The position numbers and the translations under genes are program-made. Below are positions 1-44,352 of a stretch of 44,352 bases of DNA, piece after piece. Below the pieces are notes generated by a model. The model was not told the origin of the DNA. It did no database searches and was given only the letters and a program-made list of their open reading frames with translations. Source of the DNA: Myxococcales bacterium (GTDB lineage: Bacteria > Myxococcota_A > Polyangia > Polyangiales > Houyiibacteriaceae); the NCBI GenBank assembly GCA_024640845.1, contig JAHEEE010000001.1:1-44352 (forward strand). Reading direction: 5' to 3'. Each line of letters begins with the position of its first letter. Position 1 is the stretch's first letter.

Positions 1-951
1 GATCCGAAGCGCTTCTTCGCGGAGCCGCCGTCCGGCGTTCGCGTCCGTGCGGAGAAGGGTCGTTGGTTGCCCCGCTTCGAGCCAAGCGACGGAACCTGTG
101 AGGCGATCAGCTTCGATAGCCCGTTCCAGCCGGTCAACCCGGCCCAACACAAGCGGTACCTGCGCCACGGCGCCAACCGCGTCGCACATGCGCGGCTACT
201 TCGGCACCGCGGAAACCAACACCGGCCGACCATCGTCGCGATCCACGGCTTCACTGCCGACTGGTATCTCATCAACGAATGGTTCTTCGCGCTCCCTTGG
301 TTCTACCGAATGGGATGCAACGTCGCGCTGTTCACACTACCGTTCCACGGTCCGCGCCAAACGCGATTCTCGCCGTTCTCCGGCCACGGATACTTCGCCG
401 GCGGCGCGTCGCGCCTGAACGAGGCCGTCGCGCAATCGGTGTTCGACTTCAGGATTCTGTTCGACTGGTTACAGCGCGAACGGGGCGCGGAGCAAATCGG
501 GGTGACCGGCCTCAGCCTCGGCGGCTTCACGACTGCGATGCTTGCAAGCGTAGAGGATCGCCTTGCCTTTGCCATTCCCAACGTGCCGGTCGTGAGCCTC
601 GCGGACCTGGTCCTCGAATGGCAGCCGATCGGCTGGCTTCTTCGCGGCGCGCTCCTGACGAAGGGAATGGGCCTCCAGGATGTCCGCCGCATGGTAGCCG
701 TCAGCTGCCCTCTCAGCTACGCGCCCGTTCTTCCGCCTGAACGTCTGATGATCGTGGGCGGAGTCGGTGATCGCCTAGCGCCGCCCAAGCACTCGCGGCT
801 TCTCTGGGATCACTGGGGCCGGTGCAGGATCCACTGGTTCCCCGGCAGTCACATCATTCACATGGACCGAGGCGTCTATCTGACCGAGATGGCGCGCTTC
901 ATGGTAGGACGCGGCTTCTTGCCCCAGGGCGAGCTCCCGCCCGCGCATTAG
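1..951 (+). CDS. alpha/beta hydrolase family protein, 5' truncated by window edge
   Basis: The reading frame is open from base 1 without a stop, so the true start probably lies left of the window; the only internal start candidate near the edge is a TTG at 67. The protein has an alpha/beta-hydrolase layout: an oxyanion-loop-like AIHGF strand turn, a nucleophile elbow GLSLGG (serine in the GxSxG context), and a late GSHIIH segment that could supply the catalytic histidine. A charge-relay acid is plausible in the VGDRLAPP stretch. The substrate cannot be read from the sequence. It is followed 58 bases later by an EXPERA membrane protein and a short-chain dehydrogenase, so a lipid or sterol-like substrate is possible but inferred only from context. 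Confidence 0.8.
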   Translation, partial: DPKRFFAEPPSGVRVRAEKGRWLPRFEPSDGTCEAISFDSPFQPVNPAQHKRYLRHGANRVAHARLLRHRGNQHRPTIVAIHGFTADWYLINEWFFALPWFYRMGCNVALFTLPFHGPRQTRFSPFSGHGYFAGGASRLNEAVAQSVFDFRILFDWLQRERGAEQIGVTGLSLGGFTTAMLASVEDRLAFAIPNVPVVSLADLVLEWQPIGWLLRGALLTKGMGLQDVRRMVAVSCPLSYAPVLPPERLMIVGGVGDRLAPPKHSRLLWDHWGRCRIHWFPGSHIIHMDRGVYLTEMARFMVGRGFLPQGELPPAH

Positions 952-1009
952 GGATGGATTTTTGCGGCTCGCTGAGTACCCTCCCGGGAACTTCGAACGA
1001 GGGTATTTC

Positions 1010-1522
1010 ATGGAGCGTGTGATTCCACTGTCCCGCCGCAAGGGCGACATCGTCATCTTGGGCTTCTTCTGGCTCAACATCCTTCTCATCACCTACATCG
1101 TGGACGTCGAGCAGATCGTGCTGCCGGACATCAGCGGGGACTGGGAGTACCCGCTGTGGCCGCCCGCTTTCTGGGTCGACATCATCCATTGGTACGGCAG
1201 GAACTTCGATCCCGTCCTCATCGCGCGCCCGGTGTGGTGGCGCATGACGATCTGGATCGACTCGCTCTTCTTTGGGCCGTTCTACGTCTTCGCGATCTAT
1301 GCCTACACGAAGGGCAAGAACTGGATTCGCATTCCGAGCATCATCTGGGCGTCCGTCCTGATCACGAACGTCACGATCATCCTCGGCGAGGAGTTCATGG
1401 GACCACACTCGACCCCACATCCCTGGATGGTGCTCGCACTCAACGCACCCTGGGTGTTGGTGCCCGCCTATACCATCAGGCGCATGTGGAACGCCGAGAC
1501 CCCCTTCACCGAGAACACTTGA
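1010..1522 (+). CDS. EXPERA-domain (emopamil-binding / TMEM97-like) membrane protein
   Basis: 170 residues with about four hydrophobic helices. The pattern FDPVLIARPVWW, an acidic helix (IWIDSLFFGPFY), then KGKNWIRIPSIIW and a closing glutamate helix resembles the EXPERA family (TMEM97, EBP-like proteins), which in eukaryotes bind or isomerise sterols or act as sterol-related receptors. I chose the ATG at 1010 because a GAGG sits about 7 bases upstream; an in-frame TTG at 962 would add 16 residues with no ribosome site. The stop is two bases before the next ATG (short-chain dehydrogenase), so the two are probably co-transcribed. The family call rests on motif resemblance; the ligand is unknown. 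Confidence 0.72.
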   Translation: MERVIPLSRRKGDIVILGFFWLNILLITYIVDVEQIVLPDISGDWEYPLWPPAFWVDIIHWYGRNFDPVLIARPVWWRMTIWIDSLFFGPFYVFAIYAYTKGKNWIRIPSIIWASVLITNVTIILGEEFMGPHSTPHPWMVLALNAPWVLVPAYTIRRMWNAETPFTENT

Positions 1523-1524
1523 GC

Positions 1525-2322
1525 ATGACGGCGTTCGTCGATCGCTACGGGCCCTGGGCGGTCGTTGCCGGCGCATCGGAAGGAATCGGCGCGTCTTTTT
1601 CGAAAAAGCTCGGCGAGCGGGGTTTCAACCTGGTTCTCGTCGCGCGACGCGTAGGGCCACTCGAGGAGCTGGCTTCCGAGATCGGAGCCAAGCACCAGGT
1701 CGAGGTTCGAGTCCAAGCGCTCGACCTCGGTGCCCCGAACGTCTCGTCCGAGCTCGGCCATGCAACCGAAGCTCTCGATGTCGGCCTAGTGATCTACAAC
1801 GCGGCGTATTCCCCGATCGGGGCGTTCATCGAGGTCGACGTCGAAGAGCACATCAAGGCGGTCAACGTCAATGTCCTCGGCACTTTGCGCGTGGCGCACT
1901 ACTTCGGCCGGCGGCTCGCGGACCGAGGGAAGGGCGGCATCATCATCATGAGCTCGATGAGCAGCATCCAGGGCACGGCGATGGTCGCGAACTATGCAGC
2001 CACGAAGGCCTACGACACGATCCTCGCGGAGGGATTGTGGCGCGAGCTTGGACAGCGCGGCGTGGACGTCCTCGGCTGCATTGCGGGCGCCACGCTGACC
2101 CCCAACTATGAGGGGTCGACCGACAAGATCCCGAGCAGCTGGCTCGCGCGTCCGATGAAGCCGGGCGATGTCGCCGAACAGGCGCTCCATGACCTCGGTC
2201 AGCGCCCGAGTGGGGTGTCGGGCGGCCGGAACCGATTTGCGGCCGCCTTGCTCGCCCGTCTTCTGCCGCGCCGGGCCGCCATCGAGATGGTGAGCAAGGA
2301 AACCGAGCACATGTACCGCTGA
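1525..2322 (+). CDS. short-chain dehydrogenase/reductase (SDR)
   Basis: 265 residues, classical SDR size. A nucleotide-binding GASEGIG motif lies near the N-terminus (a TGxxxGIG variant with A for T), followed by an arginine pair (VARR) after beta-2, which usually favours NADP(H). The NNAG-equivalent is YNAAYS; the catalytic serine is in IMSSMSS and the YxxxK pair is YAATK. The enzyme should oxidise or reduce a hydroxyl/carbonyl group. The sequence style is that of the 17-beta-hydroxysteroid-dehydrogenase-like or DltE-like SDRs, but the substrate is not determinable. It starts 2 bases after the EXPERA gene, suggesting a shared lipid or sterol-like substrate (inference). Confidence 0.88.
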   Translation: MTAFVDRYGPWAVVAGASEGIGASFSKKLGERGFNLVLVARRVGPLEELASEIGAKHQVEVRVQALDLGAPNVSSELGHATEALDVGLVIYNAAYSPIGAFIEVDVEEHIKAVNVNVLGTLRVAHYFGRRLADRGKGGIIIMSSMSSIQGTAMVANYAATKAYDTILAEGLWRELGQRGVDVLGCIAGATLTPNYEGSTDKIPSSWLARPMKPGDVAEQALHDLGQRPSGVSGGRNRFAAALLARLLPRRAAIEMVSKETEHMYR

Positions 2323-2323
2323 A

Positions 2324-2343
2324 CGCCGATTTCGCCATCGGTG
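2324..2343 (+). terminator. possible intrinsic terminator after the SDR gene
   Basis: A 7-bp stem (CGCCGAT / ATCGGTG, one G-U pair) with a 6-base loop starts directly after the SDR stop and is followed by GGTTTCTT. The stem is short and the T tract is interrupted, so this is only suggestive. Confidence 0.4.
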
Positions 2344-2449
2344 GGTTTCTTGCTCGTATCGCCTTTTCTGGGCAAGGGTAGTGCTCCCATTTTCCAGGGT
2401 TTGTGGCGCAAACTTGCAGACGCCCTGTGGGCACGTTAATCAGCTATTC

Positions 2450-3469
2450 ATGCGTCGCGTCACCGCAGTCTTGCTTTCCTTCATGCTCCTCTCGGCGTGC
2501 ATTCGGCATCGACTCCCCCAGGCGCCGGCCCACCCCGAGGACGACCCGGCCTTCACGGCGCCCGAGGTCATTCGGCCCCGGGGCCTCGATTCTGATCCTC
2601 CCGCCGCGCTGGAACTGTTGCCCGGTGATGTCATTCAGCTCACGACGGTCTCAGCAAAAACCGAAGTTTACGAGGGGCTCATCGTCGATGCGATGGGTCA
2701 GCTTCACGTCCCGCTGGCTGGCGACATTCAAGTCGGAGGAAAGACGCTTTCCCAGGCAGAGAAGGCCGTTGAGCGCGGGCTTCAACGCTACGACCGTTTC
2801 GTGCGCGTCAATTTGGTCATCAGTGCGCTCGACGGGCACATGGCCACGGTAGTCGGCGCGGCGACGACCCCAGGGCGATTCAAAGTCAGCCCAGGGATGC
2901 GTCTGGCGGACTTGCTCGCTCTTGCCGGCGGCCCCGCCATCGGGCAGTCGGAGTTCATTCCCACATTGCTCGGCAATCTCGATCTCGCCCGGCTGGTCAG
3001 GGGCGACGAAACCGTTCCGGTGAGCGTCCAGCTCGCCAGGCGGGGTGACCCGAAGCACAACGTTCGGGTTCAGCCCGGCGATCAGTTGTTCATCCCGCCG
3101 GTCACCGACGAGTTGATCATGGTGTTGGGCGAGGTAACTAGGCCGCAACCCGTTGCATATCGGGAGGGCCTGCGTTTGACCGAGGTGCTGGCAAGGGCTG
3201 GAAGCGTCAACACGCAGCGCGGCGATCGAAAAGACATCCGCATCATCCGCGGCCCCCTGGACGAACCCCGTGTCTACACGACCAGTATGAAGGCGTTGAG
3301 CGTAGGGGACTCCAAGGACATCCTGCTCGTCCCCGGTGACATCGTTTACGTCAGCAGGGCCTGGTACGCGAGCACCGGCGACGTCCTCAACGCCCTTTCG
3401 CCCCTCCTCTCGCTTGCCAACGCTGTTGCCATTCTCGGCGTCGCGGGCGCCATCGGCACCACCCGATAG
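2450..3469 (+). CDS. polysaccharide biosynthesis/export lipoprotein (Wza-like, SLBB domains)
   Basis: 339 residues. It begins with a lipoprotein signal peptide ending in the lipobox LSAC (cysteine about residue 17), so it should be anchored in the outer membrane. A poly-export domain (GDVIQLTT... LHVPLAGDI) is followed by two SLBB-like units (MATVVGAATTPGRF... LLALAGGP and MVLGEVTRPQPV... VLARAGS). It ends in a hydrophobic, glycine-rich helix, which in Wza-type proteins contributes to the outer-membrane pore. It is shorter than enterobacterial Wza but normal for this family. The ATG at 2450 is preferred over an upstream in-frame start at 2381 because it begins the signal peptide. It abuts the phosphopantetheinyl transferase; no glycosyltransferase or Wzc-type kinase lies beside it. 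Confidence 0.88.
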   Translation: MRRVTAVLLSFMLLSACIRHRLPQAPAHPEDDPAFTAPEVIRPRGLDSDPPAALELLPGDVIQLTTVSAKTEVYEGLIVDAMGQLHVPLAGDIQVGGKTLSQAEKAVERGLQRYDRFVRVNLVISALDGHMATVVGAATTPGRFKVSPGMRLADLLALAGGPAIGQSEFIPTLLGNLDLARLVRGDETVPVSVQLARRGDPKHNVRVQPGDQLFIPPVTDELIMVLGEVTRPQPVAYREGLRLTEVLARAGSVNTQRGDRKDIRIIRGPLDEPRVYTTSMKALSVGDSKDILLVPGDIVYVSRAWYASTGDVLNALSPLLSLANAVAILGVAGAIGTTR

Positions 3470-4120
3470 ATGCACAAGCCGCTCTTCCATCGATTGGTCT
3501 CCAAGGACGTCGAGACGGAGGAGGTCGACCCGCATTCGGTTGGTGGTGGCCTGTTGAGCGCGGAGCGAGATGCGATCCAGGGCGCAGCCCAGACCCGTGT
3601 CGAACAGTTCACAGCCGGCAGAGTATGCAGCCGCCTGGCGTTGGCGCGCCTCGGTGTCGCTGCAACCACACCGATCGAGCGTGGCGAGGATCGCGCGCCG
3701 ATTTGGCCGCGGGGGTTCATCGGAAGCATCACCCACACGGACACATGGTGCGCCGCCGCTGTGGCTCGGCTCGGCGAGCTGCGTTCTCTCGGGATCGACC
3801 TCGAATCCGCGACACCCCTAAAGGAGGCCCTGTGGCGGCGCGTCTGCACGCCCGACGAGCGCGAGTGGTTGCGTGAGCTCCCCGATGCAGGGCGGATGGG
3901 AAAAGTTCTCTTCAGCGCCAAAGAGGCGGTTTACAAGTGCCAGTATCCGCTGACGAGTCAGTTCCTCGGCTTTCATGCGGTCCAGGTCGAGATCGGTGAT
4001 GGCTCGTTTCGCGCCGTCTTTCGGCAGGAGGTCGGCGAGTTCAAGCCTGGCCACGAAATGACGGGTCGCTATCTCGTCGAGGATGGGTTCGTGGCAACCG
4101 CCTGCGAGCTGCGCGCATGA
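3470..4120 (+). CDS. 4'-phosphopantetheinyl transferase, EntD/Sfp type
   Basis: 216 residues. It carries the three signatures of the Sfp/EntD superfamily: GSITHTD (CoA-binding GSxSH-like), the metal-binding GIDLE, and FSAKEAVYK (the catalytic glutamate/lysine helix). The enzyme transfers phosphopantetheine from CoA to the serine of acyl, peptidyl or aryl carrier proteins. The overall pattern (RGFIGSITHT, then FSAKEAVYKCQYP) is of the EntD branch. It starts on the base after the upstream stop and shares four bases (ATGA) with the next gene, so translation is probably coupled. No carrier protein, NRPS or PKS is encoded in the window, so its target is elsewhere. Confidence 0.9.
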   Translation: MHKPLFHRLVSKDVETEEVDPHSVGGGLLSAERDAIQGAAQTRVEQFTAGRVCSRLALARLGVAATTPIERGEDRAPIWPRGFIGSITHTDTWCAAAVARLGELRSLGIDLESATPLKEALWRRVCTPDEREWLRELPDAGRMGKVLFSAKEAVYKCQYPLTSQFLGFHAVQVEIGDGSFRAVFRQEVGEFKPGHEMTGRYLVEDGFVATACELRA

Positions 4121-4515
4121 GCGAGGAGACGCTGAACGTCGTCATCGATGTTCCTCGCGGCAGCTTCATCAAACGCAAAGACGATGGGAGCATTGATTTC
4201 GTCTCTCCGTTCCCCTCGCCCTTCAACTATGGGCACGTCCCCGGCACCATCGCGGACGACGGAGACGCAATCGACGTGGTGGTTCTCGGTCCTCGACTCC
4301 GGCGAGGCGCTCGCGCGACCGCCGTCGTTCAGGCAACGATCGGCTTCGTCGACGCGGGCGTGCCCGATCCGAAGCGTGTTTGTGCCGACCAACCGCTTGG
4401 CGCCGCCGACCGCCGGCGCGTCGAGGGCTTCTTTCGCTGCTACGCCGTCGTCAAGCGGCTGATCAACCGGCTTCGGGGTCAGCCCGGCCCGACCCGCTAT
4501 CTCGGCTGGCTCTAG
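4117..4515 (+). CDS. inorganic pyrophosphatase-like protein, short and partly degenerate
   Basis: 132 residues, shorter than the roughly 175 of E. coli Ppa. The family I pyrophosphatase frame is recognisable: VVIDVPRGSFIK, FNYGHVPGT, then DDGDAIDVVVL with the three aspartates of the metal-binding DGDPxD motif, and VDAGVPDPK, which keeps the second aspartate pair and lysine. By my hand alignment several positions deviate: the E of the E. coli YE pair is lysine here, the glutamate of the DE pair is alanine, and the late active-site lysine (after FFxxY) is alanine. It may be a pyrophosphatase of altered efficiency or a related phosphohydrolase. It overlaps the PPTase stop by four bases. Confidence 0.75.
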   Translation: MSEETLNVVIDVPRGSFIKRKDDGSIDFVSPFPSPFNYGHVPGTIADDGDAIDVVVLGPRLRRGARATAVVQATIGFVDAGVPDPKRVCADQPLGAADRRRVEGFFRCYAVVKRLINRLRGQPGPTRYLGWL

Positions 4516-4546
4516 CGCGGTTGGTCGTGCAGACTCTTCCACTCGT

Positions 4547-5728
4547 TTGGCTCAGTCCCCCGATATACGAGTCCTGTCGTCACTGAGGTCCGTAGACCCT
4601 CGCGCCTGGAACGAGCTCGTCGGCGAAGACGATCCTTTCGTCGAGCACGCCTTTCTCTCGCTCCTCGAGGAGAGCGGCTCGGTCGGCCGCGGCTCCGGCT
4701 GGGAGCCAACGCACGTCACCGCGTGGCGGGGCGACCGGCTCGTCGGAGCGCTGCCACTCTATCTCAAGACCCACAGCTACGGCGAATACATCTTCGATTG
4801 GGGGTGGGCCGACGCCGCATCGCGGCTTGGGATCGCGTATTACCCAAAGTTGGTGGCCATGGTTCCCGTGACACCCGTCACCGGTCGCCGCTTCCTGCTC
4901 GCACCCGAAGAGGCTCCCGGCCCTCTGGTCTCGCGATTGATCGACGGTTGTTTCGAGGTGGCCGATGCGACGAAGGCTTCCTCGATTCACCTGCTGTTCC
5001 TGAACCCCGACGAGCACGCGTGGGTTACGTCCGACGGCCGGCTGATGAAGCGGCTCTCGTTTCAGTTCCATTGGCGAAACGCCGGCTACGAGACCTTCGA
5101 CGACTTCGTCGGCGAGTTCCGCTCTTCGATGCGCAAGAAGCTCCGCAAGGAGCGTCGGGTGGCTGCCGAATCGAGTCTCCAGATCGAAAAGGTCCACGGT
5201 CACGAGCTCAGCACGCTCGATTGGCTGACGCTCGAGCGCTTGTATCGCGCGACGTGTGGGCGGAAGGGCTCCTATCCCTATCTGACCCGGGAGTTCTTCG
5301 AGCTTGCCCCCGCACGGCTCGACGGCTCGCCTCTGGTGCTCGTCGCGCGAGACGAGGGACGCATTGTTGCGGCTTCCCTCAATTTCGAAAAAGGAGGCCA
5401 CCTCTATGGCCGGTATTGGGGCGCCAGCGAGCAGCACGACATGCTTCACTTCGAGCTCTGCTACTATCGGCTCATCGAGCACGCGATCGATCAGCGCATG
5501 CGACGTTTCGAAGCCGGCGCACAAGGAACGCACAAGCTGCGGCGCGGCTTGATGCCCGTGCCGATTTACAGCGGCCATTGGGTTCGCCATCCTGTGCTCG
5601 CACAAGCCGTTGCTGACTTCCTCCCGCGGGAGGCAGCGTCCGTCCAGGAGCAGATCCAAGAGCTGGCCCACCACGGACCGTTCCGTCGGCACGAGGCCGA
5701 ATCGCAAGACATCCGAGAGCCGAGATGA
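4547..5728 (+). CDS. GNAT/FemAB-like acyltransferase (DUF482, COG3146 family)
   Basis: 393 residues. The protein matches the DUF482 family, double-GNAT proteins related to FemAB-type aminoacyl/acyltransferases: an N-terminal WNELVGEDDPFVEHAFL, a GDRLVGALPLYLK strand, the SSMRKKLRKERR basic helix and a C-terminal GRYWG... FELCYY... RFEAGAQGTHK segment. Family members are often annotated as peptidoglycan-biosynthesis-like proteins but are not well characterised. No ATG is available near the N-terminus; the TTG at 4547 is used here, with no clear ribosome site. Its stop overlaps the next ATG by four bases. Role in this operon unknown. Confidence 0.8.
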   Translation: MAQSPDIRVLSSLRSVDPRAWNELVGEDDPFVEHAFLSLLEESGSVGRGSGWEPTHVTAWRGDRLVGALPLYLKTHSYGEYIFDWGWADAASRLGIAYYPKLVAMVPVTPVTGRRFLLAPEEAPGPLVSRLIDGCFEVADATKASSIHLLFLNPDEHAWVTSDGRLMKRLSFQFHWRNAGYETFDDFVGEFRSSMRKKLRKERRVAAESSLQIEKVHGHELSTLDWLTLERLYRATCGRKGSYPYLTREFFELAPARLDGSPLVLVARDEGRIVAASLNFEKGGHLYGRYWGASEQHDMLHFELCYYRLIEHAIDQRMRRFEAGAQGTHKLRRGLMPVPIYSGHWVRHPVLAQAVADFLPREAASVQEQIQELAHHGPFRRHEAESQDIREPR

Positions 5729-6807
5729 CGGCGCTCTTCGCCTACTTCGGGCTGGCGCTCGGTGTCTCTTTTCTCTGTTCGATTCTCGAAGCTGGGCTCC
5801 TGAGTGTCACGCCATCACACGTCGCCAAGCTCGTCCAGGATCGACCGAAGGTCGGTTTGAAGATCCGTGGACTCAAGGCGAACGTCGATCGCCCGCTCGC
5901 CGCCATCTTGACCTTGAACACCTTCGCGAACACGGCAGGCGCCGCCGGCGTCGGCGCCGAAGCGCAACGGCTATGGGGCTCCGAAGCGCTCGCAATCGCG
6001 TCCGGGGTGCTGACGTTGGCGATCTTGATCATCAGTGAGATCCTCCCGAAGACGCTGGGTGCGCTCTATTGGCGCCGTCTGACGAGCTTCATGGCGACTG
6101 CCCTTCCCATCATGATCCTGGTTTTGTCGCCTTTCGTTTGGCTGTCCGAGGCGATCACGCGCACGCTCAAACGTCGGCGGGTTGCACAGACTTTTTCCCG
6201 CGAGGAGTTTGCCGCGTTGGCGCGAGTGGGCGAGGAGCAGGGCATATTCGACGAGTCGGAGATGAGAATTCTCCGGAATCTCTTCCATTTCGGCTCGCTT
6301 CGGACCCGAGACATCATGACGCCGAGGACAGTCGTGTTTTCCCTCGAGGAAAACACGACGGTTCGGGATGCGGTCGCGGCGCGTGGCTCCATGATCTTTT
6401 CGCGAATTCCGATTTGGAAAGGGACTCCCGATCAAGTGACTGGGTACGTACTTAAAGACCAACTGCTGCTCCGCGCGGCGCGCGACCAGCTCGATGCTCC
6501 TTTGAGCTCGTTTGCCCGAGAGGCGTTGATGGTGCCCGACACGATCGCATTGCCCTCTCTCTTCGAGAAGCTCCTCGACAATCGAGAGCACATCGCCGTG
6601 GTCGTCGACGAATACGGTGGCGTCGACGGCGTCGTGACCATGGAAGACGTCCTCGAAACCTTGATTGGTCTCGAGATCGTCGACGAGATGGATTCGGTTC
6701 AAGACATGCGGGCGATGGCGCGGTCGAAATGGGAGCACCGCGCCAAACACATCGAAAATGATCCGCGCGAGCCCGTCGAGCGCCAAGATCCCACGCGCGG
6801 CTCATGA
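5725..6807 (+). CDS. CNNM/CorC-type (DUF21 plus CBS pair) membrane protein
   Basis: 360 residues. The N-terminal 150 residues form the CNNM transmembrane domain (SILEAGLLSVTPSH, LTLNTFANTAGAAGVG, the ISEILPKTLG motif). Two CBS domains follow, starting at RDIMTPRTVVFSLEEN and ending with VVVDEYGGVDGVVTMEDVLETLIG. This is the architecture of the magnesium/cobalt-efflux and hemolysin-like CNNM family. The extra C-terminal CorC/HlyC domain of many relatives is absent; a short polar tail replaces it. It should act in the inner membrane in divalent-cation homeostasis. It overlaps the preceding stop and the following UbiA start by four bases each. Confidence 0.9.
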   Translation: MTALFAYFGLALGVSFLCSILEAGLLSVTPSHVAKLVQDRPKVGLKIRGLKANVDRPLAAILTLNTFANTAGAAGVGAEAQRLWGSEALAIASGVLTLAILIISEILPKTLGALYWRRLTSFMATALPIMILVLSPFVWLSEAITRTLKRRRVAQTFSREEFAALARVGEEQGIFDESEMRILRNLFHFGSLRTRDIMTPRTVVFSLEENTTVRDAVAARGSMIFSRIPIWKGTPDQVTGYVLKDQLLLRAARDQLDAPLSSFAREALMVPDTIALPSLFEKLLDNREHIAVVVDEYGGVDGVVTMEDVLETLIGLEIVDEMDSVQDMRAMARSKWEHRAKHIENDPREPVERQDPTRGS

Positions 6808-7763
6808 GCACCTCGGTCACGAGAGGCGAGCTCCCGAGCTCGAGCGCGGACCGCTGGCTCTATGCGCTCAAGCCTGCCAGTTGGCCCAAGTTGATCGTGC
6901 CGGCGCTTTTCGGCCAGCTCATCGCCGCGAGCTCGGTCGGCCAGTTGAACGTACGGGCATTTGGTTGGGGTCTCGGCTTTACGGTGTTCGGGCTCGCCTT
7001 CATCGTCCTCCTGAACGACTGGGCCGACCGCGAGGTCGACGCGATCAAGCGGAACATGTTTCCCGATCAATGCTCGCCGAAGACAATCCCCGATGGGATT
7101 CTCGGGGCGCACGCCGTCGGTGCAGCAGGCCTCGCTTGTGGCCTCATCGCGGCTATCGTCGCGTTCTCGGCCGAGTCCGCCTTGGGTCGGCGCTTTGCGT
7201 TCGCGGCGGGCGCTGCCTGCATGCTCCTGTTCGTGGCCTATACGCTGCCACCGATCCGACTCAACTATCGTGGCGGGGGTGAGCTCCTCGAGGCGCTCGG
7301 CGTGGGGTTCGCCTTGCCGCTATACAACGCATATTTGCAGGTTGGCGAAAACGTCCCGCGTGTGTGGCCGTGGGTCGCGGGTTATGCGGTTCTGAGCCTC
7401 GGAAGCGGCGTTGCGAGCGGTCTTTCCGACGAGCAAAGCGACCGCGCCGGCGGCAAGCGGACGTTCGTCTCCACGTTTGGCAATGCCCTCGCCAGAAGGC
7501 TGACCGAGAGTTGCGTCGTGGCGGGCGCACTGATTTGGGCTGCCGCTGCACTCTGGCGGCCCGACTGGGTGCCCGTCTGGGCGGTCGCGCCCGCGATTGC
7601 CATCGTCGCATGGAACTTCGTCGCGATGCGTCGGATGAGCGACGACGCCGTCACCAACGCATTCGGCGCGCAGAGCCGCTACAAGCACTTCCTTCACCGA
7701 GCGATCTGGCATAGTACGACGGTGGCCGCCGTCCTCTTGTGGCTCCAGTCGACCCTCGCATGA
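6804..7763 (+). CDS. UbiA-family prenyltransferase (copy 1)
   Basis: 319 residues with about nine hydrophobic helices. The two aspartate-rich motifs of the superfamily are intact: NDWADREVD at about residues 71-79 and SDEQSD at about 208-213, which bind the Mg-diphosphate of the prenyl donor. Family members attach isoprenoid chains to aromatic, tetrapyrrole or glycerol-phosphate acceptors in the membrane. The acceptor here is not evident. It overlaps both neighbours by four bases, and a second UbiA (8488-9345) shares the unusual YRGGGELL block, so the two are paralogues. UbiA or MenA orthology is not supported strongly enough for a symbol. Confidence 0.9.
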   Translation: MSTSVTRGELPSSSADRWLYALKPASWPKLIVPALFGQLIAASSVGQLNVRAFGWGLGFTVFGLAFIVLLNDWADREVDAIKRNMFPDQCSPKTIPDGILGAHAVGAAGLACGLIAAIVAFSAESALGRRFAFAAGAACMLLFVAYTLPPIRLNYRGGGELLEALGVGFALPLYNAYLQVGENVPRVWPWVAGYAVLSLGSGVASGLSDEQSDRAGGKRTFVSTFGNALARRLTESCVVAGALIWAAAALWRPDWVPVWAVAPAIAIVAWNFVAMRRMSDDAVTNAFGAQSRYKHFLHRAIWHSTTVAAVLLWLQSTLA

Positions 7764-8491
7764 CCGTTCCTGCAGTAGAACAGGCCGTTGCCCCCCTCTC
7801 CGCGATCGACGCGCGCATCGCGAGCACTCCTCGGGGCGCGCTCACGCTCGATCCAGGCCGATCGCGAGCGACGCCGCTGAGCGGTATCGTGAGCATGCTC
7901 GCTGAGCCTTCCGAGCTACCGCACTTGGCCGCGCTGGCGTCTGCCGTTGCCGAGGCTCAACTGGAGAGCTTTCCGGAGAACGTGCTCTGGGATTTCGATT
8001 TTTTCCTCGGTTCGATTCACGAGCAGGCGCGCGAGGCGTCGAGTTACTCTGACCACCTCAGCCGGGTGACGGAGATCACCGTGGGTCTGATGCGCCTCTA
8101 CGGGCAGCAATCGACGATTCGGTTTCGCTACGTGCACGACTTCATGTACGGATTCGATTGGGCGCGGTGGGTGCGCCGTGATCCGAATGCGGAGGCGGGC
8201 ATCGGACCTTTTTCACTTCAATTCCTGAAACAGATTGAAACGCGAGGGCGTGACATCCTCACGCTAATCGAGTCCGACGACACACTCTACCCCAAGCTCT
8301 CTGGCTCTGGCTCACGAAATCCGTTTTCGTTTTCGCGCGATCCCGAAGAAGAGCTCCTCCTCTACCGTCGCCTTGCTGAGCGAGGCTGCATCCCCGTGGA
8401 GGCTTGGCGGCTCGGCGCCGAGCCGGATGCATCGCGTGACTTCGACGCCCTCCGTGAGCAGGTTGCGGAGAGCCTCGGCCTCGCCCGCTAG
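7760..8491 (+). CDS. unknown conserved-looking protein between two UbiA genes
   Basis: 243 residues, soluble, no signal peptide or membrane segment. I do not recognise a family. It is coding by its GC-rich third positions, its ATG overlapping the UbiA stop by four bases and its balanced composition. Visible features are an aromatic/acidic patch (ENVLWDFDFFLGSIHEQ), a VHDFMYGFDWARWVRR block, GPFSLQFLKQIETRG, a serine-rich NPFSFSRDPEEELLLYRRL block, and a C-terminal acidic helix. Its 3' end overlaps the convergent second UbiA gene by four bases. The position suggests a role in the same pathway as the prenyltransferases, for example as a modifying enzyme or accessory factor, but no catalytic motif supports a specific function. 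Confidence 0.7.
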   Translation: MTVPAVEQAVAPLSAIDARIASTPRGALTLDPGRSRATPLSGIVSMLAEPSELPHLAALASAVAEAQLESFPENVLWDFDFFLGSIHEQAREASSYSDHLSRVTEITVGLMRLYGQQSTIRFRYVHDFMYGFDWARWVRRDPNAEAGIGPFSLQFLKQIETRGRDILTLIESDDTLYPKLSGSGSRNPFSFSRDPEEELLLYRRLAERGCIPVEAWRLGAEPDASRDFDALREQVAESLGLAR

Positions 8492-9345
8492 TCGGCAAGA
8501 AGCATTGCGAGCATCCAAAGGGCGACCAAGAGATTGAGCGCGACGCTCGACCACGCGGCCGCCCGCAGTGGATTGTCCGCGCGCGCGCCGACAAGCAAAG
8601 GGGCGAGCGGAACGATCGCAAGCGCAGCCTTTGCAAGCAGCGAGACGCCCGGCGTCCAGACGAAGATGCCGAACGCGGCAAACGCGATGCCTCCGGACGC
8701 GAAACGGCGTGCGGAGCCCATCCCGTGCCGAACCGGCCAGGTTCTCTTCTGCGCGCGCGTGTCGTCCTCGACATCTGGGAGTGCGGTGAGAACGTTGCTG
8801 CACACGCCGAGTAGGGCAGCGGGCCAGATCACCCAGCCAGGGGCGAACACGGTTTCGGTCTGCATGTAGTAGGCGAGCGATGGCAGGCCGATTCCGACGC
8901 CCACTCCCTGCAGCAGCTCTCCACCACCACGGTAGCTCAATCGCACCGGCATGAAGCTATAGAGCCACATCAGCAGGAGCGCGGCGAGCGCGTAGAACGG
9001 CGTCCAGGTGCGGCCCACGAGAGCCAGCACACACGAATACAAGAGCAACAGGATCGCGGCGGCCCGTGCAGCGCTCGCTAGTTGTTGCGGCGCGAGCTTT
9101 CCTTCAGGGATCACCCCAGAGCCTCCCGAAATTGGTGTTCGGCGACCGCTATCGCCTCGTTGATCGGCGAAATCGTTCGCAAAGATGACGAAGAGATGAT
9201 CGAGCACGCCCCACCCGAGCACAGCGGCGAGCCACCACCCATCGAACAGGCCGGTGACGTGCCAGGCGGCGACGTGTCCCAGCAGGATTGGCACGACGAT
9301 GTTGACGTGCGCGAGCGGTCGCGCGGCTTGGATCCAGGCTCTCAT
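8488..9345 (-). CDS. UbiA-family prenyltransferase (copy 2)
   Basis: 285 residues, mostly hydrophobic helices. The first aspartate motif is NDFADQRGD (about residues 57-65) and the second PDVEDD (about 190-195) followed by KRTWP, both in register for UbiA. It shares the LSYRGGGELLQGVGVGIGLP block with copy 1, in which the matching block is LNYRGGGELLEALGVGFALP, but overall the two are diverged. The SGGSGVIPEGK loop resembles the MenA-like substrate loop. It runs convergent to the unknown gene, overlapping by four bases, and diverges from the ArsA-like pair. The donor and acceptor cannot be named. It could be a second step in the same pathway or act on a different acceptor. Confidence 0.88.
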   Translation of the reverse strand: MRAWIQAARPLAHVNIVVPILLGHVAAWHVTGLFDGWWLAAVLGWGVLDHLFVIFANDFADQRGDSGRRTPISGGSGVIPEGKLAPQQLASAARAAAILLLLYSCVLALVGRTWTPFYALAALLLMWLYSFMPVRLSYRGGGELLQGVGVGIGLPSLAYYMQTETVFAPGWVIWPAALLGVCSNVLTALPDVEDDTRAQKRTWPVRHGMGSARRFASGGIAFAAFGIFVWTPGVSLLAKAALAIVPLAPLLVGARADNPLRAAAWSSVALNLLVALWMLAMLLAD

Positions 9346-9384
9346 CTCGATCTGACCCTCGATATCACGATTTGATCCTGCTAG

Positions 9385-10320
9385 GTGCTACAGGTGAATT
9401 CGCCCAACCGGGAACCTCTGAAGCGGCCGGTTCAGTTCTTCACCGGCAAGGGTGGGGTTGGCAAGTCGACGGTTCTCGGCGCGCTCGCAAGCTCTGCAGC
9501 ACGCGCCGGCAAGAGGCCGCTGATCGTCGAGCTCGGGGTCCATACCTCGTCCTCGCATCTGTTTCGCGGACCGAACGTTGGATACGAGCCGTCGGAGGTC
9601 GCACCGGGCGTGTTCGCGACGCGGGTGCAGTTCGAGCCCGCGTTGGTGGACTACATTACGTCGCGCCTCAAGCTGCGGTTCATCGCGATGCTAGTGACGA
9701 GAAACCAGTCCCTGCGCCGCTTGTTCATGGCGGCGCCCGGCGTGGACGAGATCGTGACATTGCATCGAGTCGCGCAACTGGCTGCGGACGACCAATGGGG
9801 GCCCATCCTGGTCGATCTCGAGTCGACGGGTCACGCCTTGATGTTCTTCGATCTCCCGAGCGTCCTAGGTGTGTTTCTCAAGGACGGACCACTGCGGCAG
9901 GTGCTCGACAGCGCGACGGCGCTCGTGCGAGACGCGAATCGATGCGCGATTCACATCGTGACGGTTCCAGAGCCGCTCGCCGTGAGCGAAACGGTGGAGC
10001 TCTATCGCGCGCTCCGAGCGAGAGACGACCTTCACCTCGGCTATCTCTTCATCAACCGTATCCCCCCAAGGTGGCTCGATGACGAGGAGCGGCGGTTGGT
10101 GGCCCAGGAGCTCCAAGGACCAAGCGTCGGAGAGCCCTGGTTCGGGGACCTCGTCCTCGCTGACTATCTTGCGCGCCGCGGCGACACCGCGGAGAAGTGC
10201 CTCCGCGGTCTGCGGCGCGACATCCATTTGCCCGCCATCGAGCTCGGCGCGCGGAGCGACGACGGCGCGGCGATCATCGAGGCGCTCGCCGATCGACTCG
10301 ATGCCGAGGGTCTTCGATGA
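9385..10320 (+). CDS. ArsA/GET3-like ATPase (first of a pair)
   Basis: 311 residues. A deviant Walker A, TGKGGVGKST at about residues 20-29, keeps the signature lysine of the SIMIBI class. A switch-like segment DLESTGHAL stands where ArsA/Get3 have DTAPTGHTL. Homologues hydrolyse ATP to drive anion export or chaperone tail-anchored proteins. No ArsB partner, arsenic-resistance gene or conserved metal-binding cysteine pair was seen, so arsenic export is unlikely. GTG starts are available at 9385 and 9394; the first is used. Its stop overlaps the ATG of the second ArsA-like gene. A comparable adjacent ArsA pair is known from mycobacteria (Rv3679-Rv3680). Confidence 0.85.
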   Translation: MLQVNSPNREPLKRPVQFFTGKGGVGKSTVLGALASSAARAGKRPLIVELGVHTSSSHLFRGPNVGYEPSEVAPGVFATRVQFEPALVDYITSRLKLRFIAMLVTRNQSLRRLFMAAPGVDEIVTLHRVAQLAADDQWGPILVDLESTGHALMFFDLPSVLGVFLKDGPLRQVLDSATALVRDANRCAIHIVTVPEPLAVSETVELYRALRARDDLHLGYLFINRIPPRWLDDEERRLVAQELQGPSVGEPWFGDLVLADYLARRGDTAEKCLRGLRRDIHLPAIELGARSDDGAAIIEALADRLDAEGLR

Positions 10321-11396
10321 TCGAGCTTGCCGACGACTGCAGGCTTGCGTTTTGTGTTGGGGTGGGCGGCGTCGGTAAGACTACTTTCGCCGCGGCTCTC
10401 GGGTTGCGCGAAGCGCTTCGAGGAAGATCCGTGCTGGTGCTGACCGCCGACCCTGCCCGACGGCTAGCCGATGCGCTCGGGATTCGAGGAATCCGCAACG
10501 AAGCTTCCGACATCGCGCTGCCCAATGGCGCGCGAGGGGGCGAGCTCCATGCGGCGATGCTGGAGACGAAAGCAAGCGCCGACGACATCATTCGTCGAGC
10601 CGCCAACGACGCGGCACGGGCCCAGCGCGTGCTCGACAACCGCATCTATCAGGCGTTCTCGAACACGCTCGCGCGCTCTCACGCTTACGCCGCGATGGAG
10701 CGCGTGCACGAGACCGTGAACGACCCACGCTACGACCTCGTCGTCGTCGACACACCCCCAGCGCAGAGCTCGATCGAGATCCTCGATGCGCCCGTGCGAT
10801 TGGTCAGTTTTCTCGATCAGCGTGTCGTTCGTTGGTTCGTGCAGGCCTCGGGAGGCTCGGCTCAGGGTTCCAGGGGGACACTTGCGCAGCGTTTGCTGCG
10901 AGTGGTTGCGGGCGATTCATTGGTGTCCGCGCTCACCGAGTTTCTGACCGAGATGTCGTTTCTTCAGGAGGGATTTTCAGTGCGTGCCAATGAGGTGCGG
11001 GACCTCATGCGGTCGGACGACACGAGCTTCGTGTTGGTGTCTTCCGCGGACTCGGTCGGATTGCAGGCTGCGCGATCGGTCGCTGCGGAGCTCGTTGCGA
11101 GAGACTTCAGGCTTGCCCATGTCGTCTTCAACCGCGCGTTCATCGCCGAGGCGGCGCTGTCTGGCGGAGGGCGGCTCGAGTACCCCGAACGGCTTGCGGG
11201 CCTGGCGCCCAAGCTAGCGGCGATGCACACGGCGCTCGCCAACGAGCAGGCGCGCAAGCGCTCGAACATCGAGGCATTTTGCCGCGACTACCCGGTCCGG
11301 GCTTGGGCGCTCCCGGAAGCCACACGGATGCTTGGCAATCCCTCAGCTCTGGCGGCGTGGATGGAGCTGGGTCGCCCACAGCCGGCATTGACGTAG
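10317..11396 (+). CDS. ArsA/GET3-like ATPase (second of a pair) lacking the signature lysine
   Basis: 359 residues starting at the ATG that overlaps the previous stop by four bases. The P-loop reads VGVGGVGKTT (about residues 14-23): the ATP-binding lysine is present but the class-defining signature lysine of the deviant Walker A is valine. Other features of the family remain: TADPARRLADALG, a switch-II-like VVVDTPPAQS, and FVLVSSADSVGLQAA. It probably forms a heterodimer with the upstream ATPase, one subunit carrying the intact signature lysine. Function unknown; it is downstream of two prenyltransferases and may service a membrane or lipid process (inference). Confidence 0.85.
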   Translation: MIELADDCRLAFCVGVGGVGKTTFAAALGLREALRGRSVLVLTADPARRLADALGIRGIRNEASDIALPNGARGGELHAAMLETKASADDIIRRAANDAARAQRVLDNRIYQAFSNTLARSHAYAAMERVHETVNDPRYDLVVVDTPPAQSSIEILDAPVRLVSFLDQRVVRWFVQASGGSAQGSRGTLAQRLLRVVAGDSLVSALTEFLTEMSFLQEGFSVRANEVRDLMRSDDTSFVLVSSADSVGLQAARSVAAELVARDFRLAHVVFNRAFIAEAALSGGGRLEYPERLAGLAPKLAAMHTALANEQARKRSNIEAFCRDYPVRAWALPEATRMLGNPSALAAWMELGRPQPALT

Positions 11397-11442
11397 CGCC
11401 TCCCCGTCGTTTCGTGCAATCCTTCGCCTATCGAGAGGCTTC

Positions 11443-11763
11443 ATGCAGCACGTCATCAAACATGATCTGAGCCCGGAGCTGGCGAAGAAGGCCGCCAACA
11501 AGGCCGCCGAGTACTACACCGAGAAGTGGGCGAAGTACGATGCCAAGACCACATGGACGAGTGACACCCACGCCGAGATCACTTTTCACGTCAGGGGCGT
11601 GAGCGTCGCTGCGACCGTCGACATGCGGCCCGGGGAAGCCGTCATCGACATGGAGAAGGTCCCGCTTCTGTTGCGTCCGTTCAAGAACATGGCGCTCGAT
11701 GTGGTCCAGAAGACGATGCAGAAGTGGATCGACAAGGCGAAGAACGGCGAGCTCGACGAGTGA
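11443..11763 (+). CDS. polyhydroxyalkanoic acid system family protein
   Basis: 106 residues. The pattern HVIKHDLSPELAKKAANKAAEYYTEKW followed in sequence by a strand-rich middle (HAEITFHVRGVSVAATVDM) and a C-terminal MQKWIDK helix resembles the small polyhydroxyalkanoic-acid-system (PHA granule region) family. Members are found near PHA genes but are poorly characterised. A GAGAGG ribosome site precedes the ATG. No phaC synthase or phasin was recognised in the window. Confidence is moderate because the family is short and diverse. Confidence 0.6.
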   Translation: MQHVIKHDLSPELAKKAANKAAEYYTEKWAKYDAKTTWTSDTHAEITFHVRGVSVAATVDMRPGEAVIDMEKVPLLLRPFKNMALDVVQKTMQKWIDKAKNGELDE

Positions 11764-11819
11764 TCGTTGCTCGGTTCCGAACGTTGGGATGGCCGGCGTG
11801 AAGGACTAGCAACCCACGG

Positions 11820-13163
11820 CTACGCGCTTACAAACTGCTTCAGCGCCGCATCTCCGTGGACGCTCCGGAGCTTTCGCAGCGCCAAGGCCTGAAGCTGTCG
11901 GATGCGTTCGCGGCTCAGCCCGAACTCGCGGCCGATTTCAGCGAGAGTGTGCGATTCCTTCTCGCCGATGCCGAAGCGCATACGAATGATTCGTTGCTCG
12001 CGCGGGTTGAGTGTCTCGAGCGCGCGCATCACCGACTTCGAGAGATCCTCGCCGATCACCGAATCCATTGGTGTTCCGGCCTCGTCGTCGGCGATTAGGT
12101 CGCGGAGCTCGCTGTTGCCATCGTTGCCGACCGGCATCTCCAACGACACGGTGTCGCGCGAGATCATCAGCAGGTTTGCCACCTGATCGGTTGGCAACTT
12201 CATACGTTTTGCGATCTCGGCTGCCGTCGGTTCCCGGCCGAGCTCGCCGGTGAGCCGGCGGGTCATCCCCGTGACCTTGGTGAGCAGCTCGCAGGCGTGA
12301 ACCGGGATGCGAATCGTGCGGGCCTGATCGGTCGTCGCGCGCGCCATCGACTGACGAATCCACCATGATGCGTATGTCGAGAGCTTGTACCCACGGCGAT
12401 AGTCGAACTTGTCGATCGCGCGCATGAGTCCCATGTTGCCTTCCTGGATCAGGTCCATGAAGGGAAGACCACGCTTGAGGTACTTCTTCGCGATGGCGAC
12501 GACCAACCGGAGGTTGGCCTCGACCATCTCCGACTTCGCACGTTCGACGTCCGCGTGCGCCGCCGAAACCACCTCGTGTAACTTCCTGAGCTTGCTTACA
12601 GAAAGACCGGAGTCGGCTTCGGCCTTCTTTCGGGCAACTGGACCCTCGTCGCACGACTCGACGTACGACGCGAGCGCTGAGAGGACCGACTCGAACGTCG
12701 ACTCGATGACAGCCTCGCGGACCGCGAGGTCTCCGCTCGACACGCGCTCGCGAACCTCGTCGATCTGATCGAGGTGAAGCCCGTGCTCGAGCACGGCGTC
12801 GTAGATCGTCTGGCGGCCACGCTCGATCTGGCGGGCAAGCTCGACCTCACCTTCGCGCGTGAGCAGGCTGACCGCGCCCATCCAATCGAGATAGGTCTGG
12901 ACCGGCTCCGCGCTCAGCACGTTGGTGTTCGCAGCCTGCTTCGTCGCCCGCCGACGATCGGCTCTGCGGTTGCGGCCGGGCTTCACCGTCATCTCCACAC
13001 CCGCAGCCTCGATCCGTCGAAGGAAGCGCCGAACCGTCCCTGGTGTCGCCCCTATCTTGGCGATGACCTCGGAAGCCTCGTCGTAGGTGATCCACCCACG
13101 CGCCTTCACCGATTCAATCACTTCGTTCACGATTGCGTCTTTGCTGGACTTTTCTGCTGGCAT
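11820..13163 (-). CDS. RNA polymerase sigma-70 family factor, RpoD type
   Basis: 447 residues. It opens with a small helical domain resembling sigma region 1.1 ([11 protein letters not shown]... [11 protein letters not shown]). Region 1.2 ([29 protein letters not shown]) follows, then region 2 with the core-binding and -10 recognition helix [21 protein letters not shown] and [12 protein letters not shown], region 3 and region 4.2 ([28 protein letters not shown]). The length and non-deleted regions indicate a group 1 or 2 factor. The ATG at 13163 is preceded by GGAG (about 8 bases); an upstream in-frame start would add 20 unlikely residues. Whether it is the housekeeping sigma or a second RpoD-like factor cannot be told from here. 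Confidence 0.9.
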
Positions 13164-13190
13164 TGCTGATTCTCCGTGGTGACTAAGCGT

Positions 13191-13200
13191 GTGGTACCAC
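13191..13200. promoter_or_regulatory. 10-bp perfect palindrome in the sigma-factor leader
   Basis: GTGGTACCAC is perfectly self-complementary and lies 28 bases upstream of the sigma-factor ATG, inside the probable 5' leader or promoter. A GGTTG/CAACC inverted repeat follows at 13203-13221. Short palindromes arise by chance, so a regulatory role is only a suggestion. Confidence 0.3.
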
Positions 13201-13267
13201 CAGGTTGGAAAATTATCAACCATATGATCAAAAAAATCTAGTTACACTGTGAACGTAACATCACCTG

Positions 13268-13309
13268 CCTGGTTCGGCTCCCGGAAAACGGGTTCTGTTT
13301 GGAACCAGG
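13268..13309 (+). promoter_or_regulatory. structured dyad upstream of the acyl-CoA carboxylase operon
   Basis: CCTGGTTC (13268-13275) pairs perfectly with GAACCAGG (13302-13309), and an inner CCCG-GAAAA-CGGG hairpin (13280-13292) is nested within. It lies about 68 bases upstream of the carboxyltransferase ATG and is not followed by a T tract. It may be a leader RNA structure or a transcription-factor dyad controlling the carboxylase genes. The neighbouring sigma gene is transcribed away from it. Confidence 0.4.
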
Positions 13310-13377
13310 AGATGATTGAATGCTCATTCATTTTCCGCTTGCTCCCCATCGGGGGCAGCCTCTAGGATCCCCGGCGC

Positions 13378-14994
13378 ATGTCCGACGAACAGCGCTACCC
13401 CGTGATGCGGTCGAAGGTCGATCCGAAGTCCGAGACCTTCCAATCGAACCGCGCTGGCAATCTCGCGGCGCTCGAAGAGGTCGCCGAGGCGCTGGCCAAA
13501 GCAAACGGCGGAGGTGGAGAAAAGTACGTCGAACGTCACCTATCCCGCGGGCGAATTCTCCCGCGCCAGCGCCTCGAGATGCTTCTCGACCGCGACAGCT
13601 ACTTCTTGGAGATCGCGCCTCTTGCCGGTCACGCGATGAAGGGTGAAGTGAGCGGCTCGTCGGTCGTCGGTGGCGTCGGTGTCGTCAGCGGAGTCGAGTG
13701 CTGCCTCGTTGCAAGCGAAGCCACGGTCAAAGGCGGGGCGATCACGCCAATTAGCATGCTGAAGACGGGGCGGCTTGCCGAGATCTGCGAACAGAACCGT
13801 TTGCCCGGGATTAGCTGCATCGAGTCTGCTGGCGCCGACCTGCCCAAACAGGATCAGATTTTCGTTCCGGGAGGTGCCGGCTTTCGTCACCTCACGCAAA
13901 GATCGGAGGCGCGCATTCCAACGGTGTGTCTCGTCTTCGGGAGCTCGACGGCCGGCGGCGCGTACATGCCGGGCATGAGCGACTACGTCGTGATGGTGAA
14001 AGAGCAGGCGCAGGTCTATCTCGCTGGGCCGCCACTCGTGAAGATGGCGACCGGCGAAGAAACCAACCATGAAGAGCTCGGCGGCGCCGAGATGCACTCG
14101 ACGATCAGCGGCGTCTCCGACTATTTGGCCGAGGACGAGATGGACGCGATTCGGCTAGGCCGTGAGATCATCGCCCATCTGAACTGGGAAAAGCATGGTT
14201 GGCTCTGCCCGCGCCCGGTCGAAGCGCCGCTCTACGACCAGGAAGACCTACTCGGGATCGCGTCGGCCGACATCAGGGTGCCTTTTGATCAGCGTGAAGT
14301 CATCGCGCGGATCGTCGATGGCTCCCGCTTCAGTGAGTTCAAGCCCCTGTGGGGCAAAACGATGCTCTGCGGCTGGGGCTACGTGCATGGTTATCCGGTC
14401 GGGATCATCGCCAACAATGGGACGATCTTCAGCGACAGCGCAAACAAGGGCGCCCAGTTCATCCAGCTTTGCAACCAAACCAACATACCGCTCTTGTATC
14501 TGCAGAACACGACCGGTTTCATGGTCGGCAAGCAGTATGAGCAGAACGGGATCATCAAGCACGGGGCGAAGATGATCAACGCGGTCTCGAACAGCACCGT
14601 TCCGGCGATCACGATCATGACCGGGTCGAGCTACGGCGCCGGCAACTATGCCATGAGCGGACGATCGTATTGTCCGCGGTTCCTGTTCACTTGGCCTAAC
14701 CACAAGATTGCAGTCATGGGGGGCAAGCAGCTCGCCGGCGTGCTCGACATCATTCAGCGCGACGCTGCCGCCAAGAAAGGCATCGAAGTCGACGAGCAGA
14801 AGCTGCAAGTCGCCAAGATGATGACCGAGAAGATGATCGAGGATCAGTCATCCGCACTCTATGCGACGGCCCGGCTTTGGGATGACGGCATCATCGACCC
14901 GCGGGATACGCGCTCGGTCATCGCGATCTGCCTGTCGGCCGCGTACAACGCACCCGTGGAGGGGACCACCTCGTGGGGTGTCTTCAGACACTAG
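13378..14994 (+). CDS. acyl-CoA carboxylase carboxyltransferase (beta) subunit, MccB-like
   Basis: 538 residues, the length of methylcrotonyl-CoA carboxylase beta subunits. The N-terminal [31 protein letters not shown], the acyl-CoA site TVKGGAITP and [15 protein letters not shown], and the C-terminal biotin-site [14 protein letters not shown]... [15 protein letters not shown] are all in family order. It transfers CO2 from carboxybiotin to an acyl-CoA. The arrangement is that of MccB, AtuC (geranyl-CoA) or actinobacterial AccD-type subunits; I cannot separate methylcrotonyl from other branched substrates by eye. The biotin carboxylase follows after 14 bases. Leucine/isovalerate breakdown is the likeliest role. 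Confidence 0.92.
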
Positions 14995-15008
14995 GGAGCA
15001 AGAGGGCG

Positions 15009-16988
15009 TTGACCACAACGATTCAGAAGATCTTGGTAGCCAATCGAGGCGAAATCGCACGTCGCATCATGCGGACCTGCCGGAAGATGGGCATCTCCAC
15101 GGTTGCGGTCTACTCCGACGCGGACGCGGCTATGCCGTTCGTAGCCGAAGCCGACGAGGCGGTCCGGTTGGGGCCGGCTCCGAGCGCGGAGAGCTATCTG
15201 CGCATCGACAAGATTCTCGAAGCAGCCGCGTTGACCGGAAGCGACGCCATCCACCCCGGCTATGGCTTCCTCGCCGAGAACGCCGCATTTGCGGAAGCGT
15301 GCGCTGACGCTGGGGTGATCTTCATTGGCCCCACTGCCGATGCGATTCGCGCGATGGGGTCGAAGCGCGAGGCCAAAGCCCTCGTATCGAAGGCCGGGGT
15401 GCCGGTGATTCCCGGATACGACGGCGCGGACCAAGACCCAGGCGTGCTCGCCAAAAAAGCGGTAGAGGTCGGCTTCCCCGTTCTACTGAAAGCAAGCGCC
15501 GGCGGCGGTGGCAAGGGGATGAAGCTCGTTCGCGAAGAGGCCGGCCTCAGCGATGCCATTGCTTCGGCAGCTCGCGAAGGGCAGAGCTCGTTTGGCGACG
15601 GCACGCTGCTCGTTGAAAAGTACATCGATGACCCGCGCCACGTCGAGATCCAGATCCTCGGAGACAGCCACGGAAACCTCATCCACCTCAACGAGCGCGA
15701 ATGCTCGATTCAGCGGCGCCACCAGAAGATCATCGAGGAAGCGCCTTCTCCCGCGCTCGACGCGGCGCTCCGTAACAAGATGGGAGAAGCTGCGGTTCTA
15801 TGCGGCAAGGCGATCGGGTACCAAAACGCCGGGACGGTGGAGTTCATCCTGGCGCCTGATCGGAGCTTCTACTTCCTCGAGGTGAACACCCGCCTTCAGG
15901 TCGAGCATCCGATCACCGAATGCCTCACCGGGTTGGATCTCGTCGAGGAGCAGATTCGGGTTGCGCAGGGCGAGGAGCTTCGCACGACTCAAGAGGCGGT
16001 GCGCTTTGAAGGCGCCGCCCTCGAGGTTCGCCTCTACGCAGAAGACCCTTCTGCCGGGTTTCTTCCCCAAAGCGGCAAGGTGGTCGACTGGAATCTTCCT
16101 CGCGTCGAAGGCCTTCGGGTGGATAGTGGCGTCGAAACCGGGAGCGAAGTCGGCATTCACTATGATCCGATGCTGGCCAAGATCATCACCTCGGGCGAAA
16201 CGCGCGACATCGCGCTCCAACGCATGCGGCGCGCGCTCCGCTCGCTCAGTGTGCAAGGCCTGAAGACCAATCGGGAGTTCCTGCTTCGGGTTCTCGATCA
16301 TCCTGCCTTCGTCGCCGCAGAGATCGACACCCATTTCATCGAGCGTCACCTCGGGGACGGCCTCACCGACGAGTCCGCCGAGGTGAATGCAACGCGCGCT
16401 GCCGTCGTCGCAGCCCTCGCCGAGCAGCAGCAACGCGACTTGGAGCGCGAGCTCGTGCCAAACGTGCCGTCCGGGTGGCGCAACAACTACCACAGCCCGC
16501 AGTGGGTCGAGTACACCGTGGGCGAGCGTGACCTGCGGGTCGAGTACCGCCACCTCGGGGACGACCACTTCAGCGTATGGCTCGACGGAGAGGAGCGCGA
16601 CCTGCAGGTTGTTTCCTGGGAAGAGCCCTACCTGGTGTTCGAGGACGGCAGGCATCGACAGCGCGCGCGCGTCATCTTCGACGGCGCCCGCGTCTTCGTG
16701 CACAGCCCAAGCTTCGACGCCGCGCTTCAGCGCAAGCCGCGCTTCCCCGACAAGTCGCTCGCGATCCCGGCAGGGGGCTGCATCGCCCCAATGCCGGGGA
16801 AGGTGATCGAGCTCCGCGTCGCCGAGGGAGACACCGTGCAAGCCGGTCAGGTGCTGCTCATCATGGAAGCGATGAAGATGGAACACACCGTCACAGCGCC
16901 TCACGATGGCAGCGTGACGACCGTGTCCGTCGCAGCGGGCGATCAAGTCGACGCCGACGCGCTGCTCGCAGTCGTCGAGCAGCAATAG
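15009..16988 (+). CDS. acyl-CoA carboxylase biotin carboxylase/BCCP (alpha) subunit
   Basis: 659 residues from a TTG at 15009, chosen because GGGAG lies 10 bases upstream; an in-frame GTG at 14973 would overlap the previous gene. The N-terminus ILVANRGEIARRIM starts the biotin carboxylase domain; the ATP-grasp glycine loop is GGGGKGM, and the catalytic region holds NTRLQVEHPITE. A BT-like linker domain follows. The C-terminal biotinyl domain has the biotinylation motif EAMKMEH near residue 630. It carboxylates its own biotin with bicarbonate and ATP and passes CO2 to the beta subunit encoded just upstream. Confidence 0.93.
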   Translation: MTTTIQKILVANRGEIARRIMRTCRKMGISTVAVYSDADAAMPFVAEADEAVRLGPAPSAESYLRIDKILEAAALTGSDAIHPGYGFLAENAAFAEACADAGVIFIGPTADAIRAMGSKREAKALVSKAGVPVIPGYDGADQDPGVLAKKAVEVGFPVLLKASAGGGGKGMKLVREEAGLSDAIASAAREGQSSFGDGTLLVEKYIDDPRHVEIQILGDSHGNLIHLNERECSIQRRHQKIIEEAPSPALDAALRNKMGEAAVLCGKAIGYQNAGTVEFILAPDRSFYFLEVNTRLQVEHPITECLTGLDLVEEQIRVAQGEELRTTQEAVRFEGAALEVRLYAEDPSAGFLPQSGKVVDWNLPRVEGLRVDSGVETGSEVGIHYDPMLAKIITSGETRDIALQRMRRALRSLSVQGLKTNREFLLRVLDHPAFVAAEIDTHFIERHLGDGLTDESAEVNATRAAVVAALAEQQQRDLERELVPNVPSGWRNNYHSPQWVEYTVGERDLRVEYRHLGDDHFSVWLDGEERDLQVVSWEEPYLVFEDGRHRQRARVIFDGARVFVHSPSFDAALQRKPRFPDKSLAIPAGGCIAPMPGKVIELRVAEGDTVQAGQVLLIMEAMKMEHTVTAPHDGSVTTVSVAAGDQVDADALLAVVEQQ

Positions 16989-16995
16989 GCGTGAC

Positions 16996-18177
<1,182 letters not shown>

Positions 18178-18191
18178 GGCCAGTTCCTTCC

Positions 18192-18935
18192 TTAGAGCAC
18201 GTTCGCGAAGAATTCTCGGATCTTGGTTGAGTGTAAACGCATGATGTAGTGATCGAGAATCGGGACGACCGCCTCGATCATGATAGCGACCTTTTCGGGT
18301 GGCAGCTCGGAAAGCCGCGAAAAGACCAAGCGAACCTCTTCGTTGAGGAGCTCGGTGATCGCGTCTTGGTAGAGCGCCATGTCTTCCACTCGGAAGCCGA
18401 GCTCCGGCGTGAATCCGAGGGCCCGTACCTGGCCGAACACCTCGAAGATCCAGGCGTCTGCGGCCGCGATCCGAAGCTCGCCTTTCGACCGGGCTCCGCC
18501 AACCAACCCGAGCTCGAACGCACGCTCCACGTCGGCGGCGTCGATGCCCGTCTTGTCCGCGATTTCGCCCGGGGTGAGGGTGGGGCGCCGGTCGTCGCTG
18601 GTCTTGAGGGATTCCGCGAGCCGATCCTTGACGCCAGCAAGGAACGCGTGCTGCCGCGGGGAGAACACGCCGTCCTCGCCGTCGAAAAGGGCTTTGATCG
18701 CCTTGAGGGGCAAGAACTGCTCGTGTTGAAGCTTCTTGATCAGCCGCAGCCGCTCGATGTGCTCGTCGGTGTACCAAGCCATGTTGCGGCCGGTCTTGCG
18801 TCCTGGAGGCAACAAGCCTTGTTGGATGTAGAAGTGAATCGCCTGGCGCGGAAGCCCAGAGGCCTCGCAAAGATCCTTCATGCGAAAGGACCAACGCTCT
18901 TGATCCAGATCGAGTGGTTTGGCCGCGGACGTCAC
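18192..18935 (-). CDS. MerR-family transcriptional regulator
   Basis: 247 residues from a GTG at 18935 with GGAGGAG about 3 bases upstream. The N-terminal winged helix is MerR type: MKDLCEASGLPRQAIHFYIQQGLLPPG, then YTDEHIERLRLIKKLQ. The C-terminal half is long (about 150 residues) and lacks an obvious cysteine metal site, so it is not a mercury/copper sensor; it may sense a small molecule or partner protein. The start overlaps the stop of the ferredoxin reductase by four bases, and the diiron gene begins 14 bases after its stop. It probably controls this operon through the dyad at 20376-20393 (inference). Confidence 0.87.
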   Translation of the reverse strand: MTSAAKPLDLDQERWSFRMKDLCEASGLPRQAIHFYIQQGLLPPGRKTGRNMAWYTDEHIERLRLIKKLQHEQFLPLKAIKALFDGEDGVFSPRQHAFLAGVKDRLAESLKTSDDRRPTLTPGEIADKTGIDAADVERAFELGLVGGARSKGELRIAAADAWIFEVFGQVRALGFTPELGFRVEDMALYQDAITELLNEEVRLVFSRLSELPPEKVAIMIEAVVPILDHYIMRLHSTKIREFFANVL

Positions 18936-20341
18936 GACTCCTCCACCTCGACTCTGACCGCTCCGAGGGGACGCCCTACGCAGGCGAGCACGTACCCTTG
19001 CTCGCGCTCCGCCTGGCTCAAGCAATTCGGCTCCTCCATCTCGACCTGGCCGTCCTCGAGGCGAACACGGCATGCGCCGCAGCCGCCCATCGCGCAGGAA
19101 AACGGCATGTCGAGTCCTGCGGCGAGGCCTGCCTCGAGGATCGTCTGCCCTGCAGCGACCTGCACGCCGTGCTCGCGGCCCGCTCGTGAGACCACCACGC
19201 GCTCGGTCTTGCCGCTACCACGAGCGCCGGAACGCGCCTCGGGGCTCGTGAAGCGTTCCTCCGCGATGCGGCTTGCGGCAATGCCTCGGCCGGCCAGTAC
19301 GACGTGTGCGGCCTCCATCATGGGCGTCGGGCCGCAGATGAAATAGCGCTGAAGGCCATCGTCCTCGATCTGAAGGGCCCGGAGCCGCGACTCGAGGATC
19401 TCAACGGTGAGCAGCCCGCGCTCCCCGGTCCACCACTCCGGGGGATCTTCGAGGACGTGGTCGACCGTCAATCGATCGCCGAACTCCTCGCACAACGCGC
19501 TTAGCCGGTCGCGGAAGATCACATCGTCCCATCCGCGATTGCCGTAGATCAAGGTCACCCGGCTGTCGCGCTCGACGCGCAGGACCGTCTCCAAAATGCT
19601 CATGATCGGCGTGATACCGCTGCCGCCCGCGATCATCACGAGATGCCGCTGGTTTACGGCCCGAGGTTCGACTGTGAAGCTGCCGGACGGGCCCAGCACC
19701 TTCAGCTCGGCGCCTTCGGCGATCGTGTCGTTCAGCAGATTGCTCGCTCGACCATCTTGGATGCGCTTGACCGTGATGTGCCGCGGGACGTCCGGCAGGC
19801 TCGGGCTTGCCAACGAGTACGCGCGGCGCAGTCGTTGGCCGTCGACTTCGACGTCGATGCTCAGAAACTGTCCAGGCTGAAACTCCAACGGGGAGCCGTC
19901 CTCTTCGGTCAGGTAGATCGACACGGCGTCGTCGGTCTCTCGCACGACGTTCACGACCCTGAGCGGTCGAACCATGTTGGGGGTCTTGCGGGGGAGCGAA
20001 ACCACGTCGCCTGCGGCGGGGCGAGGGCGTTCGATCAACGGTGGAGGGGTCTTGCCGAGAACCAAGCGACTGCCGAGCATGCTCAGATCGCGCCCTGCAG
20101 CGCGGAGCCTTTCGGCGAGACCTCGCGGCAGGAGGCCTAGTGGATCCAGCTCAGCGAGCGGCTGCGGTGCCGAGGCTTCGGACACGAGTGGTGAAGGCGC
20201 CCGACCGCTCGTTCGATCGATCAGCATTCGTGCGTCGAGCCGGGCTTGTTCGATCCACGGCGTGAACGCCTTGGGCAGTGCCCGCGCCGCCAGTGCGGCG
20301 GCTGCGTCGAGCCGACCGGCGCGGCGGCGATGTTCCTCCAT
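18932..20341 (-). CDS. ferredoxin--NAD(P)H oxidoreductase with C-terminal 2Fe-2S domain
   Basis: 469 residues. A roughly 120-residue N-terminal extension of no clear family precedes an FNR module: FAD motif RAYSLAS (about 173-179), NAD(P)-binding IAGGSGITP (about 235) and CGPTPMM. A plant-type ferredoxin domain closes the protein with SCAMGGCGAC (CxxxxCxxC) and the fourth cysteine in LACVG. The order FNR then Fdx is that of PaaE and phenol-hydroxylase reductases. It should pass electrons from NAD(P)H via FAD and 2Fe-2S to the diiron enzyme encoded downstream. The ATG at 20341 is used; an in-frame TTG at 20377 overlaps the upstream dyad. Confidence 0.92.
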   Translation of the reverse strand: MEEHRRRAGRLDAAAALAARALPKAFTPWIEQARLDARMLIDRTSGRAPSPLVSEASAPQPLAELDPLGLLPRGLAERLRAAGRDLSMLGSRLVLGKTPPPLIERPRPAAGDVVSLPRKTPNMVRPLRVVNVVRETDDAVSIYLTEEDGSPLEFQPGQFLSIDVEVDGQRLRRAYSLASPSLPDVPRHITVKRIQDGRASNLLNDTIAEGAELKVLGPSGSFTVEPRAVNQRHLVMIAGGSGITPIMSILETVLRVERDSRVTLIYGNRGWDDVIFRDRLSALCEEFGDRLTVDHVLEDPPEWWTGERGLLTVEILESRLRALQIEDDGLQRYFICGPTPMMEAAHVVLAGRGIAASRIAEERFTSPEARSGARGSGKTERVVVSRAGREHGVQVAAGQTILEAGLAAGLDMPFSCAMGGCGACRVRLEDGQVEMEEPNCLSQAEREQGYVLACVGRPLGAVRVEVEES

Positions 20342-20375
20342 GACGAGCAGAGTGCCGAACGAGGGACTTGGTGTC

Positions 20376-20393
20376 AAGTGTGACTAGACACTT
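20376..20393. promoter_or_regulatory. operator-like inverted repeat between two divergent operons
   Basis: AAGTGT and ACACTT are perfect 6-bp arms around a 6-bp centre. The site sits 35 bases before the ferredoxin-reductase ATG (minus) and 34 bases before the sulfurtransferase ATG (plus). On the minus strand it overlaps a TTGACA hexamer. It is well placed for a regulator, such as the MerR protein of the operon, to control one or both directions. Confidence 0.5.
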
Positions 20394-20396
20394 TAC

Positions 20397-20402
20397 TACA
20401 AT
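20397..20402 (+). promoter_or_regulatory. possible -10 box of the sulfurtransferase operon
   Basis: TACAAT differs from the consensus TATAAT at one base and lies 24 bases before the ATG at 20427. No good -35 hexamer is present at standard distance; the dyad at 20376-20393 occupies that position, which would fit repression or activator dependence. TATAGT at 20410-20415 is an alternative. Confidence 0.3.
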
Positions 20403-20426
20403 GCCGCGCTATAGTCCAAGGCACCA

Positions 20427-21257
20427 ATGCTTTCCGGGCCGGTCATCTCCGCGGAGCAGGCGCTCCCGCTACTGTCGGAAGCGGTCGTCCTCGATGCCCG
20501 AGCCGGATCCGGCGCCCGCGCAGCCTACCGCGAGGCGCATATCCAAGGGGCCTGGTATATCGACTTGGAGAGCGACCTCTCCGAGGCCGGCGATCCGCGG
20601 TCGGGAGGCCGCCATCCGCTGCCGCCGCTCGACCGATGGTGCCAGCGGGTTGGTGCATGGGGGATCACGCCTTCGACGCCGGTCCTGATCTACGACGCTG
20701 TCAACAGCGGTATGGCGGCTGCACGCGCCTGGTGGATGCTCGACGCGTTGGGTCACCAACTCATCGCGGTCGTCGACGGAGGGTTGGCCGCGTTGCAGAT
20801 GGCGGGTGCGCCAATCGAGAGCGGAGAAGCACCGCGCACCAGTCCTCGCGTGTCCTATCCGGCGCGCACCCCAAGCTGGCCAACCGTCGATGCGAGCTTC
20901 GTCGACCGTGTACGCGCTGATGTTGCGTGGCGTGTGATCGACGCGAGGGCCCCCGAACGCTACGCGGGTACGTTGGAGCCGATCGACCCCGTAGCGGGCC
21001 ACATCCCCGGTGCATACAACCTCTACTGGCAGACCCAAGTCGATGAAGCTGGCAGGCTCGTCGACCGATCGCTGCTTCGCGCGCGCTACGCTGAAATCCT
21101 TCGCGACGTACCACCCGAGCGAGTGGTTTGCTATTGCGGCTCCGGTGTCACCGCCTGTCACTTGTTACTCGCAATGTCCGCATGCGGCTTGCGCGGCGCG
21201 AAACTCTACGTCGGTTCGTGGAGCGAATGGTGCCGCGCGCGCGAAGGTGCTATCTGA
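20427..21257 (+). CDS. sulfurtransferase, 3-mercaptopyruvate/thiosulfate type (two rhodanese domains)
   Basis: 276 residues, typical of SseA-type enzymes. The N-terminal inactive rhodanese domain includes VVLDARAG, HIQGAWYIDLE and the connecting VVDGGLAAL. The C-terminal catalytic domain has VIDARAPERYAG, DPVAGHIPGAYN and the active-site loop CGSGVTAC. The loop CGSGV, rather than the CRKGV of rhodanese, points to 3-mercaptopyruvate as sulfur donor. It works in the cytoplasm in sulfur relay or detoxification. It opens a plus-strand operon with a thioesterase and a TANGO2-like gene. Confidence 0.92.
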   Translation: MLSGPVISAEQALPLLSEAVVLDARAGSGARAAYREAHIQGAWYIDLESDLSEAGDPRSGGRHPLPPLDRWCQRVGAWGITPSTPVLIYDAVNSGMAAARAWWMLDALGHQLIAVVDGGLAALQMAGAPIESGEAPRTSPRVSYPARTPSWPTVDASFVDRVRADVAWRVIDARAPERYAGTLEPIDPVAGHIPGAYNLYWQTQVDEAGRLVDRSLLRARYAEILRDVPPERVVCYCGSGVTACHLLLAMSACGLRGAKLYVGSWSEWCRAREGAI

Positions 21258-21262
21258 GTCGG

Positions 21263-22066
21263 GTGACGAACGCGGTTTGGCAGTTCCCATTGATGTTGCC
21301 TCGAAACGCGTTCACAGCGCGCGAGGAGCCGCGAGCGGGAGACATCTGGCGGCTCTGCCAAGATGCAGCGACCTTGGCGTCGATTCGCTCGGGTTGGCCA
21401 CCTTCCAGATTCCACGATGAGAAGGTCGCGTTCATCGTCTACCGCATGACGATGATACACGACGTCCCGACCCCCTACGGAGCGGTTCTCGACGCGCAAA
21501 CCTGGGTGTCGAGGTTGCGTCGCCGGACCCTCAGCACGCGCGAAGTGCGTATCCGGATGGGCGGACGACGTGTTGCTGCGGCGACGCAGGAGTGGGTCCA
21601 CGTCGACTTCGAGACACTCAAGCCGAAACAGGGGTCGCACGAAGCCACGGCCGCTTTCCCGGAGACGGACATCGAGCCATCGATTGAGCTCCCGGAGTTC
21701 GAAAGCTCGCCCGGCGCATCGAACGAGCTTCGCTTCGACATGTGGCAGACTTGGGCCGACCCGCTCGCGCATGCGAATCACCCGGCGTACGTGGACTGGT
21801 GCGACGAAGCGACCAGTCGGCATATGGATGCCGCGGGTATCGATCCCGTGTTGCTTCGGCCCATCGCGGAGCGGGTGAGCTTCAAGAGCGCCGTGTTGCC
21901 CGGTGAGGAGGTCGTCCTGCAGACGAAGCGCATCGGCGTCATGGGCGCTGAAGTGGTCGTGTTGCACCACCACTTGGAGACTCCGCGAGGTCCAGCCGCC
22001 GAAGCGACGACAGTGCGCGGCTTGGCGAACGGAAGTGGTGAAGCACTCGTTTCGGCGTGGCGCTGA
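21263..22066 (+). CDS. acyl-CoA/acyl-ACP thioesterase-like protein (double hotdog)
   Basis: 267 residues from a GTG at 21263, six bases after the sulfurtransferase stop; an in-frame ATG at 21227 would overlap that gene by 31 bases. Two hotdog-like halves are visible: the first has FTAREEPRAGDIWRLCQDAA and long strands, the second the 4HBT signature WADPLAHANHPAYVDWCDEA with the PGEEVVLQTKRIG strand. This is the layout of acyl-ACP thioesterase-like proteins. It would release a free acid from an acyl thioester; the chain-length preference is unknown. Confidence 0.75.
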   Translation: MTNAVWQFPLMLPRNAFTAREEPRAGDIWRLCQDAATLASIRSGWPPSRFHDEKVAFIVYRMTMIHDVPTPYGAVLDAQTWVSRLRRRTLSTREVRIRMGGRRVAAATQEWVHVDFETLKPKQGSHEATAAFPETDIEPSIELPEFESSPGASNELRFDMWQTWADPLAHANHPAYVDWCDEATSRHMDAAGIDPVLLRPIAERVSFKSAVLPGEEVVLQTKRIGVMGAEVVVLHHHLETPRGPAAEATTVRGLANGSGEALVSAWR

Positions 22067-22067
22067 C

Positions 22068-22865
22068 ATGTGTACTCTGATCGTTCGCCACGGGTTGGAC
22101 GAGTGGTGCTCGACGTTGATCGCAGCGAATCGGGACGAGTTCTACGATCGGCCTGCAAGTGGTCCCATGGTGCTCTGCGAGACACCGCGTATCGTCGGAG
22201 GGCGTGACGAACGCGCCGGCGGCACCTGGTTCGCGATGACGCCCAAGGGGGTCTTCGTCGGCCTCACCAATCAGCGGAGCTTCGGCGCGCGCGATGATGC
22301 TCTTCGTTCCCGCGGATCGCTGGTCATCGAGGCCCTGAGTGCGGGCACGTTCGAAGGCGTGAGGCGATACCTCGAGCAGGTCGACGCCCGCGCGTTCAAC
22401 GAATTCAACATCATCTTTGGGGACGGAGATCAGGTATACGCCGCGTACGGGAGGAGAAGCGCGCGTGCCGTCGAGCTCGAGCCGCTCGGCCCCGGCGTGC
22501 ACGTCCTTTGCAACGATCGGCTTGGCTCGCCAGAGTTCCCGAAGGCTGACGAGGCACGCGTCAAGGTCGAGTCGATCGTATCCGCTCCCTGGCACGAGCT
22601 CGAACCGCGGTTGATCGAGGTGTTGAGCGATCGCTCACTACCCAACCCCGAAGTGCTGCCACCAGTGCCCCCCGATGCGCCGTTCGATGCTGAGCTCGCG
22701 CGCCAACTACAAGCGATTTGTGTAAAGACTCCGGTATACGGCACGGTCTCGGCCACTTTGGCTGCATTGAGCCCCGGTCGCGTGGAGCACTACGCGTTTT
22801 GTGATACCGCGCCGGACCAGGGTGAGTTCGACGATGTGACCCACCTCCTTCACAGCGGCAGATGA
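22068..22865 (+). CDS. TANGO2-like NRDE family protein
   Basis: 265 residues. It begins MCTLIV and has the family-naming motif ANRDEFYDRP near residue 20, then GGRDERAGGTWFAMTPKGVFVGLTNQR, all typical of TANGO2/NRDE proteins. The N-terminal cysteine following the initiator methionine is the conserved Ntn-hydrolase-like residue. In eukaryotes TANGO2 is linked to lipid and haem/acyl-CoA homeostasis; the bacterial biochemistry is unsettled. It follows the thioesterase stop by one base, supporting a common acyl-metabolism role (inference). Confidence 0.87.
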   Translation: MCTLIVRHGLDEWCSTLIAANRDEFYDRPASGPMVLCETPRIVGGRDERAGGTWFAMTPKGVFVGLTNQRSFGARDDALRSRGSLVIEALSAGTFEGVRRYLEQVDARAFNEFNIIFGDGDQVYAAYGRRSARAVELEPLGPGVHVLCNDRLGSPEFPKADEARVKVESIVSAPWHELEPRLIEVLSDRSLPNPEVLPPVPPDAPFDAELARQLQAICVKTPVYGTVSATLAALSPGRVEHYAFCDTAPDQGEFDDVTHLLHSGR

Positions 22866-22898
22866 ACCCTGCTGCAGCCTCGACCGGGGGGCTCGCGC

Positions 22899-23750
22899 TC
22901 ACAAGTGGCGCTCCTCGAAGGTGTCGCATTGGCTCACGTCGCCTAATTCGTAGCCTCGCTTGAACCACCTCACCCGTTGAGCCGAGCTTCCGTGTGTGAA
23001 CGATTCCGGAGTCACATATCCCTGCGCTTGTCGCTGCAACCGATCGTCGCCGATGGCGCTCGCTGCGTTCAGTCCTTCCTCGATGTCTCCGCTCTCCAGC
23101 AGATTGCGCGTACGGTCGGCGTGGAAAGCCCAAATACCTGCGAAGCAGTCCGCTTGGAGCTCCTGCCGGACCGAAAGCTGGTTCGCTTCGACGTCACTCA
23201 CGCGAGACTTCTCGCGATGAACCTTTTGCGAGATCCCCACCAAGGTCTGCACGTGATGGCCAACCTCGTGCGCAATGACGTATGCCTGAGCGAAATCTCC
23301 GGGCGCCCTGAAACGATTTTGGAGGTCGGAGTAGAAGCTCAGGTCGATATATACTTTCTGATCCCTCGGACAGTAGAAAGGCCCCACTGCCGCTTGGGCG
23401 AGGCCGCACGCCGATTGCACGGCTCCGCTGAAGAGGACCAGAGTGGGCTTGGCGTAGCTGCGCCCAGCGGCTCGGAAGATATCGCTCCATGTATCCTCCG
23501 TATCCGCCAGGACCACCGACACGAACTGCGCTTGCTCGTCCTCGAGCGCACGCTGCCGAGGCGTCCGGGTCGGAGATGCCCTTTGCTGGGTTTCCACAGC
23601 TTCCAGCAGTGTGCCTGGATCGACGCCCAAGAAGAGTCCGACGCCTATCAGCAACACTAGCCCGATCCCACCGCCTGCAAGCTTGGGTCCCGCACCTACC
23701 CCACGCCTATCTTCGACGTGAGCGCTCTGCTTTCTACCTTTCCAGCGCAA
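22899..23750 (-). CDS. membrane-anchored neutral zinc metallopeptidase (YpfJ-like)
   Basis: 283 residues. I start at the TTG at 23750: GGAGGG lies 6 bases upstream and the protein then begins MRWKGRKQSAHVEDRRG, the usual N-terminus of this family; an in-frame TTG seven codons earlier has no such support. One transmembrane helix lies at about residues 26-42. The zinc motif is AHEVGHH (residues 160-166) with the downstream glutamate probably in QELQADCFAG. Substrate unknown. It ends 33 bases from the convergent TANGO2 gene. Confidence 0.88.
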   Translation of the reverse strand: MRWKGRKQSAHVEDRRGVGAGPKLAGGGIGLVLLIGVGLFLGVDPGTLLEAVETQQRASPTRTPRQRALEDEQAQFVSVVLADTEDTWSDIFRAAGRSYAKPTLVLFSGAVQSACGLAQAAVGPFYCPRDQKVYIDLSFYSDLQNRFRAPGDFAQAYVIAHEVGHHVQTLVGISQKVHREKSRVSDVEANQLSVRQELQADCFAGIWAFHADRTRNLLESGDIEEGLNAASAIGDDRLQRQAQGYVTPESFTHGSSAQRVRWFKRGYELGDVSQCDTFEERHL

Positions 23751-23782
23751 CTGATCCCTCCGTCCCGCCAACCAGACGGTGG

Positions 23783-24619
23783 TTACGGGCAGGCGCCGCC
23801 CTGCTTGATCGAAACGCCCGCTGCGTGTGCCGAACAGGCGTTCGAATACGTCTTATCGTCACAACCGCACACTGGGTTGTAATCCGCCGTGCAAGCCTGA
23901 GGCCTAGCCTGGCAGGTCCCCGGCTTGTTGGTCGCTCCGCATTTCGCAGGCTGGGGGTAATTGCAGAAAAGACCGGTCGCGCAGTCGCCTTGTCCCGGAG
24001 CGCCGCACTTGGCGCCGGCAGCGCCCGCAGCAGCTTTGGCGCTGTCTTGGCACAGGCCTCGATGGCGGATCGACGCGCCATGAGAGTGCGCGACACAATC
24101 GTTGCTGTAGTTGCGGCCGTCGCAGCCGCACACCGGGGCCCACTCCTTGGTGCACACGGTAGGCTTGCGCGTGCATTCGCCAGGCGTCGACACTTCGCCG
24201 CAGTACTGCGCTTCACTGTACTCACAGAAGAATCCTTCGGCGCACATGGCCGCGGCGCCACCGGGGCCGCAGCTACCGAGGGCGGCACCGGGCGGCGTCG
24301 AACATTCGCCCGCGCGCCGCGGCGAGACACCGTGCGAATGCGCGACGCAGATGTTGACGTAGGTTCGGCCGTCACAACCGCAGATTGGGCTATAGTCCTT
24401 TGTGCACGTCGAGGGCATTGGAAAACAAGCGCCAGTCGCGCCAGTCTCCCCACACTCGGCCGTCGGCCCGTAGTGGCAAACGAACCCCTCGGCACACGTC
24501 GCACCGGCAGCTCGGCTGCATTCACCGCTAGGCCGATCCGGGTAGCGCGCCGGCTCGCTTTCCTTTGCGCACGAAACCAACAACCCAAAGCAGAGGACAA
24601 CCATCGATACTCGCGCCAT
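23783..24619 (-). CDS. lipoprotein with three Kazal-type domains
   Basis: 278 residues with a lipoprotein signal (lipobox LVSC, cysteine 17). The mature part is three repeats of about 73-75 residues (about 34-106, 116-190, 205-277). Each has a cysteine-rich N-terminal piece (CAEGFxCxY... CGE) and a Kazal domain (CTKxxxPVCGCDGRTYxNxCxAHxxGV). Kazal domains commonly inhibit serine proteases, and such repeats occur in myxobacterial-type genomes. The P1 regions differ (DYSPI, EWAPV, DYNPV). It should sit on the cell envelope. No strong ribosome site is seen; an ATG at 24604 is an alternative start but leaves only about 11 residues before the lipobox cysteine. Confidence 0.88.
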   Translation of the reverse strand: MARVSMVVLCFGLLVSCAKESEPARYPDRPSGECSRAAGATCAEGFVCHYGPTAECGETGATGACFPMPSTCTKDYSPICGCDGRTYVNICVAHSHGVSPRRAGECSTPPGAALGSCGPGGAAAMCAEGFFCEYSEAQYCGEVSTPGECTRKPTVCTKEWAPVCGCDGRNYSNDCVAHSHGASIRHRGLCQDSAKAAAGAAGAKCGAPGQGDCATGLFCNYPQPAKCGATNKPGTCQARPQACTADYNPVCGCDDKTYSNACSAHAAGVSIKQGGACP

Positions 24620-24757
24620 GAGTAGGTAGTTATCGCTGAAGACCGAGCGAGGCAAGTCCCCCCGCAAAGCGTCGGCCCATAAAGCGGATGCTTCACACCG
24701 CCCACGGGCCTTCGTCGTCAGCGCGGAGCCCCGTGGTGACGAAGTCACTCTATGGGG

Positions 24758-25579
24758 TCATCGCGCGGGTAGGGCGTCGACGAGTTGCGGCACCCACTGC
24801 CCGCCGGTGCCTTGGAGAAACATACCGCTCCCCGTCCTTTGGACTAGCTCGCTGAATGGATTCGGCTCGGGATTGACGGCGAGCATCGGCACTCGGCGTT
24901 GAGCAGCTATCGTGCCGATGTGCATCGGCAGGGAGGTTGCGCCGGTCGTGCCCACCACGATGACCAGGGACGCATTCCGGGCCGCCTCGATCGAGCTTTG
25001 GAAACGGAAGTTCGCTTCGTCATAGCTCTCGTCGAACCACAGGACATGCGGGCGCCCACGGGCTCCGCACGAAGGACACCTGAGGAGTGTCCGCTCGTAG
25101 TCCGTGAGCGTGCGGCGCTTCTCCCAGCTCAGGTCGATGCCGTCCGGAATCGGGACCGGTGCGGGCAAGCACTCCCTCGAGCACCGCATGAAGTCGATGT
25201 TGCCGTGAATCTGGTACGTCCGATCGCGGGTGTTGCCCGCGCGAAGATGCAAGCCATCTACGTTTTGGGTGACGAGCAGGAAACGGTCCCCGGCCCGCTG
25301 CTCCGCGCGAAAGAGCGCTCGGTGGGCGGCGTTGGGCTGAGCGCCTCGGCACACCCCGCGGCGATACAGATACCAGCTCCACACCTCGTCGGGCATCTCC
25401 CGAAACGCAGCCATCGTCGCCATCTCTTCCGGCCGATAGTTGGATGACCCGATTCGCCAATAGCCCTCCTTGCCCCGAAAGGTCGGAATTCCGCTCTCGG
25501 CAGAGACGCCAGCTCCCGTCAACCACAGAACGAGCCCCGAGGTGTGTTGGAGGAGCTGTTTGACGGAGGCATCGAGCAT
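24758..25579 (-). CDS. Sir2-family NAD-dependent deacylase (sirtuin)
   Basis: 273 residues from the ATG at 25579. Sirtuin motifs in order: the NAD-binding LTGAGVSAESGIPTFRG, TQNVDGLH, the catalytic histidine in IHGN, a zinc-binding region with two cysteine pairs (CSREC and CPSC), WFDE and VVGTTGATSLP. It should remove acetyl or longer acyl groups from lysines using NAD. The upstream frame stays open for 700 bases, but that sequence belongs to a broken locus in another context, so it is not an N-terminal extension. Confidence 0.9.
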   Translation of the reverse strand: MLDASVKQLLQHTSGLVLWLTGAGVSAESGIPTFRGKEGYWRIGSSNYRPEEMATMAAFREMPDEVWSWYLYRRGVCRGAQPNAAHRALFRAEQRAGDRFLLVTQNVDGLHLRAGNTRDRTYQIHGNIDFMRCSRECLPAPVPIPDGIDLSWEKRRTLTDYERTLLRCPSCGARGRPHVLWFDESYDEANFRFQSSIEAARNASLVIVVGTTGATSLPMHIGTIAAQRRVPMLAVNPEPNPFSELVQRTGSGMFLQGTGGQWVPQLVDALPAR

Positions 25580-25647
25580 CGGCGGATCAGCTAGCGCAGC
25601 ACCAGCGTGAGTGCCAGCGATCGTGTCTCGGTGAGAGAGAAAGGATC

Positions 25648-25839
25648 TCAGTTCTCGACTCTCGAAACCAGGCGTAGCAGCGATCGTCGTGATGACGTCA
25701 GCGGCTCTGTCTCCTCGGGGGAGACCAGCGCGATGTCGGCGAACGAGGTCGACTCGAGCGACGCCTCGACTGCGAGCGGAAGCCCCAGATCTCCAAGAGC
25801 GTGACCGTTGGCGTGCATCTCGTAGCTGCGCACGTGCAT
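25648..25839 (-). pseudogene. 63-codon coding-like tail, probably a frameshifted 3' end
   Basis: An ATG-initiated frame with strongly GC-rich third positions follows, one base out of frame, directly after the DUF4136-like fragment. The product (ADIALVSPEETEPL near its middle) matches nothing I recognise. The simplest reading is that it is the C-terminal end of the upstream protein after a one-base shift at about 25838; it could also be a small separate gene. It ends 69 bases before the sirtuin start. Confidence 0.4.
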
Positions 25840-26113
25840 TGCTGCGAAGTCTCTTTGCGACCGCCGCGGTCATCGAGGCGAGGAGCTCGGAAACGGACTT
25901 CGGATCGACCGTTTCGGACTGTGCCGTCCAGACGAGATCGTTGGTGGCCGCCGAGCATAGATTCGTCTCCAATCGTACCGTCTTGCTGGTTTCGAAGTAG
26001 CCCGGTCGGTGCTGTTTCGTGGAGGTCGTGCCATAGAACCGGTAGAAGCCGCCAAAGCCCATGCCCCACGCGGGAACCGCTTGGTAACAGGTCGTCCTCG
26101 GGCGATAGTACCT
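25838..26113 (-). pseudogene. C-terminal part of a DUF4136-like envelope protein, N-terminus missing
   Basis: The frame encodes RRYYRPRTTC, GFGGFYRFYG, RPGYFETSKTVRLETNL and LVWTAQSETVDPKSV, then a helix ending in AVAKRLRSNA. This is the typical C-terminal half of DUF4136-like (lipo)proteins, whose N-terminal signal and first strands are absent here. The frame has no start of its own; upstream it passes into sequence that belongs to a porin in a different frame. Function unknown. Confidence 0.6.
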
Positions 26114-26604
26114 CCGCGGCGGATTCCCACGTCGCCGTACCAGGCAGGCTGATTGCCTTCCGTCTCGGCGGTGTTCAGGTCGTCGCCAATCGTCGTCCCC
26201 GGGTTCAATTGCAGCGCGCGTGTCCAGACCTGCAACCACAACGAGATCCGGAAGTAACGCGAGCCGTACTCGTTCCGTGTCCACTGCAGTTTCTTCGTCT
26301 TGCCATCGGCGGATACGAATCGCGGGCCCACTGGTTCGAGCTCATCGGTCGAGTCGTCCACGGGATCGACCGGATCGTCCCGCGCCTCGTCCGTCGGCTC
26401 ACGCATGCCTTTCGGAAGCGACTTCGTCGCCGCGTCGAGGTTGGCTTGGGCTTGCTCGAGTTGGGCCCGCGCCTCGTCCAGCTCTTGCTGTGCTTTGTTC
26501 AGCGCTTCCCGCGAAACCAGATCCGGTTCTTCTGCCCATGTCGTACTCGACGGCAGTGCTGTGATCGCAATGCAGACCAGAATCGAGCGCCCGATCCACC
26601 ACAC
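26114..26604 (-). pseudogene. N-terminal part of a phosphate-selective-type porin, truncated
   Basis: It starts with GTG at 26604 and a signal peptide (cleavage near TWAEE). A coiled-coil helix (ALNKAQQELDEARAQLEQAQ), an acidic proline/aspartate linker and the first porin strands follow (FVSADGKTKKLQW, YFRISLWLQVWTR, LNPGTTIGD, YGDVGIRR). This matches the N-terminus of OprO/OprP-like porins, but the rest of the barrel (about 250-300 residues) is missing. From about 26115 the plausible coding frame changes to the DUF4136-like fragment. Confidence 0.55.
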
Positions 26605-26650
26605 TAAGGAACCGGTTTCCGAATGGGATCATCTGACCTATCCTTGCTCG

Positions 26651-26953
26651 ATGACGCGTGTGCATGCCTGTCTTGCCTCGGCGGCACTTCTACATTTGGG
26701 ATTTCGGCACGAAGCACCTGCTCCGAGTCTGGAGCCGGCCGCCAACGAGCAAAAAGAGGGTGATCCGCGCGAGCGGGACGATGCTCAGGGGGTGCAGCCG
26801 ACGCTGTCATCGGACGTGCCGGAGCCTGACCGGAGCTCGCCTTCGGCCGATCTAGGAGCCGAGCTCGCGAAAACCCCGGGGCCCCAAGCCGCGGCCGATC
26901 GATGGATGGGACGTCGACGAGAGTGCGAAGGACTGGCGATGAAAGAAGCGTGA
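26651..26953 (+). CDS. hypothetical small exported protein
   Basis: 100 residues. A possible signal peptide (ACLASAALLHLGF) is followed by a low-complexity, proline-, glutamate- and aspartate-rich stretch and a basic C-terminus (WMGRRRE). I recognise no family. The gene is supported by its TGATG stop/start overlap with the RDD gene, but coding confidence is limited; there is no clear ribosome site. It lies 46 bases from the divergent porin fragment. Confidence 0.45.
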   Translation: MTRVHACLASAALLHLGFRHEAPAPSLEPAANEQKEGDPRERDDAQGVQPTLSSDVPEPDRSSPSADLGAELAKTPGPQAAADRWMGRRRECEGLAMKEA

Positions 26954-27975
26954 TGACTGAACCAAGTGAAGACAAACGCAGGGCCAGGCTCATCAACGCC
27001 GTGCTCGACCGGGTCGATGTGGATGCGTTGATCGGGCAAGTGGAGCTCGATGATCTGCTTGCTCGTATCGACGTCAATCAACTTCTGGATCGCGTCGATG
27101 TCGATCGCCTCCTCGATCGGGTCGACGTCAACCGCTTGCTCGACGGTGTCGATGTCGATCGCCTGCTCGACGGTGTCGATGTCAATCGCTTGCTCGACGG
27201 TGTCGATGTCAATCGGCTCGTCGACCGCGTCGACGTCCAGGCCGTGACCATGCGGGCCAACGTCGGTGGCTTGGTAGCCCAAAGCACGAGCCGAGTCGCC
27301 GGCTCCACCTTGGACGTCGCTCGTCGCCAAGCGGTGGGTTTGGATACCCTGATCATGGGGCTCGTGGATCGTCTCCTCGGTCGCGATCCCGCAGAGCAAC
27401 CGCTCGGGCCTCCGGAGCTCGTCGCACAGGAAATGCAGAGCCAACCCGCGGCGGGACCCGGCCGTTCACTGATCAGCGGGTACTACGCCGGGCCCTTGTC
27501 CCGTCTACTTGCGTACCTGATCGATTCATTCTTGGCGTTCAGCGCTGCGGGCCTGATCTCGACCATCATCGTGGGGTCGATCAACGTGATGTTCGCGGCG
27601 AACCTGGAGTGGGATTGGCGCGCCGGGGTCTTGGGTCTGGTGGCGTTTTCGATTTGGTTTTTCGTCTACTTCTGGGTCGGAGTGGCCGTTTCGGGGAGGA
27701 CACCGGGGATGAGCGTCCTCGGCATCAAGGTCGTCGAGAAGGAGGGAACCCCCGTCAGTCCCGGCCATGCGGCAATCCGCGCGCTGGTCATGCCCATCAG
27801 TGCCGTCACCGTGGTCGGTGTCCTAGGGATCGTCTTCGACGCGAGGCAACGTGCCCTTCACGATTTCGCTGCCAAAACCGCGGTCGTATACGACTGGGGC
27901 GACCGCCCCGCAGAGCTTCCCGCGCCGTTGAGCCAGTGGCTGGCCGATCGCGGTGTAGACGAAGTAAAGAGGTAA
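26953..27975 (+). CDS. RDD-family membrane protein with N-terminal 9-residue repeats
   Basis: 340 residues. Residues 17-97 are nine units of a nonapeptide, consensus LLDxVDVxR, predicting a regular amphipathic solenoid or coiled structure on the cytoplasmic side. The C-terminal half is an RDD domain: GPLSRLLAYLIDSFLAF, then helices with WFFVYFWVGVAVSGRTPGMSVLGIKVV and a final DARQRALHDFAAKTAVV. RDD proteins are mostly of unknown transport-like function. Similar repeat-plus-RDD proteins are known in actinobacteria. The ATG overlaps the stop of the small exported gene. Confidence 0.85.
   Translation: MTEPSEDKRRARLINAVLDRVDVDALIGQVELDDLLARIDVNQLLDRVDVDRLLDRVDVNRLLDGVDVDRLLDGVDVNRLLDGVDVNRLVDRVDVQAVTMRANVGGLVAQSTSRVAGSTLDVARRQAVGLDTLIMGLVDRLLGRDPAEQPLGPPELVAQEMQSQPAAGPGRSLISGYYAGPLSRLLAYLIDSFLAFSAAGLISTIIVGSINVMFAANLEWDWRAGVLGLVAFSIWFFVYFWVGVAVSGRTPGMSVLGIKVVEKEGTPVSPGHAAIRALVMPISAVTVVGVLGIVFDARQRALHDFAAKTAVVYDWGDRPAELPAPLSQWLADRGVDEVKR
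27001..27243 (+). repeat. 27-bp tandem repeat, nine units, inside the RDD gene
   Basis: Nine consecutive 27-base units encode [LV][LI]DxVDV[DN]x. The three units around 27136-27216 are nearly identical at DNA level, while outer units are diverged, suggesting recent expansion in the middle. The array stays in frame, so unit number can change without breaking the gene. Confidence 0.85.
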
Positions 27976-27982
27976 GCGAGGC

Positions 27983-28207
27983 TCAGCGCACCAGGCCGTC
28001 GCGCGCGAGCTGCGACACCATCGCGTCGCTGACCGAATCGATGATCTCAGCCGGGCTTGGACGCCTCTCCGCGCGACACTGGCCCTCTACGGGAGCGGCC
28101 TCACGCTCTTTGGCAAGGCCCCGGGACAAATCGAAGTGACCTACGAAGGCGAGCAACTCGACGCCTAGCTCCTCGGAACGGCTACGGACGCTGAGTACCG
28201 CATGCAC
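27983..28207 (-). CDS. doubtful small ORF in the 27976-28311 gap
   Basis: A 74-codon frame with mixed support: the 3' part (PSPAEIIDSVSDAMVSQLARDG) looks coding-like, but no ribosome site or family is seen and the frame extends upstream without a start towards a terminator. It may be a gene remnant. Nothing else was found in the gap between the RDD gene and the porin gene apart from that terminator. Confidence 0.25.
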   Translation of the reverse strand: MHAVLSVRSRSEELGVELLAFVGHFDLSRGLAKEREAAPVEGQCRAERRPSPAEIIDSVSDAMVSQLARDGLVR

Positions 28208-28258
28208 TTCCGAAGCACCCGCGTTGGCGGTATCCCAGCAACCGCCGCTTAACGGAAA

Positions 28259-28284
28259 AAGGCCGGCTCGAGTGAGCCGGCCTT
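28259..28284 (-). terminator. intrinsic terminator of the beta-barrel porin gene
   Basis: A perfect 11-bp stem AAGGCCGGCTC / GAGCCGGCCTT with a 4-base loop is followed on the minus strand by TTTTT. It lies about 28 bases past the porin stop, as expected for rho-independent termination. Confidence 0.85.
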
Positions 28285-28311
28285 CTTCCTGTCTTGCCTC
28301 AGAATCTGGCG

Positions 28312-29655
28312 TTAGTTCCCGATGAAGGCCGTGAAGCCCAGGATCGCCGCGTAGTTGTGGCTCTTGTTGGGGATGAGCTCACCCGTTGCGGTGTCCTCCA
28401 TCGCCGTCCTCGAGAAGTAGATGTCGCGCGTGTTCCACTCGCCACGTCCCTCCAGGCTCAGCACCAAGTACTCGACCGGCTTGTACCGGAATGTGAGGGT
28501 GGCCGTTGCGAGACCGGTGTCCCCGCCGGCGAAAAAGTCGCGATACTGCTCGTTGCCGGACAGATGCTCGCCACGAAGGCCGATTGAGAACTTGTCGGTG
28601 GCGTCGAAGATCAGCTGCAAGCTGTGACCGTAGGCGAACGCCAGCGAGCCATCGCCTGCGCCACCGCTCGGGATCGTCTGGTAGTCGCCGTTCGCGATCA
28701 AGCTGAAGATCCCCGCATTGGCGGTCAAGACCCAGTCGAAGAAGTTCTCCCAGTTCTTGTTGTCGTTGTCGCCGCCGGCGCCGTGCTGACCACCAAAAAA
28801 GAATCCGACCGCGTCGCCGCCGAATGCGAACTGCCAACCTAGGGTTGGCGTCTCGTTGTTGTCGATTGGTGTTCCGCCGAGCACGCCGCCGTTCGTCACG
28901 AGGATGGTGAAGCCTGCCTTCTCCGACATCTCGATGGAAGTCCGGATGCCCATGTGGTTGAACGGCTGTCGAAGGAAGTATAGAGCGCCGCGCGTGTAGT
29001 TGGCGTTGTTCCATTCATCGACGACCTCGCCGCCGAAGACGGTGTCGAAGAACCCAAAGTCGAACTGCAGTTTGTCGCTCGGCATCCAGCTCACGTAACC
29101 CTGCTTGATCGGCGCGATCGGGCTCAACAGGAACGAGCCTTCACCGAAGCGTAGGTCTAGGCGAATCGCAAACTTCTCGCCCGTGTACTGGAAGTCACCA
29201 CCGGCGAAGTTGAGGCCGAACCCATTGTAGTTCGTGTAGGGGTAGCCGAGCGAGTTGTAGGTCCCCGCAACGACACCGTCGTTGAGGTAGCCGCCGATAC
29301 GGTAGAAGGCGCTTGCCATGACCATCCAATCGACTCTGTCGAGAAATGGATGCAGCTCCTTGTGCTTTTCCGCCACGGCGTCCTCGTCCACCACGATCGT
29401 GTTCTCTTCGTGCACCTGGACGATGGTGTCTTCGCCGTCTTCGCCGGGGACGACGAGCGTCGTGTCGGCTTCCTCAGTCCCGATCGTCTTGTAGCCTTCG
29501 CCTTCGACGGGCGCTTTGTCAGGAAACTCTTTCTTCATGTCGTCCGCGCGCGTCTTGGGCGACTCTGGCATGTCGAATTCAGCCGTGTCCTGTCCGAACG
29601 CCATCGCGGGAAATGCCAAGCTGCATATCACAGCTAGCGAAAGAAACTTTCTCAT
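28312..29655 (-). CDS. outer-membrane beta-barrel porin (OmpL-like, bbp2 type)
   Basis: 447 residues from the ATG at 29655, preceded by GGAGG five bases upstream. A signal peptide ends near AMAFGQ. An acidic, charged linker of about 90 residues precedes a barrel built of alternating amphipathic strands (FAIRLDLRFGEGS, LQFDFGFFDTVFGGEVVDEWNN, LATATLTFRYKPVEYLVLSLEGRGEWNTRD). This resembles the putative beta-barrel porin-2 family, which may serve small solutes. It lies downstream of the ammonium transporter on the same strand, but each has its own terminator, so they are probably separate transcripts. Confidence 0.82.
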   Translation of the reverse strand: MRKFLSLAVICSLAFPAMAFGQDTAEFDMPESPKTRADDMKKEFPDKAPVEGEGYKTIGTEEADTTLVVPGEDGEDTIVQVHEENTIVVDEDAVAEKHKELHPFLDRVDWMVMASAFYRIGGYLNDGVVAGTYNSLGYPYTNYNGFGLNFAGGDFQYTGEKFAIRLDLRFGEGSFLLSPIAPIKQGYVSWMPSDKLQFDFGFFDTVFGGEVVDEWNNANYTRGALYFLRQPFNHMGIRTSIEMSEKAGFTILVTNGGVLGGTPIDNNETPTLGWQFAFGGDAVGFFFGGQHGAGGDNDNKNWENFFDWVLTANAGIFSLIANGDYQTIPSGGAGDGSLAFAYGHSLQLIFDATDKFSIGLRGEHLSGNEQYRDFFAGGDTGLATATLTFRYKPVEYLVLSLEGRGEWNTRDIYFSRTAMEDTATGELIPNKSHNYAAILGFTAFIGN

Positions 29656-29731
29656 TACTACCTCCACTCCCAGCGTGTTTCCACGCTCTAAATCCGTTGT
29701 GAAATCAAAATCCGACATTGATCAAAAGGTC

Positions 29732-29778
29732 GAGAAGAGGGGCAGGGCAGACCGGGGAGCCACCCCACCCCTCTCCTC
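29732..29778 (-). terminator. probable terminator of the ammonium transporter gene
   Basis: On the minus strand GAGGAGAGGGG pairs with CCCCTCTTCTC (11 bp, one G-U) across a 25-base loop and is followed by CTTTT. It begins 9 bases after the amt stop. The loop is long and the T run short, so the call is moderate. Confidence 0.55.
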
Positions 29779-29786
29779 GTAGTTCA

Positions 29787-31082
29787 CTACTCCGCCGGTG
29801 CCGCCGACATGGCGGTTCCAGCATGGATGCCCGTGAGCTCTTCGTTGTAGGCTTCGACGCCACACTCGGCGATGTCGAGACCCTCGAGCTCGTGCGCTTC
29901 GGAGACGCGGACGCCGCCAGGCACGAGGAACTTCAGCGCGAGCCATACGATCGCACCCACGATGAAGGCAAAGGCCACGCCCGCGAGCGTACCCATCGCC
30001 TGGATTCCGAGCTGCGATGCGCCACCGCCGACGAGAAGACCCATGGGCTCTTCGCCGGTTGCAGCGTTCCCATAGCCGACGAGTCCAACGGCGATCGTGC
30101 CGAACATGCCGCAGATGCCGTGAACCGTGATCGCACCGACGGGGTCGTCGATCTTGATCTTGTCGATGAGGAGAACACCCTCGACGCAGAGGACACCCGC
30201 AACGGCGCCTACCACCAACGACCAGCCGCCGGTGATGTTGTAGCAACCGGCGGTGATGCCCACGAGACCGGCGAGGGCGCCGTTCAGGGCCATCGAGAGG
30301 TCGAGGAGGCCGCTTCGAATACGGATCCAAGTGAGCGCGCCGCAGAAGCCGGCGGCTGCCGCGAGGTTGGTGACGAGGACGATGCGACCGACGTCTGCGT
30401 CCATGGCGAGCTCCGAGCCGCCGTTGAAGCCGAACCATCCAAGCCACAGGATGAGCACACCCAGCGCGGCCAACGGGAAGTTGTGCGCGGGCATCGGCTT
30501 GACGGAGCCATCGGGCATGTACTTTCCAATACGAGGCCCAACCATGATGGCGCCTGCGAGTGCCATACCACCGCCCACGCCGTGGACGACCGTGCTACCC
30601 GCAAAGTCGACAAAGCCCATTTCCGAGAGCCAGCCGCCGCCCCAGACCCAGTGACCGACCACCGGGTAAATGATGATGGTCGCGATCGCCGTGAAGAAGA
30701 AGAAGGTCAGCAGGCGCGCGCGCTCAGCGACCGCACCCGACACGATCGTGCAGGCTGTCGCGGCGAACACCAGCTGGAAAAACAGAAAGACATACGGCGG
30801 CAGATCCGCGTACGCGTCTCCGTTGTCCGGGAAGAAGTTGGCGAGCCCGACGAAGGAGTTGCCCTCGCCAAACATTGCGCCGTATCCCACCAAGTAGAAG
30901 ATGATCGACGAAATCGCGACCACCCCGAAGTTCTTCATCAGCACCATGACCGCGTTTTTCTTGCGGCAGAATCCACTCTCAACCAGAGCGAAGCCCGCGT
31001 GCATGAAGAAAACGAGTGCGGCGCTAACGAGAACCCACAATGCGTTTGCATACGTTGTCAGTTCCGAAAGTTGTTCTTCCAT
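29787..31082 (-). CDS. amt: ammonium transporter (Amt/AmtB family)
   Basis: 431 residues, about eleven membrane helices. The conserved pore histidines are in VVHGVGGGMALAG and the TVHGICGMFGT segment; FFMHAGFALVESGFCR is the usual first transmembrane stretch. It moves ammonium or ammonia into the cell across the inner membrane. The ATG at 31082 is used, with AGGTGAG about 8 bases upstream; the GTG at 31094 lies inside that ribosome site. No glnK (P-II) gene lies next to it, although this pairing is common. The C-terminal tail (about 35 residues) is acidic and long. Confidence 0.95.
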   Translation of the reverse strand: MEEQLSELTTYANALWVLVSAALVFFMHAGFALVESGFCRKKNAVMVLMKNFGVVAISSIIFYLVGYGAMFGEGNSFVGLANFFPDNGDAYADLPPYVFLFFQLVFAATACTIVSGAVAERARLLTFFFFTAIATIIIYPVVGHWVWGGGWLSEMGFVDFAGSTVVHGVGGGMALAGAIMVGPRIGKYMPDGSVKPMPAHNFPLAALGVLILWLGWFGFNGGSELAMDADVGRIVLVTNLAAAAGFCGALTWIRIRSGLLDLSMALNGALAGLVGITAGCYNITGGWSLVVGAVAGVLCVEGVLLIDKIKIDDPVGAITVHGICGMFGTIAVGLVGYGNAATGEEPMGLLVGGGASQLGIQAMGTLAGVAFAFIVGAIVWLALKFLVPGGVRVSEAHELEGLDIAECGVEAYNEELTGIHAGTAMSAAPAE

Positions 31083-31180
31083 GATCTTTCTCACCTCTTA
31101 GTCATGGCCGCGGCGCACCCTCGGCAGCGGCACGGAGGGATCTATGGATGCGCTCTATTTCCACTGTGTTTCGTCGAGAA

Positions 31181-31201
31181 ATCGGTTTGGGAAAAACCGA
31201 T
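31181..31201. promoter_or_regulatory. perfect 8-bp inverted repeat upstream of amt
   Basis: ATCGGTTT and AAACCGAT flank a 5-base spacer. The repeat lies in the 169-bp gap between amt (minus) and the DHH-type gene (plus), about 98 bases from the amt ATG. It may be an operator or a leader hairpin; no exact sigma-54 -24/-12 pattern was found here. Confidence 0.4.
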
Positions 31202-31251
31202 CCCGGTATCCGCGAGTTGCGCCGTAAGGGGGGTGGCCGCATGCTCAGAAG

Positions 31252-32145
31252 GTGGGTGGTTTCCCGCATTTGGCCTACGGAACGCCCCGTAAGTTGCCTA
31301 AGCCAGACAGCCTTCCGGGGCGGGTGGTGGTGCTGGACGTGGCCTTTGCCGCGAATGCAGGGGGCGCGAGCTACGAAAAGACGACGCTCCCGTTCATTCA
31401 GGGGCTGGGCAATCGGCTAGCCATGTGGGTGGACCACCACGACCACGATAAACACGCCGACTACGCGGGCGATGCCCGCTTCGTTCTGAGGACGAAGGCG
31501 CAGCACGGCGCATGCCCGGAGATGGTCACGCCAGAACGGGTGGAGGCGGCGGGGCCCGTCGACACGATCTGCTGCCATCTCGATTTCGACGGGTTGTGCT
31601 CGGCGGCCAAGTGGATCCGCGGCGGGGTCGAACCCTACGAGGGAGCCGACGACGACGCCCGAGCGATCGACACGCGGCTCGGCGAGCCCAGCGAGCGCGC
31701 CCGCGTGCTCGACCGTGCGCTACGAGCGCGGCCGCGTGACGAGGCGCTTCGCGGCTTGATGGTGCGCTATCTCGCCGATGGTGCGAGCGACGCGGTGATG
31801 TACAGGGACTTCCAGCGTGCCGCGGCAGCGCTCGAAGCGATGGAGCGAGAATCCAAGCGGCTCTCAGCCCGTTACCAAGTACGCGCAGGACTCGCGATCT
31901 GTGACGCCACCCGCCGAGATGGCCCCTACGACAAGACCGAGCTCTTGCTGATCGGCCAGCGCCTGGCGCCGATCTCTCTGGTGCACGACGAGACCACGGT
32001 GACGGTGGCTGCCAGTTTTGACAGCGGTATCGACCTCGTTCGCGCCCTCGGCCTCAATGGCGGGATGCCGACCCGCGTCAGCGTTGCCGCCAAGCGACTC
32101 GATGAAGTCATTGAGGTTTTGAGCGGTTTCGAGGCTGCGAGCTGA
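31252..32145 (+). CDS. DHH-family phosphoesterase-like protein with rearranged motif order
   Basis: 297 residues from a GTG at 31252; a TTG at 31267 is an alternative, and a stop lies at 31225. The first third has VVVLDVAFA, then the DHH motif WVDHHDHDKH, then QHGACPEMV, resembling DHH motifs II, III and IV. The segment CHLDFDGLCSAAKW, which resembles motif I (DxDG), comes afterwards, at about residue 110. In RecJ/NrnA-type proteins motif I is N-terminal. The C-terminal region ends LGLNGGMPTRVSVAAKRL, faintly like a DHHA1 glycine motif. It may hydrolyse phosphodiester or phosphoanhydride bonds in nucleotides, fitting its adenosine deaminase neighbour 9 bases downstream (inference). Confidence 0.65.
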   Translation: MGGFPHLAYGTPRKLPKPDSLPGRVVVLDVAFAANAGGASYEKTTLPFIQGLGNRLAMWVDHHDHDKHADYAGDARFVLRTKAQHGACPEMVTPERVEAAGPVDTICCHLDFDGLCSAAKWIRGGVEPYEGADDDARAIDTRLGEPSERARVLDRALRARPRDEALRGLMVRYLADGASDAVMYRDFQRAAAALEAMERESKRLSARYQVRAGLAICDATRRDGPYDKTELLLIGQRLAPISLVHDETTVTVAASFDSGIDLVRALGLNGGMPTRVSVAAKRLDEVIEVLSGFEAAS

Positions 32146-32154
32146 GCCGCTATA

Positions 32155-33240
32155 ATGATGGGCATGGAGCTCTCGCTCGCGGACATCGAACGCCTTCCCA
32201 AGACCGACCTGCACGTTCACTTGGACGGCTCGCTCCGCTTGTCGACCATGCTCGAGCTCGCGGAGCGCCAGGGTGTCGAGCTTCCTGCCGACACGGAGGA
32301 GGGTCTCGCCAAGGCGCTCCATTGCGGCGAGCATACCGGCTCGCTGGTCGAATACCTCAAGGCCTTCGACACCACGCTCACGGTGCTCCAGACGGAAGAC
32401 GCACTGTTTCGAGTCGCCTACGAGCTTGCCGAGGATGCGGCGGCCGAAAACGTCCGGTACATGGAGGTGCGGTACTCCCCGATGCTGCACACGCGCGGAG
32501 GCCTCCGACTGACGACCGTGGTCGAGGCGGTGTTGGCCGGGCTTTGGGAGGCGCAGAAGGACCACGGCATCGTCGTCAACGTGATCCTATGCGGGATCCG
32601 CAACATCTCCCCCGAGTCGTCCGTAGAGATGGCGCAGCTCGCGGTCGCCTACAAGAACCGGGGCGTCGTCGGCTTCGACCTCGCTGGAGCCGAGTACGAC
32701 CATCCGGCCAAACACCACGTCAAGGCGTTCAAGCTGGTGCACAACAACAACATTGCCGTGACCATTCATGCGGGCGAGGCATATGGACCGGCCTCCGTCC
32801 ACCAAGCCATTCATGTCTGTGGGGCGCACCGGATTGGGCATGGGTGTCGTCTGCGCGAGGATGGAGATCTGCTGCACTACGTGAACGATCACCGCATCGC
32901 GCTCGAGTGCTGTCCGTCGTCGAACGTACAGACAGGCGCTGTCCGGGACCTCCGGAGCCACCCTCTCAAGCTCTACCACGACCTCGGACTGCGAGTGACG
33001 GTCAACACCGACAACCGGTTGATCACCGATACGACGGTTTCACGCGAGCTTTGGCTCTGTCACACGCAGATGGGCCTCAACCGTGACGACATCCACCGGA
33101 TCATCATCAACGGCTTCAAGGCCGCGTTTCTGCCGTTCCACCAGAAGCAGACGATGGTTCGGTCGGTGTCTCGGGAGCTGTCCAACGCAGTACAGGCTTC
33201 CGAGCCGCCTGCGTCTCGTCGAGTCGACGCAAACGCGTAG
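32155..33240 (+). CDS. adenosine deaminase family protein
   Basis: 361 residues. The amidohydrolase metal motif HVHLDGSLR is near the N-terminus; GIRNISPESS, GFDLAGAE, the catalytic IHAGEAYGP and HRIGHGCRL follow, and CCPSSNVQTGAV and VTVNTDNR close the active site in the order of adenosine deaminases. It would convert adenosine or a related aminopurine nucleoside to inosine. A second ATG at 32164 (MELSL) is an equally good start. It follows the DHH-type gene by 9 bases. Its last 125 bases overlap the convergent glycine dehydrogenase gene. Confidence 0.9.
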   Translation: MMGMELSLADIERLPKTDLHVHLDGSLRLSTMLELAERQGVELPADTEEGLAKALHCGEHTGSLVEYLKAFDTTLTVLQTEDALFRVAYELAEDAAAENVRYMEVRYSPMLHTRGGLRLTTVVEAVLAGLWEAQKDHGIVVNVILCGIRNISPESSVEMAQLAVAYKNRGVVGFDLAGAEYDHPAKHHVKAFKLVHNNNIAVTIHAGEAYGPASVHQAIHVCGAHRIGHGCRLREDGDLLHYVNDHRIALECCPSSNVQTGAVRDLRSHPLKLYHDLGLRVTVNTDNRLITDTTVSRELWLCHTQMGLNRDDIHRIIINGFKAAFLPFHQKQTMVRSVSRELSNAVQASEPPASRRVDANA

Positions 33241-34648
33241 AATGTGGCGCGGCATGCACGAAATCGGGGTCGGCGAACGCCTCGTCGCTGATGGTCTTCA
33301 TGACCTCCACGAACTCGTCCAATGTCTGGAGGCTCTCGGTTTCAGTCGGCTCGACGAGCATCGCGCCCTTGACGACCAAGGGGAAATACACGGTCGGGGG
33401 GTGAAAACCATAGTCCATGAGCCGTTTGGCTACATCCATCGTCGTGACGCCTGATTCCTTCAGGTGTCGATCGCTGATCACCACCTCGTGCATGCAGGTC
33501 GTGTCGTACGGAACGTGCCAAAGCTCCCCTAGGCGAGCCCTCAGGTAGTTCGCATTGAGCACCGCGAGCTCGGTCGCCTGACGCAACCCTTCGGCCCCCA
33601 TCTCCCGGAGGTAAGCGTAGGCACGCACCATCATCCCGAAGTTGCCTTGGAACGACCTCAGCCTGCCCACCGAGTTGGGACGGCTGCCCTGATCGAGGAC
33701 GAAGCGCCCGTCGCGCTTTTCCACGACAGGCACGGGGGCAAAAGGATCGAGGAGCGCCTTGTAGCCGACCGGCCCGCAACCAGGGCCGCCTCCTCCGTGG
33801 GGCGTGGTGAACGTCTTGTGCAGGTTGAACTGCATGACGTCGATGCCGAGGTCACCCGGCCGTGCTTTGCCCATCAAGGCGTTGAGGTTGGCGCCGTCGC
33901 CGTACACCAAGCCCCCCTTGCTGTGGACGAGCTCGGCGATTTCCGCGATGTGGCTCTCGAAGAGGCCCACCGTATTTGGGTTGGTCGCCATGACGGCGGC
34001 AACGTCGTCATCGACGAAGGGCGCGATCGCCTCGGCGGTCACGATGCCATCTTCGCCGGCTGGGAAGGGCACGGCCCGCAGCCCGTTGAGCGCGCACGAG
34101 GCGGGGTTGGTTCCGTGCGCCGTGTCCGGAATGAGGACTTTCTTGGGATCGCGCCCCTGCGCCTGATGGTAGGCGCGGATCATCATGAGGCCCGCGAGCT
34201 CCCCCTGGGCGCCGGCTGCAGGATGCAGCGAGACCCGGTCCATCCCGCAGACCTCGGCAAGGCCCCGCTCGAGCCGCCACATGAGCTCGAGCGCACCCTG
34301 AACGAGCTCATCCGGCATGTAGGGATGCAGATCTCCGAACCCCGGCAGGCGCGCCGCCCATTCGTTGACCTTGGGATTGTACTTCATCGTGCATGAGCCG
34401 AGGGGATACATCCCGATGTCGATCGCGAAGTTCTGCTGGCTCAAACGCACGTAGTGTCGGAATGCCTCGGGCTCGGACACCTCCGGGAGCACCGGCGGAA
34501 CATCTCGGGCCATCTCCCCCAACACGGCTTTGGCGTCGACCCGAGGTAGATCGTCCGGACGCAGCGACGCAGCGTGCCGGGCAGGTGCACCCTGCTCGAA
34601 AATCAACGGGGTCTGAAACGAAAGTCCTGTCGTCGCCGATCCGGGCAT
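33116..34648 (-). CDS. gcvPB: glycine dehydrogenase (decarboxylating) subunit 2
   Basis: 510 residues. GcvPB motifs are clear: MYPLGSCTMKYNPK, HPAAGAQGELAG, DTAHGTNPAS, the PLP-lysine region NLHKTFTTPHGGGGPG, and the family C-terminus RRLDETQAARKPVLRW. With subunit 1 it forms the P-protein of the glycine cleavage system, which decarboxylates glycine onto lipoyl-GcvH. The ATG at 34648 is used; a TTG at 34660 is possible. The gcvPA, gcvH and gcvT genes that usually adjoin it are not in the window; the next gene upstream is an ArsA-like ATPase. Confidence 0.95.
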   Translation of the reverse strand: MPGSATTGLSFQTPLIFEQGAPARHAASLRPDDLPRVDAKAVLGEMARDVPPVLPEVSEPEAFRHYVRLSQQNFAIDIGMYPLGSCTMKYNPKVNEWAARLPGFGDLHPYMPDELVQGALELMWRLERGLAEVCGMDRVSLHPAAGAQGELAGLMMIRAYHQAQGRDPKKVLIPDTAHGTNPASCALNGLRAVPFPAGEDGIVTAEAIAPFVDDDVAAVMATNPNTVGLFESHIAEIAELVHSKGGLVYGDGANLNALMGKARPGDLGIDVMQFNLHKTFTTPHGGGGPGCGPVGYKALLDPFAPVPVVEKRDGRFVLDQGSRPNSVGRLRSFQGNFGMMVRAYAYLREMGAEGLRQATELAVLNANYLRARLGELWHVPYDTTCMHEVVISDRHLKESGVTTMDVAKRLMDYGFHPPTVYFPLVVKGAMLVEPTETESLQTLDEFVEVMKTISDEAFADPDFVHAAPHSTRLRRLDETQAARKPVLRWTAPETPTEPSSASGGTAETRP

Positions 34649-34690
34649 GTTCAGGCGCAAGCTACAGGATTGTGTCTCGCCTGCAAGCGC

Positions 34691-35614
34691 TTAGACGTGT
34701 CGAAGGAGTGCTTCGCTGAGGGCATCGACCGCGGCGCGGTCCTTCTCGAGGCTCTCGTAGTAGGGAAGCTCACTGCGGGGCGCGTCGATATGGTTGGATA
34801 CCTTTCGCACGGCCCTGGCCTGGACCATCTCCCGCAGCACTCTGCGCCTTCCGGCAACGGCGAGACCCATGATGTCGCTGTCCTTTGGTAGATCCGACGG
34901 CAGGCCCTCCACGACCGGGCGCTCGTCTTCGGCGAAGAGTACGCTCAGCACCCGGTTGATCACGAGCTGCAGGATGGGGATCTGAAGCTCGTCGGTCAGC
35001 GCATTGGCGAGCTCGAGTGTTTCATTCGCGGGCATGTACTCCGGCAAGGTGACCAGGACAGCCCCCGCGCGCTCCGGATCGCGAAACATGTCGACGGCCC
35101 GGGCCGCATCTCGTCGGAGTATGCCTGGAGGCGCCACACTTTCGATCACGAATGGAACGCGCAGCATGTCTAGGGCGTGTCCGGTGGCGGGTGCGTCCAA
35201 GACGACCAGGTCGTAGTCGGGCGCTCCCTTGGGCGGGCAGGCATGATAGAAGGCTTTGCCGAGCATCGACCACGCCTCGAGCCCCGGGGTGCCCTTGAGG
35301 AACGCGCGGACCAGTCTGTTCTGGAAGACGGCGTTGTAGACCGCTCTGACCTTCAAGATCATGAGCCCGTACTCCTCGAGTGCGGCATCGGGCGTCATGT
35401 TCACCGCGTCCAGGTTCTCGCCGATCGTCACGATATCCGGGCCGATGGGCTCGGTGTCGAGGAGCTGGCTTGCGCGCTCGTTGCAGTTGACCATCGCGAG
35501 CAGGACCTTCTTGCCGCGGCGACTTGCCGCAAGGGCGAGCCCGGTCGCTACGGTCGTCTTCCCGACGCCACCCTTGCCCACAACGAAGAGGAACCGCCGG
35601 TCGAGCAAATCCAT
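34691..35614 (-). CDS. ArsA/GET3-like ATPase (third copy)
   Basis: 307 residues from the ATG at 35614. The deviant Walker A is GKGGVGKTT (about residues 13-21) with the signature lysine, followed by VNCNERASQLLD and a switch-II region VVLDAPATGHALDML. No arsenic-type cysteines were noticed. It is more canonical than the second member of the pair at 9.4-11.4 kb. Function unknown; ArsA-like proteins act as ATP-driven chaperones or pump subunits. It lies 42 bases upstream of gcvPB in the same direction and diverges from ccmC. Confidence 0.85.
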   Translation of the reverse strand: MDLLDRRFLFVVGKGGVGKTTVATGLALAASRRGKKVLLAMVNCNERASQLLDTEPIGPDIVTIGENLDAVNMTPDAALEEYGLMILKVRAVYNAVFQNRLVRAFLKGTPGLEAWSMLGKAFYHACPPKGAPDYDLVVLDAPATGHALDMLRVPFVIESVAPPGILRRDAARAVDMFRDPERAGAVLVTLPEYMPANETLELANALTDELQIPILQLVINRVLSVLFAEDERPVVEGLPSDLPKDSDIMGLAVAGRRRVLREMVQARAVRKVSNHIDAPRSELPYYESLEKDRAAVDALSEALLRHV

Positions 35615-35656
35615 TAGCGCCGTCTTTAGCGGCGCAGTGCAAGAACGGCAAACCGA

Positions 35657-35672
35657 CCGCATTTTAATGCGG
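35657..35672. promoter_or_regulatory. 16-bp near-palindrome between the ArsA-like gene and ccmC
   Basis: CCGCATT and AATGCGG form perfect 7-bp arms around TT, in the divergent gap, 43 bases before the ArsA-like ATG and about 57 before that of ccmC. Such a compact dyad suits a dimeric regulator; no known consensus is recognised. Confidence 0.35.
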
Positions 35673-35728
35673 AATTTCTGGGGTGCGCAGGCTGACGCCC
35701 TCGCGGCCCCATGCTAGCGTCCCCGGCG

Positions 35729-36427
35729 ATGAGCAGGTCGAGCCAATCGGGTAGCACGACGTTGTGGTCACTGGTGTTGTTCGCAACGCTAGCCCTTTTT
35801 GCGGTTACCCTCTATTTGATTTTCGTCGTCGCACCCGTCGAGAAACAGATGGGCATCGTGCAGAAGATTTTCTACTTCCACGTCCCCAGTGCGTACGCGA
35901 TGTACATCGGCTTTGGGGCCTCGGCGGTGGGCAGCGCCGTGTACTTGATCAAGCGCGACCCAAAATGGGACGCCCTCGGTGTCGCCGGCGCCGAAGTCGG
36001 CACGCTCTTTTGTGTAATCGTCCTGCTCACTGGTCCACTCTGGGCCCGAAAGGCGTGGGGAGTTTGGTGGACTTGGGATCCGCGCCTCACGACGACGCTC
36101 TTGGCGGGAATGATCTTTGCGGCCTACCTCGCGCTTCGCTCCATGGGCAATGCGGGCGAGGTGGAGAAGCGTTTCGCGTCCGGGTTGGCGCTCTTTGGGT
36201 TGATCGACCTGCCGTTGATTCACTACAGCGTCCAGCGCTGGCGTGGCGTCCACCCGACGGTCATCACGGGCAAGGGGGGCGGGCTCGAGTCCGAGATGTA
36301 TTGGGCTCTCGGTCTGAGTTTCGTTGCCTTTACCGGCCTGGCCGCACTCTTGATTTGGACACGCGCCTCCGCGGAACGGCAACGGGAAGAAACCGCTCGG
36401 TTGCGCTTTGAGTTGATGCACCGATGA
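35729..36427 (+). CDS. ccmC: cytochrome c biogenesis haem-handling protein CcmC
   Basis: 232 residues, about six membrane helices. The tryptophan-rich motif WGVWWTWDPRLTT, which binds haem on the periplasmic face, is near residue 110, and YFHVPSAYAMY supplies an axial-histidine region; both are typical of CcmC. It delivers haem to CcmE for cytochrome c maturation. An ATG at 35711 is an alternative start; neither has a clear ribosome site. A CcmD-like gene follows 10 bases after the stop. CcmA, B, E and F are not in the window. Confidence 0.88.
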   Translation: MSRSSQSGSTTLWSLVLFATLALFAVTLYLIFVVAPVEKQMGIVQKIFYFHVPSAYAMYIGFGASAVGSAVYLIKRDPKWDALGVAGAEVGTLFCVIVLLTGPLWARKAWGVWWTWDPRLTTTLLAGMIFAAYLALRSMGNAGEVEKRFASGLALFGLIDLPLIHYSVQRWRGVHPTVITGKGGGLESEMYWALGLSFVAFTGLAALLIWTRASAERQREETARLRFELMHR

Positions 36428-36437
36428 AGGAATGAAT

Positions 36438-36758
36438 ATGCGCGCTCTTGTTTCAGCTTTCGTGCTCGTCGCCACGCTGTCCCTCGTTCCCAGAGCTCTC
36501 GCAGAGGACGCACCCCTCGAAGCGGAGAAGAGCTCCCAGGCCGACGAGTCACCGGCCGAGGAACGCGCTGCGCAGTTCGTGGGCGTGACCGGACCCGAAG
36601 CGGAGAGCGTGCCGGGAGGCACCTTGCTGCTCGCCGCGTATGCGATCGTGTGGGTGCTGCTGTTTTTGTACTTGGTGCGCATGCGCCGTCTTCAGAGCCA
36701 GACGGCCGAGGAGCTCGAGCGGCTCGGCGCCGAGATTCGCGCCGCCGAGGGTCGCTAA
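36438..36758 (+). CDS. CcmD-family small membrane protein
   Basis: 106 residues. A signal-like N-terminus (MRALVSAFVLVATLSLVPRALA) is followed by an acidic spacer and one transmembrane helix (LLLAAYAIVWVLLFLYLVRMRRL) with a charged C-terminal helix. This matches the alternative CcmD family often found after ccmC. CcmD assists haem loading in the CcmABC complex. The ATG at 36438 has AAGGA about 7 bases upstream; ATG 36432 is too close to it. Confidence 0.75.
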   Translation: MRALVSAFVLVATLSLVPRALAEDAPLEAEKSSQADESPAEERAAQFVGVTGPEAESVPGGTLLLAAYAIVWVLLFLYLVRMRRLQSQTAEELERLGAEIRAAEGR

Positions 36759-36886
36759 TGCCAGACATCGCACACATCATCTACATTCCGGGCATCCTGC
36801 TCATCGGGTTCGCGTTTGGTTTCCGTTTCGGAGCCCGCGCGGTCCGGGCAGAGCTCGAACGCCGCGACGAGGAGCGTCGCCGCTGA
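36758..36886 (+). CDS. 42-residue single-helix membrane protein
   Basis: The start shares one base with the ccmD-like stop (TAATG). The product has one hydrophobic helix (IIYIPGILLIGFAFGFRF) and a strongly basic/acidic C-terminal tail (AELERRDEERRR), a shape typical of small accessory membrane proteins. No family is recognised; it may be a further subunit of the haem-export complex. Its position between ccmD and the acyl-CoA dehydrogenase, and its intact frame, support it. Confidence 0.55.
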   Translation: MPDIAHIIYIPGILLIGFAFGFRFGARAVRAELERRDEERRR

Positions 36887-36901
36887 TCAAGAGGTAGCAC
36901 C

Positions 36902-38050
36902 ATGTTGAATTTCGAGTTGACCCCCGAACAGAAAGCCCTCGTCGAGGAAACACGCCGCTTCACCCGCGATCGAATCATTCCCATCGCGGCCGAGGCCGAC
37001 AAGACGCACGAGTTTCCGATGGACGTCTTCAAGGAGGCGTGGGAGCTCGGCTTCGTCGGGCCCAACATCCCCGAGGCATACGGCGGCGCCGGCATGGGTG
37101 AGGTCGATCATGTTCTGCTCACGGAGGAGCTCGCGTTCGGCTGCACGGGCATCCAAACGAGCATCACGGCCAACGTTCTCGCGGCGACGCCCATTCTCGT
37201 CGCGGGCAGCGAGCAGCAGAAGAAGAAGTACCTCGGGATGCTGACCTCGGAGCCGATCTTCGCGGCCTACGCGATTACGGAGCCCGCTGCTGGAAGCGAT
37301 GCCGCAGGCATCCAGGCGCGCGCGAAGAAGGACGGCAACGACTGGATCATCACGGGACAGAAATGCTACATCACGAACGCTGCGTGGGCGACGTGGTTCG
37401 TCGTGTTCGCGACCATCGACCCGACGCTCCGCCACGGCGGCATCATGGCGTTCATCGTGGATCGCGACATGCCCGGCGTCAGCATCGGCAAGACGGAAGA
37501 CAAGCTCGGTCAGCGCGCGAGCAACACCGCAGTGGTCAATCTCGACGACGTTCGGATCCCTCCCTCCAACGTTCTCGCGGAGGCGGGGAAAGGCTTCAAG
37601 CTCGCGATGCAGACCTTCGACCGCACCCGACCGGACATCGGCGCCGGGGCGTGCGGCCTGATGCGACGCGCGATGGAGGAGTCGATCGCGTACGCGCTCG
37701 AACGCAAGACCTTTGGCGTCCCTATCGCGGAGCACCAGATGGTGCAGGCGATGATTGCCGAGATGGGCATCAAGTACGAAGCAACGCGGCTCCTAGTCCA
37801 CAAGGCCGCCTGGCAGATTGACAATGGGGGTCGAAACTCGCTCGTCGCCTCCTACAGCAAGGCCTTCGGCGCCGATAGCGCGATGCAGGTGGCCACGGAT
37901 GCGGTACAAGTCTTCGGCGGCAATGGCTACATCACGGAGTACCCGGTCGAGAAGCTGATGCGGGATGCCAAAATTCTTCAGATCTACGAAGGCACCTCCC
38001 AGATCCAACGGATGGTCATTGCGAAGAATCTCTTCGCTGGCGTTCGCTAG
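36902..38050 (+). CDS. acyl-CoA dehydrogenase
   Basis: 382 residues. FAD-binding YAITEPAAGSDAAG and WIITGQKCYITNA are in place, with KTFGVPIAEHQMVQ and the catalytic glutamate in IYEGTSQIQR, located as in medium/short-chain enzymes. It introduces the alpha-beta double bond in acyl-CoA, passing electrons to ETF. The ribosome site AGAGG lies 7 bases upstream of the ATG at 36902. The carboxylase genes at 13.4-17 kb and the thioesterase suggest a common acyl-CoA metabolism, though not a shared operon. Chain-length specificity is unknown. Confidence 0.93.
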   Translation: MLNFELTPEQKALVEETRRFTRDRIIPIAAEADKTHEFPMDVFKEAWELGFVGPNIPEAYGGAGMGEVDHVLLTEELAFGCTGIQTSITANVLAATPILVAGSEQQKKKYLGMLTSEPIFAAYAITEPAAGSDAAGIQARAKKDGNDWIITGQKCYITNAAWATWFVVFATIDPTLRHGGIMAFIVDRDMPGVSIGKTEDKLGQRASNTAVVNLDDVRIPPSNVLAEAGKGFKLAMQTFDRTRPDIGAGACGLMRRAMEESIAYALERKTFGVPIAEHQMVQAMIAEMGIKYEATRLLVHKAAWQIDNGGRNSLVASYSKAFGADSAMQVATDAVQVFGGNGYITEYPVEKLMRDAKILQIYEGTSQIQRMVIAKNLFAGVR

Positions 38051-38972
38051 CTTCGCGCTCGCGGCGGCTCTGTGGCTCGGCTCGGCGGCGCGCGCCGAGC
38101 TCGGGCGCCTGCCCCCGTTCATCGGGACGGTCGTCGATCAAGATGCGCTTCTCGAAGTGATTTCCACCGCGCGGTCGCGCAGCTTCAAGCCGGTTGGCCA
38201 CACTTCCGTCGTCCTCCGAATGCGGACCGTCGCCCGAGTGACGGCCGCGATGAAAGTCAAGAGCCGCGACGTGCCGCGCGGCTACCAGTACGAGATCGCC
38301 GCCTACCGCATCGCGCGTCTCTTGGGACTCGACAACGTTCCACCGGCCATCTACCGCCGCGTCTCCTGGAAGGAGATCCGGCAACGGTTTCACGAAGACA
38401 AGCTCGACCGACGCGCTTCGGTTCGCAGAGCCGTGGTTTGGGACGACGACGGTTCTGCGCCGGGCGCCGCCATCTACTGGGTCAAGGGGATGCGTTCGGT
38501 CAGCAACGAAGAGGCATCCACTTGGGCGGGATGGCTGCAGAACGGGCCGATCCCCAAGGGCAAGGAAGCGTTGGCGCGCGACCTCTCGACGATGGCCGTG
38601 TTCGACCTTCTCATCGGCAACTGGGACCGCTTCAGCGGCGGCAACCTGCAGACCGACAAAGAGCGGCAGCGCGCCATCCTTAGGGATAACGATCGCGCTT
38701 TCTCGACGCCACTCTTGGCTCGCCGCCGTGACGCGTTGCTCGACCGGCTCATGCGCACGAAGCGATTCCCCCGGTCGGTCGTCGAGCGCTTGGCCGAGCT
38801 CGATGAAGCCGCCCTTCGCGAGGAGCTCGGTCGCGACCCGAGCCACGCGTCGGTTCCGCTTCTCAGCGATACACAGATCGCGGACGTCTTCGATCGTCGC
38901 GCCACGATCCTGTCGTACGTTGCGGCACTGATTCAGGAGCGCGGGGAGGACGAAGTCCTTGTCTTTCCTTGA
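38019..38972 (+). CDS. exported protein with kinase-like (HipA/FAM20-like) motifs
   Basis: 317 residues from a TTG at 38019, which gives a clean signal peptide (MRR, then a 20-residue hydrophobic core, AARA cleavage); an ATG at 37965 would add 18 residues of shadow sequence. Kinase-like motifs follow: AAMKVKSRD (lysine about 79-81), YEIAAYRIARLLGLDNVPP (glutamate 92), FDLLIGNWDRFSGGN (D203, N209) and ILRDNDRAF (D223/D225). This is the order seen in HipA, FAM20 and related atypical kinases. The protein would act in the periplasm or outside. It overlaps the acyl-CoA dehydrogenase by 32 bases. Kinase activity is inferred. Confidence 0.6.
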   Translation: MRRISSLAFASFALAAALWLGSAARAELGRLPPFIGTVVDQDALLEVISTARSRSFKPVGHTSVVLRMRTVARVTAAMKVKSRDVPRGYQYEIAAYRIARLLGLDNVPPAIYRRVSWKEIRQRFHEDKLDRRASVRRAVVWDDDGSAPGAAIYWVKGMRSVSNEEASTWAGWLQNGPIPKGKEALARDLSTMAVFDLLIGNWDRFSGGNLQTDKERQRAILRDNDRAFSTPLLARRRDALLDRLMRTKRFPRSVVERLAELDEAALREELGRDPSHASVPLLSDTQIADVFDRRATILSYVAALIQERGEDEVLVFP

Positions 38973-38998
38973 ATGGGGCTGCGTGGTAGGGAAGGGGC

Positions 38999-39706
38999 GT
39001 GACTAAGCCCGATGCGATCAATGCCGACCAGATGGGCGATGTGCTCGGCCTTCTCGTGCACGACCTGCGGAACCCTGCGGCGACGATCACGGCTAACGTA
39101 GATTTTCTACAGGAAGTCGAACTGGCCGACACCGATTCGATCGAGGCGCTCGAGGACGTGAAGCTCGCAGTGGGCGAGCTTCGGCGCGGGCTCGACATGC
39201 TTGCGTGGATCAGCCGGTGGCTCACCGGACACGTTCCCCTCGAGGCGGCGAACGGCGACGCCGGCATGTTTGTCGAACGACTGGAGCGAGCGAATACGGC
39301 CGTGCCCGTTACCATCGAGATTGCGCGCGATGATCAACTGTACGCGCAGGGCGCTCAGGTCGCGGTGGAGGTCGTCGACCTGCTGCTCCACAACACGCGC
39401 GCCAACGTCGCCGAGCCGAGCGCTACCGTGCGGGTCTACCAAGACGACGAATGGGTCGTGATCGAAGTTGAGGATGCCGGCGAAGCGATCGCACCCGAGC
39501 TTCGCGACAAGGCATTCACGCTCGAGGGGCAGAAGGCGCTGAAGGGACGTCTCGACGGGCGCTACAGCCGTTTCGTCGGCCTGTTTGCTGCAGCAGTCGT
39601 CCTCGACGGCGTCGGGGGCACCATCGAGGCCGCTGGCGAAAAAGGGGCCGCGGTTTTCAGGATTCGTCTTCGCGGCGCCCGTCCGACTCGGCCGCCGACT
39701 CGTTAG
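38999..39706 (+). CDS. histidine kinase-like protein without sensor domain
   Basis: 235 residues from a GTG at 38999 (GGGAAGGGG just upstream). It opens with an H-box, LLVHDLRNPAATI, with histidine 21. The ATPase region is diverged: the N-box reads DLLLHNTRAN (first asparagine replaced), the G1 box is VEDAGEAI, and the later GLGL-type box is not clear, though VLDGVGGTIEA resembles the usual tail. No membrane segment, PAS or receiver domain is present. It may be a phosphotransfer-type kinase or partner subunit. No response regulator adjoins it. The last 50 bases overlap rarA. Confidence 0.7.
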   Translation: MTKPDAINADQMGDVLGLLVHDLRNPAATITANVDFLQEVELADTDSIEALEDVKLAVGELRRGLDMLAWISRWLTGHVPLEAANGDAGMFVERLERANTAVPVTIEIARDDQLYAQGAQVAVEVVDLLLHNTRANVAEPSATVRVYQDDEWVVIEVEDAGEAIAPELRDKAFTLEGQKALKGRLDGRYSRFVGLFAAAVVLDGVGGTIEAAGEKGAAVFRIRLRGARPTRPPTR

Positions 39707-41006
39707 CTGCACGTCTCAGTCCCTCGAGTCGGTCGCGGATTCGCGCTTCGAAACCGTGCTCTGTCGGCCGATAGTAGCGGCGCCCTGCCAACTCGTCGGG
39801 TAGGTACGTCTCCCCAGGGCTGAAGCCGCTCTCGTCGTGCGGATATCTGTAGCCCTCGCCGTAGCCCCAGGATTTCATTGCGGGAGTTGGGGCGTTTCGA
39901 AGCCTCATCGGGACTTGAAGCGCGCCGTGCTCGCGAACGTCTGCTTGCGCCATCTTCCACGCCTTGTAGCTCGCGTTGCTTTTCGGCGCGCTTGCCAGGT
40001 ACGTGCAGCATTGCGCGATCGGAAATACCCCCTCGGGCATGCCGAGCCGCCGAAACGCCGCGTCCGCGCTCACCGCGACTTCCAAGGCACGCGGGTCGGC
40101 GTTGCCGATGTCCTCGCTCGCGAAGATCAGCATGCGCCGAAGCACGAATGATGGCTCCTCACCGGCTTCGAGCATCCGCATCAACCAGTAGACGGCTGCG
40201 TCGGGATCGCTTCCTCGCATCGACTTGATGAACGCACTGACGACGTTGTAATGCTCTTCGCCAGACTTGTCGTAGAGCAGCGTCTGCGTCGCGAGCGCTT
40301 CTTGTACGATCGCAACCGTGACGTGTTCGACCCCGGCAGATTGCGCGAAGTCGCTGGCCAGCTCGAGGGCCGAGAGCGCGCGCCTCGCGTCGCCACGCGC
40401 GTTCTGGGCAATCGCAGCAAGGGCGTCGTGGTCGACCTGGTGCGGTGCGTGACCGATTCCATGCTCGCCGTCTCGCAGGGCGCGCTCGAGGAGCTTTCGG
40501 AGGTCCTCTGCTTCGAGGGGCTTGAGGTCGAAGACGCGCGCGCGCGACAGTAGCGCGGAGTTGACCGCAAAAGACGGGTTCTCAGTCGTCGCCCCGATCA
40601 GCGTCACCGTTCCGTTCTCGACGTGTGGTAAGAGGGCGTCCTGCTGCGCCTTGTTGAAGCGATGGATCTCGTCGACGAAGAGGATGGTCTTCTTGCCGTA
40701 GTAGCTCTTCTGGTCTTTCGCGGTTGCGATGATCTTGCGAAGCTCCGGCACGCCTCCAAGCACCGCGCTGAACGGGACGAAGATCGCGTTGGTCTCGTTT
40801 GCGATCACGTGAGCGAGGGTCGTCTTGCCTGTTCCTGGCGGGCCCCACAGGACCATCGACGGAATGCGATCAGAGCGGATCGCGCGCGCGAGGATGTGAC
40901 CGTCACCGAGCAGATGGGCCTGACCGACCACGTCCTCTAGGCGGTTCGGCCGCATCCGGTCGGCCAGCGGAGAATCGGACTCCGCTTGTCTCTCAAAGAG
41001 GTCCAC
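39657..41006 (-). CDS. rarA: replication-associated recombination protein A (RarA/MgsA)
   Basis: 449 residues. AAA+ ATPase with Walker [10 protein letters not shown], Walker [21 protein letters not shown], sensor motif GATTENPSF and the RarA tetramerisation region ([10 protein letters not shown]-like [10 protein letters not shown], with [11 protein letters not shown] and [12 protein letters not shown]). It acts at stalled replication forks. It starts with a GTG at 41006 and is probably co-transcribed with the Mrp gene 15 bases upstream. Its 3' end overlaps the histidine kinase-like gene by 50 bases (convergent). Confidence 0.95.
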
Positions 41007-41021
41007 CAGGACGCTTATAGC

Positions 41022-42125
41022 TCAGCGGAGGATGCGAAGTCTCTTGGGACCTTCACCCTCGGGGGCCTCTTCTCCGCCCGTGCGCTCGAAGTGGATTTTG
41101 GCGACCTGTTCCGCGAGGGTGTCCGCGATACTCGCGAAGGCGACTCCGGCTGCCGATGCGGGAGCCGCTTGGACGACCGGCGTTCCTTGGTCGCCCCACT
41201 CGCGAACCTCGGTTGCAATGGGCACCTGGCCGAACAGCGGGGCGCCGGCAAACTCCGCGATCTTCGCGCCCCCGCCGCTGCCAAAGAGCTCGTGCTTGAC
41301 CCCTGCGCTGTCGATGAAGTGGCTCATGTTCTCGACCACGCCGAGGATCGGGACGTTGAGCTTCTGGCACATCGAGACGGACTTGTAGACATCCTGTAGG
41401 GCCACTTCCTGAGGGGTAGTCACGATGATGGCGCCCGTCAGCCGCAGCTTCTGCGCGAGCGTCAACGCGACGTCGCCCGTCCCAGGCGGTGAATCGATGA
41501 TGAGATAGTCGAGGCCGCCCCAATCGACGTCGGTCACGAACTGCTGCAACGCCCCATGTAGCATCGGGCCTCTCCAGACGATCGCTTGTTTGGGATCCTC
41601 CAAGAGGAAGCCGATGCTCATGAGCTTGATTCCGAATCGCTGAAGCGGTTGGATTCGTTTGCCATCTTTCGACGTAGGGTGTCCTTCGATGCCCAACATG
41701 GTGGGAAGCGACGGCCCATAAATGTCCGCGTCGAGCAGCCCGACTCGCGTCCCCAGGCGTCGCAGCGCGAGCGCCAGGTTCGTCGCCACGGTGCTCTTTC
41801 CAACGCCCCCTTTTCCGCTCATGACCAGAATCACGTTCCGCACGTCCGGGAGCGGGTCCTCGCTCGTTGCTTCGCGGGTCGGTACGCTCACCTCGACGTC
41901 GAGCTCGACGAAGTCGACACCGAGTGGCTGCAAGGCGGCCTCTACACGGTTCTGGATCGTTTTGCGGACGTCTTCCGAGGGTGAGCTGATGCGGATCTTC
42001 GCCCGCACACGGCCTTCTTCGAGCTCGACTCCGAGGAGCGTTCCAAGAGCGCCGAGTGGCTTCTCGAAGATCGGGTCTTCGACTTTGCGAAGGGCTTCTT
42101 TGACGTCATCGAGGTTCACGGCCAC
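41022..42125 (-). CDS. Mrp/NBP35-type P-loop ATPase (ApbC-like), no CXXC
   Basis: 367 residues from GTG 42125, with AGGGG 5 bases upstream. An N-terminal DUF59/MIP18-like domain (DDVKEALRKVEDP... VRVKIRISSPS-type) precedes the deviant Walker A SGKGGVGKST, then DADIYGPSLPTMLG, WRGPML, IIDSPPGTGD and VVTTPQEVAL. The stretch ENMSHFIDSAGVKHELFGSGGG occupies the place where ApbC has the CPHC iron-sulfur motif, and no CXXC is present. It belongs to the Fe-S scaffold/carrier family, although the cluster ligands are missing here. Actinobacterial relatives are also CXXC-less. Confidence 0.9.
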   Translation of the reverse strand: MAVNLDDVKEALRKVEDPIFEKPLGALGTLLGVELEEGRVRAKIRISSPSEDVRKTIQNRVEAALQPLGVDFVELDVEVSVPTREATSEDPLPDVRNVILVMSGKGGVGKSTVATNLALALRRLGTRVGLLDADIYGPSLPTMLGIEGHPTSKDGKRIQPLQRFGIKLMSIGFLLEDPKQAIVWRGPMLHGALQQFVTDVDWGGLDYLIIDSPPGTGDVALTLAQKLRLTGAIIVTTPQEVALQDVYKSVSMCQKLNVPILGVVENMSHFIDSAGVKHELFGSGGGAKIAEFAGAPLFGQVPIATEVREWGDQGTPVVQAAPASAAGVAFASIADTLAEQVAKIHFERTGGEEAPEGEGPKRLRILR

Positions 42126-42164
42126 AGCGCCCCTGCTCTAGAGCGCCTGTTTCCGTGCGTCAAG

Positions 42165-43511
42165 GTGGGCAAACTTCGGCTTGGTCCGAGGCCCGAGTAT
42201 GCTGCCACGGTGGCTTTCTGGGAGCGCAGGTGGGCTCTTCCCTTCACGATCTTCGTGTTGTGTGCCGGGGTTTACTGCGCAACCGCCGCGGGGCGGCTGA
42301 CGCAACCGTCGGCCAACAACCACTACGTGCACCTCGCTCGCGCGTGGCTCGACGGACGTCTCGACCTCGGCCCGGTCGCGCCGGGTACGAATGATTGGGC
42401 TTGCTTCGATACCGTCAACCGTGGCCCGTGTCCGCCCGGGCGTTATGCGTTTTCCGGATCGGACGCCGAGCGCTATCGTTGGTACGTCTCGTTTCCACCG
42501 CTGCCCGCCGTGCTGTTGGTACCGGTGGTTGCCATCTTCGGCCTCTCCACGCTCGACACGTTGCTGTGGGTGCTGCTTGCGGGTCTCGCCCCCGCGCTCT
42601 TGTTCATCGTGCTTCGCTTCTTGCGCGAGTCCCACCGCGCGGAACGCACCGAGCGAGAGAATCTCCTCTTAACCGGTCTCTTTGCCGTCGGGTCGGTGTA
42701 CTATTTCGTTGCGGTGCAAGGGACAGTTTGGTTCGCTGCGCACGTCGTCGCGTCCATCTTCATCTGTCTCTACTTGCTGTACGCATTCGGTGCGCGCCGC
42801 CCGACCGCGGCAGGCCTAGCGCTCGGGCTCGCGTTTTTGTGCAGGCCTGCCACCCTCCTCTTGGCGATGTTCTTCGTCATAGAGGCCTTCCGCGCCGAGA
42901 GAAGAGGCCGCGGCGACCTGATACGGCGCTTGGTTCTCTTCGGGCTTCCACTTGGCGTTCTCGGGATGCTCGCCATGGGTCACAACCTCGCAAGGTTCGG
43001 TGATCCCTTCGAGTTCGGACACCGGTTTCTCCAGGTCCGATGGCGCTCGCGCATCGAGGCGTGGGGATTATTCAGCGCGCACTATCTTCCGAGGAACCTT
43101 GCCGTCTTCTTCTTGTCGCTTCCCTGGTGGGTCGGACAGAGCCCGTTCGTGCGCATTAGCCGTCATGGGCTGGCGCTCTGGTTCACGACACCGAACCTGC
43201 TCTGGAGCATCTGGCCCAAGAAGCTGGACCTCACGATCGCCGGACTCTGGCTGGCGGCGCTATCAACGGCGATCTGCACACTTCTCTACCAGAACACCGG
43301 TTGGGTGCAGTTCGGGCCGCGCTTCGCCCTCGATTACCTCCCGGTTCTCTTCTTGCTGGTTGCCCTGAGTCGCCGCAGCTTTGGCAGGGTATTCTGGGCC
43401 TGTGCGGTCTTCGCGGTGGTCGTCAATACATTTGGAGCCGCCACCTTCAACCGGCATCATCAGTTCTACGACGACGACCCGACACAACGAGTGATCTTTC
43501 AACCCGATTGA
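42165..43511 (+). CDS. polytopic membrane protein, GT-C glycosyltransferase-like
   Basis: 448 residues with about ten to twelve hydrophobic helices. The N-terminal loop NNHYVHLARAWLDGRLDL, the periplasmic WYVSFPPLPAVLLVP and later PRFALDYLPVLFLLVAL fit a GT-C glycosyltransferase/mannosyltransferase-like protein using a polyprenyl-linked sugar. A conserved acidic pair is not certain. The GTG at 42165 is used; a GTG at 42210 would make a shorter N-terminus. It diverges from mrp and its 3' end overlaps the convergent last gene by 13 bases. Substrate and direction of transfer unknown. Confidence 0.65.
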   Translation: MGKLRLGPRPEYAATVAFWERRWALPFTIFVLCAGVYCATAAGRLTQPSANNHYVHLARAWLDGRLDLGPVAPGTNDWACFDTVNRGPCPPGRYAFSGSDAERYRWYVSFPPLPAVLLVPVVAIFGLSTLDTLLWVLLAGLAPALLFIVLRFLRESHRAERTERENLLLTGLFAVGSVYYFVAVQGTVWFAAHVVASIFICLYLLYAFGARRPTAAGLALGLAFLCRPATLLLAMFFVIEAFRAERRGRGDLIRRLVLFGLPLGVLGMLAMGHNLARFGDPFEFGHRFLQVRWRSRIEAWGLFSAHYLPRNLAVFFLSLPWWVGQSPFVRISRHGLALWFTTPNLLWSIWPKKLDLTIAGLWLAALSTAICTLLYQNTGWVQFGPRFALDYLPVLFLLVALSRRSFGRVFWACAVFAVVVNTFGAATFNRHHQFYDDDPTQRVIFQPD

Positions 43512-44352
43512 TCCGGTTCCTCGACGAGTAGCTGCTCCGCCAGTGCCGACGCTGGTCCTCGAGGTCGAATGACGTGTCGAAGGCCCTGCTCGCCAGCCTC
43601 CTGCCGGAGCTCCCTCAGCTCCTGCACGGCCGCCTCTTCGTCGCCACGCGCGGCGTAGATGTGCGCGTGCACCAAGCGGTGGGACGCTTTCAAGGATGGG
43701 TTGTCGGCAGGGTCCTGCGCGCCAAGGTGCGCGAGCGCTTGCTCGTGCTTGCCACGCACCGCCATGATCAGCGCCTCCATGGCGACCAGCCACACCTCGA
43801 TCGACGGCTCGGTGGGCCTCCCGATCTTGTCGATGGCATGTAACGCGGCGTCGACATCGTCGAACTGAAGCTCGCACGTCGCGAGCGCCTGGTTGCGCAG
43901 CACTGACTGTGGTGCGGTCAGCATCTCGTCTTCGAGCGAGCGGAGCGCATCCCTCGCTTCGCCCCAGAGCCCTGCTTGCGTCAGCGGACCGGTCGCCATC
44001 AGCACGAGCGCGATGTGCCGTTGCGGATCGCTCCGCCGCGCCCGACGCAACGTTCGGCCGAGCGAACGGAGCGCCTCCTCCCGCGCGTCGTCCTCCTGCA
44101 ATCGTTGGCAGAGAACCGAAAGGCCGCGAATGTGGCGCATGCGCCGCACCGAGCTCAGTAGCAAGACCAGGCCGGTGAGCCCTCCGATCGCGGCGGCGAG
44201 GCCAGGGATCTCGTCAGGCGGCATCGTTGTTGCCCGGAGCCCGAAGAAAACCCCCGTTCCGATCACGAGGACTGTCAGCACCGAGCCAATGAAGGATCGC
44301 AGCACCGTCGCGATCGACAGCAGGCCGAATGGAACACCCCACGCAAGACTCC
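43499..44352 (-). CDS. membrane protein with helical repeats, 5' truncated by window edge
   Basis: The frame is open to the right edge, so the start is outside the window. The visible protein begins with hydrophobic helices (WGVPFGLLSIATVL, FIGSVLTVLVIGTGVFFGL and IPGLAAAIGGLTGLVLLLSS) and continues as a soluble alpha-helical domain with TPR-like pairs (WGEARDALRSLEDEM, CELQFDDVDAALHAIDKI, GKHEQALAHLG, ARGDEEAAVQELREL). A GTG at 44305 would be a possible internal start but interrupts hydrophobic sequence. Function unknown; TPR-like domains usually mediate protein contacts. Confidence 0.6.
   Translation of the reverse strand, partial: SLAWGVPFGLLSIATVLRSFIGSVLTVLVIGTGVFFGLRATTMPPDEIPGLAAAIGGLTGLVLLLSSVRRMRHIRGLSVLCQRLQEDDAREEALRSLGRTLRRARRSDPQRHIALVLMATGPLTQAGLWGEARDALRSLEDEMLTAPQSVLRNQALATCELQFDDVDAALHAIDKIGRPTEPSIEVWLVAMEALIMAVRGKHEQALAHLGAQDPADNPSLKASHRLVHAHIYAARGDEEAAVQELRELRQEAGEQGLRHVIRPRGPASALAEQLLVEEPDQSG

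Follow-up and report, generated by a model that had tools for sequence, protein, structure and literature searches.

An apparently circularly permuted family of DHH-DHHA1 proteins in myxobacteria

The window analysed here, a stretch of 44,352 nucleotides from a Myxococcales bacterium (contig JAHEEE010000001.1), contains a gene for a protein of 297 amino acids which apparently belongs to a real and widely conserved DHH-DHHA1 family that is circularly permuted. The motifs I, II, III and IV of the DHH proteins are all present (D140 being taken as motif IV by its position), but their order is II-III-I-IV and not I-II-III-IV, and we therefore regard the protein as a permuted variant and not as an ordinary DHH member. 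The original prediction had placed the DxDG segment of motif I about 50 residues behind the DHH motif, and this segment indeed follows the DHH motif with a gap of about 45 residues. VVVLD occupies residues 25-29, DHHDHDKH residues 61-68, HGACPEMV residues 85-92 and HLDFDGLCSAA residues 109-119. The protein ends after the DHHA1 domain and has neither the OB-fold nor the length of RecJ (about 560-700 amino acids). The relevant features are the following, with conservation given for the aligned family members:

31252 to 32145, forward strand: gene of the permuted DHH-DHHA1 protein (297 amino acids), an open reading frame with 28 loci in other genomes and under purifying selection
31267 to 31299, forward strand: N-terminal strand (residues 6-9 in the model) and the conserved PRKLP, corresponding to beta2 in ordinary DHH domains; whole-protein structural alignments begin here, past beta1-alpha1 of the targets
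31324 to 31350, forward strand: motif II, VVVLDVAFA (residues 25-33), on predicted strand 25-28 with the putative ligand D29 (63/63)
31429 to 31455, forward strand: motif III, VDHHDHDKH (residues 60-68), at the end of predicted strand 56-61; D61, H62 and H63 in 63/63; in ordinary DHH proteins the segment profile matches the DHH motif
31504 to 31524, forward strand: HGACPEM (residues 85-91), with a predicted helix (88-91) after strand 77-79, the helix after beta5 and not motif IV; C88 in 63/63
31564 to 31617, forward strand: relocated motif I unit of predicted strand 105-108, HxDxDG loop (H109, D111, D113) and helix 112-122; H109, D111, D113 and G114 in 63/63; a fragment that begins at residue 104 aligns to the N-terminal chain parts with motif I
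31645 to 31683, forward strand: probable motif IV, DDDARAIDTRLG (residues 132-144), predicted helix 132-141 with the putative ligand D140 (63/63), by analogy with NrnA D156 and RecJ D223
31864 to 32121, forward strand: DHHA1 domain (about residues 205-290), matching known DHHA1 domains in the fragment model
32059 to 32073, forward strand: GGMPT in place of the nanoRNase GGGH, the histidine being absent; invariant (63/63)
32155 to 33240, forward strand: gene for an adenosine deaminase, starting 9 bp past the stop of the permuted DHH gene (TIGR01430, 335.9 bits with a cut-off of 216.55; PF00962)

HGACPEMV had been counted among motifs II-IV, an assignment that we have to revise: HGACPEM is not motif IV, and D140 of AIDTR, past motif I, is by analogy the most likely aspartate of motif IV.

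The gene and its family

The open reading frame starts with a GTG, aligned with an ATG in one relative (L012), and is present as a single copy in its own genome. Scanning one genome per species we found 28 further loci, all of them in myxobacterial or deltaproteobacterial/uncultured MAG records. Phylum-wide, 98 of 377 genomes carry the permuted protein, 95 of these belonging to the window's own class and three to one other family; every match had an E-value of about 1e-100 or better, and intermediate matches were not seen in any of the 377 genomes. Within the myxobacterial class of the window the protein is found in 58 of 78 genomes. Relatives were absent from the viral contigs, phages and plasmids searched, and among viral structure models, where we looked for a permuted homologue, DHH matches were obtained only at a TM score of 0.56 or less.

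Two alignments of the family were made, the first with 23 rows and the second with 63 rows. Residues D29, D61, H62, H63, D64, C88, H109, D111, D113, G114 and D140 are identical in all 63 members, and the search for relatives sharing the motif order, which had been suggested as a check, showed this unusual motif order in every one of them.

Because searches with Pfam, NCBIfam and PDB sequence models gave no credible assignment of the protein, the family is effectively unannotated; assignment to a different family by a profile search had been named beforehand as grounds for rejecting the DHH reading, and neither Pfam nor NCBIfam provided one. With the Pfam model PF01368 (DHH) the window protein had no match up to an E-value of 10, and 2 of 23 relatives were matched (best E-value 0.2), under the cut-off. 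Weak Pfam matches to RNase_E_G and TPR_14 (E 0.1-0.2) were dismissed as chance.

Predicted fold

An AlphaFold2 model of the full protein, based on 23 sequences, reached a pLDDT of 93.7 and a pTM of 0.90. Its first half comprises strand 6-9, strand 25-28 (motif II), helix 41-55, strand 56-61 (motif III), helix 66-71, strand 77-79 and helices within 88-100; then come strand 105-108 and helix 112-122 (motif I), helix 132-141 (AIDTR), more helices and an alpha/beta C-terminal domain. Foldseek returned 18 PDB matches at E<=1e-3, all of them DHH or DHHA1 proteins, among them the PAP phosphatase 8a8k, PggH 7d62, NrN, RecJ, RecJ-Cdc45, DhhP and NrnA, and the top VIA match was the PAP phosphatase (Z 14.5, rmsd 3.6 A, 247 aligned residues). 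Judged from the model, the fold of the permuted family is that of the DHH-DHHA1 proteins; the predicted structure is assigned to the alpha/beta core of DHH proteins, a fold whose parallel sheet has five strands, by the model itself, the Foldseek matches and VIA Z values of up to 14.5. The comparison with NrnA and RecJ, likewise suggested at the outset, thus yielded a confident DHH-DHHA1 model with both proteins among the PDB matches.

The known proteins share the fold but not the motif order. PggH, a pGpG phosphodiesterase of Vibrio cholerae (PDB 7d62; VIA Z 10.8), and the NrnB/COG2404-type nanoRNases are similar to the permuted family in their DHH-DHHA1 architecture and length, yet their motif I is N-terminal and the sequence similarity is not significant; moreover NrnB keeps the GGGH in DHHA1 which the permuted family lacks. 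Motif I of NrnB, a protein also used as a query, reads HxDxDG as in the permuted family. The PAP phosphatase of Methanothermococcus has the conventional order and 15% identity, and the alignment starts at its residue 23, past motif I. NrnA, Pde2, DhhP and TM1595 (nanoRNases and dinucleotide phosphodiesterases) have the ligand set H-D-D / D / DHH / D and the DHHA1 fold in common with the permuted family, but the order I-II-III-IV and GGGH where the permuted family has GGMPT. The ssDNA exonuclease RecJ has the same core fold (Z 13) and a motif I of equal spacing, DxDxD instead of HxDxD; unlike the permuted family it is much larger, with an extra OB-fold, further motifs and the conventional order.

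Evidence for the circular permutation

The DHH superfamily (RecJ, NrnA, Cdc45, prune, family II pyrophosphatase) shares one strand topology, 2-1-3-4-5 (PMC4846377). In ordinary members the sheet has the order 21345, strands 1 and 3 end in the metal ligands and strand 4 ends in the DHH; in DrRecJ the metal ligands are D79, D81 and D83 (motif I), D135 (II), H159 (III) and D223 (IV) (PMC4846377); those of NrnA are H20, D24, D26, D80, H103 and D156 (PMC5593865).

A second AlphaFold2 prediction was made for residues 104-297 alone, starting at the HLDFDG strand (pLDDT 92.0, pTM 0.77). The best Foldseek match of this fragment is PggH, and its DHHA1 domain (90-194 of the fragment model) superimposes on TM1595, NrnA, DhhP and GdpP with Z 9-11 and rmsd 2.2-3.1. 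The first aligned residue of the target, for the whole protein and for the fragment respectively, is 26 and 6 in PggH, 23 and 0 in 8a8k, 98 and 73 in DrRecJ (5f55), 99 and 75 in TthRecJ (1ir6), 62 and 37 in RecJ-Cdc45 (7bhi), 50 and 25 in MjRecJ2 (7ykv) and 51 and 25 in PfRecJ (5x4h). The whole-protein alignments hence start past strand 1 and the following helix of the targets (the motif I unit), and the alignments of the fragment extend from the motif I side of the targets to their DHHA1 ends. This shift of 20-26 residues is the size of a single strand-helix unit, namely the motif I unit; since the motif I ligands of DrRecJ are D79, D81 and D83, only the fragment alignment covers its motif I. 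The fragment alignments including motif I have rmsd values of 5-7 A or more, and strand 105-108 (beta1) is absent from the fragment model. In the model of the whole protein no strand is found ahead of the beta2 counterpart.

The aligned ranges are those expected from the circular permutation put forward in the original prediction; this proposal has to be narrowed in that only the alpha/beta core (motifs I-III) appears permuted, with motif IV and DHHA1 in their usual places. Going by the models, the protein is very probably a DHH-DHHA1 protein with a circularly permuted Rossmann-like core. Our confidence is high for the predicted order and fold and moderate for a working two-metal site.

Proposed active site

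We propose that the strand-helix unit of motif I (HxDxDG) would have moved from the N-terminus to a position between the post-beta5 helix and the motif IV helix, giving the chain order beta2 - II - III - beta5 - I - IV - DHHA1, and that the beta1 strand would still be inserted in the 2-1-3-4-5 sheet, with beta2 on one side and beta3 on the other. On this arrangement two Mn/Mg ions would be bound by H109, D111, D113, D29, H62 and D140, with H63 as a candidate general base, and a short nucleotide would occupy the DHHA1 domain as substrate; the most likely candidates are short oligoribonucleotides and linear dinucleotides (pNpN, for instance), from which NMPs would be released. Each of the six positions expected to bind metal is invariant (63/63), and the HxDxDG has the spacing of the RecJ DxDxD with the histidine in first place as H20 in NrnA. 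D29 represents motif II, H62/H63 both DHH histidines and D140 the probable motif IV. What the data show directly is the motif order, the conservation, the fold and the aligned ranges; the convergence of the ligands, catalysis and the substrate are inferred.

Distribution and likely function

The co-distribution of the permuted protein with Orn and NrnA was analyzed across the same 78 genomes of the class. Eighteen genomes have the permuted protein only, 16 have it together with Orn, 12 with NrnA and 12 with both; those without it have NrnA only (13), Orn and NrnA (5) or none of the three (2, being 83% and 70% complete). NrnA is present in 18 of the 20 genomes without the permuted protein as compared to 24 of the 58 with it (Fisher p 1.7e-4, kinship ignored). 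As the distribution complements that of NrnA and Orn, we therefore propose a short-oligonucleotide/dinucleotide phosphodiesterase. Such a putative substrate class is an even call, a nanoRNase-like role is our best guess and confidence in the exact substrate is low; since the GGGH histidine is missing in 63/63 members, the substrate may differ from that of the nanoRNases. The genome of the window itself also carries Orn, NrnA and a RecJ-like gene. In searches for both Orn and NrnA, three genomes of the class (f17, f18 and f2) had neither; their oligoribonucleotides might be cleared by the permuted protein.

Several other DHH proteins were noted. The genome of the window encodes a second, divergent one (L083; contig C131, 37836-38792) of conventional order, IDIFNGDADGICAL ... 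LDISFDKN ... YVDHH, which is below the Pfam DHH cut-off and resembles the permuted family in motifs I to III; proteins of this type occur in 7 of 112 genomes of the phylum. The same genome has a RecJ-sized DHH-DHHA1 gene on contig C135 and, on contig C139 (L082), a DHH-DHHA1 protein with a CBS-like pair behind it and another CBS-like open reading frame next to it (by eye). In other classes of the phylum we found PggH/NrnB-like proteins with a CPDG motif I (YHAGCPDGFGAAW) and GGGGH (L125-L128, L131, L138, L139, L143, L145 and L153). In the window's class, the genomes sampled gave no conventional PggH/NrnB-like proteins, only DHHA1-level matches; these proteins apparently occur where the permuted family is missing.

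Alternative explanations

A permuted enzyme could also act on a single small nucleotide, which might be a 3',5'-bisphosphate (pAp or another) or a modified nucleotide that supplies the neighbouring adenosine deaminase. The deaminase gene, 9 bp downstream, is probably co-transcribed with the permuted DHH gene, and the pair recurs in several genera (e.g., L021, L042, L055 and L046), an adjacency which weakly points to purine-nucleotide turnover; the PAP phosphatase as the top structural match and the replacement of GGGH by GGMPT are in keeping with a small substrate too. However, adenosine deaminase needs adenosine and DHH enzymes release AMP, so that the link would be indirect; the pairing is missing in most of the divergent relatives, and 18 genomes keep the permuted protein without Orn and NrnA. 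On balance we consider a small-nucleotide substrate rather unlikely.

It is improbable, in our judgement, that the DHH fold is unpermuted, with HLDFDG an unrelated conserved loop, the true motif I lost or degenerate and an inactive or altered site formed from motifs II, III and IV only. Sequence profiles alone cannot separate the two motif orders. A profile of segment 20-100 (II-III) scores 50 conventional DHH proteins above shuffled/reversed decoys (p 5e-6 to 6e-14) and, in most of the cases listed, falls on or beside their DHH motif; a short motif I profile separates only seven L083-type proteins, in which motif I precedes II-III, the reverse of the permuted family. When the motif I segment was moved to the front in silico, 3 of 8 members matched Pfam DHH (profile about 4-5 to 76-78) below the curated cut-off, and two control arrangements gave no Pfam DHH match. 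With hhalign the native and rearranged orders obtained low and near-identical scores against NrnA, L083-type and PggH-like profiles, and an HMM search of the PDB found a DHH match in neither order. The support for the permutation from sequence profiles is weaker than that from the structural alignments. Yet a lost motif I is difficult to reconcile with a segment predicted as strand - HxDxDG - helix, with H109, D111, D113 and G114 invariant (63/63) and the HxDxD spacing of RecJ D79/D81/D83, with a fragment beginning with HLDFDG whose alignments to PggH, RecJ and 8a8k start at the motif I side of these proteins, and with a whole protein that has no strand ahead of the beta2 counterpart.

Although the assembly behind the window is fragmented (145 contigs), an assembly error, frameshift or spurious open reading frame that scrambled the motifs has a negligible probability and is already refuted by independent genomes: the 63 members come from many separate assemblies, a full-length match is also present in the single-contig genome G172, and the gene has no internal stops and is under strong purifying selection, with 119-131 synonymous and 26-35 nonsynonymous codon changes relative to four close relatives and third positions dominating.

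Conclusions

In the openly licensed literature we found no description of a permuted DHH or RecJ domain, as had been presumed, an absence which is not proof; a phage paper with both words deals with the permutation of methyltransferases (PMC7824862). Tentatively, and with somewhat less than even confidence, we suggest that the family is the first described circularly permuted DHH phosphoesterase and a core enzyme of one myxobacterial class which would clear oligonucleotides where NrnA and Orn are missing, GGMPT implying a new way of holding the substrate. The stable and widely kept lineage, with a rewired chain and retained ligands, would mean that the DHH active site tolerates permutation. 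The permutation would explain why profile searches miss the family, and other hidden permuted DHH enzymes may exist. The nanoRNases act in a step of RNA decay whose enzymes are described as essential in some bacteria (PMC12709177); should the permuted protein serve as the main nanoRNase of those 18 genomes where neither Orn nor NrnA was found, it would fill a gap in this step.
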